A stretch of DNA of 64,000 nt from contig NZ_AP024646.1 in the NCBI RefSeq assembly GCF_019977235.1, forward strand, positions 1-64,000, given 5' to 3'. The notes beneath the pieces are model-generated. The model saw nothing but the letters and a program-made list of their open reading frames with translations. It was not told the DNA's origin and made no database searches. The stretch is from Arthrobacter sp. StoSoilB5. Its GTDB lineage: Bacteria; Actinomycetota; Actinomycetes; Actinomycetales; Micrococcaceae. Below are positions 1 through 64,000 of the stretch, piece by piece (position 1 is the stretch's first letter; the number at the start of each line of letters is the position of its first letter). The position numbers were made by a program, and so were the translations under genes.

Positions 1-1422
1 ATGACAGTAGACGAAGCCAACCACGCCAATACTGTCGGAAGTTCCTGGCGCAGGGTGCTGAGCCTTCTGGAACAGGACGACCGGGTCACACCCCGCCAGC
101 GCGGTTTCGTCATCCTCGCCCAAGCCCAAGGCCTCATCGGCTCGACGCTCCTGGTAGCCGTTCCCAACGAGCTCACCCGCGAAGTCCTGCAAACGCAGGT
201 CAAGGACGCCCTTGACGACGCCCTGCGAAGCGTGTTTTCCGATGACATCCGTTGCGCTATCGACGTCGACACGGATCTGGTGCCCATCCATGAAGAGCCG
301 GAACCCGCCGTCGAGCTTTCCGCGTTGCCGGACCTCGCCGCAGAACCGAAGCCCCAGCCGACGCCGCCCAGCACCTCACATGAATTCGGCAGGCTGAACC
401 CGAAGTACATCTTCGACACCTTCGTGATCGGTTCCTCGAACCGCTTTGCCCACGCGGCCGCGGTCGCGGTAGCCGAAGCCCCTGCCAAGGCCTACAACCC
501 GCTGTTCATCTACGGTGACTCCGGGCTCGGCAAGACGCACCTGCTTCATGCGATCGGCCACTATGCCCGCAGGCTCTACAGCGGAATCCGGGTACGCTAC
601 GTCAACTCTGAAGAGTTCACCAACGACTTCATCAATTCCATCCGCGATGACGAAGGCACCAGTTTCAAGACCACGTATCGAAACGTGGATGTGCTGCTGA
701 TCGACGACATCCAGTTCCTGGCTGGCAAGGACCGGACGCAGGAGGAGTTCTTCCACACGTTCAATGCCCTCCATAACGCCAACAAGCAGGTTGTCATCAC
801 CTCCGACCAGCCTCCCAAGATGCTGGCTGGCTTCGAGGACCGGATGACCTCCCGTTTCGAGTGGGGCCTGCTGACCGACATCCAGCCGCCGGAACTGGAA
901 ACGCGCATTGCCATCCTCCGCAAGAAGGGCCTCAGCGAAGGATTGTCAGCACCGGACGACGCCCTGGAGTACATCGCTTCCAAGATCTCCAGCAACATCC
1001 GCGAGCTCGAAGGCGCCCTGATCCGCGTCACGGCCTTTGCCAGCCTGAACCGGCAGCCAGTGGATGTGGCCCTCGCCGAAATGGTCCTCAAGGACCTCAT
1101 CACGGACGACGGCGCCCAGGAAATCACGGCGAAGCAGATCCTGGACCAGACGGCTGACTACTTCAAGCTCAGCATGGAAGAGCTTTGCAGCAAGTCCCGT
1201 ACGCGCACCCTTGTCACCGCCCGCCAGATCGCGATGTACCTCTGCCGCGAGCTCACCGACATGTCCTTGCCGAAGATCGGACAGGAACTCGGCGGACGCG
1301 ACCACACCACCGTCATCCACGCGGACCGCAAGATCCGTGAACTTATGGCCGAGCGTCGTGTGATTTACAACCAGGTCACCGAACTCACAAACCGGATCAA
1401 GCAGCAGCAGCGCGACTCCTGA
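1..1422 (+). CDS. dnaA: Chromosomal replication initiator DnaA
   Basis: DnaA, the AAA+ ATPase that binds DnaA boxes and opens oriC. The 473-residue protein is full length for actinobacteria. Domain I covers about residues 1-90, followed by a short Pro/Glu-rich linker (about 95-128). The AAA+ core has Walker [10 protein letters not shown] (K178) and Walker [10 protein letters not shown] (D235, D236). Domain IV at the C-terminus carries the DnaA-box recognition signature [14 protein letters not shown]. The window starts exactly at its ATG, so the promoter is not visible. The next 560 bases contain matching DnaA boxes, and dnaN follows. Confidence 0.98.
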
Positions 1423-1985
1423 GTCCACATCCCTTCGCGCACTACATACCTTATTAACAGGTGCGTGTGGATAACCCTGTGGATACTTAAGGGGACAAGC
1501 GCGCTTAATGGGCTTAAAACCCTTAAGGCATCTGTGGATCGTTAAAAACCGGGTTGGGAGTTGTCCCCATCCACACCCTGTTTAAAACCCAGTTAACGCA
1601 CAGTCCGTGAACAGGGCTTAACCCCGGAACGGCGCGGCCAGACCCGGTTATCCACAGTTTCCACAGCAGTTATTAACACTACGAATCCCAAAAAATTGAA
1701 ATCCCTCAAATAACAATCTCGTTCTGCGCCCACCCGAACTGGCCCCCGGCCAGATCAACGGCCAGCCTGCGGCTGTCCACATACGACGGGTGGCTGCCGC
1801 TGGGGATGGGTTAATCGCGGATCTTCCGGCTAAGCTGTCAGCAGCGCTCCCATCCTTGGGTCTGTTTGTAGTTCGTTAAGTGCGGACCATGCAGGTTCAG
1901 GTGTCGGACCGCAAAGGTTTGGTGGGTTCCAAGCAGGAATCCGCAGCTATTACATGGCAGCAGCAATGAAAGGCGGCACCCTTCC
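1423..1985. other. oriC: oriC region between dnaA and dnaN
   Basis: A 563-base gene-free interval in the position usual for actinobacterial oriC. Perfect DnaA boxes (TTATCCACA type): 1466-1474 (minus) and 1648-1656 (plus). Near matches: 1478-1486, 1533-1541, 1561-1569, 1567-1575, 1657-1665 and 1773-1781. An AT-rich stretch lies just right of the 1648 box and is the likely unwinding element. Several TTAA/TTAAAA words (around 1451, 1504, 1514, 1542, 1580) lie between the boxes. The dnaN promoter must lie in the distal part, but I could not choose a convincing -35/-10 pair. Confidence 0.85.
1668..1715. other. AT-rich candidate DNA unwinding element
   Basis: This stretch is strikingly A/T-rich (including AAAAAATTGAAA and CAAATAACAA) in a genome that is otherwise clearly GC-rich. 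It directly follows the strong DnaA box at 1648-1656. That position and composition suit a duplex unwinding element of oriC. The role is inferred from composition and placement only. Confidence 0.5.
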
Positions 1986-3110
1986 GTGAAGTTCAGAGTC
2001 GACCGCGACGTCCTGGCAGAAGCCGTTACGTGGACCGCGCGGTCGTTGTCTCCGCGGCCGCCCGTACCAGTGCTTTCCGGCCTCCTCCTCAAAGCTGAGG
2101 CTGGAACCGTAAGTCTCTCGAGCTTTGACTATGAGACCTCAGCACGCTTGGAAATCCCGGCAGATATCGCTGTGGAAGGCACAATCCTGGTTTCCGGGCG
2201 ACTATTGGCAGACATCTGCCGCAGCCTGCCTTCCGCTCCGGTGGAAGTTGAGACTGACGGGAGCAAAGTCACTCTCACCTGCCGTCGAAGCAGCTTCCAC
2301 CTGGCCACCATGCCGGAGTCCGAGTACCCGGCCCTTCCGGCGTTGCCCGCAATAAGCGGCACCTTGCCAGGTGATGCCTTCGCGCAGGCTGTTTCCCAGG
2401 TGATTATCGCCGCCAGCAAGGACGACACCTTGCCGATCCTCACTGGCGTACGCATGGAAATCGAGGATGACATGATCACCCTCCTCGCGACGGATCGCTA
2501 CCGCCTCGCCATGCGCGAAGTCCCGTGGAAGCCTGTGACTCCAGGCATTTCGACCAGCGCCCTGGTCAAGTCAAAAACACTGAACGAGGTCGCAAAGACC
2601 CTCGGCGGCAGTGGTGATATCAACCTTGCCCTCGCTGACGATGACAGCCGCCTGATTGGCTTCGAAAGCGGAGGCCGCACCACAACGTCCTTGCTGGTGG
2701 ACGGCGACTACCCCAAGATTCGCTCTCTCTTCCCGGATTCCACACCCATCCACGCAACGGTCCAAACACAGGAACTTGTTGAAGCCGTTCGACGTGTGTC
2801 GCTGGTAGCTGAACGCAACACCCCAGTCCGCCTGGCCTTCAGCCAGGGTCTGCTGAACCTCGACGCCGGAACGGGTGAAGATGCGCAGGCATCGGAGGAA
2901 CTGGAAGCCCAGCTCTCTGGCGAGGACATCACGGTCGCCTTCAATCCGCACTATCTCGTTGAAGGCTTGAGCGTCATCGAGACCAAGTACGTTCGTTTCT
3001 CCTTCACCACCGCCCCCAAACCAGCCATGATCACGGCCCAGGCTGAGGCTGATGGCGATGACCAAGACGACTACCGCTACCTCGTGATGCCGGTTCGCCT
3101 CCCCAACTAG
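1986..3110 (+). CDS. dnaN: DNA polymerase III sliding clamp (beta subunit)
   Basis: The beta clamp encircles DNA and tethers polymerase III. At 374 residues it has normal family length, and it starts with the typical MKFRVDRDVLAEAV N-terminus. The three-fold clamp architecture ends in YRYLVMPVRLPN, matching the conserved clamp C-terminus. The start codon is GTG at 1986, with an AAAGG-type ribosome site about 12 bases upstream. It lies after oriC and before gnd/recF in the classical order. Confidence 0.97.
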   Translation: MKFRVDRDVLAEAVTWTARSLSPRPPVPVLSGLLLKAEAGTVSLSSFDYETSARLEIPADIAVEGTILVSGRLLADICRSLPSAPVEVETDGSKVTLTCRRSSFHLATMPESEYPALPALPAISGTLPGDAFAQAVSQVIIAASKDDTLPILTGVRMEIEDDMITLLATDRYRLAMREVPWKPVTPGISTSALVKSKTLNEVAKTLGGSGDINLALADDDSRLIGFESGGRTTTSLLVDGDYPKIRSLFPDSTPIHATVQTQELVEAVRRVSLVAERNTPVRLAFSQGLLNLDAGTGEDAQASEELEAQLSGEDITVAFNPHYLVEGLSVIETKYVRFSFTTAPKPAMITAQAEADGDDQDDYRYLVMPVRLPN

Positions 3111-3210
3111 CTGGCAGATGTGGTTGTTTAGAACGTTTAGAACAACCACTAATGCGAGTCAGTTGGGCCTTCCGCAGCCACCACCACCTCCGCAGAAAAG
3201 AGTTCACCCC

Positions 3211-4095
3211 GTGCACATCGGACTAATCGGCCTTGGAAAAATGGGTTTCAACATGCGGGAACGCATGCGGAACGGTGGCATCGAAGTAACTGGATTCGAC
3301 CGGAATCCCGACGTGACGGACGTTGCTTCCGTGGACGAACTGATCGCTGCCTTGCCCTCTCCGAAGCTCGTATGGGTCATGGTTCCGTCAGGCGGCATCA
3401 CCGATGCCGTGATCACCGAACTCGGCGAAAAGCTCAGCCCGGGCGACTTGGTGATCGACGGCGGCAACTCACGTTTCACTGAGGACCAGAAGCACGCTGC
3501 TGCACTCGCTGAAAAAGGCATCCGCTTCGCGGACTGCGGGGTTTCCGGCGGTGTTTGGGGCCTGCAGAACGGTTACGGACTCATGGCTGGCGGCGCTGAG
3601 GAAGACATCGAACTGGCCATGCCGGTCTTCGATGCCCTTCGCCCTGAAGGTGAACGAGCCGACAGCTTCGTCCACGTAGGCGGCGTTGGAGCTGGCCACT
3701 ACGCCAAGATGGTGCACAACGGCATCGAGTACGGGCTCATGCAGGCGTATGCCGAGGGTTACGAATTGCTGGCAGCCAAGGACATTGTCAAGGACCTCCC
3801 CGGAACCTTCCGCGCCTGGCAAAAGGGAACAGTCGTTCGCTCCTGGCTGCTGGACCTCATGGTCAAAGCACTCGACGAGGATCCGGGCCTGGCCTCAATC
3901 GATGACTACGTGGAAGATTCCGGCGAAGGCCGATGGACCGTTGAAGAGGCAATTGCCAACGCTGTCCCGGCACCGGCCATCACTGCGGCGCTCTTTGCCC
4001 GGTTCTCTTCCCGCGAAGACAACTCGCCGGCCATGAAAATGGTTTCCGCGCTGCGCCACCAGTTTGGCGGACACGCCACGCGTCCGGCGAGCTAG
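3211..4095 (+). CDS. gnd: 6-phosphogluconate dehydrogenase, decarboxylating (short form)
   Basis: Oxidises 6-phosphogluconate to ribulose 5-phosphate and CO2 in the pentose phosphate pathway. Visible motifs are the Rossmann GLIGLGKMG at the N-terminus, [22 protein letters not shown] and the catalytic-lysine region [10 protein letters not shown]. About 294 residues from the GTG at 3211 fits the short, often NAD-dependent GndA-like class rather than the 470-residue form. An upstream in-frame extension to 3118 is proline-rich and unlike the family, so it was not used. The gene sits between dnaN and recF, as is common in actinobacteria. Confidence 0.93.
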
Positions 4096-4118
4096 GCCGC
4101 GGGAGTCCAGCAGACGGC

Positions 4119-5312
4119 GTGTATCTTGAACATCTTTCGCTGACCGATTTCCGCAGCTACGCCCAGGTTGACCTGAAGCTCGGCCCTGGGGTTACTGTCC
4201 TGGTGGGTTCCAACGGGATCGGTAAAACCAACCTCATGGAAGCCATCGGATACTTGGCAACCCTGAGCTCGCATCGTGTCAGCACTGATGCCCCGCTCCT
4301 TCGCTTCGGCACGGAACGCGCAATGATCAGGGCCAAGCTGGTCCGAGGCGAGCAGTCCACGGTTATTGAGTTGGAAATCAACGCGGGCCGAGCGAACCGT
4401 GGCCGGATCAACCGTGGAAACCCGGTACGCGCCAGGGACATTTTGGGCATCTGCCAGACTGTGCTGTTCGCGCCGGAGGATTTGGCCCTCGTCAAGGGCG
4501 ATCCTTCCAACCGCCGACGCTTTCTGGACGAACTTCTGGTGAGCCTTGTTCCGCGTCATGCTGCCACCCGCAGCGACTATGACCGCGTCCTCAAGCAACG
4601 CAACGCCCTTCTGAAATCGGCCCGGGCGGGCAAATTTACCGCAGGACATGAGGCCACGCTGGATGTGTGGGACCAGCACATGGCCCGCGCCGGTGCTGAG
4701 CTTTTGCACGCGCGGCTGGAACTCGTAGACCGCCTGCGTCCGCATTTGAACAGTGCCTACGCGCAGCTCACTGATGGTACAAAAGACGCCGGCGCGGTGT
4801 ACCGCTCAACTATCCAAGGCGTACTGGACGACGACGGCGGTCCAGCCGAGCGCACAACTGAAGCTCCGGCGTCGGGCGAGGACCTCAGACTGCTGTCCGT
4901 GGACGAACTCACCGAGCGCTATATCCAGGCTTTCGCCACGTCCCGGAAGAAGGAACTGGAGCGTGGCATCTCCTTGGTGGGCCCGCACCGTGACGAATTG
5001 GAACTCGTGCTCGGCCAAGCGCCCGCGAAAGGCTATGCTTCGCACGGTGAAACGTGGTCCATGTGCTTGTCGCTACGCCTCGCTTCGTACTACGTCATGC
5101 TCGATGATGCCCGGACCGGAGGCACTGCGCCGATCCTCATTCTTGACGATGTCTTTGCCGAACTCGATGTACAGCGCCGGCGTAAACTGGCAGCAATAGT
5201 GTCCGGCGCCGAGCAGGTGCTGGTCACAGCCGCCGTCGACGCCGATATTCCTGAGGAGCTGGCCGGGCGGCGCGTAACCGTTGTTCCGGGAGGCATCGAT
5301 GGCGAAGGATAG
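4119..5312 (+). CDS. recF: DNA replication and repair protein RecF
   Basis: RecF is an SMC-like ATPase that loads RecA at gaps and stalled forks. The 397-residue product starts with a GTG and the typical [13 protein letters not shown]. Walker A is GSNGIGKTN near residue 31, and the Walker B/D-loop near the C-terminus is [10 protein letters not shown]. It follows gnd by 23 bases. Its 3' end overlaps the dciA start by 14 bases, suggesting co-translation. Confidence 0.96.
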
Positions 5313-5853
5313 CCGCGACGGACTTCAACCCGGCCGCGATCCAGACGAAATCGATGCTGCCCAGGCCGCGCTGAACCGAATGCGCGAGGCCGCGGCGGCT
5401 CGGGGCGAAGTAAGGCAGCGCGCTCCGCGTCCCGGATCCGCGGCTAAACGCAAGGGCCTCCGCGACACCCGGGGCTTCACCCAGTTCCATGGCAGCGGAC
5501 GGGACCCCTTGGGGCTGGGGAAAGTCGTTGGCCGTTTGGTAGCGGAGCGTGGTTGGACGTCACCTGTGGCCGTGGGATCGGTCATGGCCGAATGGGAAAC
5601 ATTGGTTGGCCCGGACATTTCTGCGCACTGCACTCCGGAGAGCTTTACTGACACCACTCTGCATGTGCGCTGCGACTCGACTGCCTGGGCGACCCAACTG
5701 CGGTTGTTGAGTACGAGCCTCTTGGAGATGTTCCGCAACGAACTGGGCGAGGGTGTGGTGACCAGTATCCAGGTGCTCGGTCCCTCGGCGCCAAGTTGGC
5801 GCAAGGGTGGGCGGAGCGTCAATGGCCGGGGACCCCGGGACACGTACGGCTGA
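5299..5853 (+). CDS. DciA/DUF721 family protein (helicase-loader-like)
   Basis: A DUF721 protein of 184 residues. Family members (DciA) interact with the replicative helicase DnaB in bacteria lacking DnaC/DnaI; that role is assigned from family knowledge. The basic, low-complexity N-terminal half (about 30-60) precedes the conserved region with [16 protein letters not shown] and TWATQL-like motifs. The ATG at 5299 has a GGGAGG ribosome site just upstream and overlaps the recF end. Position between recF and gyrB is conserved across actinobacteria. Confidence 0.88.
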
Positions 5854-8270
<2,417 letters not shown>

Positions 8271-8333
8271 TAGCCCTACAGGGCCCGCAGATATTCCACA
8301 CCTGACATATACCTGAAACGGAAAACTTAGATT

Positions 8334-11003
8334 ATGAGTGACGAAACTCCTGAAGTCCCGGCGGAACCCACCGTCGACGACGTCGTCCTTGAAGGCGATG
8401 TGCTGACCGACCGCGTGGAGCAGGTGGACCTGCAGACTGAAATGCAGCGGTCCTACCTGGACTACGCCATGGCCGTCATCGTCGGCCGCGCCCTCCCGGA
8501 CGTCCGCGACGGCCTCAAGCCGGTGCACCGTCGCGTCTTGTACGCGATGTTCGACGGCGGCTACCGTCCGGACCGCTCTTTCAACAAGTGCGCACGTGTT
8601 GTCGGTGACGTCATGGGTACCTATCACCCACACGGTGACATGGCGATCTACGACGCCCTGGTCCGCCTGATCCAGGACTGGACCATGCGTTACCCGCTGG
8701 CCTTGGGCCAGGGCAACTTTGGTTCCCCGGGCAACGATGGCGCCGCTGCTCCCCGTTATACCGAAACCAAGATGGCCCAGCTGGCCATGGAAATGGTCCG
8801 CGACATCGACGAAGAAACCGTCGACTTCCAGGACAACTACGACGGCAAGAACCAAGAACCCACCATCCTGCCAGCGCGTTTCCCGAACCTGCTGGTGAAC
8901 GGTTCCTCCGGTATCGCAGTCGGTATGGCTACCAACATCCCGCCCCATAACCTCCGTGAGGTTGCCGAGGGCGTGCAGTGGGCGCTCGATAATCCCACGG
9001 CGTCACGCGAGGAATTGCTTGAGGCGCTTCTGCAGCGGATCAAGGGACCGGACTTCCCCACCGGCGCGACCATCCTGGGACACAAGGGCATCGAGGATGC
9101 CTACCGCACCGGCCGTGGCTCCATCACCATGCGCGCCGTGGTCAATGTGGAGGAACTCCAGGGCCGTACCTGCCTGGTAGTCACCGAACTGCCGTACCAG
9201 GCCAACCCGGATAACCTCGCCATCAAGATTGCCGAGCTCGTCAAGGACGGCAAAATCCAGGGCATCGCGGACCTCCGCGATGAAACCTCGGGCCGTACTG
9301 GCCAGCGACTCGTGATCGTACTTAAGCGCGATGCCGTGGCCAAGGTCGTCCTGAACAACCTGTACAAGCACACGCAGCTTCAGGACAACTTCTCGGCGAA
9401 CATGCTGGCAATCGTCGACGGCGTTCCCCGCACCTTGAGCCTGGATGCCTTTATCCGGCACTGGGTGACCCACCAGATGGACGTGATCGCCCGCAGGACG
9501 CGTTACCGCTTGCGCAAGGCCGAGGAAGAAGCGCACATTCTGCGTGCACTCCTCAAGGCGTTGGACATGCTGGATGAGGTTATCGCCCTCATCCGTGCCT
9601 CGAACACCACCGAGGCAGCCCGCGAGGGACTAATGGAGCTCCTGGAGATCGATGAACTCCAGGCCCGCGCCATCCTGGACATGCAGCTGCGCCGTTTGGC
9701 TGCCCTGGAACGCCAGAAAATCCAGGACCGCCACTCCGAACTCGAAGCCATGATCGAGGAGTACAACGCGATCCTGGCTTCGGAAGAGCGCCAGCGCCAG
9801 ATCATCAGCGAGGAACTCGCCGAGATTGTGGCGAAGCACGGCGATGACCGCCGGACGCACATTCTCATGGGCTTCGACGGGGACATGTCCATGGAGGACC
9901 TGATCCCTGAAGAGGAAATGGTTGTCACCATTACCCGTGGCGGCTACGTCAAGCGCACCCGAAGCGACAACTACCGGTCCCAGCAACGCGGTGGGAAGGG
10001 CATCAAGGGTGCCCAGTTGCGCGGCGACGACGTTGTGGAGCACTTCTTCGTGACCACCACGCATCATTGGCTGTTGTTCTTCACCAACCTGGGCCGCGTG
10101 TACCGTGCCAAGGCTTACGAGCTGGCAGAAGCCGGACGCGATGCCAAGGGCCAGCACGTAGCCAACCTTTTGGCATTCCAACCAGATGAGCACATCGCTC
10201 AGGTCCTTGATTTGCGCGATTACCAGCAAGCTCCGTACCTGGTGCTCGCAACCAAGAACGGTTTGGTCAAGAAGACCAGGCTTGAGGATTACGACACCAA
10301 CCGTACGGCTGGTGTGATCGCCATCAACCTGCGAGACGGCGACGAGCTCGTCTCTGCCCAGCTGGTCAGCGAAACTGATGACCTCCTGCTGGTGTCACGC
10401 AAGGGCCAGTCCATCCGCTTCACTGCATCGGACGATGCCCTTCGTCCGATGGGCAGGGCGACATCCGGTGTGACTGGTATGAAGTTCCGTGAAGAGGACG
10501 AGTTGCTGGCCGCGGATGTGGTCCAGGATGGCTCATTCGTCTTCATTGTGACTGAAGGCGGCTATGCGAAGCGGACGGCCGTGGACGAGTACCGCCTGCA
10601 GGGCCGTGGTGGCCTGGGTATCAAGGTGGCGAAGCTTGCCGAGGATCGCGGAGACCTTGTAGGCGCCTTGATTGTGCAGGAAGAAGACGAAGTCCTGGTG
10701 GTCATGGAGGGCGGCAAGGTGGTCCGCTCGGCCGTCAGTGGCGTCCCGGCCAAGGGCCGTGACACCATGGGCGTCATCTTTGCCAAGCCGGACAAGAATG
10801 ACCGGATTATCGAGGTCGCACGCAACAGCGAACGCGGTTTGGAAAGCGAAGAGTCCGAGGACGGACAGGACGATGACGTAACGTTGGCTGCAGAAGACGG
10901 TGCCGCAGAGGCGACCGTCACGTCAGAAACGGAAAACGACGCGGACCCGGATACTGAAACGGGCGCGGAGCTGAACGAAGACAACACCGGAGGTAACGAG
11001 TGA
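8334..11003 (+). CDS. gyrA: DNA gyrase subunit A
   Basis: Breakage-reunion subunit of gyrase, 889 residues. The catalytic tyrosine is Y142 in [10 protein letters not shown]. The quinolone-resistance-determining loop reads [10 protein letters not shown], with Met103 at the position equivalent to E. coli Ser83 and D107 at Asp87. The C-terminal beta-pinwheel repeats and GyrA box [10 protein letters not shown] are present, ending in a long acidic tail. Its TGA overlaps the next GTG (GTGA, 11000-11003), so the downstream membrane protein is probably translated with it. Confidence 0.97.
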
Positions 11004-11704
11004 GTAATTCCGACTCATATCCCAAGCCGAGCACAGGTGTCCCCGGCGGACTCCGGCAGCCCTCGGGCAGCCCGCAGGCAGGAGCGCCTGCGAGGCCCCA
11101 GCAACGCCCGGGAGCCGGCTCTGCCGGCGCCGGAGCCACTGGAGCCCGGCCGACTACGGCAACCAATTCGGCCCAGCGACCAGCCGGTGCCCCTGGCCAG
11201 CGTCCCGCATCAGCTGGGCAACGTCCCGCTGGCGCTCCCGGACAGCGCCCCGCGCAGCCCGGACAGCGTCCGGCAGGCGCGCCCGGTCAGCGCCCCTCGC
11301 AGGGTGCCCCGGGCTTGGTAAAGCCGGCACCCAAGGCCAAGGTCCGCCGGGCGCGTCTCCTGGTCAGCAAGGTTGATCCTTGGTCAGTACTGAAGATGGC
11401 GTTCCTGCTCTCCGTGGCCTTGGGCATTGTGACCGTGGTTGCCGCAATCGTGCTGTGGACTGTGCTGGATCTCACAGGCATTTTCAACCAGGTGGACAGC
11501 TTGCTGGGAACCTTGGCGGGCTCTGAAGGCAGTGGCTTTGAACTGAAGAAGATCGCTTCACTCGGCCAGGTGGCTTCCTTCGCCACGATTATTGCCGTGG
11601 TGAACGTGGTCTTGCTGACTGCACTGTCGATGCTCTCCGCCGTGCTCTATAACATTTCGGCAACGTTGGTTGGCGGCATCGGCGTGACCCTGACCGACGA
11701 CTAG
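11000..11704 (+). CDS. DUF3566 membrane protein downstream of gyrA
   Basis: A 234-residue membrane protein of the DUF3566 family, which sits after gyrA in many actinobacteria (position of Rv0007 in mycobacteria). The N-terminal half is a disordered Pro/Gln/Ala/Gly region with near-repeats of PGQRPAGA (about residues 55-105). The C-terminal half has two membrane segments, around [19 protein letters not shown] and [18 protein letters not shown], flanking a short loop. The GTG start overlaps the gyrA stop. Function is unknown; the placement suggests a link to cell division or the membrane near the origin, which is inference. Confidence 0.88.
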
Positions 11705-11752
11705 CAAAAAACCGCGGATTCACGCCGAAAACGGTGAGATTCAACGGTCAGA

Positions 11753-11815
11753 ATGCCTCGATTTGAGATCGGGCCGGGATGTGCTGTACAGTCATATCTC
11801 GGCCCGATGAGGCAT
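11753..11815. other. Two-part hairpin between DUF3566 and tRNA-Ile
   Basis: An inverted repeat with outer arms ATGCCTC (11753-11759) and GAGGCAT (11809-11815) and an inner 13-bp stem ATCGGGCCGGGAT / ATCTCGGCCCGAT (11768-11780 and 11796-11808, one G-T pair). It could end the gyrA transcript or fold in a tRNA leader. It lacks a clear T-tract, so an intrinsic terminator is not certain. Confidence 0.5.
11763..11792 (+). promoter_or_regulatory. Candidate promoter for tRNA-Ile
   Basis: TTGAGA (11763-11768) and TACAGT (11787-11792) are separated by 18 bases and lie about 25 bases before the tRNA. They match 5/6 and 4/6 of the sigma-70-type consensus. The elements overlap the hairpin described for this gap, so the two readings compete. 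Confidence 0.4.
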
Positions 11816-11817
11816 CG

Positions 11818-11891
11818 GGGCGTATAGCTCAGGCGGTTAGAGCGCTTCGCTGATAACGAAGAGGTCCCAGGTTCAAGTCCTGGTACGCCCA
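11818..11891 (+). tRNA. tRNA-Ile (GAT)
   Basis: The acceptor stem GGGCGTA pairs with TACGCCC. The anticodon stem CTTCG/CGAAG closes loop CTGATAA, giving anticodon GAT (11852-11854). The T-arm GGTTCAAGTCC is intact and the discriminator is A; CCA is not encoded. Length 74 nt. The tRNA-Ile/tRNA-Ala pair after gyrA is usual in this group. Confidence 0.95.
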
Positions 11892-11937
11892 CGGAACCTA
11901 ACAGGTTCAGGTAACACTGAACCGGAATGAGGTGCTT

Positions 11938-12057
11938 GTGAAGAAGTTGCTGGTAGTAGTCGCAGCGGCGATCGCAAGCGTCCTGGTCTATAAAAAGGCG
12001 CAGGAATCCGAAGCCCGGAAGGAACTCTGGAGCAGGTCAACCGACAAGGTCGACTAG
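11938..12057 (+). CDS. DLW-39 family small protein
   Basis: A 39-codon gene encoding a small protein with an N-terminal hydrophobic helix (KKLLVVVAAAIASVLVY) and a charged tail (SEARKELWSRSTDKVD). Its exact 39-residue length and its place between tRNA-Ile and tRNA-Ala match the actinobacterial DLW-39 family, although the signature here reads ELW instead of DLW. The start is GTG with GAGGTG a few bases upstream. Function unknown; probably membrane-anchored. Confidence 0.8.
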   Translation: MKKLLVVVAAAIASVLVYKKAQESEARKELWSRSTDKVD

Positions 12058-12128
12058 CCACGGAGCCCGGTCCGGGACTGGCAAAAGCTGGTCCTGACAT
12101 GGGGTATGATTGACGGGTTGCTTCTTAT

Positions 12129-12204
12129 GGGGGCATGGCGCAATTGGTAGCGCACCTGCTTTGCAAGCAGGGGGTTCGGGGTTCGAGTCCCCGTGCCTCC
12201 ACCA
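12129..12204 (+). tRNA. tRNA-Ala (TGC)
   Basis: The acceptor stem GGGGGCA pairs with TGCCTCC (one G-T). The anticodon stem CCTGC/GCAGG closes TTTGCAA, giving anticodon TGC (12162-12164). The T-arm GGTTCGAGTCC is intact and a 3' ACCA is encoded (discriminator plus CCA). A TATGAT about 19 bases upstream (12105-12110) is a likely -10 element. Confidence 0.95.
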
Positions 12205-12209
12205 TAAGA

Positions 12210-12240
12210 AAGTCCCGGTCAGAAATGACCGGGACTTTTG
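12210..12240 (+). terminator. Rho-independent terminator after tRNA-Ala
   Basis: A 12-bp perfect stem AAGTCCCGGTCA / TGACCGGGACTT with a GAAA tetraloop, followed by TTTG. It starts six bases after the tRNA, an ideal position for terminating it. Confidence 0.85.
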
Positions 12241-12269
12241 CATTTAACCCATTCACACACCTGAGGCTC

Positions 12270-12331
12270 CAACTGAGTCGCAGCTGAGCGCGTTTTGCGT
12301 GCTCAAAACGCGCTCAGCTGCGACCTAGTTG
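12270..12331. repeat. Long near-perfect hairpin at the end of the GH84 gene
   Basis: A 21-bp perfect inverted repeat (12277-12297 and 12304-12324) with a 6-base loop, extended outward to about 28 bp by CAACT/AGTTG arms with one mismatch and one G-T pair. The stop codon of the minus-strand GH84 gene lies in the right arm. It may be a terminator for that gene or a palindromic intergenic repeat; I see no second copy in this window. Confidence 0.75.
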
Positions 12332-14328
12332 GGGGGGACTCTCTGCAGTGCCCGCTCCAGGAATGCCTTCAGTTCACTATCCCCCAGCACGGGAGTCACC
12401 ACTCCGAGCTCCAGTGTTGGCTGCGTCTTGGCACCGGCCGCCACCAACGCAGCCTGGACGTTCCGGCGGGCTTCAGCCACCACCGGCGAATCCCCGCGCT
12501 TGGCGGCATCGAGCATGACCAAGGCCTCCTGCACTCCTCGTCCGTAGTTGGCCGCCGCCGTTGCCCAATGGGTGGCGTCCGACGCGAAGCCCGGCACCGC
12601 CATCCTCGGCAACAATTCCGGCAGCCTCTGGAGCAGCTCAGCGCGGGCCTTCAGACCGCCCGAAGGTGACCTGCCGGCGTCGTAATCCGCCCAGAACTGC
12701 TCGATGTCCCGCCGCAGCTCCGGAGCTGAGGGCGTGAGCTCATCGTCCTGCCAGTCCTGGTTGAGGTCCACGAAGGCTTTGACGGCGGCTTGGACTTCCA
12801 GATCAGGGCCGGAAATCTGATCCAGGGCGGCGTCCATGGACTTGCGGGGATCGTACGCTGGCCCATTCCACGAGAGATCGGCGTAGTTGAAGATGGCGGG
12901 GAGGGACAGGTACGGCTCAATCATTGGGTTGGTGACGATTCCGCGGACTGATTTGTACAGCTCGGAGTCGCGTCCGATCACCGGTGCCATGAAGAGGTGG
13001 TCCTGGGAAAAGTCGTTGACGGGATAGTTGTCCCAAATGAGCAGCTCCCGTGGAGAACCAGGAGTACCGTACGTCAGCCTCGCCGTCTCCGCCGAGTCCC
13101 CGCTGATCCTGTGGGAGACCACGTCTTCACCAGTCCACTGGACCACGATCCCCGGGTTCAGGGCACGGCCAAGTTCCCTCTTGTACGCATTGCTGCGGGA
13201 ACCGTTGTAAAAAGTGGGAACCGTTTGAAGGGGTTGGATGTCTTCCTTCGCTGAGATGAACCGGTCATTCACGTCATTCAGGAACGAAGCCTGTGCCTTG
13301 GCCAGATTGGCCTGGCCGGAGCCGAAGTCCTTGAGGTCTTCGGCGCACTGGACCTTGGTGGCAATGTCATCGAGCGGAATCACAAAGGAACGCACACCAA
13401 TCGAATACAGGGATTCCAGCTTGGCCACTGCAAAGTCAAGGTCCGCCTTGCTGGAGTAGCAGCTATCAATGCCCGGAGACAGGGCGTAAGTAAAGCGGAT
13501 GTGGTTGGCCACCGCGGTATTGATGAGCTCCTGTAATTCTTTGAGTTCCGCGTCCGAGTACAGTGCCCGCCACTTCTCCCGCAGCAATGGATCATCTTTC
13601 GGAGAATAGATGTAGGTATTCATTTTTTGCCGTCCTGCGAATTCGAGGACATCGAGGCGGGCTTGATGGGACCACGGTATACCGTAGAAGCCCTCAATGA
13701 CGCCACGGGTTTCCATCAACGGCCAGTCACTGACGCGGACGGCTGCCATTGACCCATCCTTGAGCAATTGGCGCATGGTCTGTACGGCATGGAAAACGCC
13801 GTCGGCATCACGGCCGGCGAGTACCGCCGTCGGGATCCCTGACGTTTTTCCGGTAGCAATGGCGTAGCCTTCGGCGCGGCCAACAGCGTCCTGGTTCTCC
13901 GCGGCGCTCTCCTTCCCCAGCTCTTTGAGTACAGGGCTTACCGTGGGATCTGCCGCGGTTCCGAGGTACACGGCCGAGCTCCCCGCTGCTGGGCTGTTCA
14001 GGGCCGCCACCGTTTCTGCCGTGCCCCCCGCCCCTGCCACCACGTCCTGGAGGGCGGCGATGGACGCTTGGTCGGTGCCAGGAGAAGCCACGATATAGAC
14101 GTGGCCGTTTAAAGGAATGGGGCCTCCCGTTCCGGCACGAAGATGTTGCGGGACGGGGAAGACACTCGCGATTCCGGTCGTCTTGCCTGTCCCTGGGCCA
14201 CCGGGCCGTTCCCGGGAAACCACCAACCAGCCCGTGACGACGAGAGCGATAGCCAGGGCGGCAACCGCGATCAGCAGCAGGACCGATCGCCTCCGCCTGG
14301 CTCCACCACGGACGGGTGTTGTGTTCAA
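12325..14328 (-). CDS. GH84 beta-N-acetylglucosaminidase, membrane-anchored/secreted
   Basis: A glycoside hydrolase family 84 enzyme (NagJ/hyaluronidase-like) that removes beta-linked GlcNAc by substrate-assisted catalysis. The 667-residue product has an N-terminal basic stretch and membrane segment (about 15-37), then an alpha/beta GH20b-like domain (about 55-195). The catalytic barrel begins at the conserved TRGVIEGFYGIPWS (208-220) and holds the Asp pair D320-D321 in FVIPLDDI. A helical C-terminal domain follows. No partner gene is adjacent; the gene is divergent from the EamA transporter. Exact substrate is unknown. Confidence 0.88.
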   Translation of the reverse strand: MNTTPVRGGARRRRSVLLLIAVAALAIALVVTGWLVVSRERPGGPGTGKTTGIASVFPVPQHLRAGTGGPIPLNGHVYIVASPGTDQASIAALQDVVAGAGGTAETVAALNSPAAGSSAVYLGTAADPTVSPVLKELGKESAAENQDAVGRAEGYAIATGKTSGIPTAVLAGRDADGVFHAVQTMRQLLKDGSMAAVRVSDWPLMETRGVIEGFYGIPWSHQARLDVLEFAGRQKMNTYIYSPKDDPLLREKWRALYSDAELKELQELINTAVANHIRFTYALSPGIDSCYSSKADLDFAVAKLESLYSIGVRSFVIPLDDIATKVQCAEDLKDFGSGQANLAKAQASFLNDVNDRFISAKEDIQPLQTVPTFYNGSRSNAYKRELGRALNPGIVVQWTGEDVVSHRISGDSAETARLTYGTPGSPRELLIWDNYPVNDFSQDHLFMAPVIGRDSELYKSVRGIVTNPMIEPYLSLPAIFNYADLSWNGPAYDPRKSMDAALDQISGPDLEVQAAVKAFVDLNQDWQDDELTPSAPELRRDIEQFWADYDAGRSPSGGLKARAELLQRLPELLPRMAVPGFASDATHWATAAANYGRGVQEALVMLDAAKRGDSPVVAEARRNVQAALVAAGAKTQPTLELGVVTPVLGDSELKAFLERALQRVPPN

Positions 14329-14447
14329 TCAGGTGTCCCCTTGGGCAGGCCGTCTCCGGCTCTCTGGAATGTTGAGTCAAGACAACCACACTGTCCGCGC
14401 AGCAGATAGAGGGCATGACGGGTGCCTCACCAAACTAAGGTTGATCC

Positions 14448-15356
14448 GTGAACCTTCTCATTTCCGCCCTGGGAGTCCTGGGTGTCGCCTCGTCAGGACC
14501 GCTGATCGCCGGGACCTTGGGTGCCACGTCAGTGACGGCGTTGGCGATCGCCTTCTGGCGGAACGCGATCGGCGCAATCGTTATGGCCGCTCCGGTGGTC
14601 ATCCGCGAGCCTAAGCAATTTGGGAAAATCACCCGGCTCGAGTTTGGCTGGTGCACGGTTGCCGCCGTTGCCCTCGCCTTCCACTTCGCTTGCTTCATCA
14701 CCGCACTGCAGTTGACCTCGGTAGCTGCGGCTACTGCCTTGGTCTGCCTCCAGTCGGCATGGATCGCTGTCTTCCAGTTGCTCAGGGGCACACGGCATCG
14801 TTGGCCCGTTCTGGTGGGCCTGGGGATAGCTTTTGGCGGAGTGGTGGCCATTACCGGATTCGACATGGGCTCCTCGCCGCAGGCCCTGCTGGGCGACGTG
14901 CTGGCACTGGCTGGTGGAGCCCTGGCGGGGCTGTACACCTTGGCTGGCGGCAAGGCCCGTCAATCCATGGGAACGGGCGCGTACACCACCCTCTGCTACG
15001 GAATGTGTGCCGCGATAGTTGCGGTGTTGGCTTTGTTCAGCGCCCAACCGTTGGCAGGGTTCGACGCCGGAGGCTGGCTTGGGATTCTAGCCATCACCGT
15101 TTGTGCGCAGCTGGTTGGACACACCGCCTTCAACCACTTGCTGGCCACCATGAGCCCTCTGCTGGTTTCCATGATCATCCTTCTGGAGATACCCGGCGCA
15201 GCGATCCTCGCGGCAATCTTCCTGAACGAGACATTGCCCGCCGGGACGTACGCCGGCCTTGCACTCATTCTGGTTGGCCTCGCGGTGGTTGTCGCCGGGC
15301 AGCGGCGTGGGAGAGGCGAAGCGGACCGGCGCGAGGCCGAGCTGGGAACTGACTGA
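14448..15356 (+). CDS. EamA/DMT-family transporter
   Basis: A 302-residue integral membrane protein with about ten hydrophobic helices in two EamA-type halves (first about 5-140, second about 150-290). It starts at a GTG (NLLISALGVLGVASSGPLIAG) and ends in a basic tail. Drug/metabolite transporters of this type export amino acids or other small metabolites; the substrate cannot be read from sequence. It stands alone between a divergent GH84 gene and a convergent glycosyltransferase. Confidence 0.85.
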   Translation: MNLLISALGVLGVASSGPLIAGTLGATSVTALAIAFWRNAIGAIVMAAPVVIREPKQFGKITRLEFGWCTVAAVALAFHFACFITALQLTSVAAATALVCLQSAWIAVFQLLRGTRHRWPVLVGLGIAFGGVVAITGFDMGSSPQALLGDVLALAGGALAGLYTLAGGKARQSMGTGAYTTLCYGMCAAIVAVLALFSAQPLAGFDAGGWLGILAITVCAQLVGHTAFNHLLATMSPLLVSMIILLEIPGAAILAAIFLNETLPAGTYAGLALILVGLAVVVAGQRRGRGEADRREAELGTD

Positions 15357-15412
15357 GTTTCCGCCGTCGGGCTTGTATTGCCTGAGTTGACCCAGGACGG
15401 CAGGGTTGGCGC

Positions 15413-16288
15413 CTACAGGCCGCCGCGTCGAACGCCCTGAGCTGTGTTGGCCGTGTGGATGGCCCTTAATAGTTTGGCAGGGAAGTAGACCGAGAAGAAG
15501 ACCACCATCGGCGCCTTCAGGGCCATCTTCTTGACGTTGTGTGCCTTGTACGTCCGGTCGAAGCGCGTGACGTAATAACGGTAGTCCCTGGGAGAGTCCT
15601 CAAGGCGGCGGGCAGACATGCCGGACACCATCTGCGGGCAGTACCGGACGTGGAGGTCGTGCTCGGCGAGGTGCAGTGAGAGATCAATATCCTCGTGCAT
15701 CTCGTCCTTCTCATCGAGGCACGTTTCGTCGCGGATGGTCTCCCATGCCGTACGGCGGAGGGCCATGTTGGAACCAAACAGGAAATGGTACTGGTGCTTG
15801 GCCAGGCGTAGCATCAGCTGGCGCATTTTGTCGTCGGCTTTGAGACCAAAGCGGCGCATCGGCATGTCGTAGTAGACCACGGGTCCCGTAGCAGCCTGGA
15901 CGGACTGATCCATGAAAGCCTTCTGGACCTGCTCAACCCAGTCAGGCTCCAGGACTGAATCGGCGTCGATGCGCCCTACGATCTCCGCCTTGGCGCTGTT
16001 GAGGCCAAAGTTCCTGGTAGGAATGAGGCCCTGCGTGGCGTCCTGCCGTAAGAGGACAATGGGACTTTCCGGGTACTCCTGCTGCATCTGGCGAACAATC
16101 CTCGCGGTGCGGTCAGTGGATAGATTGTCCACCACGATGATTTCTTCAGCAGGAACGGACTGGTAGATGGCCGCGATGAGGCACTGGCGAATGACGCTTT
16201 CCTCGTTATACGCCGGGATGACGATTGAAACCCCCGGAAGCTCCGGGACGTCCTTGAGGGCACCCGCAACGGGTCTATCGGCTGACAT
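15413..16288 (-). CDS. Family 2 glycosyltransferase
   Basis: A GT-A fold glycosyltransferase of about 291 residues. The N-terminal signature is VSIVIPAYNEES with DNLSTDRTARIV and the metal-binding DAD in GRIDADSVLE. A hydrophobic segment near the C-terminus (APMVVFFSVYF) could attach it to the membrane. The chosen ATG at 16288 begins MSADRPVAG; the reading frame extends to 16399 but would overlap a hairpin. Substrate unknown; probably cell-surface glycan synthesis. Confidence 0.85.
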   Translation of the reverse strand: MSADRPVAGALKDVPELPGVSIVIPAYNEESVIRQCLIAAIYQSVPAEEIIVVDNLSTDRTARIVRQMQQEYPESPIVLLRQDATQGLIPTRNFGLNSAKAEIVGRIDADSVLEPDWVEQVQKAFMDQSVQAATGPVVYYDMPMRRFGLKADDKMRQLMLRLAKHQYHFLFGSNMALRRTAWETIRDETCLDEKDEMHEDIDLSLHLAEHDLHVRYCPQMVSGMSARRLEDSPRDYRYYVTRFDRTYKAHNVKKMALKAPMVVFFSVYFPAKLLRAIHTANTAQGVRRGGL

Positions 16289-16353
16289 CACTTCAAATCT
16301 AACACCCGGCAAAGCGTCCCCAGCGAACCCTTGGGTTACAAGCTGGCAAACAC

Positions 16354-16386
16354 TGAAGGGACCCCGGCTGAGCGGGGGTCCCTTCA
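16354..16386 (-). terminator. Hairpin terminator after the 11-residue-repeat protein gene
   Basis: A strong stem TGAAGGGACCCC / GGGGTCCCTTCA with an inner loop, located between the minus-strand gene ending at 16434 and the glycosyltransferase start. The T-tract is weak, so terminator activity is likely but not proven. Confidence 0.6.
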
Positions 16387-16433
16387 GATGATGTTTCAAA
16401 TTACGGCCTCATGAACGGTGGCCGATCAGAACC

Positions 16434-17414
16434 CTAGAGCTGAGAGTCCTTGGACGTGGAGGTGGTGTCATCGTCCTTCTGGCGGCTTGCCGCGATGTTC
16501 TTGACCGCGGTCTTGGCATCCGTTGCAACGTTGGCCGTGGAATCCTTGCCCTTCTCGAACGCATCCTTGGTTGCCTGCTCTACTTCGGCAGCGGCTTCCT
16601 TGGGCGTAATGTCGGAGGTCTCGGCTTTGGCTGGTGCAGCTGGCGTCACTGCGGCTGCAGTAGTTGTCGCCGCTGTGTCAGTTGTAACGGGGGTGTCAGT
16701 GGGCACCGCTGACGGGGTCGCGTTGACCGGGGCCGGGGTCTTCCAGGGGTCCTCGACTGGCTTGGAGGCCTTCCACGCCGCGACACCGGCAGCAACCGCT
16801 GCTGCAATGACCGTGACAACCAGCCATCCGCGCTTCTTCGGCTTCTGCTGCGCACCCAATTGCTGGGAAACAGCCTTGCTGGTCTGGTCCGCAACTGCCT
16901 TGATCTGCTTGCTGGTGGCTTGCGCTTGCTCCTGCACGCTGTGAACCACACCGGAGTCCACCAGCTTTTGCGCAACGGCATCCACTTGGGCGGGTGCGTT
17001 CTCAAGGACTTGGTGAACAGCTACAGAAGCGTGGCCCAACTGCTCGGACAGTTTGGGAAGGTATTCCTCCACAACCTTGTCCCGGGCGTGTCCAAGGACT
17101 GGAGTGGCTTTGTTGAGCGTTTCCTGGATCTTGGGCGTTGCGTCCTCCACAGCGTCATGGATCTTTGGCGCGAGGTGCGCCAATCCATCCTGAAGCCGCG
17201 GCGTAACAGTTGCCACGCCGTCGGCGAGGTTGTGCGCCGCAGACTTCAGTCCCTCCTGGATCTTGGGGGAAGCGGTATCAATGCCGTGCTGAATACGGGG
17301 AACAGCCCAATTGACGGCTGCTTCCACGCGGGGCGCCGCCCAGTCGCGGGCGTTATCCACACCAGCCGCAACGGAGTGTTCAAGGTCGCGGGCAATACGG
17401 TCTGATTTCTTCAC
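16434..17414 (-). CDS. Membrane protein with 11-residue proline-punctuated helical repeats
   Basis: A 326-residue protein I cannot assign to a named family. Residues roughly 20-110 form an 11-residue repeat of the type [AST/V]P[RK][IVL]QxG[IL]xxA, seen seven times at spacings of exactly 11 (once 22), which should fold as long amphipathic helices. A further helical stretch (about 110-195) precedes a basic KPKKRG, one membrane helix (VVTVIAAAVAAGVAAW) and a Thr/Ala/Pro-rich, charged C-terminal tail. The GTG start at 17414 has GGGAGG five bases upstream. It is monocistronic, between a glycosyltransferase and the divergent cyclophilin. It resembles apolipoprotein- or LEA-type repeats, so a membrane-surface or stress role is possible. 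Confidence 0.7.
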   Translation of the reverse strand: MKKSDRIARDLEHSVAAGVDNARDWAAPRVEAAVNWAVPRIQHGIDTASPKIQEGLKSAAHNLADGVATVTPRLQDGLAHLAPKIHDAVEDATPKIQETLNKATPVLGHARDKVVEEYLPKLSEQLGHASVAVHQVLENAPAQVDAVAQKLVDSGVVHSVQEQAQATSKQIKAVADQTSKAVSQQLGAQQKPKKRGWLVVTVIAAAVAAGVAAWKASKPVEDPWKTPAPVNATPSAVPTDTPVTTDTAATTTAAAVTPAAPAKAETSDITPKEAAAEVEQATKDAFEKGKDSTANVATDAKTAVKNIAASRQKDDDTTSTSKDSQL

Positions 17415-17567
17415 AACTACCTCCCGATACACATGCTCGTTTGAAGCTAGCCTACGTGTCTTGAGGAACACCGGCTATTCATCTGCAGGATTCTTCCCGG
17501 ATTTCACCCAGCGCGGAACCGGCTTTACAGCCACACCGGCGTTGACCCTGCATGAAAGAATGGGGCC

Positions 17568-18110
17568 ATGACCATCGCAACCGCAAAAGCAACGATCCAC
17601 ACGAGCCTCGGCGACATCAAGGTTGACCTCTTCGGCAACCACGCGCCCAAGACGGTGGCCAACTTCATTGGCCTCGCTACGGGCGAAAAGTCCTGGACCC
17701 ACCCGGAAACCGGCGAAGACAAGACGGGTACGCCCCTTTACGACGGCACGATCTTCCACCGCATCATTAAGGACTTCATGATCCAGGGTGGCGATCCCCT
17801 GGGCCGTGGCGTTGGCGGACCGGGCTACAAGTTCGATGACGAAATCCACCCCGAACTGACCTTCAACGCTCCCTACAAGCTGGCCATGGCAAACGCTGGA
17901 ATCCAGATGGGCAAGGGCACCAACGGGTCACAGTTCTTCATCACCACGGTCAACACCGACTGGCTTTTCGGCAAGCACAGCATCTTTGGTGAGGTAGCCG
18001 ACGAGGAATCCCGCAAGGTTGTTGACGCCATTGAGGGCGTCCGCACCGGCATGGGCGACCGCCCCGTTGAGGACGTCGTCATCAACAGCATCGACATCGA
18101 ACAGCTCTAA
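17568..18110 (+). CDS. Cyclophilin-type peptidylprolyl cis-trans isomerase
   Basis: A 180-residue cyclophilin catalysing Xaa-Pro isomerisation. The core motifs FHRIIKDFMIQGGDP and GTNGSQFFITTV carry the catalytic Arg and the Gln/Phe of the active site. There is no signal peptide, so it is cytoplasmic. The rhomboid gene starts 21 bases downstream on the same strand; this pair is conserved near the origin in actinobacteria. Confidence 0.95.
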   Translation: MTIATAKATIHTSLGDIKVDLFGNHAPKTVANFIGLATGEKSWTHPETGEDKTGTPLYDGTIFHRIIKDFMIQGGDPLGRGVGGPGYKFDDEIHPELTFNAPYKLAMANAGIQMGKGTNGSQFFITTVNTDWLFGKHSIFGEVADEESRKVVDAIEGVRTGMGDRPVEDVVINSIDIEQL

Positions 18111-18131
18111 CTACAGGCCGAACCAGAGCCA

Positions 18132-18986
18132 ATGAGTTACGGAATCCCGTCGGTAGAGCCGTCCGCTGCCATCCCGGTGTGCCCACGGCACCCGGACAGG
18201 CCCTCCTATGTGCGGTGCCAGCGCTGCGGGCGCCCCGCGTGCCCGGAGTGCCAGCGGGCGGCCGCCGTCGGGTTCCAATGTATTGACTGCGTCAACGAAC
18301 AAAAGCGCACGACGCCGACATACCGCTCGCCCTATGGCGGTGCCTTGGCAACCGGCCGGCCTTTGGTGACGTTTACGATCATCGGCTTGTGCGTGCTGGT
18401 TTACGTCCTCCAATGGATTGTGCCGGATGATGCGGTATTCCAGAATTTCGCGTTCGCAAATTTCGCGGCTGCCAGTGAGCCGTGGCGGATGCTGACGGCG
18501 GCCTTCCTTCACTCGCAAGGGTTCCTGCTCCACATAGTCCTGAACATGTACACGCTGTGGATCTTCGGACAAGCCCTTGAGCCTTTGCTCGGGCGCATCC
18601 GGTTCCTGGCCGTGTACCTGCTCTCTGCGGTCGGCGGCTCCGTGGGCTATCTGTTGTTGACTCCCACGTTTCCAGTGGTGGGCGTGGTGGGAGCTTCCGG
18701 CGCCATCTTCGGACTCTTCGGAGCCATGCTCGTGGTGCAGCGTCACCGCGGCGGTGAAACTAAACAACTATGGATCCTGATCGCCATCAATGGCGCCATC
18801 GGCTTCTTTGTTCCCAGCATTGCCTGGCAGGCCCACCTGGGTGGCTTGATCACTGGCGGCCTCGCTGCCGCTGCCATCGCATATGCCCCGCGGGGCAAGA
18901 ACCAAGCCCTGTTGCAAGCAGGCGGACTCCTCCTCGTGGCAGGCCTTTTAGCCGTGGTCGCGTGGTTCCGCGTCACTGCCGGTTAG
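18132..18986 (+). CDS. Rhomboid intramembrane serine protease with N-terminal zinc finger
   Basis: A 284-residue rhomboid protease. Residues 17-53 hold a Cys/His cluster of B-box type (CPRH, CQRC, CPEC, CIDC). Six membrane helices follow. The catalytic dyad is S189 in GASGAIFG and H235 in QAHLGG; the HxxxN-type helix is seen in HIVLNMYTLW. Co-directional with the cyclophilin. The 3' end overlaps the convergent GyrI-like gene by 14 bases. Substrates are unknown. Confidence 0.92.
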   Translation: MSYGIPSVEPSAAIPVCPRHPDRPSYVRCQRCGRPACPECQRAAAVGFQCIDCVNEQKRTTPTYRSPYGGALATGRPLVTFTIIGLCVLVYVLQWIVPDDAVFQNFAFANFAAASEPWRMLTAAFLHSQGFLLHIVLNMYTLWIFGQALEPLLGRIRFLAVYLLSAVGGSVGYLLLTPTFPVVGVVGASGAIFGLFGAMLVVQRHRGGETKQLWILIAINGAIGFFVPSIAWQAHLGGLITGGLAAAAIAYAPRGKNQALLQAGGLLLVAGLLAVVAWFRVTAG

Positions 18987-19611
18987 TTGCAACACTTCCC
19001 CCAACTGTGACCGGTTGCCGCAGTATCGTCCTGAGTTTCTCCGGTGCAGTACGGCGAGGGTCGCTGAGGTAGATCTCGTGATGCCTCCCCGACATCGTTA
19101 GGGACTCCCCAGGAATGAAGCTGTTGTGCATTTCCGCGAGCACTGGGCCCTCGTCGTCGTAAGGGCCTATGTGAAGGGTCTGGACGCTTAGCCCTTCATC
19201 GAATGTTTCCAATCGAAGACCGTCAATTGCCGGCCCTTGGCCCTTTTGGCTGACGATCCGACGCGCTTCCTCGAAGTGCTCTTGAGTGAGCCAATCGGGG
19301 ACCAAATTCATCAGGGTCCAATCCCAACGCGACTTATCCCTGGCGCTTGTGAAAGCATCCATGTCTTCGGCTGACCAGAGCCCTTCCAGAGGCATCACCG
19401 TGTAGTCGCGACCCAACTCCTGTTTGCTGAAGAACTTCATCTTGTAGGCGACCGGATAGATGGCGGTCAGCGCATCCCTGTAGTCCTGAGCGGTGTTTGG
19501 ATCGCCATGGCCGTCGATCATCAGGAACTGTAGGGCTGGAACCGTCACCACGGAAAACCTGCCTTGCGAAGCAGTGTAGGTATCGATCTGCTTTTTGAGG
19601 TCGACTTTCAT
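18973..19611 (-). CDS. GyrI-like small-molecule-binding domain protein
   Basis: A 212-residue protein of the GyrI-like (SRPBCC-independent, COG4832-type) family without a DNA-binding domain. Features are the FLMIDGHGDPN segment near residue 30, the conserved aromatic and Lys pattern YPVAYKMKFFSK, and the C-terminal HEIYLSDPRR typical of this family. Members bind small molecules; the ligand here is unknown. Its upstream side is the gene-free DnaA-box cluster. The ATG at 19611 was chosen over a GTG one codon earlier. Confidence 0.8.
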   Translation of the reverse strand: MKVDLKKQIDTYTASQGRFSVVTVPALQFLMIDGHGDPNTAQDYRDALTAIYPVAYKMKFFSKQELGRDYTVMPLEGLWSAEDMDAFTSARDKSRWDWTLMNLVPDWLTQEHFEEARRIVSQKGQGPAIDGLRLETFDEGLSVQTLHIGPYDDEGPVLAEMHNSFIPGESLTMSGRHHEIYLSDPRRTAPEKLRTILRQPVTVGGSVATNRQ

Positions 19612-19680
19612 CACAAGCGATCCAACTCCCCTACTGTCGCGTTCCTCAGGTTATCCACAAGTGTTGTCCACAGTGTGCGT

Positions 19681-19699
19681 AACTTACATCCGTGTAGTT
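19681..19699. repeat. Imperfect palindromic repeat, copy 1
   Basis: AACTTACATCCGTGTAGTT, matching copy 2 at 19900-19918 in 17 of 19 positions. It lies among DnaA boxes and may be a second protein-binding site. Confidence 0.6.
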
Positions 19700-19899
19700 A
19701 GGTATCCAGAGTGCCATGCGGCCTGTCAGGGCGGTAGATATCCCCCGAATGGCATGAATTCATCCACAGCTGTGGATAAGTTCGACCCACATCCTGGTTG
19801 GTTTGTGGACAAACTCGCCATTCTTGGGAGATCTGTGGATAAACCTGTTAATGAGCGCCCGGAGCGGGCTCTATCAACAGCCTTATCAACAATGTTAAT

Positions 19900-19918
19900 A
19901 ACTTACACACGTGTAGTT
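19900..19918. repeat. Imperfect palindromic repeat, copy 2
   Basis: AACTTACACACGTGTAGTT, with a perfect ACACGTGT core. It is preceded by TTAAT and sits between DnaA boxes, about 219 bases from copy 1. The binding protein is unknown. Confidence 0.6.
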
Positions 19919-20355
19919 CAGGACGTGTTTGGCACCTTTTAGGCTGCAAGCGCGCGGATCCACGCTCGGAAACCCACAAGTTTTCCCCACCTGTGGATAA
20001 CTTGGGGTTAGGGGGGTGTTGTTAAGTGGGTAACTCCCAGGGCTATGTCAGTGACCACACGTGCATGGAGCCGTCTTCGGATAGCATTTGGCTTGGCTTC
20101 GTCCGGTGAAACGATGGTTGAGTACATCCGTCAACACGTGGCTCGTGAACGTTCAGTGAAGACACAGCCACTATCCACAGCGTGATGCACAGTGGGTATA
20201 ACTAGGCTCCGGTTGATCGGGTAGTCCCGGATCGGCGCTGCGATAGGGGTTTCTGCGGAAAGTACGTGGATGTCCACAGAACTTATCCACGCCTGTGGAA
20301 AAAGTTACGCACTTCTGTGGAAAAGGACTGTGGGTTCTGCGGGCAGGAGGAAACC

Positions 20356-20973
20356 CTACTGCGGGCTTTGCTCCAGCCAGACGCCTGACGTGCCCCGTCT
20401 GTGGCTATCCACCAAGTGTGTGTCGATGATCCCCACTGCTTCCATCAGTGCATACATGGTGGTTGGGCCGACGAAAGCGAAGCCTTTCTTCCGGAGGGCT
20501 TTGGACAAAGCAACGGATTCGGGCGATGTGGTGGGAATGTCTGCGAAGGATCGGGGCGCCGGAGTGGTTTCCGGCTTGAAGGACCACACGAAGTCCACTA
20601 ATCCGCCCTCTGCCCGGAGGGCGATGGTGGCCTTGGCGTTGGTGATGGCGGCCTGGATCTTCAGGCGGTTCCTGACGATGCCGGCGTCCAGCATGAGCCG
20701 CTCCACATCCGCGTCTGTGAAAGCAGCGACGCTTTCGGGGTGGAAATCCAGGAAGGCCTTCCGGAAAGCATCCCGCTTCCGCAGGATGGTTGCCCATGAC
20801 AGGCCCGCCTGGAATGCCTCCAAGCTGATGCGCTCGTACATTCCTTGCTCGTCCCGGACGGGCATACCCCACTCGTGATCGTAGTAAGCCTGCATCAGCG
20901 GGTCCGAGGCAGCCCACAGCGGCCGCGCCAGGCCGTCCTGGCCGATGATGATGCCGGTTTCTTCCGTGGTCAT
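20356..20973 (-). CDS. tag: DNA-3-methyladenine glycosylase I
   Basis: Tag excises 3-methyladenine from alkylated DNA. The 205-residue protein keeps LEAFQAGLSWATILRKRDAF with the catalytic Glu, DAGIVRNRLKIQA, FVWSF and SKALRKKGFAFVGPT. The residues forming the zinc snap in E. coli Tag (Cys4, His17, Cys179) appear here as Pro, Tyr and Ser, with only the His175 equivalent kept. It lies 103 bases downstream of alkB on the same strand, so it may be the last gene of the alkylation-repair operon or have its own promoter. Confidence 0.92.
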   Translation of the reverse strand: MTTEETGIIIGQDGLARPLWAASDPLMQAYYDHEWGMPVRDEQGMYERISLEAFQAGLSWATILRKRDAFRKAFLDFHPESVAAFTDADVERLMLDAGIVRNRLKIQAAITNAKATIALRAEGGLVDFVWSFKPETTPAPRSFADIPTTSPESVALSKALRKKGFAFVGPTTMYALMEAVGIIDTHLVDSHRRGTSGVWLEQSPQ

Positions 20974-21076
20974 GATTGCTCCTCTGCGGCCGTCACGCGG
21001 ACGACGACCCCTGCTACTGCCTTTACGGATATTCTGCCCATTACCTGTGACAATCTAGCCGCGACGATCCAGTTCC

Positions 21077-21793
21077 CTAGGACAACCCGGTTACACGCAT
21101 GGTGATATTGATACGTCCGTGGGAGAGTCCACATCCGTCTGGGCAGGTTCCCGGGAGGACTTTCGGGATGCCGTGATACGCAAACCTTGATGGTCCGCCG
21201 AAAACGAAAAGGTCCCCCGAACGGAGTTCGACGTCCGTATATGGCTTGGTACGGGTCTGCGTGTTGCCGAAGCGGAACAGGCACGTCTCCCCGATGCTGA
21301 GCGACACCACCGGAGCATCGGATCGTTCGTCCTTGTCCTGATGCATGCCCATGGCGGCGCCACGATCGTAGAAGTTCACCAGCGCGGCATCGGGTGTGTA
21401 GTGGACGGCGAGTTCGGCCAGAGCCTGATGGCTTTCAGCTCCGGTGGAGTAAGCAGCGGATACCGCCTTCCTACCCAAGCGAAGCATCCACTCAGGGAAT
21501 TCGAGTACGGGGCGGCCGTTCACATCCGTAGCTTCCCGCGTATAGCGGTAGGGCTGCCAATGCCAACCGAGGCAAACGGTCCGGACAGACATCTGGTGCC
21601 CTCCTGGCAGTGTGGCCGCCCGAAGGGGCACCGGGCCCTGGGTCCATTCGCCAAAGCGTTGCACGATCCACCGCTGCTGCTCCAGATTGAGCCAGCCCGG
21701 CACATGCACTGCGCCGGGCGCTATGACACGAGGGCCCTCGTGGTTGGTGTCAGGCTGGACAAGAGCCAACGGAAACAGGGCGTCGTCACTCAT
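21077..21793 (-). CDS. alkB: AlkB-family Fe(II)/2-oxoglutarate DNA repair dioxygenase
   Basis: Oxidatively demethylates 1-methyladenine and 3-methylcytosine. From the ATG at 21793 the product has 238 residues. Metal ligands are H151 and D153 (GMHQDKDE) and H207 (FAYHGI); the 2-oxoglutarate arginine is in RINITMR (R227, R233). The LFRFGN and GDLFVFGG strands fit AlkB. Its ATG overlaps the stop of the preceding methyltransferase (ATGA), giving translational coupling. A longer frame to 21886 overlaps that gene and was rejected. Confidence 0.93.
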   Translation of the reverse strand: MSDDALFPLALVQPDTNHEGPRVIAPGAVHVPGWLNLEQQRWIVQRFGEWTQGPVPLRAATLPGGHQMSVRTVCLGWHWQPYRYTREATDVNGRPVLEFPEWMLRLGRKAVSAAYSTGAESHQALAELAVHYTPDAALVNFYDRGAAMGMHQDKDERSDAPVVSLSIGETCLFRFGNTQTRTKPYTDVELRSGDLFVFGGPSRFAYHGIPKVLPGTCPDGCGLSHGRINITMRVTGLS

Positions 21794-22419
21794 GCCGCAG
21801 CCTCTAGCGTGAGGAGCCTTCGTTTTGCCTCGGTGCCGCCGAGGTAACCGCCGAAAGTGCCATCCGATTTCACCACGCGGTGGCATGGCACAATGACTGG
21901 CAGCGGGTTGGTAGCGCAGGCAGTTCCGACGGCGCGGACGGCTTTGGGGCTCCCGGCAGCCTGGGCAACCTGTGCGTAGCTTTCCGTCCTACCGTAAGCG
22001 ATCTGCGGCAGATGGTGGAGGACGTTCAGGCGGAACCCGCGGGCCAGTTGGAAGTCCAGGGGAAGGTTGAAATCCTTGCGGGTGCCGCTGAAATATTCGT
22101 CCAACTGGCGGGCGGCGGCCTCAAGTTGGGAAGGTGCATGCAGGATGCGGGGGCTGACCGTGTTGGCCAGCAACTGCAATACGGCCTCGTGGTTCTCAAG
22201 CTCGAACGCTACGCGGACCACGCCATGCTCCGTAGCCGCCAAAAGCAACTTGCCTACGGGCGAGTCCACCACCGAGTACGCGATGTCCAAGGAATGGCTT
22301 TCCTGGGCAGCGCGGACAAGCCTCGCGTGGAGGCTGGACAGGGCGGGTTCGATTCCAGCGTCGAGGGGTTTAAGGAACATGGCAACCTCGGCGTGGTCCG
22401 GGAGTGATTCAAGAGTCAT
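21790..22419 (-). CDS. Methylated-DNA--[protein]-cysteine S-methyltransferase (MGMT/Ogt type, with N-terminal extension)
   Basis: Suicide enzyme that transfers the alkyl group from O6-alkylguanine to its own cysteine. The active site is C179 in VIVPCHRVV, and GRTESYAQVAQAAG is the helix-turn-helix entry. At 209 residues it has about 45 extra N-terminal residues compared with the minimal family. The start codon overlaps the stop of the sigma-factor gene (ATGA, 22416-22419), and its stop overlaps alkB. It therefore belongs to one tightly coupled operon. Confidence 0.93.
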   Translation of the reverse strand: MTLESLPDHAEVAMFLKPLDAGIEPALSSLHARLVRAAQESHSLDIAYSVVDSPVGKLLLAATEHGVVRVAFELENHEAVLQLLANTVSPRILHAPSQLEAAARQLDEYFSGTRKDFNLPLDFQLARGFRLNVLHHLPQIAYGRTESYAQVAQAAGSPKAVRAVGTACATNPLPVIVPCHRVVKSDGTFGGYLGGTEAKRRLLTLEAAA

Positions 22420-22979
22420 CGGATTTCTCCTTTCGCCGATGCTGGGACGGATGATTTGGGAACCAGGAAAGATTGGATGGATTCGGGCTCTTCGCGCAGG
22501 ATGGCGCGGAGCGCTTTCACACCATCGGATCCCGCACGGCGGGCGGCTTCCGGTGTGCCGCCCAACAGGGCTGCAATGTCGCGATAAGGAAGACCAGCCA
22601 AATAGTGGTAGGCCACTGCCTGGCGCTGTTTAGGCGGTAACTGCCCGACGGCGTTGAGCAGGTCCTCCTGGCTGTCACCCGGGATGCCAATCCGGGAAGG
22701 CCGCTCAGGGGGTTGGTCTACAGGCAACGCGCGGCGAGTGCTGGAACGGATGAGGTCAATGCATTTCCGGTGGGCAATAGTGACGAGCCAGGCCTCGAGA
22801 TTGGCATCTGCAGGGAGATCGGGATAAGCCTGCAGAGCCGCAAGAAACGTTTCGGACCACGCGTCGTCGGCCTCGTGGAGGCCCACGACCGCACGGCACA
22901 CCCGGAGCACAGTGGCGCCGTGTTCCTGGACAACTGCTTCGAACGGCCTCTTGGTGTGGGCCGGGTGCCGGCGCTGCAT
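22416..22979 (-). CDS. ECF-type sigma factor within the alkylation-repair operon
   Basis: A 187-residue sigma-70 family protein. Region 2 is FEAVVQEHGATVLRVCRA to TIAHRKCIDLIRSSTRR (about 13-84). Region 4 is LPPKQRQAVAYHYLAGLPYRDIAALLG plus the recognition helix (about 113-160). There is no adjacent anti-sigma gene. It overlaps the upstream methyltransferase stop by one base (TGATG) and the downstream one by four, so it is co-translated with both. It probably activates this operon, but its promoter target is not demonstrated. Confidence 0.9.
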   Translation of the reverse strand: MQRRHPAHTKRPFEAVVQEHGATVLRVCRAVVGLHEADDAWSETFLAALQAYPDLPADANLEAWLVTIAHRKCIDLIRSSTRRALPVDQPPERPSRIGIPGDSQEDLLNAVGQLPPKQRQAVAYHYLAGLPYRDIAALLGGTPEAARRAGSDGVKALRAILREEPESIQSFLVPKSSVPASAKGEIR

Positions 22980-23488
22980 CAGAAGAGCTTGCCCTCTTTC
23001 ACGACGGCTGGCTCTTCGAGCTCCAGAAGGAACCGCTTGTTGCGCAGTCCTCCCGCGTAGCCGGTGAGTTGCCCGTTACGTCCCACCACGCGGTGGCACG
23101 GAATGATGATGCTTATCGGGTTCCGGCCCACTGCGGATCCAACAGCCTGGGCCAAGTGGGGATCCCCCATCTCAAGAGCCAGTTCACCGTAGCTAACGGT
23201 TTCCCCAAAAGGAATGTGCTGGAGCCGCTGCCAGACCTTCTCTTGGAAAGCATTGCCGCGGGCCTCAAAAGGAACGTCGAATTGAGTGCGCTTTCCTTCG
23301 AGATACTCGCCGAGTTGGACACGGGTCTGATCGAAGAGCGGCTCTTCGATCCCTGCAGGGATTCCAAAGTAGTCCGGCGGAGGCATATGCCAGTGGCCTT
23401 CGTAAAAGATCCCCGTCAAAAACTCCCCGCGGGCAGTCAGCGTCAACTGCCCCAACGGGGAATCCATGGTGGTGTGCCTGGTGTTCAT
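22979..23488 (-). CDS. Methylated-DNA--[protein]-cysteine S-methyltransferase (MGMT)
   Basis: A second MGMT, 169 residues, of normal family length. The acceptor cysteine is C131 in IIIPCHRVVGRNGQ. FQEKVWQRLQHIPFGETVSYGEL is the characteristic helix and turn. First gene of the cluster methyltransferase-sigma-methyltransferase-alkB. It begins 45 bases after the end of crgA, so it could be read through from crgA or use a promoter inside that short gap. Confidence 0.94.
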   Translation of the reverse strand: MNTRHTTMDSPLGQLTLTARGEFLTGIFYEGHWHMPPPDYFGIPAGIEEPLFDQTRVQLGEYLEGKRTQFDVPFEARGNAFQEKVWQRLQHIPFGETVSYGELALEMGDPHLAQAVGSAVGRNPISIIIPCHRVVGRNGQLTGYAGGLRNKRFLLELEEPAVVKEGKLF

Positions 23489-23533
23489 ATCCTGTAGACG
23501 TTCGCGGGCACCGAAATGTGAGGTGTGGGATTC

Positions 23534-23788
23534 CTAGGCGCGCCAGCGCGTAGTCATGAGGAATCCGATGATCGCGATGCCGAAGCCGGCAACGATGTTC
23601 CACGAAGCCCATTCCTGTACGGGAAACTTGCCCTCGGTGATGTAGTACGTGATGATCCAGATCAGCCCAAGGATCATCAGGCCGAACATGACCGGCTTGT
23701 ACCAAACGGGATTCGGCTTGTACTGCTGTGCGGCGGAAGTCTGCTGGGCCTGACGGGCAGGCCGCTTGCGGGGCTTGGACTCGGGCAC
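23534..23788 (-). CDS. crgA: Cell division protein CrgA
   Basis: An 84-residue small membrane protein of the CrgA family, an actinobacterial divisome factor that interacts with FtsZ and penicillin-binding proteins. The N-terminal basic region (ESKPRKRPARQA) is followed by NPVWYKPVMFGLMILGLIWI and a second helix VAGFGIAIIGFLM, ending TTRWRA. It is divergent from the sortase gene 170 bases away, as in other actinobacteria. Confidence 0.92.
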   Translation of the reverse strand: MPESKPRKRPARQAQQTSAAQQYKPNPVWYKPVMFGLMILGLIWIITYYITEGKFPVQEWASWNIVAGFGIAIIGFLMTTRWRA

Positions 23789-23961
23789 GGATCCTCCTTG
23801 GCTGTTTCATTGAAACCCGATGCCGCTGGCCTTGGTATCCTGCAGGAAGGAAAAATTCCAGCGGTCAACGGCCACGCGATGCTCCGGGTTGTTACTAGCT
23901 GTCAAGTCTAGCCGCAACCAGGGTAGGCCAACGCCGCCCGCGCCCGATACGAGGAGACCCT

Positions 23962-24771
23962 GTGGCGGACCAGCAGACGACGGCGGCCGCCGCCGTGCCG
24001 TCCGCCCGCGGGACCCAGGGAAAGCCTCCCCGTCCCCGGCTTACTGCCTCATACGTTGTCCGCAAAATCAGCCAGGTGCTGGGCGAGTTGCTCATCACTG
24101 CGGGCATTGTCCTGCTTCTTTTTGTGGCGTGGGAGCTGTGGTGGACCAACGTGGAAGCCGACGCCAAGCAGACCGAAGCCGTGAAGAGCTTTGCACAGGA
24201 ATTTGCAGGACCGGTAGCGCCTGCCAGCGACGAGGCCACAGACTACGGTCCGCCTATGGTCGGCACAGCACCCGCACATGGGGAAACGATTGGGATCATG
24301 TACATCCCACGTTTCGGTCCGGACTACACGCGGCCCATTATCGAGGGAACGGACCCGGATGTCCTGGACACACTGGGCCTTGGACACTACGGAAACACGA
24401 GCATGCCCGGAGCCCTGGGCAACTTTGCCGTAGCGGGACACCGGCAAACACACGGCGCTGTACTGGATAACATCCACACCTTGGCTCCAGGTGACAAAAT
24501 CTACGTCCAGACTTCAGACGGCTATTACACCTACGTCTTCCGCAACAACCAGATTGTGTTGCCCAGCCAAACCGACGTCCTGATGCCGGTCCCAACACAA
24601 CCCGGAGTCACACCCCGAGAAAGCATCCTGACCATGACCAGCTGCAATCCCCGGTTCGGATCCCAGGAACGCATCATTGCCTACTCCGTCCTTGAGGGAT
24701 GGCAACCGGCCTCAGCCGGACCGCCGTCGGAAATCGCCGCCCAAGTAGCCAAAACCCAAGGAAAGGGGTAA
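23962..24771 (+). CDS. Class E sortase
   Basis: A 269-residue sortase that attaches surface proteins to the cell wall. A signal anchor lies at about 41-60. Catalytic residues are H160 (AVAGHRQTHG), C228 (TMTSCNP) and R237 (GSQERII). The TMTSCNP motif and the context next to crgA and trpG fit class E sortases of actinobacteria. The GTG at 23962 has GAGGAG just upstream. A small membrane protein gene follows four bases after the stop. Confidence 0.92.
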   Translation: MADQQTTAAAAVPSARGTQGKPPRPRLTASYVVRKISQVLGELLITAGIVLLLFVAWELWWTNVEADAKQTEAVKSFAQEFAGPVAPASDEATDYGPPMVGTAPAHGETIGIMYIPRFGPDYTRPIIEGTDPDVLDTLGLGHYGNTSMPGALGNFAVAGHRQTHGAVLDNIHTLAPGDKIYVQTSDGYYTYVFRNNQIVLPSQTDVLMPVPTQPGVTPRESILTMTSCNPRFGSQERIIAYSVLEGWQPASAGPPSEIAAQVAKTQGKG

Positions 24772-24774
24772 CGG

Positions 24775-24930
24775 ATGTACGCCTGGATCTTTCGGAATTT
24801 GCCCGGACCTTTGTGGCTGCGGATACTGACATCGGTGGCGCTTGTGGCCGTAGCCCTCGTCCTGATGGTGGAGTTCCTCTTCCCGTGGTTCTCCCAATTC
24901 ACTTCTTTGACCGACTCAACGATTGGTTAG
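24775..24930 (+). CDS. Small membrane protein downstream of sortase
   Basis: A 51-residue open frame (ATG at 24775) with a ribosome site GGAAAGGGG overlapping the sortase end. The product is one hydrophobic helix (about 13-33, VALVAVALVLMVEFLF) with a short charged N-terminus. It starts four bases after the sortase stop, and its end is 10 bases before the trpG ATG, so all three are co-transcribed. No family recognised; possibly a conserved actinobacterial protein of this locus. Confidence 0.7.
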   Translation: MYAWIFRNLPGPLWLRILTSVALVAVALVLMVEFLFPWFSQFTSLTDSTIG

Positions 24931-24940
24931 TGCAGCAGCC

Positions 24941-25582
24941 ATGAGCTCAACAAAAATCCTCGTCGTGGACAATTACGACAGCTTCGTCTACACCCTGGTG
25001 GGCTACCTGCAGGAACTTGGCGCCGAGACAACAGTGGTCCGAAATGATGACGTGACACTCGCGGAAGCCAAAGAGCTTGCCGCGGCCCGCGACGGAGTCC
25101 TTATCTCACCAGGTCCAGGTACGCCGGCGGAGGCCGGCGTCTGCATCGAGCTCATCAAGTGGTGCGGTGAGGCCGCCAAGCCCATGTTCGGAGTTTGCCT
25201 CGGCCACCAGGCGCTTGCCGAAGCTTATGGTGGCGTGGTCACCCATGCTCCTGAGCTCATGCACGGCAAAACCTCGCCCGTGCAGCACGAGGGCAAGAGC
25301 GTCTTTGCCGGGCTTCCGTCGCCCGTTACGGCAACGCGCTACCACTCACTTGCTGCGGTTCGCGACTCGATCCCCGATGTTCTGGAGATCACCGCCGAGA
25401 CCACCAACGGTGTAGTTATGGGCCTGCAGCACAAGACGGCTCCCCTCTGCGGTGTGCAGTTCCATCCGGAATCGGTCCTGACTGAGGGCGGCTACCAGAT
25501 GCTGGGCAACTGGTTGGAGTCGCTCGGCATGACCGGTGCCGCTGAACGTGCTTCGAAGCTGAGCCCTCTGATCCAGCACTGA
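24941..25582 (+). CDS. Glutamine amidotransferase subunit (aminodeoxychorismate or anthranilate synthase component II)
   Basis: Class I glutamine amidotransferase that provides ammonia to chorismate-using enzymes (folate or tryptophan). The 213 residues have VDNYDSFVYTL, the oxyanion PGPGTP, nucleophile Cys in MFGVCLGHQALAEAYGG, and the His/Glu pair in QFHPESVLTEGG. The ATG at 24941 was chosen over an upstream TTG. The synthase component I gene is not in this window, so pabA and trpG cannot be separated. Position next to pknB is conserved. Confidence 0.92.
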   Translation: MSSTKILVVDNYDSFVYTLVGYLQELGAETTVVRNDDVTLAEAKELAAARDGVLISPGPGTPAEAGVCIELIKWCGEAAKPMFGVCLGHQALAEAYGGVVTHAPELMHGKTSPVQHEGKSVFAGLPSPVTATRYHSLAAVRDSIPDVLEITAETTNGVVMGLQHKTAPLCGVQFHPESVLTEGGYQMLGNWLESLGMTGAAERASKLSPLIQH

Positions 25583-25610
25583 CGTGCGGCTGCTGAGCCG
25601 GACGCGCCCC

Positions 25611-27518
25611 TCAGCCCTTCTTGGTGTCGGTCGGCTTGGGGCTGGGGGTGCCTGTTGACGTGGCTGTGGGAGTCGGCACGGGGGCCGGGGCTTTGGCTAC
25701 CGTTACCGTGACTGTCTTTCCCTGATCCACCTCGGTATTGAAGGTTTCGCTCTGCGCCGTGACCTTGCCGGGCGTCACCTGGGAGTTTTCCTGCTCCACC
25801 ACTGTCATGGCCAGGCCGTTTTCCTTGAGCAGCGCTTCGGCTTCCGACTGGGCGAGACCGATCAGTTGGGGCATCAGCACTTTGCCTGAGGAGACCTGCA
25901 GCTCGACGTTGGAACCTGCTGCTATGGGCGCCCCCGGGGCCGGGCCCGTGGTGATGACGAGTCCGGTGGGAACCGTGGGGCTATGCGTCCTGACGCTGGA
26001 GATGTTGCCTGTGATTCCCAGACGCCGGAGGACGTCCCGGGCATCGGGCTCGGTGCGGCCCACAATGTCCGCAGGGATGGTAACCGAGCTGGGACCGCTG
26101 GAGATGTTGAGGATGACCTCAGCGTTTTGTTCCAGCATGGAGCCCGCAGTTGGTGCCGTGCCAATCGCCATGTCCTTGGCCACCGTGTCGCTTGCCACCC
26201 GTGCGGTTTTGGGCACCAGCTTGGCGGAGTAGAGCTCTTGGAGTGCTTGGGACTCCGACATGTTGGACACCGAGGGAACCGCCACCTTGGCCGGTACCGC
26301 GGCGGGGGCGTTGACCAGGCTGTAGATCCAGAACCCGGCGCCTGCCAGAACCAGGATGGTGAAGATCGCCAGCGTCGCGGCCCACATACGACGGCGGGAC
26401 TTCTGGTGTGCGGTCCGCTCACGTTCGGGTGGGAGGTCCAATGGAAGCGCTTGGTCCAGCGGTTCCTCGATGGGATCCTCGCTGGCGTCTGTGTAGTGCT
26501 CTACATCCAGGTACCCAATGGCCGTGGTGCTCAACAGCTGCGTATCGGGGTCTTCCGATGAAATGAGGTCGTTCGGGTCAGTGGGTGCCTCGCTGGCGGA
26601 AAGCGCGGGAACAGGGATGCCGTTGCTCGCAGCCCTGAGGGCGCGGCGGAAGGCGGCAGCGTCCTGGAACCGGTCTGTCCGGTTCTTCTGGAGGGCCTTG
26701 GCAAGAACGGAATCCAAAGCCTCGGAGACGTCGGGGTTATGGACACTGGGAAGGTCCGGAGTCTCCCGTACGTGTTGGTAGGCCACCGAAACGGGGCTGT
26801 CGCCCACGAATGGCGGCCGGCTGGTCAGCAGTTCATAGAGAAGGCAGCCAGCAGAATAAAGATCGCTGCGCGCGTCAACGGTCTCGCCCCGCGCTTGCTC
26901 CGGGGAAAGATATTGGGCCGTTCCCACCACAGCCTGCGTCTGCGTCATGGTGGCGGCAGAGTCAGCCATAGCCCGTGCGATGCCAAAGTCCATGACCTTG
27001 ACGTCTCCGGTATCCGCACAGACCATGACGTTGGCCGGCTTGATATCACGGTGCACAATGCCTGCCCGATGGCTGTACTCCAGTGCAGCGAGGACGCCAA
27101 GCGTATATCCGATGGAGTCTTCAACACCGAGTTCGTGGGCTTTGATCATGTCCCGCAAGGTCCGTCCGGCGACGAATTCCATCACGATGTATGGCACGCG
27201 CACGTCCTCACCCGGCCCGCCCGGGACAGAGTACTCACCCGTATCGAAGATGGCCACGATGGAAGGGTGGTTCAGTGCCGCGACTGCCTGGGCTTCGCGT
27301 TTGAAACGGGCCTGGAACTGGGGATCGCGGGCCAGGTCAGCACGCAGGACTTTGACTGCGATGGTGCGTCCCAGCAGGGTATCTGTCCCGCGGTACACGT
27401 CCGCCATGCCACCACGGCCGATCAGGTCACCGAGTTCGTAGCGACCATTGAGGAGGCGCTGCGAAGAGAGAGGTGTGCTCTCCTCTCGGTGCGCTGGACC
27501 GGGCCGTGGCGTAGACAT
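25611..27518 (-). CDS. pknB: Serine/threonine protein kinase PknB with PASTA domains
   Basis: Membrane Ser/Thr kinase sensing peptidoglycan. The kinase domain (about 27-290) has the P-loop IGRGGMADVY, ATP lysine K56 and catalytic HRDIKPANV (D158), with DFGIARAM. One membrane helix lies at about 379-402. The extracellular part carries three PASTA repeats (about 412-615) ending in a Pro/Thr-rich tail. It is the last gene of the fhaA-pknB operon and starts nine bases after pknA. Known family targets are cell division and wall-synthesis proteins. Confidence 0.95.
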   Translation of the reverse strand: MSTPRPGPAHREESTPLSSQRLLNGRYELGDLIGRGGMADVYRGTDTLLGRTIAVKVLRADLARDPQFQARFKREAQAVAALNHPSIVAIFDTGEYSVPGGPGEDVRVPYIVMEFVAGRTLRDMIKAHELGVEDSIGYTLGVLAALEYSHRAGIVHRDIKPANVMVCADTGDVKVMDFGIARAMADSAATMTQTQAVVGTAQYLSPEQARGETVDARSDLYSAGCLLYELLTSRPPFVGDSPVSVAYQHVRETPDLPSVHNPDVSEALDSVLAKALQKNRTDRFQDAAAFRRALRAASNGIPVPALSASEAPTDPNDLISSEDPDTQLLSTTAIGYLDVEHYTDASEDPIEEPLDQALPLDLPPERERTAHQKSRRRMWAATLAIFTILVLAGAGFWIYSLVNAPAAVPAKVAVPSVSNMSESQALQELYSAKLVPKTARVASDTVAKDMAIGTAPTAGSMLEQNAEVILNISSGPSSVTIPADIVGRTEPDARDVLRRLGITGNISSVRTHSPTVPTGLVITTGPAPGAPIAAGSNVELQVSSGKVLMPQLIGLAQSEAEALLKENGLAMTVVEQENSQVTPGKVTAQSETFNTEVDQGKTVTVTVAKAPAPVPTPTATSTGTPSPKPTDTKKG

Positions 27519-27527
27519 GGCGGCTAC

Positions 27528-29369
27528 TTAGTTGCTGGGGCTGCCGGAGCCGCTGGGGCTGGCACTCGGGGACGTCGGATTGCTCGGTACAACCGATTTG
27601 GACAGGTGGTACGTGACTACCGAACCAGCAGCAACCTTTGTTCCAGGAGCAGGCTCGGACCGTACGAAGGTGCCCGGTTTCTGGCCGACGGCACCGTTGA
27701 CAGGATCACCCGGGACCCACCGAAGGTTCGCTGCTTCGATCAATCCACGGACCTCCTCCTCGCTGAGGCCGACACCGATGCTGGGCACCGACACCATTTC
27801 TGGACCCTTGGAGTACTGGACGGTGATAACTTCCCCAGGATCAACAGGACCGGTGGGGTTAAGGTCCGTTACTGTGCCTACCGCGGCAGTGTTGAATACT
27901 TCCTGCCCGTTTACTTGCAGGCCCAATCCAACGAGCTGGCTGCGGACGGTCTCAAACGGCTGTCCAAGGTACTCCTCAGGAATCAGGTTGATCTTCTGGG
28001 GAGTGGACTGCGTCGGCGTTGGGGATGGTGACTGGGACGTCTGCGTTGGGCTGGCCGATTGCGACGTTGGACTGGAGCTCCGGCTTGCGCTTGCGGATGT
28101 GGACTCGCTCGGACCCGGATTCGGGGAGAAGAATCCCGACTGAGAAATCAGGAAACCGACCAGTGCGAACAGCACCAACAGGATCAGGGCAACGAGCGGC
28201 CAGGTCCAGGGGCTGCGCTTCTTTCGCTCAGGCTCGACGTCGTCGTAATTATCGTCATCGCTGTAGATAACTTCTTCTTCGTCATTCAGCTGCCGCTCTG
28301 CCTCAAGCGCATTCGCGCGCGACAGGGGGTTGTCCGAGGAAGCTCCAACAGCAGCCCCGGCAGCGCCTCCAACAGCGGCAGCGGCGCCGAGCACCGGGAG
28401 TGCGGAAGTCGACGTCGTCGAGTGCTCCTTGCCAAACGGCGACGTAACGACGCCGGTGGGAGCCGTGGCGGTATTGACCGGTGCCGTGATGGGTCCAGTG
28501 GAGGCTTCGAAGAGGAGCATTCCCGGTACAGCGGCATGTGCGGTGGTGATGTCGCCGTTGCGGATAGCCTCAGCGGCCTCAGCCAGCTTGATGGCGTTCG
28601 CCGGACGGTTCTTGGGGTCCTTGGCGAGCATGGACATCAGGAGGGCCCGTACCGGAGTGGGCAGCGTCTCCGGAAGCGGCGGCGGAGCATCATTGACCTG
28701 TGCAAGGGCAATAGCGATCTGCGACTCACCGGAGAACGGACGGTGGCCGGTGAGGCATTCGTAACCAATGACGCCCAGCGAGTAGATGTCGGACGAGCCA
28801 GTGGCTGTCTGTCCTGTTGCCTGCTCCGGAGCAAGGTACTGGGCGGTCCCCATGACCTGCCCGGTCTGGGTCAGCGGCACCTGGTCGGCAAGGCGGGCGA
28901 TACCGAAGTCGGTGACCTTGACCCGGTTGTCCGGCGTGATCAGGAGGTTACCCGGCTTGATGTCGCGGTGGACCAATCCCTGTGCGTGAGCCACTGCCAG
29001 TGCCCGGGCCGTCTGGGCCATGATCGAAAGGGTCATGTCAGGAGACAGGACCTGCTCGCGCTCAAGGATGCCGCTCAACGGATGGCCGGGTACGAGTTCC
29101 ATGACCAGGTACGCAGAGCCGGCTTCTTCGCCGTAGTCGAAGACGTTGGCAATGCCCACGTGGTTAAGGAGTGCCGTGTGGCGGGCTTCGGCGCGGAAAC
29201 GCTGGAGGAAACCGGGGTCTCCGGTGTATTCCTCCTTGAGCACCTTGATGGCAACGATCCTTCCCAGGATCTGGTCCTTGGCCTTCCAGACCTCGCCCAT
29301 GCCGCCAATCGCAATGCGACTGGTCAGCTGGAACCTGCCGCCGAGTGTGATTCCCGAAGTAGGTCTCAC
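27528..29369 (-). CDS. pknA: Serine/threonine protein kinase (PknA position) with two PASTA repeats
   Basis: A 613-residue kinase. The catalytic domain (about 12-272) has IGGMGEVW, K42 and HRDIKPGNL (D136). A low-complexity Ala/Thr linker, membrane helix (about 389-411) and Ser/Thr/Pro-rich stalk follow, then two PASTA-like repeats (about 460-595). Mycobacterial PknA lacks such extracellular repeats, so this paralogue has PknB-like architecture. The start overlaps the pbpA stop (ATGA, 29366-29369). Confidence 0.93.
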
Positions 29370-30823
29370 TTATTCAACACCGCCTCAAAAATCTTCTTTG
29401 CGTTCGGACTGGTTAGCTTGGCGCCTGTGAGCACATCCACACCTTCCATGACGATGGTGACGGCCACTTGCGGATCGTTCGCCGGGGCAAACCCGGTGAA
29501 CCAAGAGTTGTTCAAACCTGAATCACCGAGTTCGGCTGTACCGGTCTTGCCGGCCACCTGGACTCCCGGGACGGCAGCGCCGCTGGCGATGCCGTTGGAG
29601 ACTGCGCTGCTCATCCATTGGGTGATCTGGTTTGCGATGGGTTGGGTGGTGCTCGTACGGAGGGCCTCGGGCTTGAACTCGCTGATCACCCGGAGGTCGG
29701 GAGCACGAACTGTCTTAATCAGGTTGGGCTTCATCTGCACACCACCGTTGGCGATCGCCGCCGTCATCAGGTTGATCTGCAACGGGGTTGCCTTGACGTC
29801 GCGCTGGCCCACTGACGACTGGGCAAGCTGTGCCTGGTCCAAGTCATGGGGGAAGACACTGACGGCCTGCTGGAGCTTGAGCTGGTCACCGAAGGTGTCG
29901 CCGAAGCCGAATTTCTCTGCCTGCGCCCGGATGGCGTCCTGGCCGAGGTCCAGCGCGATGCTCGCGAAGGGAGTGTTGCAGGACTGCTCCAGTGCGAAGG
30001 AGAAAGTGGCCGTTTCACGGACGTTGCAGTTACCGCCAGCGTAGTTAGGCAGGCTCGCACTTGAGCCCGGCAATGGCAGGCTGCTGGGGTTCGGCAGTTC
30101 ACTGTCCTTGTTGTATTTGCCGGAATTCAAGGCGGCCGCAGTATCGACGAGCTTGAACACGGAGCCGGGCGACAACAAATTCCCCGTTGGTCCGCTGACG
30201 TTCTGATTCAAGTTGATGCCAGGAATCTGGTTCAGCTGTGCGTAGTTCGCCGCGGCGGCGGCCCTGTCATGAGTAGCGATCAGGTTGGGATCGTAGGACG
30301 GCTTGGAAACCATGGCCAGGATGGCGCCGGTTTTGGGGTTGGTCACTACGATCGATCCACGCTGACCTTCCGGGATGAGATCATAGGCAAGTTTCTGGAT
30401 GGCGGGATCCAACGTCAGTTCCACCGAGGCGCCCTTGGGCTCATTGCCCAGGAACATCTGGCTGACACGGTCCAGGAATAGCTGGTCGGAATTGCCAGCC
30501 AACTGGTCACTGAGGGACTGTTCCAACCCCGTGGAACCAAAGCCCCGGGAGAAGTACCCAGTGATGCCGGCATAAAGTTCCGGCTGAGTGTACTTGCGTT
30601 GGAATGCGCAGGACTCGTTTCCCGCGACAGATTCGGCAATTGGCTTGCCGCCGACGATGATTGCCCCGCGGTCGTTGCAGAACGAGGCCAGGATGGCCCG
30701 CTGGTTCCAAGGATTGGCGTTAAGATCGTCAGCGCCAATGACCTGGACGTAGCTAATGGCGCCGAAGATCAACGCGAACATGGCGACGGCAGCCATCCAG
30801 GAACTTCTAATGGCCTGGTTCAT
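29366..30823 (-). CDS. pbpA: Penicillin-binding protein, class B transpeptidase PbpA
   Basis: Transpeptidase cross-linking septal or polar peptidoglycan. The 485-residue protein has an N-terminal membrane anchor (about 8-28). Active-site motifs are SxxK S221-V-F-K224, SxN S281-C-N283 and KTGT K426-T429. It starts with overlap to rodA (ATGA, 30820-30823) and overlaps pknA at its end. It pairs with the adjacent SEDS protein as a synthase complex. Confidence 0.95.
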
Positions 30824-32250
30824 GGGTGCTTCACCGCCTCCGTGGGTGCGCCCGGTGTGGGTACAGCGGCCGGCTTGCGTGCGGCCGGGTTGGTACTGCT
30901 TGCAGGGGGTTTATTGACCATCGGAGTTGTATCTATAGGCCCGCGGGCCGTGTTGGAGATCATGAGCAGGAGGCCGACGATGATCCAGTTGGCCAGGAGC
31001 GAGGAACCACCAGCGGCGAGGAATGGCGTGGTGAGGCCAGTCAGCGGGATAAGCCGGGTGACGCCGCCGATGACCACAAAGCATTGGAGCGCGATCGCGA
31101 AGGAGAGTCCGCACGCCAGCAGTTTGCCGAACGCATCGCGGGTGCCCAGCGCCGCACGGAAACCGCGCGTGAAAAGCAGCAGGTAGAGCATCACGACGGC
31201 GAACAGGCCAATGAGGCCGAGTTCTTCGCCGATGAGTGCCACGATCATGTCGCTGTTGGCGAAGGGAACCAGATCCGGCCTGCCTTGGCCAAGGCCCGTG
31301 CCCACCAAGCCGCCATCAGCCATGCCGAACAAGCCCTGCACGATCTGGCCACTGCCACCGGGTGACCTGCCAAAGACCTCAGGGGTAAAAGCGTTGATCC
31401 AGCTGTCGATCCTGAAGGCCACGTGCGAGAAGATCTTCGAAGCTATGAAGCCACCGCCAAGGATCAGGGCAAGGCCGATCACCACCCACGAGATACGGCT
31501 TGTGGCGACGTAGATCATCACAATGAACAGGCCGAAGAAAAGTACCGATGATCCGAGGTCGCGCTGGAATACGAGGACGCCAATGCTCACCAACCAGGCT
31601 GTGATCATCGGACCTAGGTCCTTGAAGCGCGGGAACTGCATGGGGCCGATCTTCCGGCCGGCCAGGAGGATCAGGTCCCGGTTGGAGGAAAGATACCCGG
31701 CGAAGAATATGGCCAGCGTGATCTTGGCGATTTCACCGGGCTGGAACGTCATCGGGCCGATCCGGATCCAAACGCTCGCACCCAGTACTTCGCCGGCAGA
31801 GATACCTGGAACCAGCGGGAGGATCAGCAGGAAAGCACTGGCCGCGAGGGAAATGTAGGTAAACCGGCGCAAGATTCGGTGGTCCTTGAGGAACCAGATC
31901 ACGGCGATGGACACTGCCATGGCAATAAGCGTCCAACGGAGTTGGTTGTTTCCGGTGTCGTCCCCGGGCCCGTCCATGCGGTGGATCAAAGCAAGGCCGA
32001 GTCCATTCAGTGCCACGACGATGGGAAGTATTACCGGATCGGCATACTTAGCCCGAAGCCTCAGGACGACGTGGAAGGCAAAGGCGGCGACGGCGAGTAG
32101 GCTCGACTGGAACCAGAAGTCGCTGTCCAGCCCACTTTGGGAATTGATGCTCACCAATGCACTGGCGCCGATACCAACGGCAAGCGCAAGCACGATCAGC
32201 GCCAGTTCAACGTTCCGGCGCGCCTTGGGTGCAGTTTCAGTCTGGATCAT
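30820..32250 (-). CDS. rodA: SEDS-family peptidoglycan polymerase RodA/FtsW
   Basis: Integral membrane glycosyltransferase of the FtsW/RodA/SpoVE family, 476 residues with about 12 membrane segments. Conserved SEDS loops such as GQGRPDLVPFANSDMIVALIGEELGLIG are present. A Pro/Thr-rich C-terminal tail ends the protein. It overlaps pstP upstream and pbpA downstream by four bases each, consistent with joint synthesis of the polymerase and its transpeptidase. Confidence 0.94.
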   Translation of the reverse strand: MIQTETAPKARRNVELALIVLALAVGIGASALVSINSQSGLDSDFWFQSSLLAVAAFAFHVVLRLRAKYADPVILPIVVALNGLGLALIHRMDGPGDDTGNNQLRWTLIAMAVSIAVIWFLKDHRILRRFTYISLAASAFLLILPLVPGISAGEVLGASVWIRIGPMTFQPGEIAKITLAIFFAGYLSSNRDLILLAGRKIGPMQFPRFKDLGPMITAWLVSIGVLVFQRDLGSSVLFFGLFIVMIYVATSRISWVVIGLALILGGGFIASKIFSHVAFRIDSWINAFTPEVFGRSPGGSGQIVQGLFGMADGGLVGTGLGQGRPDLVPFANSDMIVALIGEELGLIGLFAVVMLYLLLFTRGFRAALGTRDAFGKLLACGLSFAIALQCFVVIGGVTRLIPLTGLTTPFLAAGGSSLLANWIIVGLLLMISNTARGPIDTTPMVNKPPASSTNPAARKPAAVPTPGAPTEAVKHP

Positions 32251-33851
32251 TTGGCCGCCCCACAGGGAGTCGGAACGGGCGAAGGCGTGGGGCTGGCAAC
32301 GGCTGCGGTACTTGGAATGGGAACACTCGTGGTGGTTGTAGGAGTGGGAGAAGCAGTGGTGCTCGGGCAGGATCCCGACGTACTGCCGTAGTTCTTCAGG
32401 TTCTCGACAATGCGCTGGGCGTCGCTAAGGTCTCCGGCCGGAACGGTCTGGCGAACACTCTGTTGGCCGTACTCGGGGAGAGACTCAACACGGAGGTCAG
32501 TGACAGCCTCCAGCCGCGACAGCTGGATAGGTCCGAGGCGCTGTGAAATGCCATTGAAGATCGCCACGCGGGAATCGTACTCGCCCACGTAATAGCGGGT
32601 CTGGGTCCAAGCGTAGCCAAGCCAGAGGCCAACAACGACGCCGAGCACAACAACAGCTGCGACAGAGGGCATGAGCCAGCGGATGCGGCGTCTTGCCGGT
32701 TCTTCGACTTCCAGGCGGTCCTGTTCGGCTTTGTGGGTCAAAACAGTGGCGGCGCGTCGTGCAACAGTGCGGCCCGCCACGGTTGGGATTGATCCGGTCT
32801 CGGCTGCTGTGGCCGCAGCGCCCACCAGCTCATGAGGACGGCTGGCCAACTCTTCGCGGAGTACCTCAGCGGAAAGGTGTTCACCCAGGTGGGGGTCAGT
32901 GATGGCAGGTGGCTCGTTGGACGTTCCGGATTCGTCCGCAGGCTCCGCTTTCTCCGAGGTGAGCTCGACTGTGGAGGTGGGACCTTCCGTCGGTTTAGCG
33001 GCAGCAGGAGATTCGGGCTCGTCCAGAGCGGCCAGCGCCGCCGGAGGAACGACGTCGACGGCGGCCGTGTTGACGTCGTCGTCGGTCTCCTCAACAATCT
33101 CCAACACGACCACGGTGACGTTGTCCGGGGCGCCGGCTTCCAGCGTGAGGTTCACGAGGATTTCCGCGCATTCCCGAAGGTCCTTGGTTTCCCGGACCAC
33201 CCGCTCAACTACGTGGCCTGCGACGTAGTTGAGGCCATCTGAGCAGAGCAACCAACGCTCGCCCGGCTCGACGTCGAGGGCGTCCAAGTCCAGCTCCGGG
33301 CTGGCGTCGACGTCGCCCAGGACGCGCATCAGGACGTTCTTGTGCGGATGTGTTTCGGCTTCCTCGGGCCTGAGGCGGCCTTCATCAATGAGGCGCTGAA
33401 CGAACGTGTGGTCGATGCTGACTTGCTCGAACTTCTTGTTCCGCAGGCGGTAGGCCCGCGAATCGCCGATGTGGGCGAAATGCAGTTTACGGTCCTCAAG
33501 GAGCAGGGCCGTGACGGTGGTGCCCATGCCGGAGAGTTTGGGATTCTGGTGCACCAACTCCGACAGTAGCGAATTGGCGGTCTGGATCTCATCGGCGAGG
33601 ATCGTGTCTGCGCCGTCCGGGTAGTCGTCATGATCAAGGTGGATCATGTCCAGCACCGTGGAGGCAGAGGCGACGTCGCCGCCGGCGTGACCACCCATGC
33701 CGTCGGCCACGACCGCAAGATGGCGGCCCACATAAGCGGAGTCGTCATTCTTGGAGCGGATCCGTCCGACGTCGGAGCGCGCGGCGTAGCGCATGATCAA
33801 CGGGCGCTCCGCAGGCCTTTCCTTGCCCTCGGGGGTCTCGGGAGAAGCCAT
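32247..33851 (-). CDS. pstP: PP2C-family serine/threonine phosphatase PstP
   Basis: The phosphatase that reverses PknA/PknB signalling. The PP2C domain (about 20-250) has RSKNDD, the metal-binding DGMGGHAGGDVAS, SDGLNYV and GAPDNVTVVV. After an acidic linker there is a membrane helix (about 400-420, MPSVAAVVVLGVVVGLWLG) and a Ser/Thr/Pro-rich extracytoplasmic tail. 534 residues. It lies three bases after fhaB and overlaps rodA. Confidence 0.94.
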   Translation of the reverse strand: MASPETPEGKERPAERPLIMRYAARSDVGRIRSKNDDSAYVGRHLAVVADGMGGHAGGDVASASTVLDMIHLDHDDYPDGADTILADEIQTANSLLSELVHQNPKLSGMGTTVTALLLEDRKLHFAHIGDSRAYRLRNKKFEQVSIDHTFVQRLIDEGRLRPEEAETHPHKNVLMRVLGDVDASPELDLDALDVEPGERWLLCSDGLNYVAGHVVERVVRETKDLRECAEILVNLTLEAGAPDNVTVVVLEIVEETDDDVNTAAVDVVPPAALAALDEPESPAAAKPTEGPTSTVELTSEKAEPADESGTSNEPPAITDPHLGEHLSAEVLREELASRPHELVGAAATAAETGSIPTVAGRTVARRAATVLTHKAEQDRLEVEEPARRRIRWLMPSVAAVVVLGVVVGLWLGYAWTQTRYYVGEYDSRVAIFNGISQRLGPIQLSRLEAVTDLRVESLPEYGQQSVRQTVPAGDLSDAQRIVENLKNYGSTSGSCPSTTASPTPTTTTSVPIPSTAAVASPTPSPVPTPCGAAK

Positions 33852-33854
33852 GGA

Positions 33855-34343
33855 CTACGGCCTCAATTCAATAACCGTCTTGCCGATTCTCACCGGAACG
33901 CCAAGCTCCACCGGCAAGGCACGGGTGAGCTGTTGGTCGGCCAGGTAGGTGCCGTTGGTGGACCCGAGGTCCTCAATGAACCAGCGGCTGCCCTGTGGGA
34001 ACAAGCGTGCATGCCGGCCGGATGCGTAATCGTCTTCCAGGACCAGCGTGGCTTCCTGCGCGCGACCCAACAGGATGGGGCTGGCTGCCAGGGGAACAGT
34101 GGTGCCCTTGAGCGGGCCTTCAGTGACAACAAGGTTGCGCGCATGCTGGATGGCAGGCGGCGGGGACGCAGCCAATTCGGGGTGCTTGCGGACCTCGCGT
34201 GCCGTGGGGGCTCCGGTTACTGCCTTACGGCCGATCTGGAAGTCGCGCCGCATGGTGGACACGATGCTGAAGATCAACACCCACAGCAGCAGCAGGAAAC
34301 CGAAGCGAAGTGCCGTGATGGTCAGTTCGCTGATGTCGTTCAC
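33855..34343 (-). CDS. fhaB: FHA-domain protein FhaB (FipA-like)
   Basis: A 162-residue membrane-anchored phosphopeptide-binding protein. The N-terminal helix (LRFGFLLLLWVLIFSIV) is followed by the FHA domain (about 75-160) with LLGRAQEATLVL, GRHARLF and LGSTNGTYL. The start overlaps the fhaA stop (ATGA, 34340-34343). FHA proteins here read PknA/PknB phosphorylation and act in division and wall synthesis. Confidence 0.93.
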   Translation of the reverse strand: MNDISELTITALRFGFLLLLWVLIFSIVSTMRRDFQIGRKAVTGAPTAREVRKHPELAASPPPAIQHARNLVVTEGPLKGTTVPLAASPILLGRAQEATLVLEDDYASGRHARLFPQGSRWFIEDLGSTNGTYLADQQLTRALPVELGVPVRIGKTVIELRP

Positions 34344-35089
34344 GCGTGGCCACCCGTGGTCTGGGGGAGGAGGCGGAAAATAATCTTGGTACGTCCCATC
34401 GTGATGGTGGAGCCGTCGGTGAGTTCCACGCTGCCATCCACCTTGTGGCCGTTGACGTAGCTGCCATTGGTGGAACCAAGGTCAACGGCCCACGTAGTGC
34501 CGTTCTGGGTGCGGACCTCAAGGTGCTTCCTGGAAACTCCGGTGTCATCCACGAGGATGTCTGCTTCCGAAGAGCGTCCCAGGACGACTGACTGGGCATT
34601 GAGGGAATACCGCTGGCCGCCAATGTCCAGGACGGGCTGGAGTCGGGTGGGCTGCCGGGCGGGTGCAGCTGGAACATTCGGGCGTGGGGCCTGCGGAGCC
34701 GGAGCGGCATCGTCCGAGGATTTCTCGGTCCGCGAAGTTATTTCGAAGTGCCCGGCGCGTTCCTCTTCGTTTCGACGGAACGAAATCCGGACAGGACCTT
34801 GGAGCGTGTAGCCCTGGCTGCGAACGTGCTGGATGACGACATCGCACAGTTCTTCGGCCAGCGGAGTTCCCCACTCCTGGGCGCGTCCGAAATCTTCGTC
34901 GCTGAGGAGGACGTCGAACACATTGGGGGCGAGAGTGCGCCCGGCTGCGATGGTGATGGACTTATTGTCCAGCTCGCGCCGTAGCTTGCTCGCGATTTCC
35001 ACCGGCTCAACACGCGCCCGCGACCCCGTGGAGAAGACGTTGCGGACAGCCTTTTCAATGCCGCGCTCGACTTTGTCCAGCAAACCCAT
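34340..35089 (-). CDS. fhaA: DUF3662/FHA-domain protein FhaA
   Basis: A 249-residue protein. The N-terminal FhaA domain (about 1-115, GLLDKVERGIEKAVRNVF) is followed by a linker and a C-terminal FHA domain (about 160-245) with VVLGRSSEADILV, VSRKHLEVR and LGSTNGSYVNG. First gene of the minus-strand kinase operon, with an AGGAGA ribosome site. In mycobacteria the homologue binds the lipid II flippase MviN; that link is family knowledge. Confidence 0.94.
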   Translation of the reverse strand: MGLLDKVERGIEKAVRNVFSTGSRARVEPVEIASKLRRELDNKSITIAAGRTLAPNVFDVLLSDEDFGRAQEWGTPLAEELCDVVIQHVRSQGYTLQGPVRISFRRNEEERAGHFEITSRTEKSSDDAAPAPQAPRPNVPAAPARQPTRLQPVLDIGGQRYSLNAQSVVLGRSSEADILVDDTGVSRKHLEVRTQNGTTWAVDLGSTNGSYVNGHKVDGSVELTDGSTITMGRTKIIFRLLPQTTGGHA

Positions 35090-35475
35090 GGCTCTTCTCC
35101 TTTCCTCGCCGCGGCACCCACTGTGCCTGGTTCAATACTCGGTGCTTCGACCCGTCCACGCACACAGCAAAGTGAGCGCCGAACGGCCCTTCCACTTCCC
35201 GATACTACTGGGAGTGTCTGGGAATGGCCTTAATCCACAACGCCTTACGACTCGGAAAAGTTCGCGTCCGGCCCGACCTGACGGGGGAGCGAGGGTGTGA
35301 AATTTCCGTGCCGTTAGGCAGAAGTTGTGCGGCTTTGGACCTCACGACAGCGTTGTTCCCAGCAAGGCGGGGACTCGATTGGTGTTTTGTCTGGAATGTC
35401 CGTTATGCTTGATCTCGCTGCTTTTGAAGGAAACGAAGCTGGGAGACCGGCGGAACGTCCTGAAAAAGAAGTTGC
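35090..35475. other. Intergenic region between fhaA and tRNA-Leu
   Basis: About 386 bases. It must hold the promoter of the minus-strand fhaA-pknB operon and that of tRNA-Leu. Short open frames here have no support. I do not see a convincing pair of -35/-10 elements, repeat or hairpin. Confidence 0.5.
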
Positions 35476-35558
35476 GCGCGAGTGGCGGAACGGCAGACGC
35501 GCTGGCTTCAGGTGCCAGTATCCGAAAGGGTGTGGGGGTTCAAATCCCCCCTCGCGCA
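35476..35558 (+). tRNA. tRNA-Leu (CAG)
   Basis: The acceptor stem GCGCGAG pairs with CTCGCGC, discriminator A. The anticodon stem CTGGC/GCCAG encloses TTCAGGT, giving anticodon CAG (35509-35511). A long variable arm follows (class II), and the T-arm GGTTCAAATCC is intact. 83 nt; CCA not encoded. Confidence 0.95.
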
Positions 35559-35566
35559 CGCAATTG

Positions 35567-35600
35567 AAAGAGCCCCGGTCTTAGGATCGGGGCTCTTTTG
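35567..35600 (+). terminator. Rho-independent terminator after tRNA-Leu
   Basis: Stem AAAGAGCCCCG / CGGGGCTCTTT (11 bp) with a ten-base loop, followed by a T-rich stretch. It lies eight bases after the tRNA. Confidence 0.85.
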
Positions 35601-35677
35601 CTTTGTCCTGTGGACCTTTGGACTTGTCCCGTGGACGGTTGGATTTGTCCGGTGATGGTGACTTCCGGCTTGCCCCG

Positions 35678-36376
35678 TCAGCTGCGTGCGGAACCCTTGA
35701 ACCGGCGTCGTGAATTGCTCAGGTGAAGGCGCATCGCTGCCGCGGCAGCGGCTGGGTCCCCGTCGGCGATGGCTGCGTATATAGAAGAGTGCTCGTGGAC
35801 CACTTGTTCGAACCGTTCGCGGGAGTCCTGCTCTTCACCGCCCAGGAGGCGCGTGCGTGGCATGGTGATCATTGTTTGACCCAGGGCGGTGATGCAGTCC
35901 GTATAAAAGGGATTTCCTGAGGCTGCAGCAACGGCCCGGTGGAATTCGAAGTCAGCCTTCATGGAGTGGGCCGGGTGGCCGGAACTCGCGGTGAATTGCT
36001 CCAGCGCACCATGCACTGCCTTCAATTGGTGCCCCGTGTGGTTCAGGGCCGCCAACGCTGCTGCTTCGGTCTCGACGCCGATCCGGAAGTCGAGCATCTG
36101 CAACCGGTCTTCCATGCTGGAGACGGGACGCGTCCCGGGGGCCTGGGTAGGGCCGTCCGCTGGCGGGGTCAGCGCGAAGCTGCCCCGCCCACGTTCGGTT
36201 TCAACAAGGCCCTCTGCCTGCAAACGGGTCAGGGCGGAGCGGACCACTGTCCGGCTCACCCCGTACTCGTTGATGAGGGTGTTTTCGCTCGGGAGCTTCT
36301 CGCCTGGCTGGATGGCGCCGTCGACGATGCGGTTGCGAAGGTCGGCGGCGAGATCCGCGGTCAGGTTTCGGCTCAT
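35678..36376 (-). CDS. FadR-type GntR family transcriptional regulator
   Basis: A 232-residue regulator. The winged HTH (about 5-70) includes PSENTLINEYGVSRTVVRSAL; the FCD effector domain follows with EAAALAALNHTG and HSSIYAAIADGD. It lies ten bases after the enolase-superfamily dehydratase gene on the same strand, so the pair is probably one operon. Two overlapping palindromes matching the FadR-subfamily consensus precede that gene and are its likely operator. Confidence 0.9.
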   Translation of the reverse strand: MSRNLTADLAADLRNRIVDGAIQPGEKLPSENTLINEYGVSRTVVRSALTRLQAEGLVETERGRGSFALTPPADGPTQAPGTRPVSSMEDRLQMLDFRIGVETEAAALAALNHTGHQLKAVHGALEQFTASSGHPAHSMKADFEFHRAVAAASGNPFYTDCITALGQTMITMPRTRLLGGEEQDSRERFEQVVHEHSSIYAAIADGDPAAAAAAMRLHLSNSRRRFKGSARS

Positions 36377-36386
36377 GGGTTCAAGA

Positions 36387-37514
36387 TTACGCGCCGAATT
36401 CCACCGATTCGGTGGTCCAGGCGCGGGCCTGCCCGCTGAGCGTAACGCCCAGTCCGGGGCGGTCCGGAACGATCATCCGGCCATTCTTGGTCTCCAGGCG
36501 TTCCTCGAAGAGGGGATCCAGCCAGTCGAAGTGCTCCACCCAGGGTTCCCGCGGATAGGCAGCGGCCAAGTGCAGGTGGATCTCCATGGCAAAGTGTGGA
36601 GCCAGGCCAAGGCCGCGCTCATCCGCAAGTGCAGCGAGGCGCAGGAACTGGGTGATGCCGCCGACGCGAGGGGCGTCGGGCTGGATGATGTCACAACTGT
36701 TGGCGTTGATGAGGCCCTTGTGTTCCGCGACTGAGGCCAGCATTTCGCCAGTGGCGATGGGCGTGTCCAAAACGTGGGCAAGGTGCGCGTGGCCTTCAAA
36801 ATCGTAGGCATCCAGCGGCTCTTCGATCCAGATGAGGTTGAATTCCTCGAGCTGGCGGCCCATGCGCAGGGCAGTCGCGCGATCCCACTGCTGGTTGGCG
36901 TCCACCATGAGGGGTACATCCCAGCCGATGTGCTCGCGGATGCCAGCCACGCGGCGGAGGTCTTCCTTGGAATCCGGCAGTCCCACCTTGATCTTGATGC
37001 CGCCGATGCCTTCCTCTATGGACTGCGTTGCGCGTGCCTTGACCTCGTCCAGTGTGGCGTTAAGGAAGCCGCCGGAGGTGTTGTAGGTCTGGACGGAGTC
37101 GCGATAGGAGCCCAGCAGTTTGGCCAGGGGGAGTCCGGCGCGCTTGGCTTTGAGATCGTAAAGCGCGATGTCGATGGCAGCCAGGGCCTGGGTTGCTACA
37201 CCTGAGCGGCCCACTGAGGCTCCGGCCCAGAGGAGCTTGGTGTAGATCCTGCCGATGTCGTTGGGGTCCTCACCAATGATGCCCTCGGCAACTTCCTTCG
37301 CGTGGGCGTACTGGGCAGGACCGCCGGCGCGTTTTGAGTAGCTGAACCCAATGCCGCTATGGCCCTGCTCCGTGGTGATCTCGGCGAAGAGGAACACTAC
37401 TTCGGTCATCGGCTTCTGGCGGCCGGTAAAGACCTTGGCGTCGCTTATGGGCACGGTGAGGGGCAAACGGGCCGTTGACAGTTTGATGTGGCGAATGAGA
37501 TCTACAGGGCTCAT
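36387..37514 (-). CDS. Mandelate racemase/muconate lactonizing family enzyme, sugar-acid dehydratase-like
   Basis: Enolase-superfamily enzyme of 375 residues. The catalytic Lys motif is KIKVG, metal ligands are in MVDANQQW, WIEEPL and TGEM, and the catalytic His is in LAPHFAMEIH. The pattern is closest to L-talarate/galactarate dehydratase, which dehydrates aldaric acids, but substrate specificity is not certain. The ATG at 37514 has AGGAG five bases upstream. Controlled, probably, by the adjacent GntR regulator. Confidence 0.85.
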   Translation of the reverse strand: MSPVDLIRHIKLSTARLPLTVPISDAKVFTGRQKPMTEVVFLFAEITTEQGHSGIGFSYSKRAGGPAQYAHAKEVAEGIIGEDPNDIGRIYTKLLWAGASVGRSGVATQALAAIDIALYDLKAKRAGLPLAKLLGSYRDSVQTYNTSGGFLNATLDEVKARATQSIEEGIGGIKIKVGLPDSKEDLRRVAGIREHIGWDVPLMVDANQQWDRATALRMGRQLEEFNLIWIEEPLDAYDFEGHAHLAHVLDTPIATGEMLASVAEHKGLINANSCDIIQPDAPRVGGITQFLRLAALADERGLGLAPHFAMEIHLHLAAAYPREPWVEHFDWLDPLFEERLETKNGRMIVPDRPGLGVTLSGQARAWTTESVEFGA

Positions 37515-37556
37515 GGTTCTCCTAAAGGGGCGAGGCATCCTTGCCTGACACTTAGG

Positions 37557-37586
37557 CTACAAGTTATTAACTTGTAGTACAAGTAA
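37557..37586. promoter_or_regulatory. GntR-type operator upstream of the dehydratase gene
   Basis: Two overlapping palindromes. CTACAAGTTA and TAACTTGTAG flank a central T (37557-37577), a perfect 10-bp inverted repeat. TTGTAGTACAA (37572-37582) matches the FadR-subfamily consensus TNGTNNNACNA. The site sits about 40-70 bases before the dehydratase start, where it would block or bracket the promoter. Confidence 0.75.
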
Positions 37587-37663
37587 TTTTCGACGGCTCC
37601 GGAATCACCGGGGAACGGGGCGCGTTGGGCGCGATCCGCCTCTGTGCTCGTAGACTCCCTGTG

Positions 37664-38383
37664 ATGCAAGTACAAGAAACAGCCGTTAGGACTAAGGTGG
37701 CCATCGATCACATCGGCACCCGGGGCAGCAAGGCCGCGGGCAAGGCAGCCGTTTTGGGAAGGGCCCGGAAAAGCCTGGTGAAGGCCCTGGGCGCCATAGC
37801 CTTGTCGCTCGTCTTAATCGGCTGTTCAGGGATTGCTTCCGACCCCCATGGATCGTCTACGCCAGCTGGCGGTGGCTTCGATACCTTGACGGCCAGCGGG
37901 GCCGAACGCATCAAGTCCCAGGGATCCGCGAAGCTGGACATGACTACGGGGAAACTCGACAAGGAGGCCGTTGGCCTACCCGCGGACGCTGCCAAAGGCC
38001 CCCTGATCTTTGCTGAGGAGGGGCGCCAGATCCAGATCAGCATCGCCGGTCCGCGGGGAACGGTGTCTGGAAGCTCCGACACCCTGAGGTTCGCAACGGA
38101 TTCCACCCGTCCTGATTTCAAGGAGGTTGCCTTCTACCACCGCTTGGATAACTGGGAGGATCTGGAAAAGGACGTTCGTGACGCCGTTTCCCGCTATGGT
38201 CTCGACGCCGATGATGCCGAATATTGGCTCCAGAACGTCAACAAGACCCGTAGCCCAGCCGAATTGCTGAACTACAGGCTGGGTCCAGGCACGTCTACCG
38301 GGTTGGCGGTCACCTACGACATTGCCTACGATGCCGTGGAACCATCGGTCATCAGCATCCGTGTGAACCCTTTGGAACGCTGA
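37664..38383 (+). CDS. Predicted lipoprotein of unknown function
   Basis: A 239-residue product with a lipobox SLVLIGCS; the lipidated Cys would be about residue 54 from the ATG at 37664. The leader before it is long and basic (RARKSLVKALG), so a later GTG at 37697 (44 residues before Cys) is also possible. The mature part is soluble, with acidic and aromatic segments (FYHRLDNWEDLEKDVRDAV). I recognise no domain. Divergent from the dehydratase operon, convergent with the TetR gene. Confidence 0.65.
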   Translation: MQVQETAVRTKVAIDHIGTRGSKAAGKAAVLGRARKSLVKALGAIALSLVLIGCSGIASDPHGSSTPAGGGFDTLTASGAERIKSQGSAKLDMTTGKLDKEAVGLPADAAKGPLIFAEEGRQIQISIAGPRGTVSGSSDTLRFATDSTRPDFKEVAFYHRLDNWEDLEKDVRDAVSRYGLDADDAEYWLQNVNKTRSPAELLNYRLGPGTSTGLAVTYDIAYDAVEPSVISIRVNPLER

Positions 38384-38407
38384 ATCCTGGACGTGTCCCC
38401 ATTTGCG

Positions 38408-39136
38408 CTATTGGTCGCCTGAGCTATCGGTAGGGGCTCCCCGCAGCGCCCCGAACCCGGTGATCAGGGCCTCAAGCCCCAAGCTAAAAGCAACGTCGGT
38501 GGGCCGTGGGTGCCGCTCCAAGGCGAGCCTGTCCACGGCTGCGGTGAAGTTGGGCACCTGGTCGGCAAGCGAGCCGGCGTCGAAAATGTCTTCGGGCGCG
38601 GTGACGTCGTACGCGGCCCCGAACACGAAGGCCTCCAAGGCAACAATTGCCGAAATGATCTTCTCTTCCGGGAACCCGGCGTCGCGGAATCCGGCGGTCA
38701 CGGCCTCGTACATCGCCAGGGTCTTCGGGGCGTTCGCCACCGGGAGCACGGCAATGACGGGGATCAGCGGCGTATGCTCCGAGAACACATCCCGGTAGGA
38801 CCACGCCCAGCGGCGTACGGCAACATCCCACGGCTCCACCCCAAAGGCGGACACATCAACCATGGCGGCCAGGTGGTCCTCCACCAGCAACAGCACGTCG
38901 TCCTTGGAGGCTACGTGGTTGTAGAGGGCGGATGGCGCCACGCCCAGCGAGCGTGCCAGGGCTGCCATGGTGAGTCCGTCGTAACCCTTGCTGCTGATCA
39001 ACTCCAGGGCCGCCGTCGTGATGCCGTTCTGGTCCAGGATTCGCGCCATGGGCCGTCCGGCGCGCCGCCGTGCCTTACTGGCAGAAGCTGGGGCAGCGCC
39101 CGGCTCGGGTTCTGGAGCGGGTGTGGGTGCGGGCAT
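38408..39136 (-). CDS. TetR-family transcriptional regulator
   Basis: A 242-residue TetR-type protein. A Pro/Ala-rich N-terminal stretch precedes the HTH (ALELISSKGYDGLTMAALA to PSALYNHVASKDDVLLL). The C-terminal ligand domain is helical and of the TetR_C type. It is divergent from the amine oxidase gene, and a 23-bp palindrome lies between them. An in-frame ATG at 39169 is an alternative start; the one at 39136 has AAAGG about six bases upstream. Confidence 0.87.
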   Translation of the reverse strand: MPAPTPAPEPEPGAAPASASKARRRAGRPMARILDQNGITTAALELISSKGYDGLTMAALARSLGVAPSALYNHVASKDDVLLLVEDHLAAMVDVSAFGVEPWDVAVRRWAWSYRDVFSEHTPLIPVIAVLPVANAPKTLAMYEAVTAGFRDAGFPEEKIISAIVALEAFVFGAAYDVTAPEDIFDAGSLADQVPNFTAAVDRLALERHPRPTDVAFSLGLEALITGFGALRGAPTDSSGDQ

Positions 39137-39217
39137 CGGAAGCCTTTCTGCTGCCTGTATCTCCAGCATTATTCCATCGGGTCTTCCCACTCGCGGACTT
39201 GGCGGCTATTATCAAAT

Positions 39218-39240
39218 ATAAATGAATGCCATTCATTTAT
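39218..39240. promoter_or_regulatory. TetR-type operator between regulator and amine oxidase
   Basis: A perfect palindrome with 11-base arms ATAAATGAATG / CATTCATTTAT around one C. It is 36 bases before the amine oxidase ATG and about 80 bases before the TetR start, an ideal place to control both genes. Confidence 0.8.
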
Positions 39241-39276
39241 TGGTCAGCCACCACGGACGGCCACGGAGAGGACATC

Positions 39277-40653
39277 ATGCAAAATCTTGATCGCGACGTT
39301 GTGATCGTCGGTGCCGGACCGTCAGGGTTGACGGCGGCACGCGAATTGAAGAGGGCCGGACTCAGCGTCGCAGTGCTTGAAGCACGTGACCGCGTGGGCG
39401 GCCGCACCTGGACCGACACCATCGACGGCGCCATGCTGGAGATCGGCGGCCAGTGGGTATCCCCGGACCAGACAGCCCTCATGGATCTGCTGGACGAGCT
39501 CGGACTGAAAATGTACCCCCGGTACCGCGACGGGGAGTCCGTCTACATCGGCGCCGACGGCAAGCGCGTCCAGTACACCGGTGATACCTTCCCTGTGAAC
39601 GAAACAACCAAGGCCGAGATGGACAAGTTGGTGGCCATCCTGGACGGCCTCGCGGCGGAGATCGGCCCCACCGAGCCCTGGGCCCACCCCAAGGCGCGCG
39701 AGCTGGACACCATCTCCTTCCACCACTGGCTCCGCCAGAATTCGAATGACGAGGAAGCCTGCAATAACATCGGGCTCTTCATCGCCGGCGGCATGCTGAC
39801 AAAGCCCGCACACGCCTTCTCGGCGCTGCAGGCCGTCCTCATGGCCGCTTCCGCAGGCTCCTTTACACACCTGACGGACGAAGACTTCATCCTCGACAAG
39901 CGCGTTATTGGTGGTATGCAGCAGGTTTCGCTGCTGCAGGCAGCCGAGCTGGGTTCCGACGTCGTACTTAACAGCCCGGTTCGCACCATCAACTGGGACG
40001 TCGACCGCGTGACGGTTGAATCGGAGCAGGCCACGGTGAACGCACGGTATGTGATCATGGCGGTGCCACCAAACCTGTACTCACGCGTTTCCTTCAACCC
40101 GCCGCTGCCGCGCCGCCAGCACCAGATGCACCAGCACCAGTCGCTGGGCCTTGTCATCAAGGTCCACGCCGTTTACAGCACGCCGTTCTGGCGCGAAGAC
40201 GGCCTCTCCGGCACGGGATTCAGCGCCGGCGCCCTGGTCCAGGAGGTCTACGACAACACCAACCACGGCGACTCCCGCGGCACGCTGGTGGGCTTCGTGT
40301 CCGACGAAAAGGCCGACGCCGTGTTCGAGCTCAGCGCCGAAGACCGCAAGAAGGCCGTCCTGGAATCGATCGCCGGATTCCTGGGCGACAAGGCCCTCAC
40401 GCCCGAGGTCTACTACGAATCCGACTGGGGCTCGGAGGAATGGACCCGCGGAGCGTACGCTTCCAGCTACGACCTCGGCGGACTCCACCGCTACGGCAAG
40501 GACCAGCACACGAACGTGGGACCGATCTACTGGTCCTCGTCCGACCTCGCCGCCGAGGGCTACCAGCACGTTGACGGCGCAGTCCGGATGGGCCAGGCGA
40601 CCGCTGCCCGGATCGTCGAGGCCAACAAGTTGAGCGCACTGCCGGTCGGCTAG
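39277..40653 (+). CDS. puo: Flavin monoamine oxidase, putrescine oxidase-like
   Basis: FAD-dependent amine oxidase of 458 residues. The dinucleotide-binding fold is VVIVGAGPSGLTAAREL with EARDRVGGRTW, and the C-terminal FAD motif is HVDGAVRMGQATAARIVE. The sequence resembles the putrescine oxidase of Micrococcus/Kocuria, which oxidises putrescine to 4-aminobutanal, ammonia and H2O2; I give that substrate with moderate confidence. The ATG at 39277 has GGAGAGGA upstream. Probably repressed by the divergent TetR protein. Confidence 0.85.
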   Translation: MQNLDRDVVIVGAGPSGLTAARELKRAGLSVAVLEARDRVGGRTWTDTIDGAMLEIGGQWVSPDQTALMDLLDELGLKMYPRYRDGESVYIGADGKRVQYTGDTFPVNETTKAEMDKLVAILDGLAAEIGPTEPWAHPKARELDTISFHHWLRQNSNDEEACNNIGLFIAGGMLTKPAHAFSALQAVLMAASAGSFTHLTDEDFILDKRVIGGMQQVSLLQAAELGSDVVLNSPVRTINWDVDRVTVESEQATVNARYVIMAVPPNLYSRVSFNPPLPRRQHQMHQHQSLGLVIKVHAVYSTPFWREDGLSGTGFSAGALVQEVYDNTNHGDSRGTLVGFVSDEKADAVFELSAEDRKKAVLESIAGFLGDKALTPEVYYESDWGSEEWTRGAYASSYDLGGLHRYGKDQHTNVGPIYWSSSDLAAEGYQHVDGAVRMGQATAARIVEANKLSALPVG

Positions 40654-40682
40654 GACACGGCGGATTTGGCCCTCCGCCTGGG

Positions 40683-40750
40683 ACACGCGCCGAGGTGGCA
40701 CTAAACACCCACGTTCCCGCACGGGAATTGGTGTTTGTCACCTCGGCGTG
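40683..40750. repeat. Long imperfect inverted repeat at convergent gene ends
   Basis: Arms contain CCGAGGTG / CACCTCGG, AAACACC / GGTGTTT and TTCCCG / CGGGAA in matching order, with small bulges between. The stop codon of the minus-strand gene at 40738 lies within the right arm. Likely a bidirectional terminator or a palindromic intergenic element. Confidence 0.6.
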
Positions 40751-41301
40751 GATAGTCCGGCTGGCGGTACGCCTGCCGCACGTTCCGCTTCGATCAGTGC
40801 CTGGGCAAGACGCTCGACGGCGGCCCGGTAGTCAGTCCCGGGCGTCACCCTGCAGCGCTCGGCCTCGCGCATGGCACGGGCAAGTGCCGCTGTCTCGGCC
40901 GCTCTTACGTCCGTCATTGCCGGGAAGTCTATTGCTTGCCCAGGATCGAGTTCGTAGCGCCGCCACTGCTGGAGAATGCTCGCGTGGCGGGCCGCTGCTT
41001 CCGCAAAGCCAGGACGACGCCGGGGCTCGGCTGCGTGGATCCGTTCCACCCGGCGGCTGGAGGCCAATGTTCCCGCTGCGGTGGCCACCGCAACGAAGAC
41101 CATGATGAGTCCGGCTGGCGCCCATTCCACTGCGGGAACCAGGATGGCGGGAAGAATCACCACCAGGCCCGCGAAGAGATCCCAGAAGATCGTGTCCGGT
41201 TCCGGGCCGCGCCCATGCGTGAGTTTTCTGTGGAGAACGAACGTGGTTGCCGCTGTTGCGAGCACCAAGGCTACGCCCCACAGGAGCATCATGGCGGGCA
41301 T
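40738..41301 (-). CDS. Membrane protein of unknown function
   Basis: A 187-residue protein with three predicted helices in the first 85 residues (LWGVALVLATAATTFVL, IFWDLFAGLVVILPAILV, LIMVFVAVATAAGTLA). A cytoplasmic Arg/Ala/Glu-rich C-terminal half follows. No family recognised. It is convergent with the amine oxidase gene and divergent from the glyoxalase-like gene, so its function cannot be taken from context. Confidence 0.65.
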   Translation of the reverse strand: MPAMMLLWGVALVLATAATTFVLHRKLTHGRGPEPDTIFWDLFAGLVVILPAILVPAVEWAPAGLIMVFVAVATAAGTLASSRRVERIHAAEPRRRPGFAEAAARHASILQQWRRYELDPGQAIDFPAMTDVRAAETAALARAMREAERCRVTPGTDYRAAVERLAQALIEAERAAGVPPAGLSTPR

Positions 41302-41380
41302 TGGACCACCTCCAAGCGAGTACGCGCTGCTGTGATTTCAGTATGCGCCTGTGTCCGTCCCCGGGCGTAGCCTAGGCACC

Positions 41381-41761
41381 ATGAGACTGAAAATGTGCAG
41401 CATCCACGTCAAGGACCCCGCTACAGCCCATGCCTTCTATACGGAGACGCTCGGCTTCGAGACCCTGATGGCCATGCCGGAGTACAACCTCTTCATCATC
41501 AAGGACCCTGGCGCAGACAACAGCTCCGTGGGACTCCTGCTGGAACCCAGTGACAACCCAATAGGTGCCAACTACATGAACGCTCTGCACGAGGCCGGGC
41601 TCGCTGCGATCACCTTTGGCGTGGCTGACGTCCAGGCTGAATATGAGCGCCTGATGGCTGCCGGCGTGACGTTCCAGGGCGAACCTGCTGAGGATTTCTC
41701 CGGCATCAGCGCAGTCTTCGACGACGGCTGCGGGAACTTCGTCCAGCTCCATCAGGACTAG
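41381..41761 (+). CDS. VOC/glyoxalase superfamily protein
   Basis: A 126-residue protein with the paired beta-alpha-beta-beta-beta modules of the vicinal oxygen chelate fold (MCSIHVKDPATAHAFYTETLGF and the second half GVADVQAEYERLMAAG). Typical uses are metal-dependent dioxygenase, isomerase or resistance activity; no specific substrate is visible. The ATG at 41381 was chosen over an in-frame start 30 bases upstream. Confidence 0.82.
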   Translation: MRLKMCSIHVKDPATAHAFYTETLGFETLMAMPEYNLFIIKDPGADNSSVGLLLEPSDNPIGANYMNALHEAGLAAITFGVADVQAEYERLMAAGVTFQGEPAEDFSGISAVFDDGCGNFVQLHQD

Positions 41762-41768
41762 TTAAACA

Positions 41769-41802
41769 GCTGTGGCCGGGACCAACGGGTCCCGGCCACA
41801 GC
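41769..41802. terminator. Bidirectional hairpin terminator
   Basis: A perfect 15-bp stem GCTGTGGCCGGGACC / GGTCCCGGCCACAGC with a four-base loop AACG, between the VOC gene and the convergent DUF5997 gene. T-tracts are short on both sides. Confidence 0.7.
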
Positions 41803-41813
41803 CAACTCAAAAG

Positions 41814-42263
41814 CTATGCGTGATCCCGCTTCGACGTCTTCGGGGCATCGCGTTTGGCGGCCGCGTTGTCCTTGGCTTCCTTCGTGGCCGCCTTCTTCGC
41901 GGCTTCATCCTTGACGCGCTGGGCCTCAGCGCGGACCGCAGCGTGGGTGGCGCGCTCCACAACCAGCCACTGCGGCGGAGCCTGCAGCAGCTCGGTGATT
42001 TCCGCCGTCGTGAGGGCTTCTTCCACGCCACCGCGGGCGAGGCCGCTAATAGAGACGTTCAGCTTCTGTGCCACAACCGGGCGCGGGTGCGGACCGTTGC
42101 GGCGGAGTTCAGCGAGCCACTCCGGCGGGTTGGCTTGGAGTTCGGCGAATTCTTCGCGGGAGATGGACGAATCCTGGAACTCCTGGGGTGTCGCGGGCAG
42201 GTAGATGCCGAGTTTCTTGGCTACGGTTGCCGGCTTCATGGACTGGGAGTTGGAGGACGTCAT
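41814..42263 (-). CDS. DUF5997 family protein
   Basis: A 149-residue protein of the actinobacterial DUF5997 family. The N-terminal part (KLGIYLPATPQEFQDSSISREEF, NPPEWLAELRRNGPHPRPVVAQKL) is conserved; the C-terminus is an Ala/Lys-rich tail. It is divergent, 33 bases away, from the LysR-effector-like gene; the pairing suggests joint function. No known activity. Confidence 0.78.
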   Translation of the reverse strand: MTSSNSQSMKPATVAKKLGIYLPATPQEFQDSSISREEFAELQANPPEWLAELRRNGPHPRPVVAQKLNVSISGLARGGVEEALTTAEITELLQAPPQWLVVERATHAAVRAEAQRVKDEAAKKAATKEAKDNAAAKRDAPKTSKRDHA

Positions 42264-42296
42264 GCTTCAAGGGTATCTGGCCGGTACTGTGAGTGT

Positions 42297-43022
42297 GTGC
42301 CAGCACCTGAAGAATCCGCCCAATTCACCGAGCCCCCCACCGAGCTTCGCTTCGCTTATGTTGCGGGTGTGACGCCTGGGAAATGGATCCGGCGCTGGGA
42401 AGAGCGGATGCCGGACGTTCCGTTGCACGCGTTCATGTCCGACGACGGTGCGCAACTTTCGGTGCTGCGTGACGGTTCCGCTGACCTCAGCTTTGTGCGG
42501 TTGCCGGTGGACCGCGAAGGCCTGAATGTCATTCCTCTCTATGAAGAGCAGCCGGTGGTGGTGGCGCCCAAGGGGCACGAGATCTCCGTGTTTGAAGAAG
42601 TCGCGCTGGAGGACCTGTCCGAGGAAAACTTCCTGGATGTGGAGGAAATGGGCGGGCCGTCCATGGCCCTCCAGATGGTGGCATCCGGAGCCGGATTGGC
42701 TATCCTGCCTATGTCCGTCGCCCGGCACTTTAACAACAAGCAGACTGTGATGCGGCTTCTGACTGGCGCTCCTGGGACGCAGATTGGCCTCGCTTGGCTT
42801 GCCGGAACGGATAGCCCGGTGATCGAGGAGTTCATTGGGATCGTGCGTGGCCGGACCGCGCAGAGTTCCCGTCAGCCGTCGGCCCAGCAGGAGAAGCCGA
42901 AGAAGGCGCCCAAGCCGGATCGTCGTGGGGGCGGCGCCAAAAAGCCCGCGGTGGCGCAACGCTATGCCCCGAACCCGGACAAGGGCCGCGGCAAGGGTTC
43001 GCGCAAGAAGGGCAAGCGCTAA
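42297..43022 (+). CDS. LysR-type substrate-binding domain protein without HTH
   Basis: A 241-residue protein containing only the LysR effector fold (about 12-185: LRFAYVAGVTPGKWIRRW, SADLSFVRLPV, VVVAPKGH and GAGLAILPM). There is no N-terminal helix-turn-helix; the reading frame upstream is antisense to DUF5997 and was rejected. A Lys/Arg-rich tail (about 198-241) could bind nucleic acid. The GTG at 42297 is the chosen start. It is annotated here by fold only. Confidence 0.78.
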   Translation: MPAPEESAQFTEPPTELRFAYVAGVTPGKWIRRWEERMPDVPLHAFMSDDGAQLSVLRDGSADLSFVRLPVDREGLNVIPLYEEQPVVVAPKGHEISVFEEVALEDLSEENFLDVEEMGGPSMALQMVASGAGLAILPMSVARHFNNKQTVMRLLTGAPGTQIGLAWLAGTDSPVIEEFIGIVRGRTAQSSRQPSAQQEKPKKAPKPDRRGGGAKKPAVAQRYAPNPDKGRGKGSRKKGKR

Positions 43023-43050
43023 GGCTCCTGCCCACGCCGGGAATCTACGG

Positions 43051-43785
43051 CTATTCGCCGTGAACTGCCTTCTGTTGCTGCTCCGAACGGTTGAGGTAGG
43101 CGAGTAGAAGGTCCCCGGCGCGGTCGAGATCGCCTGATTCCAGAGCTGAGCAAATCTGCTCGTTTTCCTTGAGCCAGTCGCTGTAGAAGTTCGCATTGAC
43201 CGTGGCCTTGTGGAAGTACAGCCGCATCTCGGCGAGAACCTGGGCCATGATCGTGTTGAGCCGCCCGCTCTCGGCAAGGCCAACGATCGCGCCGTGGAAG
43301 TGCTGGTTGGCGCTGCCGAGGCCTTCGTTATCGTCTGCCGCTGCAGCGCGTTTGCCTTCTTCGACGGCGGCCCTCACCGCGGCGATGCGCTCCGGGGAGC
43401 CTCCGGCCCGGATGGAGCTGACCTCGATGGCCCTGCGCACGGTGTAGACATCGTGGATGTCGCCGGCTTCCAGCGTGGCCACGTAAACGCCCCGGTTCGG
43501 TTGACGCACCAGCAGACGCTCGCTGGCCAGCTCGGCGAAGGCTTCGCGCACAGTGTTCCGGGATACGCCGAGGTCCTCCGCGATTGCGGCTTCAGTCAAT
43601 TTGGTGCCGGGCAGCAGCATGCCTTCGGCAAGTTGATAGCGCAGTTCATCAGCCACCCGCTCGGCAACGGACGGGACGGCTATGCGCATACGGGCCCGGG
43701 CGCCGCTGATGCCCGCGTTGCCGGTTGCGACAGAGGCAGCGGAAGCACCGCGCGATTCGCGAAATCCCTGATCTGCACTGGCCAT
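43051..43785 (-). CDS. GntR family (FCD) transcriptional regulator
   Basis: A 244-residue GntR-type regulator. The winged HTH (about 38-100) has LTEAAIAEDLGVSRNTVREAF; the FCD domain with its His/Asp pattern (NQHFHGAIV) follows. It is divergent from pxpA, with a palindromic operator between them, so it probably controls the carboxylase operon in response to its substrate. Confidence 0.9.
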   Translation of the reverse strand: MASADQGFRESRGASAASVATGNAGISGARARMRIAVPSVAERVADELRYQLAEGMLLPGTKLTEAAIAEDLGVSRNTVREAFAELASERLLVRQPNRGVYVATLEAGDIHDVYTVRRAIEVSSIRAGGSPERIAAVRAAVEEGKRAAAADDNEGLGSANQHFHGAIVGLAESGRLNTIMAQVLAEMRLYFHKATVNANFYSDWLKENEQICSALESGDLDRAGDLLLAYLNRSEQQQKAVHGE

Positions 43786-43826
43786 GACTCAAAATTTACA
43801 CGATTGCCGAAAACTAGGATTGCTGA

Positions 43827-43839
43827 ATTGTTGAACAAT
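43827..43839. promoter_or_regulatory. GntR operator before pxpA
   Basis: Perfect palindrome ATTGTT-G-AACAAT; its core TTGTTGAACAA fits the GntR consensus TNGTNNNACNA. It is 56 bases before the pxpA ATG and 42 bases before the regulator start, in the shared promoter region. Confidence 0.72.
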
Positions 43840-43894
43840 CCAACACTTTGGTGCATCCTAGATGTAACGCACTTCATGAGACAGGGATCACACC

Positions 43895-44653
43895 ATGGCA
43901 ATCATCGACCTGAACAGCGACGTTGGAGAGTCCTTCGGACGTTGGACGCTCGGCGACGATGCCGCCATGTTTGAGTCTGTTTCCAGTGCCAACGTTGCGT
44001 GCGGATTCCACGCTGGCGACCCCAGCGTTATTCGCAGCACCTGCAAGAAGGCGGCTGAGGCCGGCGTCGTGGTTGGCGCCCACGTTGGCTACCGCGATCT
44101 GGCGGGTTTCGGCCGCCGTTTCCTGGACATCGATCCCGTGGAACTGGCCGACGACGTCGTGTACCAGATCGGCGCCCTGCAGGCGTTGGCCGCAACAGCC
44201 GGCGCAACCGTCCAGTACGTCAAGCCCCACGGCGGCCTGTACAACGCGATCGTCAAGCATACGGCGCAGGCAAAAGCCGTCGTCGACGCCGTGAAATCGG
44301 TTGACCCCAACCTTCCGATCCTCGGCCTTCCAGGTTCCGAAGTCCTGCGTCTCGCTGAGGAAGCCGGCCTCCGTGGCGTTTCTGAAGCGTTCGCGGACCG
44401 CTCCTACAACCCGGACGGAACCCTCGTCTCGCGCTCACAGCCAGGCGCGATCCTGCATGACCCCGCTGAAGTAGCGGAGCACGTTTTGCGGATGGCCACC
44501 GATCAGTCCGTCAGGACGATCGATGGTTCCATCCTGAAGATCCGCGCAGAGAGCATCTGCGTGCATGGTGACTCGCCGGGAGCCGTCGCAATGGCTACCG
44601 CTGTGAAGTCCGCACTCGGCGACGCCGGCGTAAGCATCGGCTCGTTCGTCTAG
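43895..44653 (+). CDS. pxpA: 5-oxoprolinase subunit A (LamB/YcsF family)
   Basis: A 252-residue LamB/YcsF protein. Motifs [38 protein letters not shown] and [10 protein letters not shown] are all present. With PxpB and PxpC it hydrolyses 5-oxoproline to glutamate using ATP in bacteria where it was tested. The first gene of a plus-strand operon, followed by an MFS transporter, the fused pxpBC and a biotin carboxylase. Confidence 0.93.
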
Positions 44654-44701
44654 CCCATCCCGGGCCCCGCGCTACAAAACCCTCATCCCCCGGAGGAAAC
44701 C

Positions 44702-46036
44702 ATGACCAGCACCAACGCAGCAAAAGCCGTGACAAGGAAGCCACCAGCCGGCGCCCTCAAGGCTTACATAGCCAGCCTCACAGGCACATCGCTTGAGTAC
44801 TATGACTTCGCCATTTACTCAGTGGCTTCAGCACTTGTCTTCCCCAAGATCTTTTTCCCGGGCAATGATGAGTTCGTCGCACTGCTGCTCTCCTTCTCCG
44901 CTTTTGCGGTGGGCTACCTGGCCCGTCCGATCGGTGGCGTCATCTTTGGCCGCTTGGGCGACAAGATTGGCCGCAAGTACGTCCTGGTGTTCACCCTGGT
45001 GCTCATCGGCGTTGCGACCGTACTCATCGGCGCACTGCCCGATTACTCGGTGATTGGCGTGGCGGCACCCACTATCCTGGTGCTTCTTCGCCTCGCCCAG
45101 GGCATCGGCGTCGGCGGCGAATGGGGCGGAGCGGTTCTGCTGTCCAGCGAATTCGGCGACCCCAACAAGCGTGGCTTCTGGTCCTCCGCTGCCCAGATCG
45201 GCCCGCCTGCAGGCAACCTGATGGCCAATGGCGTCCTCGCCATACTTGCTGCTTCGCTGAGCAATGAAGCCTTCCTCTCCTGGGGCTGGCGCGTCGCCTT
45301 CCTCGCCTCAGCACTTCTGGTGGTCTTTGGCCTGATCATCCGCCTCAAGCTCGAAGAAACCCCTGTCTTCAAGGCAATCCAGGCCCATGGCGAGCGTCCG
45401 AAGGCGCCGATCAAGGAAGTTTTCACCACCCAGCCCAAGGCCTTGGTCTCCGCGGCGCTCTCCCGCGTTTGCCCTGACATCCTCTACGCGTTGTTCACCG
45501 TGTTCGTCGCTGTGTATGCCACCAAGCAACTGGGCATGACCACCGGCAATGTCCTTGCCGCCATCCTCATCGGCTCCGCGTTCCAGCTCTTCCTGATCCC
45601 GCTGGCAGGCGCCTTGACGGACCGGTTCAACCGCCGCCTCGTCTACGGCATTGCCGCTGCAGCAACAGCTGCCTACATCCCGGTCTTCTTCCTCATGATC
45701 CAGGGCAAGTCCGTGGCCATGCTGACCATCGGTACCGTCATTGGCTTGGCCCTCCACGCCTTCATGTACGGCCCGCAGGCAGCGTTCATTACTGAGCAGT
45801 TCCCAGCCCGCCTCCGCTATGCCGGCAGCTCGCTGGCGTACACCCTGGCTGGCGTGATTGGTGGGGCCATTGCGCCCATCATCTTCACCGCTCTCTACGG
45901 CGCGGCATCCGGCGGCTGGTATTTGATCGCCGCATACATCCTCCTGGCTGCCATCGTCACGATCGTGGGCATGCTTCTGGGCCGGGATCCGAAGCCCGAA
46001 GAAGACGTTCGCCTGCTTCAGGAATCGCCCGCCTAA
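44702..46036 (+). CDS. MFS transporter, metabolite:H+ symporter family
   Basis: A 444-residue transporter with 12 membrane helices. The N-terminal motif SLEYYDFAIYSVASALVFP and the signature GRLGDKIGRKYVLV place it in the MHS family, close to ProP/ShiA. GGAGG lies a few bases before the ATG. Between pxpA and pxpBC, it probably imports the substrate of that pathway. Confidence 0.88.
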   Translation: MTSTNAAKAVTRKPPAGALKAYIASLTGTSLEYYDFAIYSVASALVFPKIFFPGNDEFVALLLSFSAFAVGYLARPIGGVIFGRLGDKIGRKYVLVFTLVLIGVATVLIGALPDYSVIGVAAPTILVLLRLAQGIGVGGEWGGAVLLSSEFGDPNKRGFWSSAAQIGPPAGNLMANGVLAILAASLSNEAFLSWGWRVAFLASALLVVFGLIIRLKLEETPVFKAIQAHGERPKAPIKEVFTTQPKALVSAALSRVCPDILYALFTVFVAVYATKQLGMTTGNVLAAILIGSAFQLFLIPLAGALTDRFNRRLVYGIAAAATAAYIPVFFLMIQGKSVAMLTIGTVIGLALHAFMYGPQAAFITEQFPARLRYAGSSLAYTLAGVIGGAIAPIIFTALYGAASGGWYLIAAYILLAAIVTIVGMLLGRDPKPEEDVRLLQESPA

Positions 46037-46066
46037 TAGGCGGCGAAGCCGATGATGGAGACCGTG

Positions 46067-47725
46067 ATGCAAACGACCACCGCGAAGCAAACGAGTACAG
46101 CGAAAAGGGTCCGCTCCGTGCGACCCGTTGGCACCCGCGCCGTCCTGGCCGAGCTGGACGGGTTGCAGGATGTACTTGCCCTGCAGGACATGCTCTACAA
46201 GTCCCCGCTCCCTGGCCAGGTTGACGTGCTGGCAGCGGCCGAAACGGTTATGGTCGTTGGCGAATCCGCGGCCGCAACCCGCGCCATCGGCGCGCGGCTA
46301 TTGGAACTCGAGCTCACCAAACCCGAGGTTACTGACTCCGGGCTGGTGGTCATCGATACCGTTTACGACGGCGATGACCTCGCCGACGTCGCGGAACTCA
46401 CCGGACTGAGCGTGGAGGGCGTGGTTGCCGCGCACACCGGGCAGATCTGGACAGTTGCTTTCGCAGGCTTCGCTCCCGGGTTCGGCTACATGGTGGGCGA
46501 GAACGATGCCCTCACGGTTCCCCGCCGCCCCTCACCGCGCACGGCAGTTCCCGCTGGATCGGTGGCCCTCGGCGGCCAGTACTCGGCGGTCTATCCGCGG
46601 CGTTCCCCGGGCGGTTGGCAACTAATTGGCCGAACGGGAGCCCGGATGTGGGACCTGGACCGGGCCCAACCGGCCTTGGTTCGTCCCGGCGACAGGGTGC
46701 AGTACCGCGCTGTTCGGGAAGTTGTCACAGCCAGCGCGGAACACGAATCTGAACCCGAGGCTGATCACCACACGGACTCCGGGCTGCGGGTACTCAACCC
46801 CGGCGCGCAGAGCCTCATCGAGGACCTTGGCCGCAGAGGTTACGGGGCCTTGGGGGTCTCCGCTGCCGGTGCCTTGGACAGGGCGTCGCTGCGCCGCGCC
46901 AACCGGCTGGTCGGCAACAGCTCATCGGCCGCCGCGATAGAGGCCGTCAACGGCGGGCTAAGCGTGGAAGCTGTCGGGGATCAGGTGATTGCCGTTACCG
47001 GTGCGCCGACGACGCTGACTATCCAGCCGCCGTCGTGGGCTGAATCCGAGGAGTCCGCTGCCGACGCCCACGTAGGCGAAATACGCACCGTCCCTATGGC
47101 CGCGCCTTTCGCCCTGCTCGACGGCGAAGTACTCACCCTGGGACCGCCCGGGTCCGGATTCCGGAACTACGTCGCAATCCGCGGCGGCATAGCGGTTCCG
47201 GAAGTCCTGGGGAGCCGGTCAGCCGATACGATGTCCGGGATCGGACCTGCGCCACTGCTGGTTGGACAGGAGCTCCCGGCGGGCGATGCCACGGCCTCCA
47301 CGGCGGTTGGAAGCCCGGAGCTGCAACCGGAATTCCCGGGTGCCGGTGTCACTGTGCTCGATGTCGTTCCAGGACCGCGCGCAGACTGGTTCGACCAGTC
47401 CGCGATCGAGTCGCTAACAAGCCAGGAATGGCTTGTCACGCCGCAGTCCAACCGCGTGGGCATGCGACTGGATGGCACACCGTTGAATCGTGCCCGCGAG
47501 GGCGAGCTCCCCAGCGAGGGCACCATGGCCGGAGCCCTCCAGATCCCCCCCGCCGGCCTCCCCGTTCTGTTCCTGGCCGACCACCCGATCACCGGCGGAT
47601 ATCCCGTGATCGGCGTGGTGCGCGACGAACACCTTGACCTCGCCGGGCAGGTCCCTATTGGCGGACGGATCCGGTTCCGGTTCGTCCCCGATTCCCCCGA
47701 CTTCACCAAGACCCCAGAGAAGTGA
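46067..47725 (+). CDS. pxpBC: Fused 5-oxoprolinase subunits B and C (PxpB-PxpC)
   Basis: A fusion of the KipI/AHS1-like domain (about 15-205; [31 protein letters not shown]) and the KipA/AHS2-like domain (about 240-550; [31 protein letters not shown] end). In most bacteria these are two genes, fused here as in some urea carboxylases. Start chosen at ATG 46067, with GGAG six bases upstream; the frame opens at 46052. The biotin carboxylase follows after seven bases. Confidence 0.9.
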
Positions 47726-47732
47726 GTATTTG

Positions 47733-49493
47733 ATGCGCAAGGTCCTGATTGCGAACCGCGGAGAAATTGCCGTCCGAGTAGCCCGTGCCTGCGATGACGC
47801 CGGCATTTCGTCCGTGGCCGTCTACGCGGACATCGACGCCGACGCAATGCACGTGGCTGCCGCCGATGAAGCCTATAGCCTGGGTGGAAACAGCCCCGCT
47901 GAGACGTACTTGAACGTTGGGAAACTGCTCGCCGTTGCCGAACGGTCGGGAGCTGACGCCGTCCACCCCGGGTACGGTTTCCTTTCCGAGAACGCGGACT
48001 TTGCGCAAGCAGTGCTCGACGCCGGACTTGAGTGGATCGGTCCCTCGCCGGAGTCGATCCGCCAGTTGGGCAACAAGATCACGGCCCGCGAGATAGCTGT
48101 CCGTGCGGGTGCCCCTCTTGTGGCCGGAAGTGATGGACCAGTTGCCACTGCTGCTGAAGCCCGTGCCTTTGCCGAGGAACACGGACTCCCGGTGGCCATC
48201 AAGGCTGCCTTTGGCGGGGGTGGCCGCGGGCTCAAAGTGGTCCGCGAGCTCGTCGAGGTAGAGGAAGCTTTTGATTCCGCTGTGCGCGAGGCCGTGGTGG
48301 CTTTCGGGCGCGGCGAGTGCTTCGTGGAGCAGTACCTTGACCGGCCCCGGCACGTGGAGGCCCAGGTGGTCGCCGACGTCCACGGCAACGTGGTGGTAGT
48401 GGGAACCCGCGACTGCTCGCTCCAGCGCCGCCACCAGAAGCTCGTGGAGGAAGCTCCGGCGCCCTTCCTGAGTGACTCCCAGCAACAGCAGATCTACGAT
48501 GCCGCCAAGGCAATCGTCCGCGAGGCCGGCTACTACGGTGCCGGAACCGTTGAATTCCTGGTCTCGGCCGATGGCGCCGTGGCCTTCCTGGAGGTGAACA
48601 CCCGCCTGCAGGTGGAGCACCCGATTACCGAGGAAACGGCCGGGATCGACCTCGTCCAGGAACAGTTCCGTATCGCAGCCGGCTTGCCCTTGAGCATTAC
48701 CGAGGACCCGTCCCCGCGCGGGCATTCCTTTGAATTCCGCATCAACGCCGAGGACGTTGGCCGCGGCTTCCTGCCTTCTCCCGGCACCGTAGTTTCGTTC
48801 CAAGCGCCCACGGGTCCCGGAATTCGCCTGGACACCGGCGTGCGCCCGGGCTCGTACATAGCGCCACAGTTCGATTCGCTCCTGGCCAAATTGATTGTCA
48901 CGGGTGCCGACCGGCAGCAAGCCCTGCGCCGCGCACGGCGTGCTCTGGCCGAAATGGAGATCACTGGACTGGCCACCGTTTTGCCGTTCCACCGCGCGGT
49001 GGTGGAGTCCGCTGATTTCACCTCCGTGGCTGGGCTGCGCGTCCACACGCGTTGGATCGAGACAGACTTCGCGGATCAGATCCCGGTTGATCCGGAGTAC
49101 AACGTGGTTGCCCCAAGCGGGACGCGCCGCACCATCACTGTGGACGTCGACGGCAAGCGGCTTGCTGTAGGACTTCCGGCGGACCTGTTGGACGGCTGGG
49201 CACGGTCCGGGCAGGGTCTTCCCGCGGCTTCGGACGTGACAGGACTGCCGGCTTCAGACGCCGGTGAGGCTGCCGTGTCCGAGAGCGCCTTGGTGTCCAA
49301 CATGGCGGGAACAGTTGTGAAGTGGCTCGTCGAACCAGGAGCCGAGGTGTCTGCCGGTGATCCGTTGGTGGTCCTCGAAGCCATGAAGATGGAAACCCAG
49401 GTCACCGCACATCGCGGGGGCACACTCTCCTCCGTTCTGTCGGCTGCCGGTGGAGTGGTGACGGCGGGCGCTGTGCTGGCGCACATCGATTAG
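47733..49493 (+). CDS. Biotin carboxylase fused to a biotin carboxyl carrier domain
   Basis: A 586-residue protein combining an ATP-grasp biotin carboxylase (about 1-450; [51 protein letters not shown]) and a C-terminal biotinyl domain with EAMKMET (biotinylated lysine K552). No carboxyltransferase of acyl-CoA type is nearby. The preceding genes encode KipI/KipA domains, which are homologous to the carboxyltransferase of urea carboxylase, so a split amide or lactam carboxylase is plausible. Confidence 0.9.
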
Positions 49494-49585
49494 ACCGGCT
49501 GGCTTGACTCATCCCGTCCTGGGCAAATCCCGGGCGTGGGCTGGGCGGTCGCTAACCCGCTATTTCGTTGTTCGGCAGCAACGGA

Positions 49586-50842
49586 TTAGCGGCCAAGCAA
49601 CGAGGTTGCGGCTCCCAAAATGTTGTCGAGTAGGCCGTTGCGGAACTTGCCGCTGGGATCGTGGGTGACGGCAAGGCTGCAGAAGTCCTCGAAGCGTGGG
49701 TAGAGCGTGGCGAAGTCGTACAGGCCTGGCGTGAAGAGCTTTCCCCAGTGTGGCCTCGCGCCGAAGGGACGCAGTGCTTCCTCGAGTTCGGGGAGTACCG
49801 CCTCCACCTCGGCCTGCAGCGGCTTCCATGTGAAGTGCAGTGCAACGCTTTGCTGGTGGTAGAACGGGCTGAGCCAGAACTCGTCGGCGGCTACTGTGCG
49901 GATTTCGGAGATAAACAGCAGAGGTGCCAGCTTGTCAGCGAGTTCACGCACAGCCTCCAGGGCAGCCGGGGCTTGGTCCAGTGGCAGGAGGAACTCGCTC
50001 TGGAGTTCCTCACCATTGCTCGGCGTGAATTCATGGCGGAAGTGGGGCAGCCGGTCCAGCCATTTGCCGGGCTCGTCCAGTTGACCCGTGCAGTTCTCGG
50101 CTGACATGCCGGGCAGCGGATGGAGCGCGGCCGTAGGCGCGGTGGCACCGAAGAGGTCAGGCAGGGCTGGCTCGGAATCCAGGGCTTTGAACCACACCTG
50201 CGGGATGGCGTCGCCGGTGTAGTTGGTGAAGAAGCTGACGCTGTACGCGGCCGAGGCGATGCTCGTGAAATCGGCCAGCGCCCGGTCCCACGGCAATTCC
50301 GTGAGCACGCGCTGCCGCATTTGATAGCTCGGCCGGACAGCCAATTCCAGTCCCGTGGCAATGCCCAGAGCGCCGACTCCTACTACGCTGGCCGGGAACT
50401 CGTCGTCGTCCTCGGTGAGCGTCACCAGCTCGCCGTTTGCACGCACCAGGTCAATGCTCACGACGGCGCCAGCCAGGGAGGGATTGTTGACCCCACTGCC
50501 GTGCGTTCCGGTTTGGATAGCGCCGGCCACGGAGATGTGGGGGAGCGATGCGAGGTTGTGGATGGCGTAACCCTGCTCTTCAATCGCCCGGCACAGGGCG
50601 CCATAGCTGGTTCCCCCGCTGACTTTGACGGTTCCCTTGTCCTTGTTGAGGACAACTTCCTGGGGCAATGCATCCAGGAGAACGTGTGTGCCATCGGTGT
50701 CCGCCACTTTGTTGAAAGAGTGGCGGGAACCGAGGGCCTTGATCCGGGGCGCGTTGGCCACAAGGGCGCGCAGCTGGTCCACCGACGTGGGCCGCTGGAC
50801 TTCCGCGGACGAGTACTCGAGGTTTCCTGCCCAGTTCTTCAT
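49586..50842 (-). CDS. Alditol/xylitol oxidase-type FAD oxidase
   Basis: A 418-residue oxidase. The FAD-binding region begins at KNWAGNLEYSSAEVQRP, with covalent-flavin His H41 in KALGSRHSFN, and continues with GGTSYGALC and GTHGSGV. The C-terminal ALO domain has HFTWKP and RPHWGK. Length and motifs match alditol oxidase (AldO), which converts xylitol or sorbitol to the aldose with H2O2. The frame runs to 51409, but the part beyond 50842 overlaps the divergent regulator and was rejected. Confidence 0.87.
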   Translation of the reverse strand: MKNWAGNLEYSSAEVQRPTSVDQLRALVANAPRIKALGSRHSFNKVADTDGTHVLLDALPQEVVLNKDKGTVKVSGGTSYGALCRAIEEQGYAIHNLASLPHISVAGAIQTGTHGSGVNNPSLAGAVVSIDLVRANGELVTLTEDDDEFPASVVGVGALGIATGLELAVRPSYQMRQRVLTELPWDRALADFTSIASAAYSVSFFTNYTGDAIPQVWFKALDSEPALPDLFGATAPTAALHPLPGMSAENCTGQLDEPGKWLDRLPHFRHEFTPSNGEELQSEFLLPLDQAPAALEAVRELADKLAPLLFISEIRTVAADEFWLSPFYHQQSVALHFTWKPLQAEVEAVLPELEEALRPFGARPHWGKLFTPGLYDFATLYPRFEDFCSLAVTHDPSGKFRNGLLDNILGAATSLLGR

Positions 50843-50882
50843 TGAATGATCTTCCCACTTGGCTACTTGCTGGCTCCCGTAA

Positions 50883-50898
50883 TTGTTAACGTTCACAA
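50883..50898. promoter_or_regulatory. LacI-type operator between alditol oxidase and its regulator
   Basis: TTGTTAACGTTCACAA, a near-perfect palindrome with a central AACGTT core typical of LacI-family operators. It is in the 129-base gap between the divergent starts of the oxidase (50842) and the LacI gene (50972). Confidence 0.72.
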
Positions 50899-50971
50899 CT
50901 AATTGCGTCAAGAGGTGTCCAACTGGTTGAAGATAGAGTTCAAGAAATCCGACGTCTATCAGGAGCAGCAC

Positions 50972-51976
50972 GTGAGCAAGGGATCCAAGCCCACTATCCG
51001 GGATGTGGCGGCGGCGGCGGACGTATCCCTGACGACCGTTTCCTATGTGCTTTCGGGGCGTCATGGGGGCACCACGCGGATCAGCCAGCCCACGCAGGAT
51101 CGGGTTCTGGCGGCCGTCAAGGAGCTGGGCTACGTTCCCAATCAGGCGGCGCGCGGCATGCGGCGTGGCAAGACCGATGTTGTTGCGGTGGCAATCGGCA
51201 ACCTGGAATGGCCGTGGGATCGCGCCTTGGCGGCAGCGGCGGCACGGATCCTCCCGCAGCACGGCTACCAGCCTGTGATCCTTTTGGGTGAGGACTGGAG
51301 AAAATTCATGATGTCCGGCGGTGCTGATGGCGTCATCATCGGCTACTTCCCGGAAGCCACTGCCGAGGATGAAACCGTCACCGAACTGGCCCGCCGGGGT
51401 GTCGCCCAAGTGGTGATTTCAGGAACCATGAAGCCAGCCGGATTTGACGTCCTTGCTCCCGAATCCGAGGCAGGGCTGGAGGAGGGCATGGACTTCCTTG
51501 CGGCGTCACACCGCCGGATCGCTTGTATTCGCCGGGCGGCGCCTGCGGGCAGGGTCAAGAGTCGTTTTGCGGCGTATGCTGCCGGACTGGAAAGGGCGGG
51601 CATACCGCTGGACGAATCCCTTGTCCGCACCTCCCAGCATCGGCCGGATATCGCGTATCAGTCTGCCCTTGAGTTGCTCCAGCTACCGGACCGGCCCACG
51701 GCCATCCTTTGCACTGACGATATGGAAGCCCTTCAGACGATCCGCGCGGCCTACCGACTGGGACTTCGCGTACCGGAGGACATCCAAATCGTCGGCGTCG
51801 GGAATTCCACGGAGGGCCAGGAATACGATCCGCCGTTGACCACAGTGGGTCCGGATCCTATCTTCGAGAAGGTGGTCAGGATGCTCCTGGACCGCCTTGC
51901 CGGAGCAACTCCGCCCGAGGGCGTCCGCCTCCCGTCACCGTGGACACTCCATCGGCGCGGCACCACCCGGGGTTAG
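50972..51976 (+). CDS. LacI-family transcriptional regulator
   Basis: A 334-residue repressor. The HTH and hinge (about 8-60) include TIRDVAAAADVSLTTVSYVLS and GYVPNQAARGMRRG. The periplasmic-binding-like domain follows (DRALAAAAARILPQHGYQP, PTAILCTDDMEALQTIRAA). The GTG at 50972 has AGGAG upstream. Divergent from the alditol oxidase gene, with an operator between, so a polyol is the likely effector. Confidence 0.9.
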   Translation: MSKGSKPTIRDVAAAADVSLTTVSYVLSGRHGGTTRISQPTQDRVLAAVKELGYVPNQAARGMRRGKTDVVAVAIGNLEWPWDRALAAAAARILPQHGYQPVILLGEDWRKFMMSGGADGVIIGYFPEATAEDETVTELARRGVAQVVISGTMKPAGFDVLAPESEAGLEEGMDFLAASHRRIACIRRAAPAGRVKSRFAAYAAGLERAGIPLDESLVRTSQHRPDIAYQSALELLQLPDRPTAILCTDDMEALQTIRAAYRLGLRVPEDIQIVGVGNSTEGQEYDPPLTTVGPDPIFEKVVRMLLDRLAGATPPEGVRLPSPWTLHRRGTTRG

Positions 51977-51992
51977 CTGGATCCCGGGGGCG

Positions 51993-52985
51993 CTAGTCCT
52001 TCAGCGGGCGGCGAGCCAGCCAAGCAGCCACTATTGCGCCCGAGATGTTATGCCACAGCGAGAACACGGCCGACGGCAGCGCTGCCAGCGGGCTGAAATG
52101 TGCGGTGGCCAGCGTCGCGGCCAAACCCGAGTTCTGCATGCCGACCTCGAATGCCAGGGCGCGGCGGGCCTTGTCGTCGAGGCGGCCGAGCTTACCGGCC
52201 AGGTAACCCAGGCCCAGCCCAAAGCCATTGTGGAGGACGACTGCCAGGAACACGATGGCACCGGCGGCAACGATCTTGCTGGCGCTGCCAGCCACCACGA
52301 CCGCCACGATCAGTGAAATCACGACGGCGGAAGCCCAGGGAAGTGCCGGCAGCACCTTAGCGACGAGCCTCGAGAGGAACAGCCGGGCGAGCAGGCCTGC
52401 GATCACCGGAAGCAACACGGTTTTCACGATGTCCAGCACCATGGCACCAGCATCAATGTGCAGGAACGAACCGGCCAAGAGGAGGGTCAGTGCCGGTGTG
52501 ACGATGGGAGCGATCAGGGTGGAAACCGAGGCAACAGCGACGGACAGGGCTACGTCGCCCTTGGCCAGGAACGCCATCACGTTGGACGCCGTACCGGAGG
52601 GTGCGCAGCCCACAAGGATAAGGCCAACAGCGAGCTCGGGCTGTAGTTGAAGCAGGACGGCAATCAACCAGCCCGCTCCAGGCATGATCACGTAGTGGGC
52701 CACGATGCCGAGTGCCACCGCCCACGGTCGACGCGCCACGGAAGCGAAGTCGGGCGGCGTCAGCGTGAGGCCCATGCAGAACATGATGACACCGAGCAAA
52801 TATGGCACGGCGAGGCCCATGGGCTTGAACAGGTCCGGAAGCAGGAACCCGAGGACCCCAGCCAGCACCACCAGGAGCGGGAAAACCGTCACGGCTATGC
52901 GCGCTATCTTGGCCTCTGCGGCGAGGGCCGCGTTCAGGGGAGGGGCTGACTCTGTTTCCGTCTGGGAATTCGTTGCCTCAAGCAT
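51993..52985 (-). CDS. Bile acid:sodium symporter (BASS) family transporter
   Basis: A 330-residue membrane protein with about nine to ten helices. The BASS signatures FCMGLTLTPPDFASV and LVGCAPSGTASNVMA are clear. Substrates in this family range from bile acids to pantoate or pyruvate; none can be named here. It ends 16 bases from the LacI gene, convergent. Confidence 0.88.
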   Translation of the reverse strand: MLEATNSQTETESAPPLNAALAAEAKIARIAVTVFPLLVVLAGVLGFLLPDLFKPMGLAVPYLLGVIMFCMGLTLTPPDFASVARRPWAVALGIVAHYVIMPGAGWLIAVLLQLQPELAVGLILVGCAPSGTASNVMAFLAKGDVALSVAVASVSTLIAPIVTPALTLLLAGSFLHIDAGAMVLDIVKTVLLPVIAGLLARLFLSRLVAKVLPALPWASAVVISLIVAVVVAGSASKIVAAGAIVFLAVVLHNGFGLGLGYLAGKLGRLDDKARRALAFEVGMQNSGLAATLATAHFSPLAALPSAVFSLWHNISGAIVAAWLARRPLKD

Positions 52986-53074
52986 TCATCCATGCTCACA
53001 CTTAGCATTCAAGCCGGACGACTTCGTTACATCCTCACGGGCGTATATGTCAGACATCCGTCGTCTCGGTTGGG

Positions 53075-54571
53075 TTAGCCGTTCAGCTTGCCTGCGAGCC
53101 GCTCACGCATTCGGATACTCGCCTCGTTGAGGCCAATGAACTCCACCTCGCGCCCGTGGTTGCGGTATTTCTCAGTGACCGAATCCAACACTGCGATGGT
53201 CGAAGCGTCCCAGATGTGCGAGTTGTGAAGATCGATCACCACCCGATCTATGCCGTCCGAAGAATCCTTTGCATAGTCGAACTGGGTGTACAGATCATTG
53301 GACGAAGCGAAGAAGAGTTCGCCGTCCACCGTGTACGTGGCCACCGTTTCACCGTTTAGCTCCAGTTCCGTCCGCTCGACAGTCGCGAAGTGCGCAACGC
53401 GCCGGGCAAACAGCACCATCGCGGTCAAAACGCCGACGCCGACACCCACCGCCAGATTGTGCGTCGCCACCACAGCGGCAACGGTGACGAGCATAACGGC
53501 GGTTTCCGATTTGGGCAGCCGCTTCAACGTGGACAGGCGAATAGAGTGCCATTCGAAGGTGATCAGGGAAACGAAGATCATCACCGCAACAAGGGCCGCC
53601 ATGGGAATCATGCCCACCACATCGCCAAGGACAACCACCAAGACCAGCAGGAAGGCGCCGGCCAGGAATGTTGAGAGCCGGCTCCGTGCGCCGGATCCCT
53701 TGACGTTGATCATTGTTTGTCCGATCACCGCACAACCACCCAGGCCACCAAGGAACCCTGTGACGATGTTGGCCACCCCCTGGCCCCAGGAAACCCTTGT
53801 TTTATTGGATCGCGTGTCCGTGATGTCGTCCACGAGCTTGGCCGTCAGAAGTGACTCCAACAGTCCAACGAGGGCCATGGACAGCGCGAAGGGCGCGATG
53901 GTCTGGAACGTCTCCAGGTTCAGTGGGACATCGGGCAGGAAGAATCCTGGCAGGCTGTGGGGAAGTTCGCCTTTGTCACTGACCGTAGGAACGTCGATGT
54001 GCCCCAGAACGGTGACCAAGGTGATGACCACGATCGCTACGAGCGGCGCGGGAATGGCCGTGGTCAGCCGGGGTAGGCCAAAGACCATGACCAATCCCAC
54101 GGCAACTATCGGATAGACCATCCAGGGGACATTGAAGAGTTCGGGCATCTGCGAGATGAACACCAGAATTGCCAGTGCGTTCACGAATCCGATCATCACC
54201 GAGCGCGGAATGAACCGCATGAGCCGCGTGACGCCGAGGACGGCAAGGATGATCTGGAAGACACCAGCCAGGATGATCGTGGCAATCAAGTAGTTGAGCC
54301 CGTGCTCCTTCATCACGGGAGCGATGACCAGGGCCACGGCACCCGTCGCCGCGGAGATCATGGCTGGACGACCACCCACAACGGCAGTCACCACGCCCAT
54401 GGTGAAGGAAGCGAACAGTCCAACCCGGGGATCCACGCCTGCGATGATCGAGAACGCAATGGCCTCCGGAATGAGCGCCAGTGCCACAACCAGTCCCGCA
54501 AGGGATTCCGTCAGCAGGCGGCGGGGCGAGCGGAAGGTCGCCCGCAGTGACATGAGTTGCTCGGGTGTCAT
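53075..54571 (-). CDS. SulP-family anion transporter with STAS domain
   Basis: A 498-residue SulP transporter. Membrane part: SLAGLVVALALIPEAIAFSI, GGRPAMISAATGAVALV and SMALVGLLESLLTAKLVDD. A C-terminal STAS domain (about 400-498) has the conserved DLHNSHIWDASTIAVLD. The substrate is likely sulfate or bicarbonate. The ATG at 54571 lies eight bases after the stop of the RelA/SpoT-domain gene on the same strand, so the two are probably co-transcribed. Confidence 0.88.
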   Translation of the reverse strand: MTPEQLMSLRATFRSPRRLLTESLAGLVVALALIPEAIAFSIIAGVDPRVGLFASFTMGVVTAVVGGRPAMISAATGAVALVIAPVMKEHGLNYLIATIILAGVFQIILAVLGVTRLMRFIPRSVMIGFVNALAILVFISQMPELFNVPWMVYPIVAVGLVMVFGLPRLTTAIPAPLVAIVVITLVTVLGHIDVPTVSDKGELPHSLPGFFLPDVPLNLETFQTIAPFALSMALVGLLESLLTAKLVDDITDTRSNKTRVSWGQGVANIVTGFLGGLGGCAVIGQTMINVKGSGARSRLSTFLAGAFLLVLVVVLGDVVGMIPMAALVAVMIFVSLITFEWHSIRLSTLKRLPKSETAVMLVTVAAVVATHNLAVGVGVGVLTAMVLFARRVAHFATVERTELELNGETVATYTVDGELFFASSNDLYTQFDYAKDSSDGIDRVVIDLHNSHIWDASTIAVLDSVTEKYRNHGREVEFIGLNEASIRMRERLAGKLNG

Positions 54572-54578
54572 GGCGTCC

Positions 54579-55685
54579 TTACAGTGCGGTCTGGCGGTAA
54601 CGCTCAATCTGCTTAAGACGCCGCTGGAGGCTGTCGCGCCGCGGGTGCGGAACGACGTCGGGCGCCTCAGCGGTGAGGTCGATGTGTTCGGTTCCGTATT
54701 GCCACAGCAGCAGGTCGTCCAGGAGACGGTCGGGGCCGGGAGAATAGCGGTGGTCCAGGGCTTTGCGGACCTCGGTGATCCGGTTTGCACTAAGCAGCCC
54801 GGCAAGTTCCACGGTTTTGGTGAGTCCGTGGGCCGCAAGGAGTTCGGCAGCCCAGCCCCAGTCGTCATCAACTTTTCGGTCAACGTGAGGCAGGAGCGTA
54901 CGCCACACGTCCCGAACGCGGTTGGGAGTCAGTGGCGAGGCGCCCTCTCCCTCCAGGTCCCAATAGCCTCGGACTTCTTCGTAACGCTCGTGGAGGTCGG
55001 CGAAGGCGCTCTCCACGGTTTCCAACATGGCCGCAGTGGCGGTGAACTGGCGATCGAAATGTGGCGTCCAGGCGCGTGGATCCTCCGCCTTGAACCGGAT
55101 ATCGTGCTCGATCTCGCTCCAGGCGTGCGCAAAGACGGTGCGGATCTGGCACTCGAAGAAGTAGCTGCCGTTGGCGGGCATGTCCGGATTGAACACGTGC
55201 TGGTATTCCTTGACGGCCTCGTTCTGGATGGTGCGAAGGATGAGGTGCCGGCTGGAGTATCCGTACGTGCCCGATTCGATGGAGCCGATGTCCTTTTCAC
55301 GGTCTCCCCGGCAATCGAAGAGCTGGCGTTGCCGCTTGATGATGTTGGCCACGGCAGCGTTCTCGGCTGGCAGCTTGGTGATGACGCGGATGCCCACCAT
55401 GTCGTTCAAAGTGCGGAACGGGTCAGGGAACTTGAGGATGCGAGGGCCGCCCGGCTCCAAGGGATCATCCGTGCGGGAAATTTTTTCGCGGAACGACTCC
55501 ACCGTTTTGGTTCGCCCAGTGACGAACAGGGGAGTGACCTCGGCGTCGTTAAGCATGTCCCGCAAGGTCAGCAACACATCCCGCGTGACCCGCTTCAGGG
55601 CAGGGCGAACACGCTCATAAAGCGCCACGTTCGCATTCACTGCATCGCGCTGGTCCTGGTCCAGGCTGTCCCAATTGCTTGCCAT
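54579..55685 (-). CDS. RelA/SpoT-domain (p)ppGpp synthetase-like protein
   Basis: A 368-residue protein with a nucleotidyltransferase of the RelA/SpoT synthetase type. Visible motifs: FVTGRTKTVESFREKI, NDMVGIRVI, GYSSRHLIL and the CQIRT...HAWSEIEHDIRFK block that closes the active site. No hydrolase, TGS or ACT domain is present, so it is a stand-alone alarmone synthetase of the larger kind. The C-terminal 150 residues are helical and unassigned. Downstream, same strand, is the sulfate-type transporter. Confidence 0.85.
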   Translation of the reverse strand: MASNWDSLDQDQRDAVNANVALYERVRPALKRVTRDVLLTLRDMLNDAEVTPLFVTGRTKTVESFREKISRTDDPLEPGGPRILKFPDPFRTLNDMVGIRVITKLPAENAAVANIIKRQRQLFDCRGDREKDIGSIESGTYGYSSRHLILRTIQNEAVKEYQHVFNPDMPANGSYFFECQIRTVFAHAWSEIEHDIRFKAEDPRAWTPHFDRQFTATAAMLETVESAFADLHERYEEVRGYWDLEGEGASPLTPNRVRDVWRTLLPHVDRKVDDDWGWAAELLAAHGLTKTVELAGLLSANRITEVRKALDHRYSPGPDRLLDDLLLWQYGTEHIDLTAEAPDVVPHPRRDSLQRRLKQIERYRQTAL

Positions 55686-55795
55686 GCCCCCAGCTTACGG
55701 GGCGGGTCTGACACTGGAGCGGGCCACCCGCCGTCGGGGTGCCCCTAGCCAAAGTTGCGGGACGTCACGATAGGCTCGGTACAAAGGAGGGCGCA

Positions 55796-56617
55796 ATGTT
55801 GCGGCACAAGTACAGCTACGGCGAACACCCCAGTCAGTGGGGCGAACTCTTCATACCTGAACCGAACAACGGAAACCATCGCGGCGCGTCACCTGTCGCG
55901 GGTGGTGTCGCAGTTGTGATCCACGGCGGCTATTGGCGTTCACAGTACGGCGCCGAGCTCGGTGAGCCCCTGGCCCGCGACCTCGCGGCACATGGAATTA
56001 CCGCCTGGAATCTTGAATACCGGCGGGCCGGCAACGGCGGTGGTTGGCCCCATACCTTCGAAGATATTCTGGCCGGCATTGACCATCTCGCCGAAATCGC
56101 CGAAAAGCACGAGCTCCACCTGGGCAAGGTGGTGGCCTTAGGCCACTCCGCCGGGGGTCATCTGGCTGTGTGGGCGGCCGGACGGCAGCGCCTTTCAGCC
56201 ATCGGAACGCCCGACGCCGACCGCCAGCTCGTGCGGGGACCCGAGGATAACGCCGTCCATCTAACGGGCGTCGTCAGCCAGTCCGGCCTCCTGGACCTTG
56301 CCGCCGCGGAAAAACTGAATCTCAGCAACGGTGCTGTCTGCAACCTCATGGGCGGTGATTCCGCCAGATACCCCAAGAGGCATAAGTACGCCGATCCCAT
56401 GAGCTCCCTGCCCATTAATGTTCCAGTTTTCGCCGTCCACGCTACGGACGATGAAGACGTTCCTGCCAGCCAGTCCGAGGCCTATGTCGCGGCGGCAACG
56501 GCAGCCGGAAGTGCCGCGCAGCTGCTGCGTGTCCCGGGCGACCATTTCGATCTCATAGACCCCAAGGCCGTGGCCTACAAGAAATGCCGCGAATTGGTGC
56601 AGCGCTTGCTCTCCTGA
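55796..56617 (+). CDS. Alpha/beta hydrolase
   Basis: A 273-residue hydrolase of the kynurenine formamidase-like/feruloyl-esterase-like class. Oxyanion motif HGGYWR, nucleophile elbow GHSAGGHLA, Asp and His of the triad in ATDDEDVP and GDHFDLI. The ATG at 55796 follows AGGAGGG. Divergent from the synthetase gene; not linked to a tryptophan pathway here, so the substrate stays open. Confidence 0.88.
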   Translation: MLRHKYSYGEHPSQWGELFIPEPNNGNHRGASPVAGGVAVVIHGGYWRSQYGAELGEPLARDLAAHGITAWNLEYRRAGNGGGWPHTFEDILAGIDHLAEIAEKHELHLGKVVALGHSAGGHLAVWAAGRQRLSAIGTPDADRQLVRGPEDNAVHLTGVVSQSGLLDLAAAEKLNLSNGAVCNLMGGDSARYPKRHKYADPMSSLPINVPVFAVHATDDEDVPASQSEAYVAAATAAGSAAQLLRVPGDHFDLIDPKAVAYKKCRELVQRLLS

Positions 56618-56658
56618 ATCACTGGTAGGGCCCGCCCTTCCTCTGGCAGAGTGGTCCC

Positions 56659-57600
56659 ATGCTGACTGTGATTGGCGAGGCCTTGGTTGACGTCGTGCAG
56701 CGCCCCAGCGGAATCGAGGCGCACGTTGGTGGCAGTCCGCTCAACGTCGCTGTTGGCTTGGCGCGTTTGGATCACCCCGTGCAGTTCATCGGGCGGTTTG
56801 GCCAGGACGCGTACGGCGATTCCGTTGCCGCGCACCTCCGATCCAGTTCGGTGATGGTTCCCCTTCCGCCCGACGGCAAACCCACCAGCGTGGCCACCGC
56901 ACTGATCGACGACGACGGCGCCGCCACCTACACCTTCGACCTCACCTGGGACTTGCCGGGCCTTGCGGAGCGGTTGCCGCTCATGCTGCAGGGCGCCACC
57001 TTGCTGCATACGGGTTCGATAGCCACCGCTTTGGAGCCCGGGGCCGCGGCCGTGCTTGCCGCCGTCGAGCATGCCCACCCGGGCTGCACCATCAGTTTCG
57101 ACCCCAACTGCCGTCCCAGCATCATCACCGACCGCGAGTACGCACGAAGGCAGGCCGAACGCTTCGTGGTGCTCTCCGACGTCGTCAAGGCCTCTGACGA
57201 AGACCTCGAATGGCTGTACCCGGGCGTCGACCCACTGGAATCGGCTCGGCGCTGGTTGTCTTTGGGCGGTACAGGAGGCCCCGCGCTGGTGGTGGTGACG
57301 CGGGGCGCGCGTGGACCGTGGGGAACGACAGCCACCGGAGAGACCCAGGTGCCGGCGCCTTCCGTGACGGTCGTAGACACCGTTGGTGCCGGCGATTCGT
57401 TCATGGCGGGATTGCTGTCCGCGATCGTTGACCGCGGGCTGGACGGCGCGCAAAACCGCGGGGCACTGAGGGCCATGCCGGCCGAAACCCTGGCCGCAAT
57501 CATGGACCATGCGACCCGTGCCGCCGCCGTCACGGTGTCCCGGGCCGGAGCCAATCCGCCCACGCGGGCTGAGCTGAACCACCGTGCTGTTGCCAGTTAA
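56659..57600 (+). CDS. PfkB-family carbohydrate kinase
   Basis: A 313-residue sugar kinase. The N-terminal signature is IGEALVDVVQ and GGSPLNVAVGLARL; the anion hole and catalytic Asp are in DTVGAGDSFMAGLL. Likely a fructokinase or ribokinase relative. It begins 42 bases after the hydrolase, in the same direction. Confidence 0.9.
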   Translation: MLTVIGEALVDVVQRPSGIEAHVGGSPLNVAVGLARLDHPVQFIGRFGQDAYGDSVAAHLRSSSVMVPLPPDGKPTSVATALIDDDGAATYTFDLTWDLPGLAERLPLMLQGATLLHTGSIATALEPGAAAVLAAVEHAHPGCTISFDPNCRPSIITDREYARRQAERFVVLSDVVKASDEDLEWLYPGVDPLESARRWLSLGGTGGPALVVVTRGARGPWGTTATGETQVPAPSVTVVDTVGAGDSFMAGLLSAIVDRGLDGAQNRGALRAMPAETLAAIMDHATRAAAVTVSRAGANPPTRAELNHRAVAS

Positions 57601-57638
57601 AACTCTAGCCGGGAAGACCGGCCGATTGGAGGTGCACC

Positions 57639-58166
57639 ATGAAGGACCACGACCCCTACGCCTCGGCGCCCGTGCCCGAATTACAGGTCACGAGCGAGTC
57701 ATTCCGCGATGGTGAAACCTTGGGTCCCGATCAGCGGAGCGGAATTCTAGGCGCCGGCGGCAAGGACATCTCTCCACAGCTGAGCTGGAGCGGAGCTCCT
57801 GACGGAACGAGGAGTTTCGCAGTCACAATGCTGGATCCGGATGCTCCGGATCCTGGAGGGTTCTGGCATTGGGCTGTGCTCAATATTCCCCCCGAGGTGT
57901 CAAGTCTTCCGGCCGGTTCCGGTGGCCAGGACGGTCACGCCCTGCCCGCCGGTGCCTTCCAGTTAAAGAACGACGGCGGCCGCGCCGGCTACCTTGGGGC
58001 GGCCGCACCGAAGGGGCATGGGCCTCATCGGTACATAGTGGCCGTACATGCCTTGGATGTGGAGGACCTGGGCGTACCAAAGAATTCCGAAGCGCGCATA
58101 CTTGCCTCAGCCCTTCCGGCGCATACCTTGGCGCGGGGAACCATTACGGGCATGTTCGAACGTTAG
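57639..58166 (+). CDS. YbhB/YbcL family PEBP protein
   Basis: A 175-residue phosphatidylethanolamine-binding-like protein. The ligand pocket signature MLDPDAPDPGGFWHWAV and the GPHRYIVAVHAL segment are present. No signal peptide is visible, so it is cytoplasmic. Its function in bacteria is unclear. Confidence 0.9.
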   Translation: MKDHDPYASAPVPELQVTSESFRDGETLGPDQRSGILGAGGKDISPQLSWSGAPDGTRSFAVTMLDPDAPDPGGFWHWAVLNIPPEVSSLPAGSGGQDGHALPAGAFQLKNDGGRAGYLGAAAPKGHGPHRYIVAVHALDVEDLGVPKNSEARILASALPAHTLARGTITGMFER

Positions 58167-58204
58167 CGGCGGCATTTGGGTTCTCAACAGCCACGTAGAC
58201 TGAC

Positions 58205-59017
58205 ATGATGCGGCTCGTAGCAAGTGATATTGACGGCACCATCCTCGGTCATGACGGCAAGATCAGTGATCGAACCGTCAAGGCCTTCAAAGCATGCCGG
58301 GACGCCGGGGTGGAACTTGTGTTCGTCACCGGCCGGCCGCCGCGTTGGCTGTACCCGCTCCAGGAGCAACTTGGGCACAGCGGCATCGTGATCTGTTCCA
58401 ACGGCGCAGTGGTCTGGGATCTGGAAACTGAGAAGCCCATTTCCTCGTGCACATTGGACGTCGAATCCATTTTCGAGGCGCGGCGCATCATAAAGTCCCT
58501 CCGGCCGGATGCCTTATTCGCCGTGGAAACTCTGACGGGTTTTCAGCTGGAGCCTGGCTTCATAGAGAACGAAACCAGCGAGCTGATTGCCGAATTCACT
58601 CCCGCACCGTTGGCCCAGACGCTGGCTGCGGATGACGCCGTCGTGAAGTTCCTGGCGATAACCCGCAAAGGGACACCGGACGAATTCCTTGCCGAGGTTC
58701 AGCCCGCCGTTGCCCACTTGGTCAGCACCACGCACTCGGCACCGAGAACCGCAATGCTTGAGATGTCCGTTCCCGGCATCAACAAGGCCGTCACACTCGC
58801 CAAATACGCAGAGTCTCTGGGGATCGGGGCTGCTGACGTGGTGGCCTTCGGGGACATGCCGAATGACATCGAGATGCTCCGCTGGGCCGGCCACGGTTAC
58901 GCGATGGCCAGTGGCCATCCGGAAGCGATCCTCGCCGCGGGGCAGCAGGCGCCGCACTTCGACGACGACGGCGTGGCCCAGATCCTCGAGGCGAAACTGA
59001 CGGAGCAGACGGTCTAA
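58205..59017 (+). CDS. HAD-superfamily (Cof-type) hydrolase
   Basis: A 270-residue phosphatase of the Cof subfamily. Motif I is ASDIDGTILGHDGK; the acidic motif IV is VVAFGDMPNDIEML. A cap domain lies between about 85 and 190. Probably dephosphorylates sugar phosphates or a cofactor precursor; exact substrate unknown. ATG at 58205 or 58208. Confidence 0.88.
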   Translation: MMRLVASDIDGTILGHDGKISDRTVKAFKACRDAGVELVFVTGRPPRWLYPLQEQLGHSGIVICSNGAVVWDLETEKPISSCTLDVESIFEARRIIKSLRPDALFAVETLTGFQLEPGFIENETSELIAEFTPAPLAQTLAADDAVVKFLAITRKGTPDEFLAEVQPAVAHLVSTTHSAPRTAMLEMSVPGINKAVTLAKYAESLGIGAADVVAFGDMPNDIEMLRWAGHGYAMASGHPEAILAAGQQAPHFDDDGVAQILEAKLTEQTV

Positions 59018-59024
59018 CCGTGCA

Positions 59025-59891
59025 TCACGGGTGACGTATACCCTGGCCTGCCAGCACGGCGCGGTAGCCCTCAACATACGTGGGGAAGGCGAACTCGAAT
59101 CCAGTCTCGCGCAGTCGCTGGTTGGAGCAGCGTTTGTCACCGGGGCCGGGATTGGACGCGGTGTCTTCCACTGCGGTTGGTGGTTCCGGGTTTCCCAATT
59201 CCAGGGCCAAGAACCGCATGACGTCACCCATCTCGGCTGCGTGGTCGTCCACGCCCACGTAGACCTGATCAGGGTCCTGCTCCATAGTGGCGAGGTGCAC
59301 GATCATGGCCGCGGCGTCGTCCCTGTGAACTCGGTTTGTGTGCCGGGGCTGCGCCGGTATCACGGCTTGGCCGGACAGGACCTGGCTGATCAGTCGTGTT
59401 CGTCCTGGGCCATAAATGCCGCCGAGCCGCAGGACGATCGGTTGAGTCCTCGTCCCGCGGGTTCGGGCGAGCAGCAGATTTTCGGCCTCCACCAGCACTT
59501 TGCCGCTGAAACGCGTGGGCTCAGTGGGTGTGGTCTCGTCCACCACCGCTCCATCGGAGTCCTTGTAGACGGCGGTGGAGGAGACAAACAATATGCGTCT
59601 CGGTTCAATGGAATCGCGGTCCAAGGCGTCCAGAATATTATGCAAACCGTCTATATACGCCGCGCGGTATGCCTCCTCAGTGGACGAGTCAGCGGCGATA
59701 GACACAATAACGATCTTCACATCCGCTGGCAGGATCGGGACTCCACGTGAGAGGTCCGCATGCATGCCTCGTATTCCGGCGGGGAGCTTTTCTGGAGAGC
59801 GTCGGAGCCCGATCACATCGTGGCCCAACTCGGCGAAACGCAGTCCGGCTTCGGTTCCAAGGTCGCCGCACCCGGCAATCAACACAGTCAT
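59025..59891 (-). CDS. NAD(P)-binding epimerase/dehydratase-like protein (atypical SDR)
   Basis: A 288-residue extended-type SDR. The nucleotide-binding motif is VLIAGCGDLGTEAGLRFAEL, and SSTAVY keeps the serine of SDRs, without the classical YxxxK. It ends in a conserved GFEFAFPTYVEGYRA-type segment, as in the YeeZ-like family. The reading frame extends to 59990, but the ATG at 59891 begins directly at the fold. Confidence 0.83.
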   Translation of the reverse strand: MTVLIAGCGDLGTEAGLRFAELGHDVIGLRRSPEKLPAGIRGMHADLSRGVPILPADVKIVIVSIAADSSTEEAYRAAYIDGLHNILDALDRDSIEPRRILFVSSTAVYKDSDGAVVDETTPTEPTRFSGKVLVEAENLLLARTRGTRTQPIVLRLGGIYGPGRTRLISQVLSGQAVIPAQPRHTNRVHRDDAAAMIVHLATMEQDPDQVYVGVDDHAAEMGDVMRFLALELGNPEPPTAVEDTASNPGPGDKRCSNQRLRETGFEFAFPTYVEGYRAVLAGQGIRHP

Positions 59892-60025
59892 GCCACTAGT
59901 TTCGCAGCCCTGACCTATCCCAAAGCTGTCACTAAGTTCCCAGTCTCCATACAACCCGCGTTCAACTTGCGCCCGTAGGCTTTCAGCCACAGACCCGTTT
60001 AGCTTGTTGATTGTGTAGGGGAACC

Positions 60026-60295
60026 ATGGCCAAGCGTAGGATCAACGATTTCAACACGGCTCCATTGCGGCGCATCGAGCCGGATCACCACTGGAGGTCA
60101 CTCCGTCAGGGCGACCGCGTCAGCGTCACGCTGACGCCCGGTTACGAATCGGCCGGGGTTGTGGATGCTGGCACCGGCGACGCAACGGCAGTCTGGGTGG
60201 AGCTCGACGGCGGTCGCGGCCGCACGCTGGTGCACGTCAGTGACGGCGTGGCGATCGTTCCCCAGGAGAAGGTGACCGTTTCCGAGGAGTCGTAG
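60026..60295 (+). CDS. Small conserved protein of unknown function
   Basis: An 89-residue basic protein beginning MAKRRINDFNTAPLRRIEPD, then a beta-rich stretch (DRVSVTLTPGYESAGVVDAG, AVWVELDGGRGRTLVH). I recognise no family. It lies 13 bases before the phosphodiesterase gene, probably in one transcript. Confidence 0.6.
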   Translation: MAKRRINDFNTAPLRRIEPDHHWRSLRQGDRVSVTLTPGYESAGVVDAGTGDATAVWVELDGGRGRTLVHVSDGVAIVPQEKVTVSEES

Positions 60296-60308
60296 CGGAG
60301 CCTGCACC

Positions 60309-61106
60309 ATGGGCTACGCTACGGGTGTGACGCTGCCCTATTTCCTCCGCAAGGATGGCACTGTGGGCCCGCTGGCCTTTGCCCACAGGGGATTCTCCCT
60401 GCATGGGATGGAGAACTCCATGGCTGCGTTTGGGGCCGCGGTTGAGCTCGGCACCTTGCATCTTGAAACTGATGTACACACCACTTCAGACGGCGTGTTG
60501 CTCGTTTTCCATGATGCTTCCCTGGACCGGGTCACAGATTCGACCGGGCGTATCGCCGAGTTAACGGCAGCCGAGGTAGCCAAGGCCCGCATCGGCGGAG
60601 TGGAACCCGTGCCGACTTTTGACGATCTCGTAGCTGCGTTTCCCGATGCGCGCTTGAACCTGGACGTGAAGGACTGGAATTCCGTCATATCGACCGCTGA
60701 GGCAATCGAGAAGCACAGCATCCATGGCCGCGTCCTGGTCACGAGTTTCTCTGACCGGCGTCGTCGTGCCGTCTTGAAGCTCCTCAGCCAGCGGACGGCT
60801 TCGTCGGCTGGCACCACTTTGACCGCGCTCTTCGTACTCCTTGGCCCCGCGCTGCCGGCGGGCCTGGCCCGCAAGGTGCTCACCGGCGTCGACGCTTTCC
60901 AGGTTCCGGCCCGGTACGGTCGGTTTCCGGTGGTGACTGCCGCTTTTGTTCGCCGCGCACACCGAGTGGGCGTCCAAGTGCACGTCTGGACCATCAACGA
61001 TTCCGCAGAGATGGAACGACACCTGGACCTGGGCGTGGACGGAATCGTGTCGGATCGGCTGGACCTCCTCAAGGAAGTCCTGGTACGCCGCGGTCAGTGG
61101 GTCTAG
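60309..61106 (+). CDS. Glycerophosphodiester phosphodiesterase
   Basis: A 265-residue TIM-barrel GDPD. The active site includes H26-R27 and E35 in AFAHRGFSLHGMEN, the metal-binding LETDVHTTSDG, and VVFHD-type LLVFHDASLDR. It hydrolyses glycerophosphodiesters to sn-glycerol 3-phosphate. A GTG at 60327 is an alternative start. Cytoplasmic (no signal peptide). Confidence 0.92.
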   Translation: MGYATGVTLPYFLRKDGTVGPLAFAHRGFSLHGMENSMAAFGAAVELGTLHLETDVHTTSDGVLLVFHDASLDRVTDSTGRIAELTAAEVAKARIGGVEPVPTFDDLVAAFPDARLNLDVKDWNSVISTAEAIEKHSIHGRVLVTSFSDRRRRAVLKLLSQRTASSAGTTLTALFVLLGPALPAGLARKVLTGVDAFQVPARYGRFPVVTAAFVRRAHRVGVQVHVWTINDSAEMERHLDLGVDGIVSDRLDLLKEVLVRRGQWV

Positions 61107-61167
61107 CACTCCCAAAAAGCTCCGCCGAAGTGGCAGTTGATGACAGTCCCAGGCTGCAACATTGTCA

Positions 61168-63021
61168 TTAAGTGCCATCTGGGCGGGTTTCGATGGCGGC
61201 CGGGCGGACCTGGCTGGCCCGGATCCGCTCAAGGTCAAACTTGGGGCTGCGATCGAAGGTGAAGATGCCGTTCTTTTCCTGAAAGACGTCCGTTAGCTGG
61301 GTATAGCAATAACCGAACATGTCCGGGTTATCCAGCAGCACGCCACATAGTCCGTCGAAGCGGGCATAAAACTCCTCCTCGCTGCTGACGCGCTTGCCGT
61401 AACCCCACGACGTCGACACGTCGGTTCCCAGGCCCGGTTCAGCTGCCGCTTGCCGGACTTCGGCCTCGCTCCACCAAATGCCGCCAAATTCGGATACGAA
61501 GTACGGCTGGCCGGCATAGGGCACGGAGTAATCCTCTCCCTGCGGGTTCCGGTTCACAAACGGTTTCCCCTCCGCAAGGCCCTGCTGCTCGAGCCGGAGC
61601 CTCTCCGGATTCTGCTCGTAGGAATGGGAATCGTAAATGTCGGTTTCGCGGATGCGGTGAGAGTATCCGGAGGCATCGATGACAGGCCGCGTGGGATCGG
61701 CCAGCTTGGTGGCGAGGAACATGGCCTGAGTGACATCGTCCAAAACCGTGAGTCGATCGTGCAGGACCTGGTGCGTTTCGTTGAGGGGGCACCATCCGAT
61801 GATCGAGGGGTGGTTGAAGTCCCGCTGCAACACCTCCAGCCACTGGGCTACGAAGCTCGCTGTCGGCTTTTGGTTGTGCCCAATGGTTCCTCCTCCGGAG
61901 ACGCCCCAGTCGCCGAACTCGCCCCAGACAAGGTAGCCGAGGCGGTCTGCGTGGTAGAGGAAGCGCTCTTCGAATACCTTCTGGTGGAGTCGTGCACCGT
62001 TGAAGCCTGCGGCCATGGACAACTCGATGTCCTTGACTAGCGCGCGGTCATCAGGCGAGGTCATCAGCGACTCCGGCCAATAGCCTTGATCCAGTACCAG
62101 TCTTTGGAACACGGACTTGCCGTTGATACGAACCATCTTGCCGTCAAGAGCCACCGAACGAACTGCTGCGTAGCTGCTGACGCTGTCAGTAGCGTTGCCG
62201 GCAGCGTCCCGCACCGTCACCTCGAGGTCATAAAGGAAGGGATCCTCAATGCACCAAGGACGCAAGGATTCAGCGGGAATGCTGAGCCGCAATGTGGGCG
62301 TGAGGTCCACATCGGCCTTGACCGTGGCTTCCACCCTCACGTCGCCCTTATCGCTGAGCACGGCCGTCAGCGTGTGCCCGGCGCGGTTCTGGCTGATCGG
62401 GACCTCAAGAGTGATGCTTGAGTCGGCAAGGTTGGGGGTCATCCGGAGGCGTTTGATGTAGACCTCGGGAACAGCCTCCATCCAGACCGTCTGCCAGATT
62501 CCAGTGGTGCGGGTGTACTGGCAATGTGTGTTGTTGTACCAGGTTGCCTGCTTGCCGCGGGCCTGCGGTTCGTTCCGGGAGTCGCGGGCCCGGACAACGA
62601 TGACCGCGTCCGTGCCAGGTTCGGCCACTCCACCAAGATCAGCGGTGAAGGGGGTGAAGCCACCCCTGTGGCGGGCCACCTCAATTCCGTTGACCCAGAC
62701 GGTAGCGTCGTGATCCACGGCGCCGAAATGCAGGAGGACGTTCTGGCCAGCCCACTCCTGGGGGATGGTCACTGTACGCCGGTACCAGACGGCCTCCATG
62801 AAATCCACGTGCTCAATTCCCGAAAGCGTTGATTCCGGCGCGAACGGCACCAGGATCTCATTGGTGAGCTCGCGCTTGGCGAGGCCGCGCTCCAAACCCG
62901 AGTCACCGGCGTCGATCTCGAAACCCCAGATTCCATTGAGGTTCATCCAGTTTTTGCGGACAAGTTGGGGACGGGGATGCTCGGGCTTAGGTAGGGCCGG
63001 CATCATGTTGGGCTCTGTCAA
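61168..63021 (-). CDS. Glycoside hydrolase family 2 protein
   Basis: A 617-residue GH2 enzyme of beta-galactosidase/glucuronidase type. The sugar-binding N-domain (about 20-200) includes FMEAVWYRRTV and DHDATVWVNG. The catalytic barrel has acid/base E415 (WCPLNETHQ) and nucleophile E511 (FVSEFGGIWW). It lacks a signal peptide, so acts inside the cell. Divergent from a D-2-hydroxyacid dehydrogenase gene with a palindrome between them. Confidence 0.88.
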   Translation of the reverse strand: MTEPNMMPALPKPEHPRPQLVRKNWMNLNGIWGFEIDAGDSGLERGLAKRELTNEILVPFAPESTLSGIEHVDFMEAVWYRRTVTIPQEWAGQNVLLHFGAVDHDATVWVNGIEVARHRGGFTPFTADLGGVAEPGTDAVIVVRARDSRNEPQARGKQATWYNNTHCQYTRTTGIWQTVWMEAVPEVYIKRLRMTPNLADSSITLEVPISQNRAGHTLTAVLSDKGDVRVEATVKADVDLTPTLRLSIPAESLRPWCIEDPFLYDLEVTVRDAAGNATDSVSSYAAVRSVALDGKMVRINGKSVFQRLVLDQGYWPESLMTSPDDRALVKDIELSMAAGFNGARLHQKVFEERFLYHADRLGYLVWGEFGDWGVSGGGTIGHNQKPTASFVAQWLEVLQRDFNHPSIIGWCPLNETHQVLHDRLTVLDDVTQAMFLATKLADPTRPVIDASGYSHRIRETDIYDSHSYEQNPERLRLEQQGLAEGKPFVNRNPQGEDYSVPYAGQPYFVSEFGGIWWSEAEVRQAAAEPGLGTDVSTSWGYGKRVSSEEEFYARFDGLCGVLLDNPDMFGYCYTQLTDVFQEKNGIFTFDRSPKFDLERIRASQVRPAAIETRPDGT

Positions 63022-63094
63022 CGCATCTCCTTCAAAAGGGGAGGGGGTTCAATTTCCAGTCAATCGCATCACCGGAGAATGTGCACCCACCAGG

Positions 63095-63117
63095 TGCCGT
63101 ACTCTCTGTACGGCACT
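63095..63117. promoter_or_regulatory. Palindrome in the GH2/dehydrogenase intergenic region
   Basis: Perfect 9-base arms GTGCCGTAC / GTACGGCAC with a TCTCT spacer. It lies about 75 bases before the GH2 start and 80 bases before the dehydrogenase start, where a regulator of either or both genes could bind. No regulator gene is visible next to it. Confidence 0.55.
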
Positions 63118-63196
63118 AAATCGTCAGTCGCCGCGAAATCGGATTCCTGACGTGAGATGGTGTTTGTACCACCAGCCGCCGCGCGAGGAGATTGAC

Positions 63197-64000
63197 GTGA
63201 CGAGTTTCCGATTGGCCATCATTGATGACTATCAGCAGGTCGCCAGCGACTACGCCCCTTGGGATTCACTTCTCGACGACGGCGTGAAGGTCAGCGTTTT
63301 CAGCGCACCTTTTGTTTCGGAAGAGCAGGCTGTGGCAGCTTTGGCGCCGTTCGACATCATTGTGGCGATGCGCGAACGGACGCGCTTCCCTCGTCGCGTG
63401 CTTGAGTCATTGACCAACCTGAAACTCCTCGTGACCACGGGCATGGCCAATGCCGCGATCGACCTTGAGGCAGCGTCGGAGCGTGGCATCCTGGTGTGCG
63501 GAACGGGCGGTTCCCCGGCAGCGGCACCGGAGATGACGTGGGCGTTGCTGCTCGCTTTTGCCCGCAACCTGGTTGTGGAGGAAAACTCGCTGAGGGCAGG
63601 CGACTGGCAGACCGCCGTCGGGTTTGAACTCGAAGGCAAGACGCTGGGAATCGTCGGCCTTGGCAAGATTGGGAAGCGGATTGCGGGCTACGCGAAAGCC
63701 TTTGGCATGGATGTTCTGGCGTGGAGCCAGAACCTCACTGCGGAGTCGGCCGAGGCTGCCGGTGCCCGAAAGGTGAGCAAGGAGGAGCTGTTCCGGGAGT
63801 CCGACGTCGTGACCTTGCACCTGCGGCTGTCCGAGCGGACGGAGGGCGTCGTAGGTGCGGAAGAATTGAGGCTCCTGGGTCCCGAAGGCGTACTCGTCAA
63901 TACCGCCCGCGGGCCACTGGTGGACGAGGCCGCGCTGATTCGTGCACTGGAGGAAGGCTGGATACGTGGCGCTGCCATGGACGTCTTTGACGAGGAGCCT
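63197..64000 (+). CDS. D-2-hydroxyacid dehydrogenase, 3' end beyond the window
   Basis: The open frame runs to the window edge, giving 268 residues of an incomplete protein. The GTG start follows GAGGAG. The nucleotide-binding domain is GKTLGIVGLGKIGKR, with the conserved Arg in LVNTARGPLVDE and the motif DVFDEEP at the edge. Family members reduce 2-keto acids with NAD(P)H. The catalytic His and C-terminus lie outside the window. Confidence 0.88.
   Translation, partial: MTSFRLAIIDDYQQVASDYAPWDSLLDDGVKVSVFSAPFVSEEQAVAALAPFDIIVAMRERTRFPRRVLESLTNLKLLVTTGMANAAIDLEAASERGILVCGTGGSPAAAPEMTWALLLAFARNLVVEENSLRAGDWQTAVGFELEGKTLGIVGLGKIGKRIAGYAKAFGMDVLAWSQNLTAESAEAAGARKVSKEELFRESDVVTLHLRLSERTEGVVGAEELRLLGPEGVLVNTARGPLVDEAALIRALEEGWIRGAAMDVFDEEP

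Follow-up and report, generated by a model that had tools for sequence, protein, structure and literature searches.

The window considered here is the whole 64,000-nt stretch of Arthrobacter sp. StoSoilB5 DNA that was analysed. Within it, the cyclophilin gene ppiA (17568-18110, + strand; Pfam PF00160) forms the left anchor of a locus in which a rhomboid-family gene follows (18132-18986, + strand; PF01694), with synteny kept in 80 loci. Downstream of the rhomboid gene lies a cluster of DnaA boxes (19651-20324), and between the two stands a gene for a GyrI-like protein (18973-19614, − strand). On its right the cluster is followed by tag, which encodes a 3-methyladenine glycosylase (20356-20973, − strand) and was found in 75 of the 80 loci, and farther on by crgA (23534-23788, − strand; Pfam CrgA, 2e-32). 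The placement of the cluster between a GyrI-like gene and tag, as described in an earlier note on this DNA, is supported by Pfam matches for both neighbours. The interval between the cluster and crgA (20356-23488) holds a block of alkylation-repair genes, namely tag, an alkB-like gene and two ogt-like genes, with a sigma factor gene between them, and the same order recurs in many of the 80 relatives.

The cluster is non-coding, lies about 18 kb away from the presumed start of replication and has a G+C content of 52%, compared with 62% for the whole window. The earlier note had counted six perfect TT(A/G)TCCACA boxes on both strands, along with at least six boxes carrying one mismatch. The recount agrees, with six perfect TTRTCCACA boxes, two on the + strand (19651, 19664) and four on the − strand (19771, 19804, 19834, 19992), and seven one-mismatch boxes (19760, 19883, 20171, 20270, 20283, 20294, 20316). 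All of the perfect boxes fall in the left half of the cluster (19651-20000), the right half being composed of one-mismatch boxes only, and convergent pairs occur among the boxes of the two strands. The whole window contains nine perfect boxes, against 0.47 expected from shuffled sequence. A scan of the entire genome (5,299,525 bp in one contig), which the note had put forward as a check, returned 100 perfect boxes, with 38 for the reversed-pattern control, and placed the maximum of six per 700 bp at the cluster. The remaining 94 boxes never exceed three per 700 bp, a density reached in the next-densest stretches at C1:2,387,921 and C1:5,223,249, and with 100 boxes randomly placed the Poisson probability of six in a given 700 bp is about 7e-15. 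As would be expected of a titration locus, this is a dense group of boxes outside oriC and the densest of its genome. The sequence TCCACAN{1,2}TGTGGA was found at only three places in the whole genome.

Other box groups were seen to the left of dnaA. A smaller one (L086:3710-4165, C1 about 5,223,235-5,223,690), with three perfect boxes in 437 bp as well as weaker ones, adjoins a dnaB-like (replicative helicase) gene about 76 kb left of dnaA. At L089:11140-11520 (C1 about 5,290,665-5,291,045), 8.5 kb left of dnaA, DnaA boxes stand beside and between two GTTTCACGTGAAAC sites, the sequence of parS.

The recurring unit of the cluster is a three-box module, in which two tandem boxes (start spacing 12-13) face one convergent box (10-11), these being the only spacings scanned. 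Module M1 (19651-19682, + strand) consists of TTATCCACA and TTGTCCACA followed by convergent TTACGCACA, with start spacings of 13 and 10 and two mismatches in 27 positions, and it matches R1, a model built from the modules discussed below, at 19650-19677 with 21.0 bits. It is abutted by a first palindrome copy, TAACTTACATCCGTGTAGTT (19680-19699, + strand). Farther right come a convergent pair, TCATCCACA / TTATCCACA, with a 2-bp spacer (19760-19779), and two more perfect boxes on the − strand (19804-19812 and 19834-19842). The degenerate module M2 (19871-19901, + strand; CTATCAACA, TTATCAACA and convergent TTATTAACA; 5/27 mismatches) is abutted in turn by the second palindrome copy, TAACTTACACACGTGTAGTT (19899-19918, + strand), and, as judged by eye in an alignment of 17 sequences, ranks with the best-conserved blocks of the cluster. 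Two further degenerate modules follow: M3 (19968-20000, + strand), which has six mismatches, includes the perfect − strand box at 19992 and matches R1 at 19974-20003 with 16.4 bits, and M4 (20171-20201, + strand), with five mismatches, only 5.8 bits under R1 and the conserved block CACTATCCACAG...CACAGTGGGTATAA. Module M5 (20270-20302, + strand; ATGTCCACA, TTATCCACG and convergent TTTTCCACA) again has two mismatches, with spacings of 13 and 11 and an R1 match at 20271-20303 (15.9 bits), and a convergent pair, TTACGCACT / TTTTCCACA (20305-20324), closes the right end. Five module placements with at most five mismatches occur in the window when overlapping ones are counted, whereas 200 simulated sequences of equal composition gave none. 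Because M1 and M5 are good modules, M2-M4 are degenerate ones within conserved blocks, and the simulations yielded no such placement, the cluster looks like an amplified array of an ancestral unit.

Conservation from Arthrobacter to the class Actinomycetes

Related loci were found with the rhomboid protein, and the best 80 of 302, from Arthrobacter, Paenarthrobacter and Pseudarthrobacter, were compared. In 77 of the 80, a 700-bp stretch downstream of the same rhomboid gene holds three or more perfect boxes, the groups beginning 0.85-3.3 kb after the rhomboid start; L022 and L034, where contig ends are close, and L053 fall below that count. When the window is aligned with 16 relatives, the boxes and a few other blocks are kept and the spacers have diverged. 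The GyrI-like gene stands beside rhomboid in L001-L016, and no tblastn match to it was obtained at E <= 1e-10 in L017-L080, where the cluster persists. It is probably a later neighbour, since it adjoins rhomboid only in L001-L016.

The rhomboid gene was likewise searched in 118 Actinomycetes genomes, and 40 loci from 28 families were read. DnaA boxes stand just downstream of the gene in many of these loci. Of the 40, 28 carry a module with no more than 6/27 mismatches within 1.5 kb downstream of the rhomboid gene, and three more carry one 3.5-4.3 kb downstream; the best module elsewhere in the same loci usually has 8-10 mismatches, and twice 7. The module scan was negative in nine (L171, L172, L174, L179, L181, L186, L195, L197 and L199), and three loci whose first-scan placements had 7-9 mismatches, no better than chance, were not counted as modules. 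In L177, L178 and L189, and in several of the cases at 1.5-10 kb, for example in family f17, the element is 3-10 kb from rhomboid; in families of this kind the probable cause is gain or loss of intervening genes.

Built from 24 of the 31 modules with at most six mismatches, R1 matches 264 of 295 genomes of the class at E <= 0.05, where about 15 would be expected by chance. Its best genome-wide match lies 0-10 kb downstream of rhomboid in 60 of 67 genomes, and within 1.5 kb in 46 of the 67, these being the genomes among the matches listed (E up to 4.8e-5) with a listed rhomboid gene; weaker matches, and the 31 of the 295 genomes that do not match, lie outside this count. For genomes outside the training of R1, the best match falls within 10 kb downstream of rhomboid in 39 of 45. 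In the family of the window itself (f1), 59 of the 61 genomes searched were matched, with some match within 1.5 kb downstream of rhomboid in 56 and the best match there in 42.

Among the exceptions to the 60, the module lies between ppiA and pabA in G042, G078 and G102, beside pabA in G135 (f22) and just upstream of dnaA in G089; G118, which has its best match in the dnaA-dnaN gap and its second beside rhomboid, and G090 are further exceptions. The position between ppiA and pabA is seen in five genomes of family f6, probably the Mycobacteriaceae, and in G044 (f8), for which no rhomboid gene was found, the module lies beyond a sortase gene and pabA at the contig end. Among the R1 matches listed for G498 and G517, the best stands some 14 kb upstream of rhomboid and none is next to that gene. 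Two families, f18 (probably Streptomyces) and f16, often have a weak module or no match to it, and they supply 15 of the 20 non-matching genomes listed (of 31). When the search was widened to the phylum, 149 genomes yielded 57 with an R1 match at E <= 0.001, and 49 of the 57 lie outside the Actinomycetes; the StoSoilB5 genome itself (E 0.00127) is missed at this threshold.

According to a crude gene caller applied to 38 modules, 19 lie between converging genes, 15 between genes of the same direction and one between diverging genes, with three inside a called frame. A minus-strand frame of 77-111 codons, approximately the size of CrgA, is found on the right of 24 of the 38, and is identified as CrgA by Pfam in the window and by eye in L188. 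The distance from the element to dnaA is 13.6 kb in G290, 19.7 kb in StoSoilB5 and about 47 kb in G118 and G059. Both the position downstream of rhomboid and the three-box geometry are class-wide, and the StoSoilB5 cluster looks like a local expansion of this element of the Actinomycetes.

A palindrome, TTACACNNGTGTAA or a near form of it, abuts the module next to ppiA/rhomboid, also class-wide. With at most 3/12 mismatches it is present beside 32 of 38 modules, compared with 0.23% of 2214 control draws. Of 31 cases, 23 have it on the far side of the module as seen from rhomboid and eight on the near side, and in 23 of 24 clear right-side cases the gap between palindrome and module is 0-2 bp. 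The genus-level motif TAACTTACANNCGTGTAGTT, which we take to be the local form of TTACACNNGTGTAA, has two copies in the StoSoilB5 genome when up to two mismatches are allowed, both in the cluster. With NNN in its middle, the motif recurs in all 75 loci having tag (40 exact, 31 with one mismatch and four only with three). A second protein probably binds the abutting palindrome. In ten genomes searched with at most one mismatch the palindrome is rare, with only one to three places in seven of the ten, for which reason its reading as a common regulon site was rejected; one of the places is the element in five of the ten, and in G139 and G054 the sole match is elsewhere.

Proposed function of the element and rival readings

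We consider it probable that the cluster is a cis-acting regulator of DnaA, as distinct from a gene promoter or the main origin, and that its array derives from an ancestral module. Some five three-box modules, of which two are good and three are degenerate, would make up the array in StoSoilB5, and from sequence comparison we infer that it probably grew by amplification of a single ancestral module, located downstream of ppiA/rhomboid in many Actinomycetes, near crgA where checked and, in the four genomes with a measured distance, 14-47 kb from dnaA. In each module DnaA would occupy two tandem boxes facing a third, convergent box, with a second protein probably seated on the abutting TTACACNNGTGTAA palindrome. 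As the locus would be copied soon after oriC fires, it most likely lowers the amount of free or active DnaA after initiation, by sequestration or by a head-to-head complex that blocks filament growth, such that re-initiation would be delayed. The sign of this effect is argued from position and from analogy, and sequestration or inactivation of DnaA is put forward on even terms with all other effects together, DARS-type reactivation coming next and help in cis to oriC after it; the DARS-like topology of the module would favour reactivation, counting against a lowering of DnaA. Some effect other than sequestration or inactivation, DARS-type reactivation or help in cis to oriC seems quite improbable.

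An actinobacterial DARS would use the convergent core to assemble ADP-DnaA head-to-head, release ADP and regenerate ATP-DnaA, the role of IHF/Fis falling to the palindrome protein, and this we regard as unlikely. The core of DARS1 in E. coli K-12 was found at NC_000913:813,107, where box I faces boxes II and III with starts 14 and 12 apart. A match of the same spacing at 2,969,135, upstream of mutH, was found by that spacing and is one that we take to be the DARS2 core; the core was not seen in the mutH-ygdR gaps, the first place looked. One review gives the box spacing as identical in DARS1 and DARS2 and the head-to-head contact of boxes I and II as a prominent DARS feature (PMC5742627). The topology of these cores, with box I opposite II and III, is shared by 31 of the 40 class loci at no more than six mismatches and by M1 and M5 in the window, and the II-III start spacing is nearly the same (12-13 in the module, 12 in E. 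coli). The I-II spacing, in contrast, is 10-11 in the actinobacterial module and 14 in E. coli, so that by spacing the element is not a DARS member despite its DARS-like topology. Additionally, R1 gave no match up to E 10 with the E. coli DARS1, DARS2 and datA stretches, and the array form in Arthrobacter looks more sink-like. DARS1 and DARS2 are distant from oriC, whereas the actinobacterial element is close to it, and where DARS2 has IHF/Fis sites the actinobacterial element has the abutting palindrome.

The earlier note had also offered an accessory or bipartite origin element, which would help unwinding or helicase loading at oriC or fire by itself. This is the weaker of its two readings and is clearly doubtful, even though the cluster has more boxes than the dnaA-dnaN gap, and its weak boxes and AT-rich block TTATCAACANTGTTAATAAC are strongly conserved. 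In the gap, the presumed oriC (1423-1985), the note's count of two perfect boxes holds (1466 and 1648), with three one-mismatch boxes besides. Thirty dnaA-dnaN loci of the genus were fetched, of which eight lay on the other strand and were left out, and each of the 22 extracted carries two perfect boxes, whose positions hardly vary. An alignment of 11 of these gaps shows strong conservation of tandem boxes with TTATTAACACTACGAATCCCAAAAAATTGAA, or a sequence close to it, behind them, and to the eye the gap resembles an ordinary origin that has trio-like repeats and an AT-rich tract. In the cluster, features of tandem boxes and unwinding are limited to the weak TTATCAACA/TTATTAACA boxes in the AT-rich block, and the modules are convergent; no convergent module was found in the StoSoilB5 gap, where the best placement has eight mismatches. 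The same module does occur in the gap of G118, where the genome's best match (1597-1632) lies, and this speaks for an origin role. G280, of the same family as G118 (f23), likewise has a match to the convergent module close to the start of its contig (C1:1709-1744).

A turn of the GC skew between dnaA and the element is compatible with an origin role in StoSoilB5 (turn at 10.4 kb, element at 19.8 kb) and in G118 (23.7 and 47 kb), but no clear turn is seen in G059, and in none of these three genomes does GC skew separate the gap from the element. The turn in StoSoilB5 and G118 is roughly midway between the two sites, perhaps from gene orientation alone. Kocuria presumably belongs to the same family as this Arthrobacter. 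Its putative oriC has been placed between dnaA and dnaN as well (PMC12500396), and the bipartite origins covered by a review have a spacer gene between their two parts and extend over about 2 kb (PMC4285127), not 14-47 kb. Because the dnaA-dnaN gap keeps an origin-like footprint of its own, the cluster is read as a DnaA-regulating locus and not as an origin.

Control of transcription, in which the boxes would regulate a neighbouring gene or the inverted pairs would serve as terminators of rhomboid or crgA, is very unlikely. The GyrI-like gene does start beside the cluster in the window, box pairs are inverted repeats, and the crude caller puts 3/38 modules inside a frame and 1/38 between diverging genes. 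Nevertheless, the cluster persists in L017-L080, where the GyrI-like gene was not found, 19/38 class modules lie between converging genes, and a third tandem box and a separate palindrome are conserved. The promoter or terminator reading was rejected on the ground that the neighbours change while the element stays. That the cluster is an accident of chance or composition in an AT-richer gap, as its 52% G+C in a 62% window might suggest, is scarcely credible, as shuffled and Markov controls fall short of the observed counts and the class-wide result, with position conserved across families, contradicts it.

Comparison with known DnaA-binding loci

Read as a regulator of DnaA, the cluster can be set beside datA, a negative regulator in E. 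coli, with which it shares the form of a non-coding group of DnaA boxes on the oriC side of the chromosome. According to a review, the essential boxes of datA all point in one direction and are accompanied by an IHF site (PMC5742627), whereas the cluster has boxes on both strands and convergent modules. The titrating locus of the datA, Bacillus or Streptomyces kind that the earlier note had favoured thus survives in part: a DnaA-regulating locus is the best-supported reading of what is the densest cluster of its genome, but its topology is not that of datA and resembles a DARS core. The clusters of Bacillus subtilis are similar in being groups of DnaA boxes outside the origin, and we know of no conserved module in them. 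For both B. subtilis and S. coelicolor, the same review describes analogous clusters as repressors of untimely initiation (PMC5742627). Deletion of six clusters in B. subtilis gives early initiation, the strong effect requiring all six, and a second review describes clusters with significant regulatory roles in that species as not identified (PMC5295017).

A search of the open literature found nothing on a DnaA-reactivating sequence in Actinobacteria and nothing linking DnaA boxes with crgA, and for DnaA ChIP-seq in Actinobacteria only AdpA work was found. To our knowledge, an Hda- or IHF-based DnaA cycle resembling the E. coli one has not been established in Actinobacteria, and a conserved syntenic element with a second motif would offer a defined target for testing DnaA control. 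Given the positional result (60/67 genomes, among the matches listed), the idea can be tested in Streptomyces and Arthrobacter as well as in their relatives. Tentatively, and with somewhat less than even confidence, it is proposed that throughout the class Actinomycetes the region downstream of ppiA/rhomboid, near crgA, holds a replication-control locus, in which a module of DARS topology and a partner-bound palindrome would together reset DnaA near oriC, and which would have been amplified to an array in Arthrobacter.

The nearest precedent is found in Streptomyces coelicolor, with its actinobacterial DnaA-box clusters outside oriC. Smulczyk-Krawczyszyn et al. reportedly described such clusters in 2006, under the names D78, H69 and H24. 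The name H69 presumably comes from a cosmid; as this cosmid may include the pknB-rhomboid region, H69 could be identical with the element described here. For D78 nothing was found in the open literature, and we know of no three-box module, palindrome or class-wide synteny from the work of Smulczyk-Krawczyszyn et al. Compared with these clusters, the occurrence of a three-box module with an abutting palindrome class-wide beside ppiA/rhomboid appears to be new.
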